A stretch of 9,544 bases of DNA from positions 1-9,544 of the forward strand of contig JALRFB010000023.1 of assembly GCA_023256555.1 (NCBI GenBank), in the 5' to 3' direction. The translations under genes were made by a program, and so were the position numbers. This DNA is from Sediminibacterium sp. (lineage in GTDB: Bacteria; Bacteroidota; Bacteroidia; Chitinophagales; Chitinophagaceae). Shown piece after piece: positions 1 through 9,544 of the stretch (position 1 is its first letter; every line of letters starts with the position of its first letter). Below the pieces are notes generated by a model. It saw only the letters and a list, made by a program, of their open reading frames with translations, was not told the DNA's origin and searched no databases.

Positions 1-697
1 CTTCCTCTTGATTATGTGTAATAGTAGCACCATTAGTATATTGAGTATCTAATTCATATCCTTCAGGATGTGTAATAACAAATTCAGCTTCGCCCCATGC
101 ATTCATCCATTGACTAAAGCTATTCGCAACGCATTGAGGAATTGATTTAATATGAGGTGCCCAGGTTAATACCACTTTTGGTCGCTTATTTTGTAATGTA
201 CTATGCTGAGTAATAGTCTCCTGAATAGTAATAATATCTGTTAATGATTGTAGTGGATGCAAAGTCGCCGACTCTAAACTCACTACCGGAACTCCAGCAT
301 ATTGTATAAATTGATTAATTATTTTCTCACTATAATCATCCCCTTTATTCACTAAACCAGGAAAAGTTCTTATACATAAAATGTCAAAATAATTACCCAA
401 AATGGGGGCAGCATCTTTGATATGTTCTACTGTATTACCATTCATTGTAGCACCTTCTGTAAATTCTAATGCCCATCCTTCTTTATCTACATTAAATACA
501 ATGGGCTCCATGCCTAAATTTTGCGCAGCTACCTGAGTACTTAATCTTGTTCTTAAACTTGGATTTAAAAAAAGTAACCCAATTCTCTTATTAGCACCTA
601 ATTGTTTATCTAAAAAAGGATTAGACTTATAGTTCAAAGCTTTTTGAACCAAAGCATTAATATTTGTTACATCATTGGTACTTATAAACTGTTTCAT
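1..697 (-). CDS. argF': N-acyl-ornithine carbamoyltransferase (probably N-succinylornithine type), 3' end outside window
   Basis: This enzyme transfers the carbamoyl group of carbamoyl phosphate to N-acylated ornithine, giving N-acylcitrulline in the cytoplasmic arginine pathway. The first 232 residues are visible from an ATG at 697; family members have about 320, so roughly 85 C-terminal residues lie beyond the left edge. The carbamoyl-phosphate loop reads NPSLRTR (45-51). IRTF follows at 109-112, HPLQSLTD at 147-154, TWAPH at 178-182 and HPEGYEL at 210-216. TWAPH and the W75-centred WALEF loop mark the acyl-ornithine branch rather than ordinary ArgF. Residue 90, in the loop NGNTVEHI, is Val. 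From family knowledge, the Bacteroides fragilis succinylornithine enzyme has Pro90 there and the Xanthomonas acetylornithine enzyme has Glu92; lack of Glu favours the succinyl substrate (inference). It starts 7 bp after argD stops, so it is the fifth visible gene of the operon. The family call is secure; the acyl group is less certain. Confidence 0.93.
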   Translation of the reverse strand, partial: MKQFISTNDVTNINALVQKALNYKSNPFLDKQLGANKRIGLLFLNPSLRTRLSTQVAAQNLGMEPIVFNVDKEGWALEFTEGATMNGNTVEHIKDAAPILGNYFDILCIRTFPGLVNKGDDYSEKIINQFIQYAGVPVVSLESATLHPLQSLTDIITIQETITQHSTLQNKRPKVVLTWAPHIKSIPQCVANSFSQWMNAWGEAEFVITHPEGYELDTQYTNGATITHNQEE

Positions 698-704
698 CTT
701 TCCT

Positions 705-1856
705 TTAACTATTTTTTTGTTGCAAATACGCAATAGCGTCCTGCATTCCTTTTAAAAATAAATCAATATCGCTTTTAGTAATTGCCAAAGAAGGAAGCAA
801 TCTAATTACATTAGGTTTCGCTTCTCCGGTAAAAATGTTGAACTCATTTAATAAAACTTTTCTAAGATCTTCTAAACCTTCTTCCATTTCGAAGCCAATC
901 ATCAGACCTTTTCCTCTCACCACTTTAACACCTTTTATTGCTTTCAAAGCATTCATTAAATATTCACCCTGTAATTGCGCATTATGTATTAAGTTTTCTT
1001 TTTGCATTACTTCAATCACCCCTAATGCTGCAGCGCATGCTAGAGGATTACCACCAAAAGTAGTTCCCAACATGCCAAATTTTGCTTGAATATGAGGAGC
1101 AATTAAAATGGCCCCAATAGGGAAGCCATTTCCCATGCCTTTCGCCATAGAGTATATATCAGCGTTCACTCCAGCAAAATCATGTGCAAAGAATTTACCA
1201 GATCTGCCATAACCACATTGTACACTATCCGCAATATATACAGCTCCAAATTCGTCACATACTTTTCTAATAGTTTGTAAAAATGCATCACTAGCTTCAT
1301 GAATTCCCGCTACACCTTGAATACCTTCAACAATAACAGCAGCAATATCTTTTCCGCTAGTTGCAAAACATGCTTCCAATGCTACAATATCATTCAATGG
1401 TAAGAAGATAATATTATCTGTCTCATTTACAGGCGCCACAATACTTGGATTGTCAGTTGCAGCAACTGCCAGAGATGTTCTTCCATGAAAAGATTTTTTA
1501 AATGCAATGATTTTTTTTCTTCCAGTATGAAAAGAAGCCAATTTTAATGCATTCTCATTGGCTTCAGCACCACTATTACACAAGAATAATTGAAAATCTT
1601 TTTTACCACTAATGTCATTAATGGCTTTAGCTAGTTCTTCTTGTATCGGCATGATCACAGAATTAGAATAAAATGCAATCAAATGCAATTGATCTTCTAT
1701 TCTTTTTACCCAATGAGGGTTTGTATGACCAATACTTATAACAGCATGACCTCCGTACATGTCTAAATATTCCTGTCCTTTATCATCCCAAACCCTAGAT
1801 CCTAGTGCTTTAGTGATTGCTATTGGGTTTAGAGGATATACATTGAATAGTGACAT
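705..1856 (-). CDS. argD: Acetyl/succinylornithine aminotransferase (class III, PLP-dependent)
   Basis: This enzyme converts N-acylglutamate 5-semialdehyde and glutamate to N-acylornithine and 2-oxoglutarate, the step before the carbamoyltransferase encoded next to it. The 383-residue length is normal for ArgD. Visible class-III aminotransferase landmarks are NSGAEANENALK (94-105), FHGRT (123-127), VEGIQGVAG (176-184), IADSVQCGYGRSGKF (208-222) and YSMAKGMGNGFPIGA (235-249). K239 is the lysine expected to form the PLP Schiff base and D210 should contact the PLP nitrogen. The usual DEVQ motif reads DSVQ here, which I recall as common in Bacteroidota homologues rather than a defect. The ATG at 1856 gives a complete N terminus; argC ends 22 bp upstream and argF' begins 7 bp downstream. 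Acetyl versus succinyl substrate cannot be read from this sequence; the neighbouring ArgF' suggests succinyl. Related ornithine or 4-aminobutyrate aminotransferases are unlikely given the operon. Confidence 0.93.
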   Translation of the reverse strand: MSLFNVYPLNPIAITKALGSRVWDDKGQEYLDMYGGHAVISIGHTNPHWVKRIEDQLHLIAFYSNSVIMPIQEELAKAINDISGKKDFQLFLCNSGAEANENALKLASFHTGRKKIIAFKKSFHGRTSLAVAATDNPSIVAPVNETDNIIFLPLNDIVALEACFATSGKDIAAVIVEGIQGVAGIHEASDAFLQTIRKVCDEFGAVYIADSVQCGYGRSGKFFAHDFAGVNADIYSMAKGMGNGFPIGAILIAPHIQAKFGMLGTTFGGNPLACAAALGVIEVMQKENLIHNAQLQGEYLMNALKAIKGVKVVRGKGLMIGFEMEEGLEDLRKVLLNEFNIFTGEAKPNVIRLLPSLAITKSDIDLFLKGMQDAIAYLQQKNS

Positions 1857-1878
1857 GATATTAATTTTTTACTGGATA

Positions 1879-2859
1879 CTAAAAATAATTGGCTTTGATT
1901 TTTAATCCTGTTGTTTCTTCAAGGTCAAAAATTAGATTCATATTCTGAACCGCTTGACCAACCGCACCTTTTAATAAATTGTCTATTACGGAATGAACAG
2001 CAATTTTATTTCCTTGTTGTTCTATATGAATTAAACATTTATTGGTATTCACCACTTGTTTTAAATCTATAGTAGACTTGGAAACAATTGTGAAAGCATG
2101 ATCAGCATAAAAATGATTGTATAAATCATAAACAGCATCAATGCTTAAATCTGTTGAAATAACTGAAGTCACAAAAATACCTCTCGTAAAATCACCTCTC
2201 CAAGGTACAAAGTTCACTACTGCATTGGAATTGCCTTGCAATAGAGAAAGGCTTTGATGAATCTCGTTAATATGTTGATGATTCAATGTTTTATAAGCAC
2301 CAACATTATTAGCTCTCCAGCTAAAATGACTTGTAGAAGATAAACCCTGACCTGCGCCAGTTGAACCAGTAATGCCTGTAGTGTAAACTTCCTTCAATAA
2401 GCCCTTAGCAGCCAAAGGCAACAAACCTAATTGAATAGCTGTTGCAAAACATCCAGGATTGGCGATGGCATTCGCAGATTTAATTTTATCTCTTTGTAAT
2501 TCAGGTAGTCCATATACAAAATTTCTCTCACCCGTACTAGCCGTATTGGCTAATCTGAAATCTTGAGAAAGGTCAATAATTTTAACACTTGAATTGATCT
2601 CATTAGATGCTAAAAACTTTTTAGCGTCTCCATGTCCAACGCATAAAAACAAGACATCTATTGCTTGATTTATTTCACTTGCAAAAACCAAATCAGTATC
2701 TCCCAATAAATCGGTATGCACTTTACTCACTAATTCACCTGCATTACTAGTGCTATGTACAAAACTAATATTTGCATTAGGATGGCGTAATAATACACGT
2801 AGTAATTCACCACCTGTATAACCAGCACCACCAACTATTCCAATATTAATTTTTTGCAT
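1879..2859 (-). CDS. argC: N-acyl-gamma-glutamyl-phosphate reductase
   Basis: ArgC reduces N-acylglutamyl 5-phosphate with NADPH to the semialdehyde used by ArgD. At 326 residues it is a full-length short-form ArgC. The Rossmann nucleotide loop is IGIVGGAGYTGGELLR (6-21). The catalytic cysteine is C137 in ANPGCFATAIQL (133-144). Further family landmarks are DLSQDFRL (96-103), the glycine-rich TGSTGAGQGLS segment that follows the active site, and LNHQHINEI, which should supply the active-site histidine. The ATG at 2859 is immediately followed by the nucleotide-binding strand, as in the family. argG ends 17 bp upstream and argD starts 22 bp downstream, so the gene sits inside the operon and probably has no promoter of its own. 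In Bacteroidota with a succinylated pathway the same protein family handles the N-succinyl intermediate (inference for this organism). Confidence 0.95.
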   Translation of the reverse strand: MQKINIGIVGGAGYTGGELLRVLLRHPNANISFVHSTSNAGELVSKVHTDLLGDTDLVFASEINQAIDVLFLCVGHGDAKKFLASNEINSSVKIIDLSQDFRLANTASTGERNFVYGLPELQRDKIKSANAIANPGCFATAIQLGLLPLAAKGLLKEVYTTGITGSTGAGQGLSSTSHFSWRANNVGAYKTLNHQHINEIHQSLSLLQGNSNAVVNFVPWRGDFTRGIFVTSVISTDLSIDAVYDLYNHFYADHAFTIVSKSTIDLKQVVNTNKCLIHIEQQGNKIAVHSVIDNLLKGAVGQAVQNMNLIFDLEETTGLKIKANYF

Positions 2860-2876
2860 TTGAATTAGATTTAAAG

Positions 2877-4076
2877 TTATTTCTTGTTGGAGGCTTTTAC
2901 ATGATGATAAATGCCTGTTTGATTACCAAATATTTTGGTAAATCCTCTTACATCAGCACCTGTCCATCCCGTATTCATCTCACCATACTTGCCAAATTTA
3001 GCACTCATTAAATCATTCTCAGATTCAATGCCAATAATTTGAAAACGATATGGATTCAATTGAATAAAAACATCTCCAGTAACCTGCTCTTGCGAACTTA
3101 TTAAGTATGCTTCAATATCTCTCATCACTGGATCTAATATTTGACCCTCGTGTAACCAGTTACCATAAAAAGAAGCTAATTGATCTTTCCAAGACAATTG
3201 CCATTTAGTTAAGACATGCTTCTCTAAAGCATGATGTGCTTTTAAAATCACCATTGGTGCTGCAGCTTCAAAACCTACACGTCCTTTAATACCGATAATG
3301 GTATCACCCACGTGAATATCTCTGCCAATACCATACGCACCAGCTATAGATTGAATATACTGAATGGCTTCTGTGGGATGAGCAAATGTTTGTCCATTTA
3401 CTTTTTTGATTTCTCCTTTTTCAAAGTGTATCACCATTTCTTCAGATGCACCTTCTTTGGTCATAGGTGTTGGCCATGCAGATTCAGGTAACATACCTTT
3501 TGAATTCAAAGTCTCTTTACCTCCCACACTTGTTCCCCATAAACCCTTGTTAATTGAATAGGCTGCTTTTTCAAAATTCATATTCACACCCTTACCCTTC
3601 AAATATTCAATCTCTGCTTCTCTACTTAATTGTAAATCTCTGATTGGAGTTAAGATTTCAATTCCAGGAATCATAATCTGGAAAATCATATCAAAACGTA
3701 CTTGATCATTACCAGCTCCAGTACTACCATGTGCAACTAATTTTGCACCTACTTTTTTTACATGCTCTGCAATATGTAATGCTTGGCTTAAACGCTCAGC
3801 ACTAACACTCAATGGATAAGTATTATTTTTTAACACATTGCCGTAAACCAAATATTTAATAATGCTATCATAGTAGCCTTTCACTGCATTCACTGTAGTA
3901 TGTGATTTCACACCCAATGCATAAGCGTGTGCTTCCACTTTTTTCAATTCTTCTTCTGTAAAGCCGCCAGTATTTACAATAACACTATGCACTTCCAATC
4001 CTTTATCTTCTGTTAAGTATTTTACACAAAATGTGGTATCTAATCCACCACTAAATCCTAATACAACTTTCTCCAT
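2877..4076 (-). CDS. argG: Argininosuccinate synthase
   Basis: ArgG condenses citrulline and aspartate with ATP to argininosuccinate, the penultimate arginine step. The 399-residue length matches the family. The N terminus carries the PP-loop ATP site, FSGGLDTTF (8-16), equivalent to the usual YSGGLDTS. The HGSTGAGNDQVRFD segment (116-129) corresponds to the conserved citrulline/aspartate-binding block; the Lys I recall in the common TGKGNDQVRF form is Ala here, which appears to be a lineage variant. YSINKGLWGTSVGG is the equivalent of the YSIDxNLxG region. The ATG at 4076 sits at the PP-loop strand, so no extra N-terminal sequence is expected. The GNAT gene ends 4 bp upstream and argC begins 17 bp downstream. 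argG placed ahead of the early-pathway genes is the order I associate with Bacteroidota arginine operons. argH is not visible in this window. Confidence 0.96.
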   Translation of the reverse strand: MEKVVLGFSGGLDTTFCVKYLTEDKGLEVHSVIVNTGGFTEEELKKVEAHAYALGVKSHTTVNAVKGYYDSIIKYLVYGNVLKNNTYPLSVSAERLSQALHIAEHVKKVGAKLVAHGSTGAGNDQVRFDMIFQIMIPGIEILTPIRDLQLSREAEIEYLKGKGVNMNFEKAAYSINKGLWGTSVGGKETLNSKGMLPESAWPTPMTKEGASEEMVIHFEKGEIKKVNGQTFAHPTEAIQYIQSIAGAYGIGRDIHVGDTIIGIKGRVGFEAAAPMVILKAHHALEKHVLTKWQLSWKDQLASFYGNWLHEGQILDPVMRDIEAYLISSQEQVTGDVFIQLNPYRFQIIGIESENDLMSAKFGKYGEMNTGWTGADVRGFTKIFGNQTGIYHHVKASNKK

Positions 4077-4080
4077 AATA

Positions 4081-4701
4081 TTATTTTTTACTAAACCAAT
4101 TCAAAATATTAAAACCTTTTTTCTTAGATGCTTGTCTGGCATCAGCTTGCGCTTTATCCAAAATTTCATTCGGATCAAATAACATCGCAGTACACATGCA
4201 ATTTTTTCTATCCTTACTCATTAAAATTTCATAATTCACACAGCTTTTACAACCAGCCCAAAATTCTTCATCGTCGGTTAATTCACTATAAGTAACTGGC
4301 TCATAACCTAATTCACTATTAATTTTCATTACAGCCAATCCAGTGGTTAATCCAAATATTTTAGACTGGGGATACTTCTCTCTTGACAATTGAAAAATGG
4401 TTTGTTTGATTTTTTTTGCAATACCACTTTTTCTAAATGGAGGAGATACAATTAAACCACTGTTTGCTACAAACTGCCCGTGTTGCCAGGCTTCAATATA
4501 ACAAAAGCCAACCCAGGCTCCATCTTCAGTATGTGCAATAACAGATTTCCCTTCTTCAATTTTCTTAGCTACATATTCAGGACTACGTTTAGCAATACCT
4601 GTACCTCTTGCTTTTGCAGAAGATTCCATTTCATCGGTAATATCCTTAGCATAAGAAACGTCGCCACTATGGGCTACACGAACTATTATTTTCTGTTCCA
4701 A
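4081..4701 (-). CDS. GNAT-family acyltransferase, candidate N-acyl (succinyl?) glutamate synthase
   Basis: This is a 206-residue GNAT-fold protein, the first structural gene of the arginine operon. The acyl-CoA site is visible in NSGLIVSPPFRKSGIAKKI (80-98), with the R-x-x-G-x-A pyrophosphate loop at 90-95. The late GNAT strand is around FGLTTGLAVMKINSELGY (116-133). After this comes an uncommon cysteine set, C151-x2-C154 and C168-x-C170, which could bind zinc. The tail (about 180-206) is Lys/Ala-rich. The start is TTG at 4701: an in-frame TGA lies two codons upstream and the next Met is residue 25, inside sequence that looks conserved. No Shine-Dalgarno is evident. It ends 4 bp before argG. 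No ArgA or ArgJ is visible, so this enzyme is the logical one to make N-acylglutamate from glutamate and acyl-CoA (inference from position and fold). The fold is certain, the substrate is not. Confidence 0.8.
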   Translation of the reverse strand: MEQKIIVRVAHSGDVSYAKDITDEMESSAKARGTGIAKRSPEYVAKKIEEGKSVIAHTEDGAWVGFCYIEAWQHGQFVANSGLIVSPPFRKSGIAKKIKQTIFQLSREKYPQSKIFGLTTGLAVMKINSELGYEPVTYSELTDDEEFWAGCKSCVNYEILMSKDRKNCMCTAMLFDPNEILDKAQADARQASKKKGFNILNWFSKK

Positions 4702-4716
4702 TAATCAATAAAATTT

Positions 4717-4746
4717 AAAAAAATGACACTTCTGGCGTTGAATGCA
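4717..4746 (-). terminator. Weak bulged hairpin with U-tract, possible attenuator terminator
   Basis: On the minus strand TGCATTC (4740-4746) can pair with GAAGTGTCA (4724-4732) as seven base pairs with two single-base bulges around a seven-base loop. Seven U follow at 4717-4723. It ends 15 bases before the TTG start of the first operon gene. Its 5' arm overlaps the region that can pair instead with the palindromic segment at 4777-4782, so hairpin and alternative pairing exclude each other. The bulges make it a poor intrinsic terminator by itself. It could instead occlude the ribosome site of the GNAT gene, which would make the control translational. Confidence 0.3.
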
Positions 4747-4797
4747 ATTTCCGGGGATTTTTCCACTGATAGGGGCAATTGCCAACTGCTCGTCCTA

Positions 4798-4905
4798 TCA
4801 GAATCCACGTCGCGGTGACTGTGGCAACCTGATGGGGTTGTTCAAAACAGGAACAGCTGCTATAAAAGCAGTAGTCAATAAGGTATATAAGTTTTCCTGT
4901 TTCAT
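4798..4905 (-). CDS. Candidate 35-residue arginine leader peptide
   Basis: A short frame opens at ATG (4903-4905) with AGGA seven bases upstream (4913-4916), and closes with tandem stops TGA TAG. The peptide begins MKQENLYTLL, has a hydrophobic middle, and ends NNPIRLPQSPRRGF. Its three Arg codons are all in the last ten residues: AGG (4828-4830), CGA (4810-4812) and CGT (4807-4809). A ribosome waiting at the CGA-CGT pair should cover the 5' arm of the 4766-4801 hairpin, while one that has finished would release it, the geometry of leader-peptide attenuation. It lies just ahead of an arginine operon, which fits the Arg content. Against it: three Arg codons is modest, and a frame this short in GC-rich sequence could arise by chance. 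Conservation of the Arg codons in relatives would settle it. I do not recognise a homologue. Confidence 0.45.
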   Translation of the reverse strand: MKQENLYTLLTTAFIAAVPVLNNPIRLPQSPRRGF

Positions 4906-4933
4906 TGTTTAATCCTGTAAAAGAATTGAGTTG

Positions 4934-4959
4934 TAAAAGTATAAAATAAAATAGACAAA
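4934..4959 (-). promoter_or_regulatory. Possible promoter of the arginine operon
   Basis: On the minus strand TACTTTTA (4934-4941) matches seven of the eight positions of the Bacteroidota -7 element TAnnTTTG. A TTTG (4956-4959) lies 14 bases upstream, shorter than the 19-21 usual for the -33 element, so the match is imperfect. Initiation a few bases downstream would give a short leader before the ATG at 4905. No ARG-box palindrome for ArgR was found nearby. It is the best candidate in a very AT-rich stretch but could be coincidence. Confidence 0.3.
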
Positions 4960-5029
4960 TAGGTCATTATCGCTAATAAATAGCCCAAAATGTGAATGAC
5001 TGTTAGTATTTACTCTTCGAAACTAGTTG

Positions 5030-5037
5030 TAATTTTG
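5030..5037 (+). promoter_or_regulatory. Candidate -7 promoter element of the YHS lipoprotein gene
   Basis: TAATTTTG is an exact match to the Bacteroidota housekeeping -7 consensus TAnnTTTG. It lies 19 bases before the ATG at 5057, so the transcript would have a short 5' UTR of roughly a dozen bases. No exact TTTG -33 element is present at the expected 19-21 base distance; the nearest similar motifs are TTAG at 5003-5006 and TTTA at 5009-5012. This divergent promoter and the operon promoter together occupy 4934-5037. Confidence 0.5.
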
Positions 5038-5056
5038 CCTAAATAACTCTTGAATT

Positions 5057-5371
5057 ATGAAAAATCTATTCAAATTAAGTATAGCTGTTGCTGGTTTATT
5101 TAGCATGACAGCATGTGCAAGCAACCAACAAGAAAAAGCAACTACTACTGATACAGCAATGACAATGCAACAAGATACTACCGCTGCACCAGCATTTACA
5201 GCAGCAATGGTGGATAACAAAAAAGATCCTACTTGTGGTATGCCAGTGACAGCAGGTATTAGTGATACTGCACATTACGAAAACAAAGTGTTAGGATTTT
5301 GTTCTACTGAATGCAAGAATGAATTCTTAAAGAATCCGAAAGCAAATATTGCTGCAGCTGAGTTAAAATAA
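5057..5371 (+). CDS. Small YHS-domain lipoprotein
   Basis: This is a 104-residue predicted lipoprotein carrying a metal-binding-type YHS domain. A signal peptide (1-19) with hydrophobic core LSIAVAGLFSM ends in the lipobox MTAC, making C20 the lipidated residue. Residues 21-53 form a Thr/Ala/Gln/Met-rich linker of low complexity. The YHS-like domain follows: DPTCGM (57-62), AHYENKVLGFCSTEC (72-86), then a short EFLKNP helix (89-94). C60, C82 and C86 are the conserved cysteines, a set that in YHS proteins is associated with binding copper or other metals (family knowledge; the metal here is unknown). The protein is expected on the periplasmic face or outer membrane. It is divergent from the arginine operon, has its own -7 element, and its stop abuts the stop of the convergent SNF2 gene. 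No metal exporter or copper ATPase is visible nearby to fix the role. Confidence 0.88.
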   Translation: MKNLFKLSIAVAGLFSMTACASNQQEKATTTDTAMTMQQDTTAAPAFTAAMVDNKKDPTCGMPVTAGISDTAHYENKVLGFCSTECKNEFLKNPKANIAAAELK

Positions 5372-8300
5372 TTACGAAAATAGATAGTTGATATCTTCTT
5401 TGGTTAAAGACTTTACAAATCCTTCTTCATCGGAAATTAATTCTTTTGCCAAAGATCTTTTTCTATCCTGAAGTTTAAGGATTTTATCTTCCACCGTGTC
5501 ATTACAAATCATTCGGTAAGCAAAAATATTTTTTGTCTGACCAATACGGTGCGTTCTATCAATTGCTTGTTGTTCAACAGCTGGATTCCACCAAGGATCA
5601 ACAATATATACATAATCTGCAGCGGTCAAGTTTAAACCCACACCACCTGCTTTTAAAGAAATCAAGAACACCCTACATTTTGGATCGTTTTGAAAACGAT
5701 CAATGGCTCTTTCTCTTTCTTGAATAGTGCTTGAACCATCAAAATATTCAAAATCAATTCCTAATTTAATTAGCTCTTCTTTGATCAATCCTAACATGCC
5801 CAAGAACTGAGAGAAAACTAATGCTTTATGATCACCAATATTTTCTACAATCTCACGTGTCAATTCAGTTAATTTAACTGATTCATTAGGATAAGTTTCA
5901 TCTTTAATAATGGCTGGGCTGTCACAAATCTGACGTAATTTCATCAAGCCTTGCAAAATGGATAATTGAGATTTTTGTAAGCCCTTCTCTTCTACCATTC
6001 CTAAAAGCTTATCTCTATAATCGTTTCTATAGGCTTCGTAAATTTTTCTTTGAGCCGCACCCATCTCACAATACAGAACCATTTCTTGCTTTTCAGGTAA
6101 ATCCTTTGCCACCTGCTCTTTGGTACGTCTTAAGATAAAAGGGAATACAAATTTTCTCAAATGTTCTTTCTGTTCTTGCTCATCGAATTTATCAATAGGC
6201 ATAGAGAAATTATGCTTAAAGAATTCTACAGATCCCAACATGCCAGGATTCAAGAAATTCATCTGAGCATAGATATCAAATGTATTATTCTGTAATGGTG
6301 TACCACTCAAACATAATCTATTGGTAGCTTTTAATAAAGAAGCAGCTTTGGTTACTTTACTGGTTGGATTCTTAATGGCTTGACTTTCATCTAATATCAC
6401 ATAATCAAATTCCATTTCGGCAAACATCTTAATATCACTTCTTAAAGTACCATAAGTTGTGATAATCACTTCAACTTCTTTATTGACCAATTGAGTTTTA
6501 TTTCTACTGCCTCCGTGATGAATTTGGAAACTTAAAGAAGGTGTAAATTTCTTCAATTCATTTTGCCAGTTAAACATCAAACTGGTTGGACAAACCACCA
6601 TTGCAAACAAAGAACCATTCTTTTCTTTTAAATGTTGTAAAAAAGACAATGTTTGAATGGTCTTACCCAATCCCATATCATCTGCAAGAATACCTCCCCA
6701 TTGTACATCATGTAAATAATTCAACCATTGGAATCCACTTACCTGATAAGGTCTTAATGTATCAATTAAATGTGCTGGAGGATCAATAGAGGCAATAGTA
6801 TATTTCTCTCTAATATTTTCGTATTTACCCTCTAATTGGAAAATTAATTCTGTTTCATCCCTTTGTTGATATAATTCGTCTATTACAGAAAAATGATATT
6901 TGCTTAATTTCAAATTATCTGCCTTTCCTTCTCCTACTTTAAACAACAAAGAATATTTCTGTATCCATTCTTCTGGCAAAACACCTAAACTTCCATCTTT
7001 TAAAGGAATATATTGTTGCTTATTGTTCAACATGTTTTTGATGTCTTGTACAGAAACCTTTTGATCTCCAAAAGAAATTTCCACTTTAGCATCAAACCAA
7101 TCAGTATTGCTGCTGATATATAATCTAGTAGCAGGCTTGGCTGTATTAAATTTGTATTGCTTTAAAGATTCTGTTCCAAATAATGGAATCTGTCTTTCTC
7201 TTAATGTATCAATAAATAAGAAAAACCAATTATTCTTTAATACTTCGGAACCCTTCAATGCTAATACATTCCCTTCATTAGGTCTTATAAAACCAGAATG
7301 CAATTGTTCTATCACCAACATTAATTGCCTTTCTGCTGCAAAATTTCTTTCAAGTATAATTATCTTATCTCCTTCTTGCTGAATAACACTCGCATTATCT
7401 TCTTTAGTTACAATTATATTCTGATAAACAAATAATGGCTCGAAGAATAAGAAATCATTACTCTCTCTTAAAAATATTTGTAAACTTGGCTCAATACCTT
7501 TAAGCTTCTCTTGAACAACATTATCGAATTCTACAACATATTGTTTTGCCAATGGTAATAATGTTGTTTGTAAATAAGCCGACCAATCTTCAAAAGCGAC
7601 TTCCTGATAACCATTAGGTAAAAAACGTTCTACCCACATTAAATCTTCTCTGGTTTTCCAATGATACCATTCGTGATGATATTGGAAAACATAATGTGAA
7701 ATGGATTGATTGTCTTCGATGCCCATTTTCCCTGCACTCAAATTTACCTGTGCATATACCATGTATTTATCTTCCAATTGCTCTACTTTAAATGAAGGTT
7801 GAATTGGTTGATACACTAAATCTGCTTTTTGCAGATTAGCAGTAGTAAATGGTTTATTATTAGGAATGAAAAAACTAAAAGGATGTTCAGATAAATCTCT
7901 CCATACTTTTTCAATTTTAGGATGCAAATATTCTTGCATTAATTCTTTGGTTTCTTCAGGCAAACTTGCTTCATCTGCATGTAAGATGGTATCCCAAAAA
8001 CCCTGAAATGGTGAATTCTTATTTAAAAATTTTGCCATCTCAGCAGGTTGTAATTTTCTAACTAATTGTAAGAGGATTTTATCTTCTTCGTTAATTAAAT
8101 TAGGTGTTACCAATTTTGCTAAATCAACTTTCTCTACTTTCCCAATAAAAGAAGTGCCTTCCTCATTCACTTCACCTTTTATTATATTGAAATTGATATA
8201 TGGATAACTGGTAGTGTCTTCTTGTATCACCAAACCGAATCGATGAGTAATCTTATCTTCTTTGGGCTCTTGAATATCAATATTTGAAATAGGTAATGAC

Positions 8301-9130
8301 TTACTAAATCCAGGGCGCTTTGTAGCACTATCATTATTCATTCTTTGAATTGAATTATCCAACACCTTCAAGAATGGTTTCCCATCTTGATAGGTAAATT
8401 CAAACTTATTCTCTAAATTATCTTTTAAGGAATAACCATACAAAGCCAATAATTTATTCTTTTCTCTATCCCAGTTTCTTATAGAATCAAAATAGTCTGC
8501 GCCTTTCAATTGAAACAATAATAATAAAAGCATTGTTTTGTGCAAACAAAGCGGATAGGCAGCCTCAGAAAGGCAATCACAAGATGTATCAAAAAACCTT
8601 TCTTCATTTTTTTGAATAATGATATGATGTGTCTTTCCATTATAATCGACTTCCGCTTCTACTCTTTCATTCTCACTCAAAATTATATGTGGCCTAATAG
8701 TCTTTAAAGTGCTCTCCGCTTTTTCAAAAGTTTCCTTTGAACAAAGCATCTTAATCATCTTAAGATCTAAATTTTTTGTTCTTAGTAAAGTATGGGTTGT
8801 TTTATAAGCTTCAGATTGATACTCGAGCATGTTTTTATCCATTAAATCTTGGATAAAAAACAAAGCAGCTGCTTTATGTCTACAAACTTCTGATAAATTG
8901 TATGGGCAACCGCATCTTAATGATAAAGTAGCTGGATTCTTAAAGTTCTCAATAGTCACTTTGTAAAAAGTACTATAGCCATCATCCTTAACACGGCAAT
9001 TGATGGAGGCCAATAATGGATCAAACTTCACCAACTCGATATTTTTCAAGGCAAAAATTCGCTTGCCTCTTCTAATCACTTCTTCGGTGCCGTAACTGTA
9101 GATATGTTTAACTAAATAGGGTAATGCCAT
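5372..9130 (-). CDS. SNF2-family DEAD/DEAH-type ATPase with two SWIM zinc fingers
   Basis: This 1252-residue protein is a SWI2/SNF2 ATPase, expected to translocate on double-stranded DNA or remodel protein-DNA complexes in the cytoplasm; its target is unknown. Two SWIM-type fingers (CxC...CxH) are visible at C73-C75-C83-H85 and C184-C186-C195-H197. Residues about 240-780 form a long region without recognisable motifs, likely the SNF2-associated segment of bacterial homologues. The ATPase core begins at LRPYQ (792). Motif I is DDMGLGKT (817-824, K823). Ia is near CPTSLMFNW (847-855), II is DESQ (914-917) and III is LSGTPLQNN (941-949). The C-terminal RecA lobe has VFSQF (1105-1109), SLKAGGVGLNL (1158-1168) and motif VI QAIDRTHRIGQ (1188-1198, arginine fingers R1192 and R1195). 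All catalytic motifs are intact. The ATG at 9130 follows a 5'-UTR hairpin. Such proteins are common in Bacteroidota outside defence islands, and nothing here suggests a defence island. Confidence 0.93.
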   Translation of the reverse strand: MALPYLVKHIYSYGTEEVIRRGKRIFALKNIELVKFDPLLASINCRVKDDGYSTFYKVTIENFKNPATLSLRCGCPYNLSEVCRHKAAALFFIQDLMDKNMLEYQSEAYKTTHTLLRTKNLDLKMIKMLCSKETFEKAESTLKTIRPHIILSENERVEAEVDYNGKTHHIIIQKNEERFFDTSCDCLSEAAYPLCLHKTMLLLLLFQLKGADYFDSIRNWDREKNKLLALYGYSLKDNLENKFEFTYQDGKPFLKVLDNSIQRMNNDSATKRPGFSKSLPISNIDIQEPKEDKITHRFGLVIQEDTTSYPYINFNIIKGEVNEEGTSFIGKVEKVDLAKLVTPNLINEEDKILLQLVRKLQPAEMAKFLNKNSPFQGFWDTILHADEASLPEETKELMQEYLHPKIEKVWRDLSEHPFSFFIPNNKPFTTANLQKADLVYQPIQPSFKVEQLEDKYMVYAQVNLSAGKMGIEDNQSISHYVFQYHHEWYHWKTREDLMWVERFLPNGYQEVAFEDWSAYLQTTLLPLAKQYVVEFDNVVQEKLKGIEPSLQIFLRESNDFLFFEPLFVYQNIIVTKEDNASVIQQEGDKIIILERNFAAERQLMLVIEQLHSGFIRPNEGNVLALKGSEVLKNNWFFLFIDTLRERQIPLFGTESLKQYKFNTAKPATRLYISSNTDWFDAKVEISFGDQKVSVQDIKNMLNNKQQYIPLKDGSLGVLPEEWIQKYSLLFKVGEGKADNLKLSKYHFSVIDELYQQRDETELIFQLEGKYENIREKYTIASIDPPAHLIDTLRPYQVSGFQWLNYLHDVQWGGILADDMGLGKTIQTLSFLQHLKEKNGSLFAMVVCPTSLMFNWQNELKKFTPSLSFQIHHGGSRNKTQLVNKEVEVIITTYGTLRSDIKMFAEMEFDYVILDESQAIKNPTSKVTKAASLLKATNRLCLSGTPLQNNTFDIYAQMNFLNPGMLGSVEFFKHNFSMPIDKFDEQEQKEHLRKFVFPFILRRTKEQVAKDLPEKQEMVLYCEMGAAQRKIYEAYRNDYRDKLLGMVEEKGLQKSQLSILQGLMKLRQICDSPAIIKDETYPNESVKLTELTREIVENIGDHKALVFSQFLGMLGLIKEELIKLGIDFEYFDGSSTIQERERAIDRFQNDPKCRVFLISLKAGGVGLNLTAADYVYIVDPWWNPAVEQQAIDRTHRIGQTKNIFAYRMICNDTVEDKILKLQDRKRSLAKELISDEEGFVKSLTKEDINYLFS

Positions 9131-9139
9131 AATAAATAC

Positions 9140-9165
9140 AAATTACCCTTCAAAAAGGGCAATTT
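9140..9165 (-). repeat. Inverted repeat between comB-like gene and SNF2 gene (5'-UTR hairpin or terminator)
   Basis: AAATT-a-CCCTT (plus strand, 9140-9150) pairs with AAGGG-c-AATTT (9155-9165) around the loop CAAA, giving ten base pairs with one mismatch. On the minus strand it lies 21 bases after the stop of the comB-like gene and 9 bases before the ATG of the SNF2 gene. The tail GTATTTATT is U-rich but broken, so termination would be inefficient. If the promoter at 9167-9196 is real, the hairpin would sit at the very start of the SNF2 mRNA and could affect its stability or translation. Confidence 0.45.
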
Positions 9166-9166
9166 G

Positions 9167-9196
9167 CAAATGTACAACATTGTGGGCTATTTTAAA
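9167..9196 (-). promoter_or_regulatory. Candidate promoter of the SNF2 gene
   Basis: On the minus strand TACATTTG (9167-9174) is an exact match to the Bacteroidota -7 consensus TAnnTTTG. TTTA (9193-9196), one base off the TTTG -33 element, lies 18 bases upstream, close to the normal spacing, and overlaps the last codons of the comB-like gene. Initiation would fall near 9160, placing the inverted repeat at 9140-9165 at or next to the transcript's 5' end. The SNF2 gene may therefore be transcribed separately from the gene before it. Confidence 0.5.
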
Positions 9197-9544
9197 TCAA
9201 TCAATGCCCCATTCTTGAAAATGGGTAAAGAAGGGGCCACATCCATAGAAACACAATATTGCATGTCTTCTTCTAGGCCATATGCCGCCAAACGATGCCA
9301 ATGTGTTAAAGTTTTAATATAATTAGGCATATCATTTTTATGCATATTATATAATTGATTGGCCATAAAACTACTATCGCAATGAATGGTAAACTGATCT
9401 TTGATTGCTTCAATGACTGCACCAGCAAATAAAGTATCTTCTATATTAAATCTATTTTTCCAACCAGAACAACCTAAAATAACATTGGCATTTTGTTCTT
9501 TTAAAAAATTAACCACTTTTGTCAGATTAGGAAATGAGCCTGTT
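9187..9544 (-). CDS. comB: ComB-like 2-phosphosulfolactate phosphatase, N-terminal half outside window
   Basis: The frame is open through the right edge, so this is the C-terminal 118 residues of a protein that should be about 240 long. A GTG at 9516 could be mistaken for a start, but coding sequence (TGSFPNLTK) continues upstream of it. Recognisable ComB-family features are the GSFPNLTKVV stretch, the central VILGCSGWKNRFNIEDTLF followed by AGAVIEAI, and the C-terminal block RLAAYGLEEDMQYCVSMD with the ending VAPSLPIF. ComB is a magnesium-dependent phosphatase that releases sulfolactate from 2-phosphosulfolactate, first known from coenzyme M synthesis in methanogens (family knowledge). Bacteroidota make no coenzyme M as far as I know, so here it may serve another sulfonate route or act on a different substrate (inference). 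Neither ComA nor sulfonate genes are visible. An intergenic gap of 56 bp with a hairpin and a promoter separates it from the SNF2 gene. Confidence 0.82.
   Translation of the reverse strand, partial: TGSFPNLTKVVNFLKEQNANVILGCSGWKNRFNIEDTLFAGAVIEAIKDQFTIHCDSSFMANQLYNMHKNDMPNYIKTLTHWHRLAAYGLEEDMQYCVSMDVAPSLPIFKNGALIDLK

Follow-up and report, generated by a model that had tools for sequence, protein, structure and literature searches.

The leader reading frame upstream of the GNAT-argG operon of Sediminibacterium sp. has its stop codon inside a conserved and covarying hairpin. This leader is likely, on balance, an arginine sensor, in which ribosome stalling on arginine codons would open the hairpin and turn the operon ON. 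When charged Arg-tRNA is scarce, the ribosome would stall on two arginine codons and hold the stop-codon hairpin open, and the operon would be transcribed. When arginine is ample, the ribosome would finish the leader and depart, the hairpin would close, and a weak terminator before the first gene could form. Judged by comparison with related sequences, the observed pattern is real and far beyond chance.

The window is the whole stretch of DNA that was analysed (9,544 nucleotides). Its operon lies on the minus strand in the order GNAT-argG-argC-argD-carbamoyltransferase, with the leader frame upstream. The first gene encodes a GNAT acetyltransferase (4081..4701, PF00583) and has a TTG start. 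It is followed by argG for argininosuccinate synthase (2877..4076, PF00764 and PF20979), an argC-like gene with semialdehyde dehydrogenase domains (1879..2859, PF01118 and PF22698), an argD-like class-III aminotransferase gene (705..1856, PF00202), and a gene of the ornithine/aspartate carbamoyltransferase family (2..733, PF02729) that is truncated at the window end. A sequence-only reading of this DNA had described a GC-rich island in AT-rich flanks, which the base counts bear out: the GC content is 51% at 4731-4850, compared with 26% at 4906-5056, 14% in the 29 bases at 4702-4730, and 34% in the window. A promoter-like box, TACTTTTA (4934..4941, minus strand), is located 36 nt upstream of the leader start and fits TAnnTTT[GA], which we take to be the Bacteroidota -7 consensus. 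Of 188 type A leaders, 179 have a box of this form no more than 70 nt upstream of their start (20% in shuffles), at a median distance of 36 nt, which speaks for a transcription start above the frame. The GNAT start motif was found downstream of the element in 204 of 214 type A loci. Under an open-frame rule, the GNAT start codon was TTG at 156, GTG at 50, and ATG at 7 of 213 type A loci. Judged by its codon, the GNAT start is a conserved weak start (TTG/GTG, seldom ATG).

The leader frame (MKQENLYTLLTTAFIAAVPVLNNPIRLPQSPRRGF-TGA, 35 codons) occupies 4798..4905 on the minus strand, with ATG at 4905 and TGA at 4800-4798. Its peptide ends in SPRRGF, and the TGA is followed by TAG at 4797-4795. 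The tandem arginine codons CGA-CGT (4807..4812) are at positions -4 and -3 from the stop. The frame, its PRRGF end, and the arginine codons had been placed correctly by the earlier reading. The 216 unique type A leaders were divided by the apical loop of their hairpin into a UGGC class (130), an ACC class (63), and others (23). Of the 130 UGGC-class leaders, 126 were scored, and each of them had arginine at both -3 and -4. The end RRG[F/C]-TGA was kept in 127 of the 130; the exceptions were RREF once, RRSF once, and one leader cut by its contig. The start codon was followed by Lys-Gln in 75 of 128 UGGC-class leaders. The middle of the frame is variable among relatives, and codons upstream of the leader end differ synonymously, for example CCG-CGA-CCT-CGA versus CCG-AGG-CCG-CGA. 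The ends of ACC-class leaders are less fixed than those of the UGGC class, with RRG[F/C] in 20 of 63 and others such as RPVF, RPEC, and CPDC. The stop was TGA in 216/216 type A leaders, which is partly by construction because many were located by a CTGA pattern. The next codon was TAG in 169, CAG in 46, and TGG in 1 of the 216 leaders; the tandem stops described earlier are present in the window, but the second UAG is not essential. As in an attenuator, the short frame precedes a cognate operon, carries cognate (Arg) codons near its end, and is under coding selection in the UGGC, ACC, and type B leaders. Six leaders searched against Pfam and NCBIfam at E up to 1 matched no family. A protein search with an ACC-type leader gave 25 relatives, and all six with a name were called 'hypothetical protein'.

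The stop-codon hairpin (4766..4801, minus strand) was matched by the covariance model R1 with 86.3 bits at 4755-4812. P1 is a perfect 8-bp helix between 4801-4794 (CTGATAGG) and 4773-4766 (CCTATCAG). It starts at the final base of the last sense codon, and the stop codon is inside it. P2 joins GCAG (4789-4786) with TTGC (4778-4775), and the apical loop is TTGGCAA (4785-4779). The covariation alignment comprised 102 matches (96 distinct rows) from 100 of 390 loci, including two reverse-strand matches to the near-palindromic hairpin (L016 and L133). P1, CUGAYAGG with CCURUCAG, was paired in 100% of rows. Its fifth pair was CG in 44, UA in 43, and UG in 9, and the P2 pairs alternate in a compensatory manner among GC, AU, CG, and UA. 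The covariation score was reached by 0 of 500 shuffles and the number of double-sided pair changes by 3 of 500; kinship was ignored in these figures and in the counts among relatives. The pairing of 4794-4801 with 4766-4773 had already been proposed from the window, and it is real, since compensatory changes occur in both helices of the covariance-model matches. Conservation of the frame with its arginine codons and covariation in relatives had been named as tests of the attenuator, and both were found.

Several other candidate features of the hairpin were rejected. A stop-codon hairpin as a class-wide feature was dropped, with scores of 11.9 versus 11.0 shuffled for type B leaders and 13.0 versus 11.8 for leaders of the class Bacteroidia. 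By eye, a P0 helix (CGTGG/CCCCG) around P1 was seen in some Sediminibacterium leaders and is absent from RPVF-ending leaders, and a T-box-like reading of the UGGC loop was abandoned on account of the ACC loops in other genera. A frameshift or readthrough beyond the leader stop and a selenocysteine element were also considered by eye and dropped. A UCCCC/CUCCG stretch recurs between P1 and the downstream element at many type A loci; no partner for it was found by eye, and it may serve as a site for Rho or a protein.

The GNAT gene was present in 36 of 60 relatives, and the 30 loci compared were all from Sediminibacterium. The core precedes GNAT in 29 of these 30 loci and was lost in L017 (G004), whose leader is cut short at CCGAC and whose P1/P2 are gone, either a real loss or an assembly fault of the MAG. 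With up to 2 mismatches allowed, 86 of 101 Sediminibacterium genomes contained the core; 84 of these had one exact match each. Across named genomes, the core pattern occurred in at least 119 stretches. Among the matches listed, the cultures with the core included Sediminibacterium ginsengisoli, goheungense, magnilacihabitans, roseum, soli, and salmoneum, with S. salmoneum NBRC 103935, S. ginsengisoli DSM 22335, and S. goheungense DSM 28323 among the strains. Three MAG contigs titled Chitinophaga pinensis, Comamonas, and Sphingobacterium (L176, L189, and L211) have a Sediminibacterium-type core, and their titles look wrong. Of 394 Chitinophagaceae genomes, 131 matched the covariance model of the element at E < 1e-3 and 136 at E ≤ 0.1, five of the latter above 0.01. 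A second, weak match (26.3 bits) was seen at L382 (G567 C16:76377-77030), before another frame that starts ATGAATATCACTATCATTGGC and away from the GNAT gene of that genome. A different leader, type B, was found at 21 of 28 loci (L232-L259). It has 36-38 codons, ends in RRPRI-stop (RRSRI in L258), and is without the P1 core; the remaining seven loci are type A. By eye, two loci of other Chitinophagales families also have arginine-rich leaders before GNAT: L088 (G044) has SRSYRRRR-stop and a clear terminator, GACTAC...GTAGTC-GTTTTT, and L090 (G053) has the Arg-run leader QRRFRRRPSGRV-stop.

There is good evidence from the comparison of loops that the apical loop pairs with an element just upstream of the first gene, although this is not universal. 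In the window, the predicted partner of the loop TGGC (4784-4781) is GCCA at 4733..4736 on the minus strand, as indicated by covariation among relatives. GCCA was present downstream in 44/44 leaders of the MKQ clade, to which the window belongs, against 10% in shuffles and 2 of 63 ACC-class leaders. Within the UGGC class, it occurred in 64 of 130 leaders and was missing from 66, and only 7 of the 42 RRGC-ending leaders had it. The ACC class instead has UGGU downstream (57/63, versus 7/130 in the UGGC class), where it usually forms the loop of a short hairpin, GGA-YUGGUNN-UCC, with GGA and UCC together in 35. At 55 ACC-class loci, 26-44 nt (median 30) separate the end of the UGGU partner from the GNAT start. 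The bases adjoining ACC and UGGU gave a Watson-Crick match in 34 of 57 leaders, compared with 14.1 ± 3.2 in shuffles. The match is weaker at the genus level than at the leader level: 17 genus-by-base combinations of the ACC class match and 19 do not, and 16 of 24 genera have at least one match. Single lineages have longer pairings, such as UGCCAGU with GCUGGCA in L309, L311, and L312 (two further loci of that genus, L318 and L319, lack it) and UUGCCU with AGGCAA in L327. The 23 leaders of the other loop class have no clear partner overall, and 52% beat the shuffled median. The predicted pairing could be either a contact between two closed hairpins or an alternative pairing with P1 open. This contact and the selection on the peptide had escaped the sequence-only reading, whose account was in this respect incomplete.

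At 4717..4738 on the minus strand, the window has a weak terminator-like hairpin (ACGC-CAGAA-GTGT, 4738-4726; score 9) and then seven T (4723-4717). This is the weak hairpin with seven U of the earlier reading, and it exists in the window. Strong terminators (score ≥ 12) occurred in 18 of 42 RRGC-ending UGGC leaders (7% in shuffles), 11 of 88 RRGF-ending UGGC leaders (5%), and 5 of 21 type B leaders (8%). They were not enriched in the ACC class (3/63 versus 8%) or the other class (1/23 versus 4%).

The probability of the terminator was calculated by nested, pseudoknot-free folding with assumed ribosome footprints. For the 22 MKQ-clade leaders with a terminator score ≥ 8, the mean fell from 0.34 (P1 free) to 0.20 when a ribosome was placed at the stop and to 0.09 when it was stalled at the second arginine codon. 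The corresponding means were 0.61, 0.38, and 0.29 for 33 RRGC leaders, and the values of the window were 0.31, 0.26, and 0.06. The leader's own upstream part lowered the terminator more than a swapped upstream part in 62 of 84 cases, with a small margin (0.09 versus 0.13 and 0.31 versus 0.43). In the lowest-energy fold of the stalled window, UUGGC is paired with GCCAG of the terminator. We infer that once the hairpin is open, the freed 3′ arm and UUGGC would pair with the terminator arm (GCCA, 4736-4733) and block the terminator. The folding and swap results favour stalling as the ON state, which is the direction that had been proposed before. The antiterminator of that proposal, 4777-4782 with 4744-4749, is not conserved: the AATTGC it needs downstream was found in 4 of 130 UGGC-class relatives. 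Its upstream region 1 (4822-4833), thought to pair with either arm of P1, is a clade feature, found in 30 of 43 MKQ-clade leaders, and is not general (35 of 130 UGGC-class leaders).

Some observations stand against control by stalling on the arginine codons. A ribosome waiting at the stop would likewise open the hairpin, and with a stall at the first arginine codon, P1 would stay largely free in the assumed geometry. The window has a weak terminator, and about half of the UGGC class is without GCCA, as counted above. Codon counting alone also fails to explain the conserved peptide of the ACC class or the preference for TGA. The nonsynonymous/synonymous ratio was 0.31 for 383 pairs of the UGGC class, 0.058 for 166 pairs of the ACC class, and 0.37 for 30 pairs of type B, calculated from codons with a single difference in equal-length pairs of 60-95% identity, excluding the start and the last four codons. 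Leader starts were picked by a rule favouring 38 codons, so leader length is not independent evidence. The ACC-class consensus is n.lthtkq.afha..t.gvy.vgfdvf.f..rPRR (lower case, 40-80%). Conserved non-cognate residues, as expected of an arrest peptide, are found in the ACC class and more weakly in the class of the window. The conservation in the ACC class is far beyond the needs of arginine codons, which suggests a nascent-chain function. Such strong purifying selection in many genera means that the leader may act as an arrest peptide.

Arrest at the UGA is the main rival of stalling on arginine codons, and we regard it as possible but rather unlikely. The nascent leader in the exit tunnel would sense arginine and block release at the UGA, the arrested ribosome would keep the hairpin open, and the closed, docked hairpin would be the ON state. 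The low ratio of the ACC class argues for this reading. So do the leaders from the class Bacteroidia: the stop was TGA in 21 of 24 hand-picked leaders, compared with 27% of 86 local genes, and arginine was at -2 in 24/24. The arginine positions are biased because these leaders were picked by eye from 44, while the stop codon was no criterion. A similar arrangement is the Arg23-Pro24-UGA of TnaC, as given in the part of PMC8429421 considered here. In the folding model, the terminator becomes less probable with a ribosome at the stop; for a biosynthetic operon in lineages that have terminators, this is the wrong sign, and it counts against arrest in the genus of the window. The ratios of the UGGC class and type B also argue against arrest, and 11 of the 21 type B stops are TAA. 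Over 260 ACC pairs, the mean identity of the leader (0.57) was lower than that of the GNAT N-terminus (0.74), indicating that the strong conservation of the peptide holds within groups of genera and not across the entire ACC class.

The arginine repressor ArgR is nearly absent from this family. ArgR (PF02863) was detected in 1 of 117 family genomes, as a marginal match (25.0 bits) with an internal stop, and it was not found in G000 (58% complete); 8 of 14 control genomes were positive, Bacteroides included. Of 197 genomes from the class Bacteroidia, 73 have GNAT and 9 have a strong ArgR (> 70 bits). By coordinates, argR is located directly before GNAT in 6/6 Bacteroidia genomes having both. 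The regions upstream of GNAT were scored at 44 of 49 class loci (5 were without the GNAT motif), four of the 44 being from Chitinophagaceae. A significantly Arg-ended short frame (p ≤ 0.05) was found in 22 of the 44, and the last 12 residues of the best short frame had 3.16 Arg, compared with 1.14 in dinucleotide shuffles. The sole scored region from an ArgR genome, L437, gave no Arg-ended frame signal. Profiles of the class leaders and the Chitinophagaceae leaders matched with a best E of 0.0015 (shuffled controls from 0.14), which is only a hint of homology. The class leaders L404, L412, L417, and L423, from several families, have common stretches like FSIPAGIVF and ends such as PFFPRR, with few arginine codons besides the final two. 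We tentatively propose, as a doubtful though not far-fetched extension, a previously undescribed class-wide arginine-sensing arrest peptide of Bacteroidia with approximately 40 residues. Its conserved nascent chain and Arg-X-UGA end would gauge arginine, and in Chitinophagaceae it would open or close the stop-codon hairpin, with the loop docking on the operon entry. It would take exactly the place of argR in the few Bacteroidia whose repressor gene has stayed next to the operon. The presence of argR beside GNAT in some genomes and of an Arg-ended leader in the same place in others makes a swap of regulatory mode directly testable.

Translational control is an improbable explanation. The docked hairpin would restrict initiation at the weak GNAT start, and termination would play no role. 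TTG or GTG starts at 206 of 213 type A loci are consistent with it, as is the ACC class, which has no terminator enrichment and has its UGGU partner 26-44 nt before the start. The terminators enriched in RRGC-ending UGGC leaders and in type B argue against it. A riboswitch appears quite improbable. In this case, arginine or a related metabolite would be bound by an aptamer made up of the hairpin with its docked loop, and the role of the leader frame would be limited to tuning the folding. Docked loops occur in folded aptamers, and the junction ACGA and the P1 sequence are near-invariant. The Rfam search gave 0 matches at gathering for the window and none at E up to 10 for 4600-5060; a match to a known ligand-binding RNA had been named earlier as a refuting outcome, and it did not occur. 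Type B genera retain an Arg-ended leader without the hairpin, and the arginine codons and reading frame are conserved, both of which speak against an aptamer. That a chance frame merely lies beside a structured RNA or DNA-level site, with no regulation, is very improbable. In its favour, the leader by itself folds little better than shuffles (z -1.84), so the case for the element rests on its relatives and not on energy. Their conservation, covariation, and coding selection contradict this reading.

Control by stalling on arginine codons can be compared with several known systems. The trp/his-type attenuators have a leader peptide, cognate codons, competing structures, and a terminator. The present leader has the same parts, with predicted competing structures and a terminator in some lineages. 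It differs in that its hairpin starts at the leader stop and its loop is predicted to pair downstream, its terminator is weak or unenriched in other lineages, and its peptide is conserved. Actinobacterial trp attenuator cases are included in PMC1262725. The arrest peptides TnaC, which responds to tryptophan and has a UGA stop with a penultimate arginine, and SpeFL, which senses the arginine-related ornithine, are covered in the part of PMC8429421 considered. They and the present leader are short with a conserved peptide; however, TnaC and SpeFL govern catabolic operons, whereas the present leader precedes a biosynthetic operon and arrest is only a candidate.

In the same phylum, leader-peptide attenuation has been proposed before amino-acid operons of Flavobacterium psychrophilum (PMC9723704), although the main-text part of that paper considered here names no arginine operon, unlike the present case. 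Leader-like short frames are mentioned for Bacteroides thetaiotaomicron in a passage of PMC7366714. In S. aureus, an arginine-sensing leader controls the translation of rbf, according to a part of PMC13009471. An arginine leader attenuator in Bacteroidota was not found in the open-access literature, which was partly surveyed, with subscription papers and supplements outside; the sequence-only reading, too, knew of none described in this phylum.

The closest known logic is that of Salmonella orf34/speF, judged from descriptions in part of PMC6386406 and not from peptide comparison. The 34-codon leader orf34 has consecutive arginine codons at 12-13, and the formation of a 'downstream of stop' hairpin depends on whether the ribosome is at these codons or at the stop. 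It controls ornithine decarboxylase, with Rho and RNase G. The arginine codons of the present leader instead adjoin the stop, and a docked loop is predicted here, while none appears in that description of orf34/speF. The closest architecture is the LEU element of actinobacterial leuA, where, in the relevant part of PMC1262725, a run of leucine codons precedes leuA and a pairing involves the Shine-Dalgarno box. That element concerns leucine in another phylum; the present leader concerns arginine in Bacteroidota, and the window has arginine codons and an argG operon, not a leucine codon run before leuA. We file the present element as a putative new form of ribosome-mediated leader regulation. 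It would explain the control of arginine synthesis in Bacteroidota without ArgR and would add arginine to the amino acids read by leader peptides ahead of their own biosynthetic operon. Beside these known systems, it would be a natural RNA whose hairpin encloses the stop codon itself and makes a further, downstream pairing through its loop.
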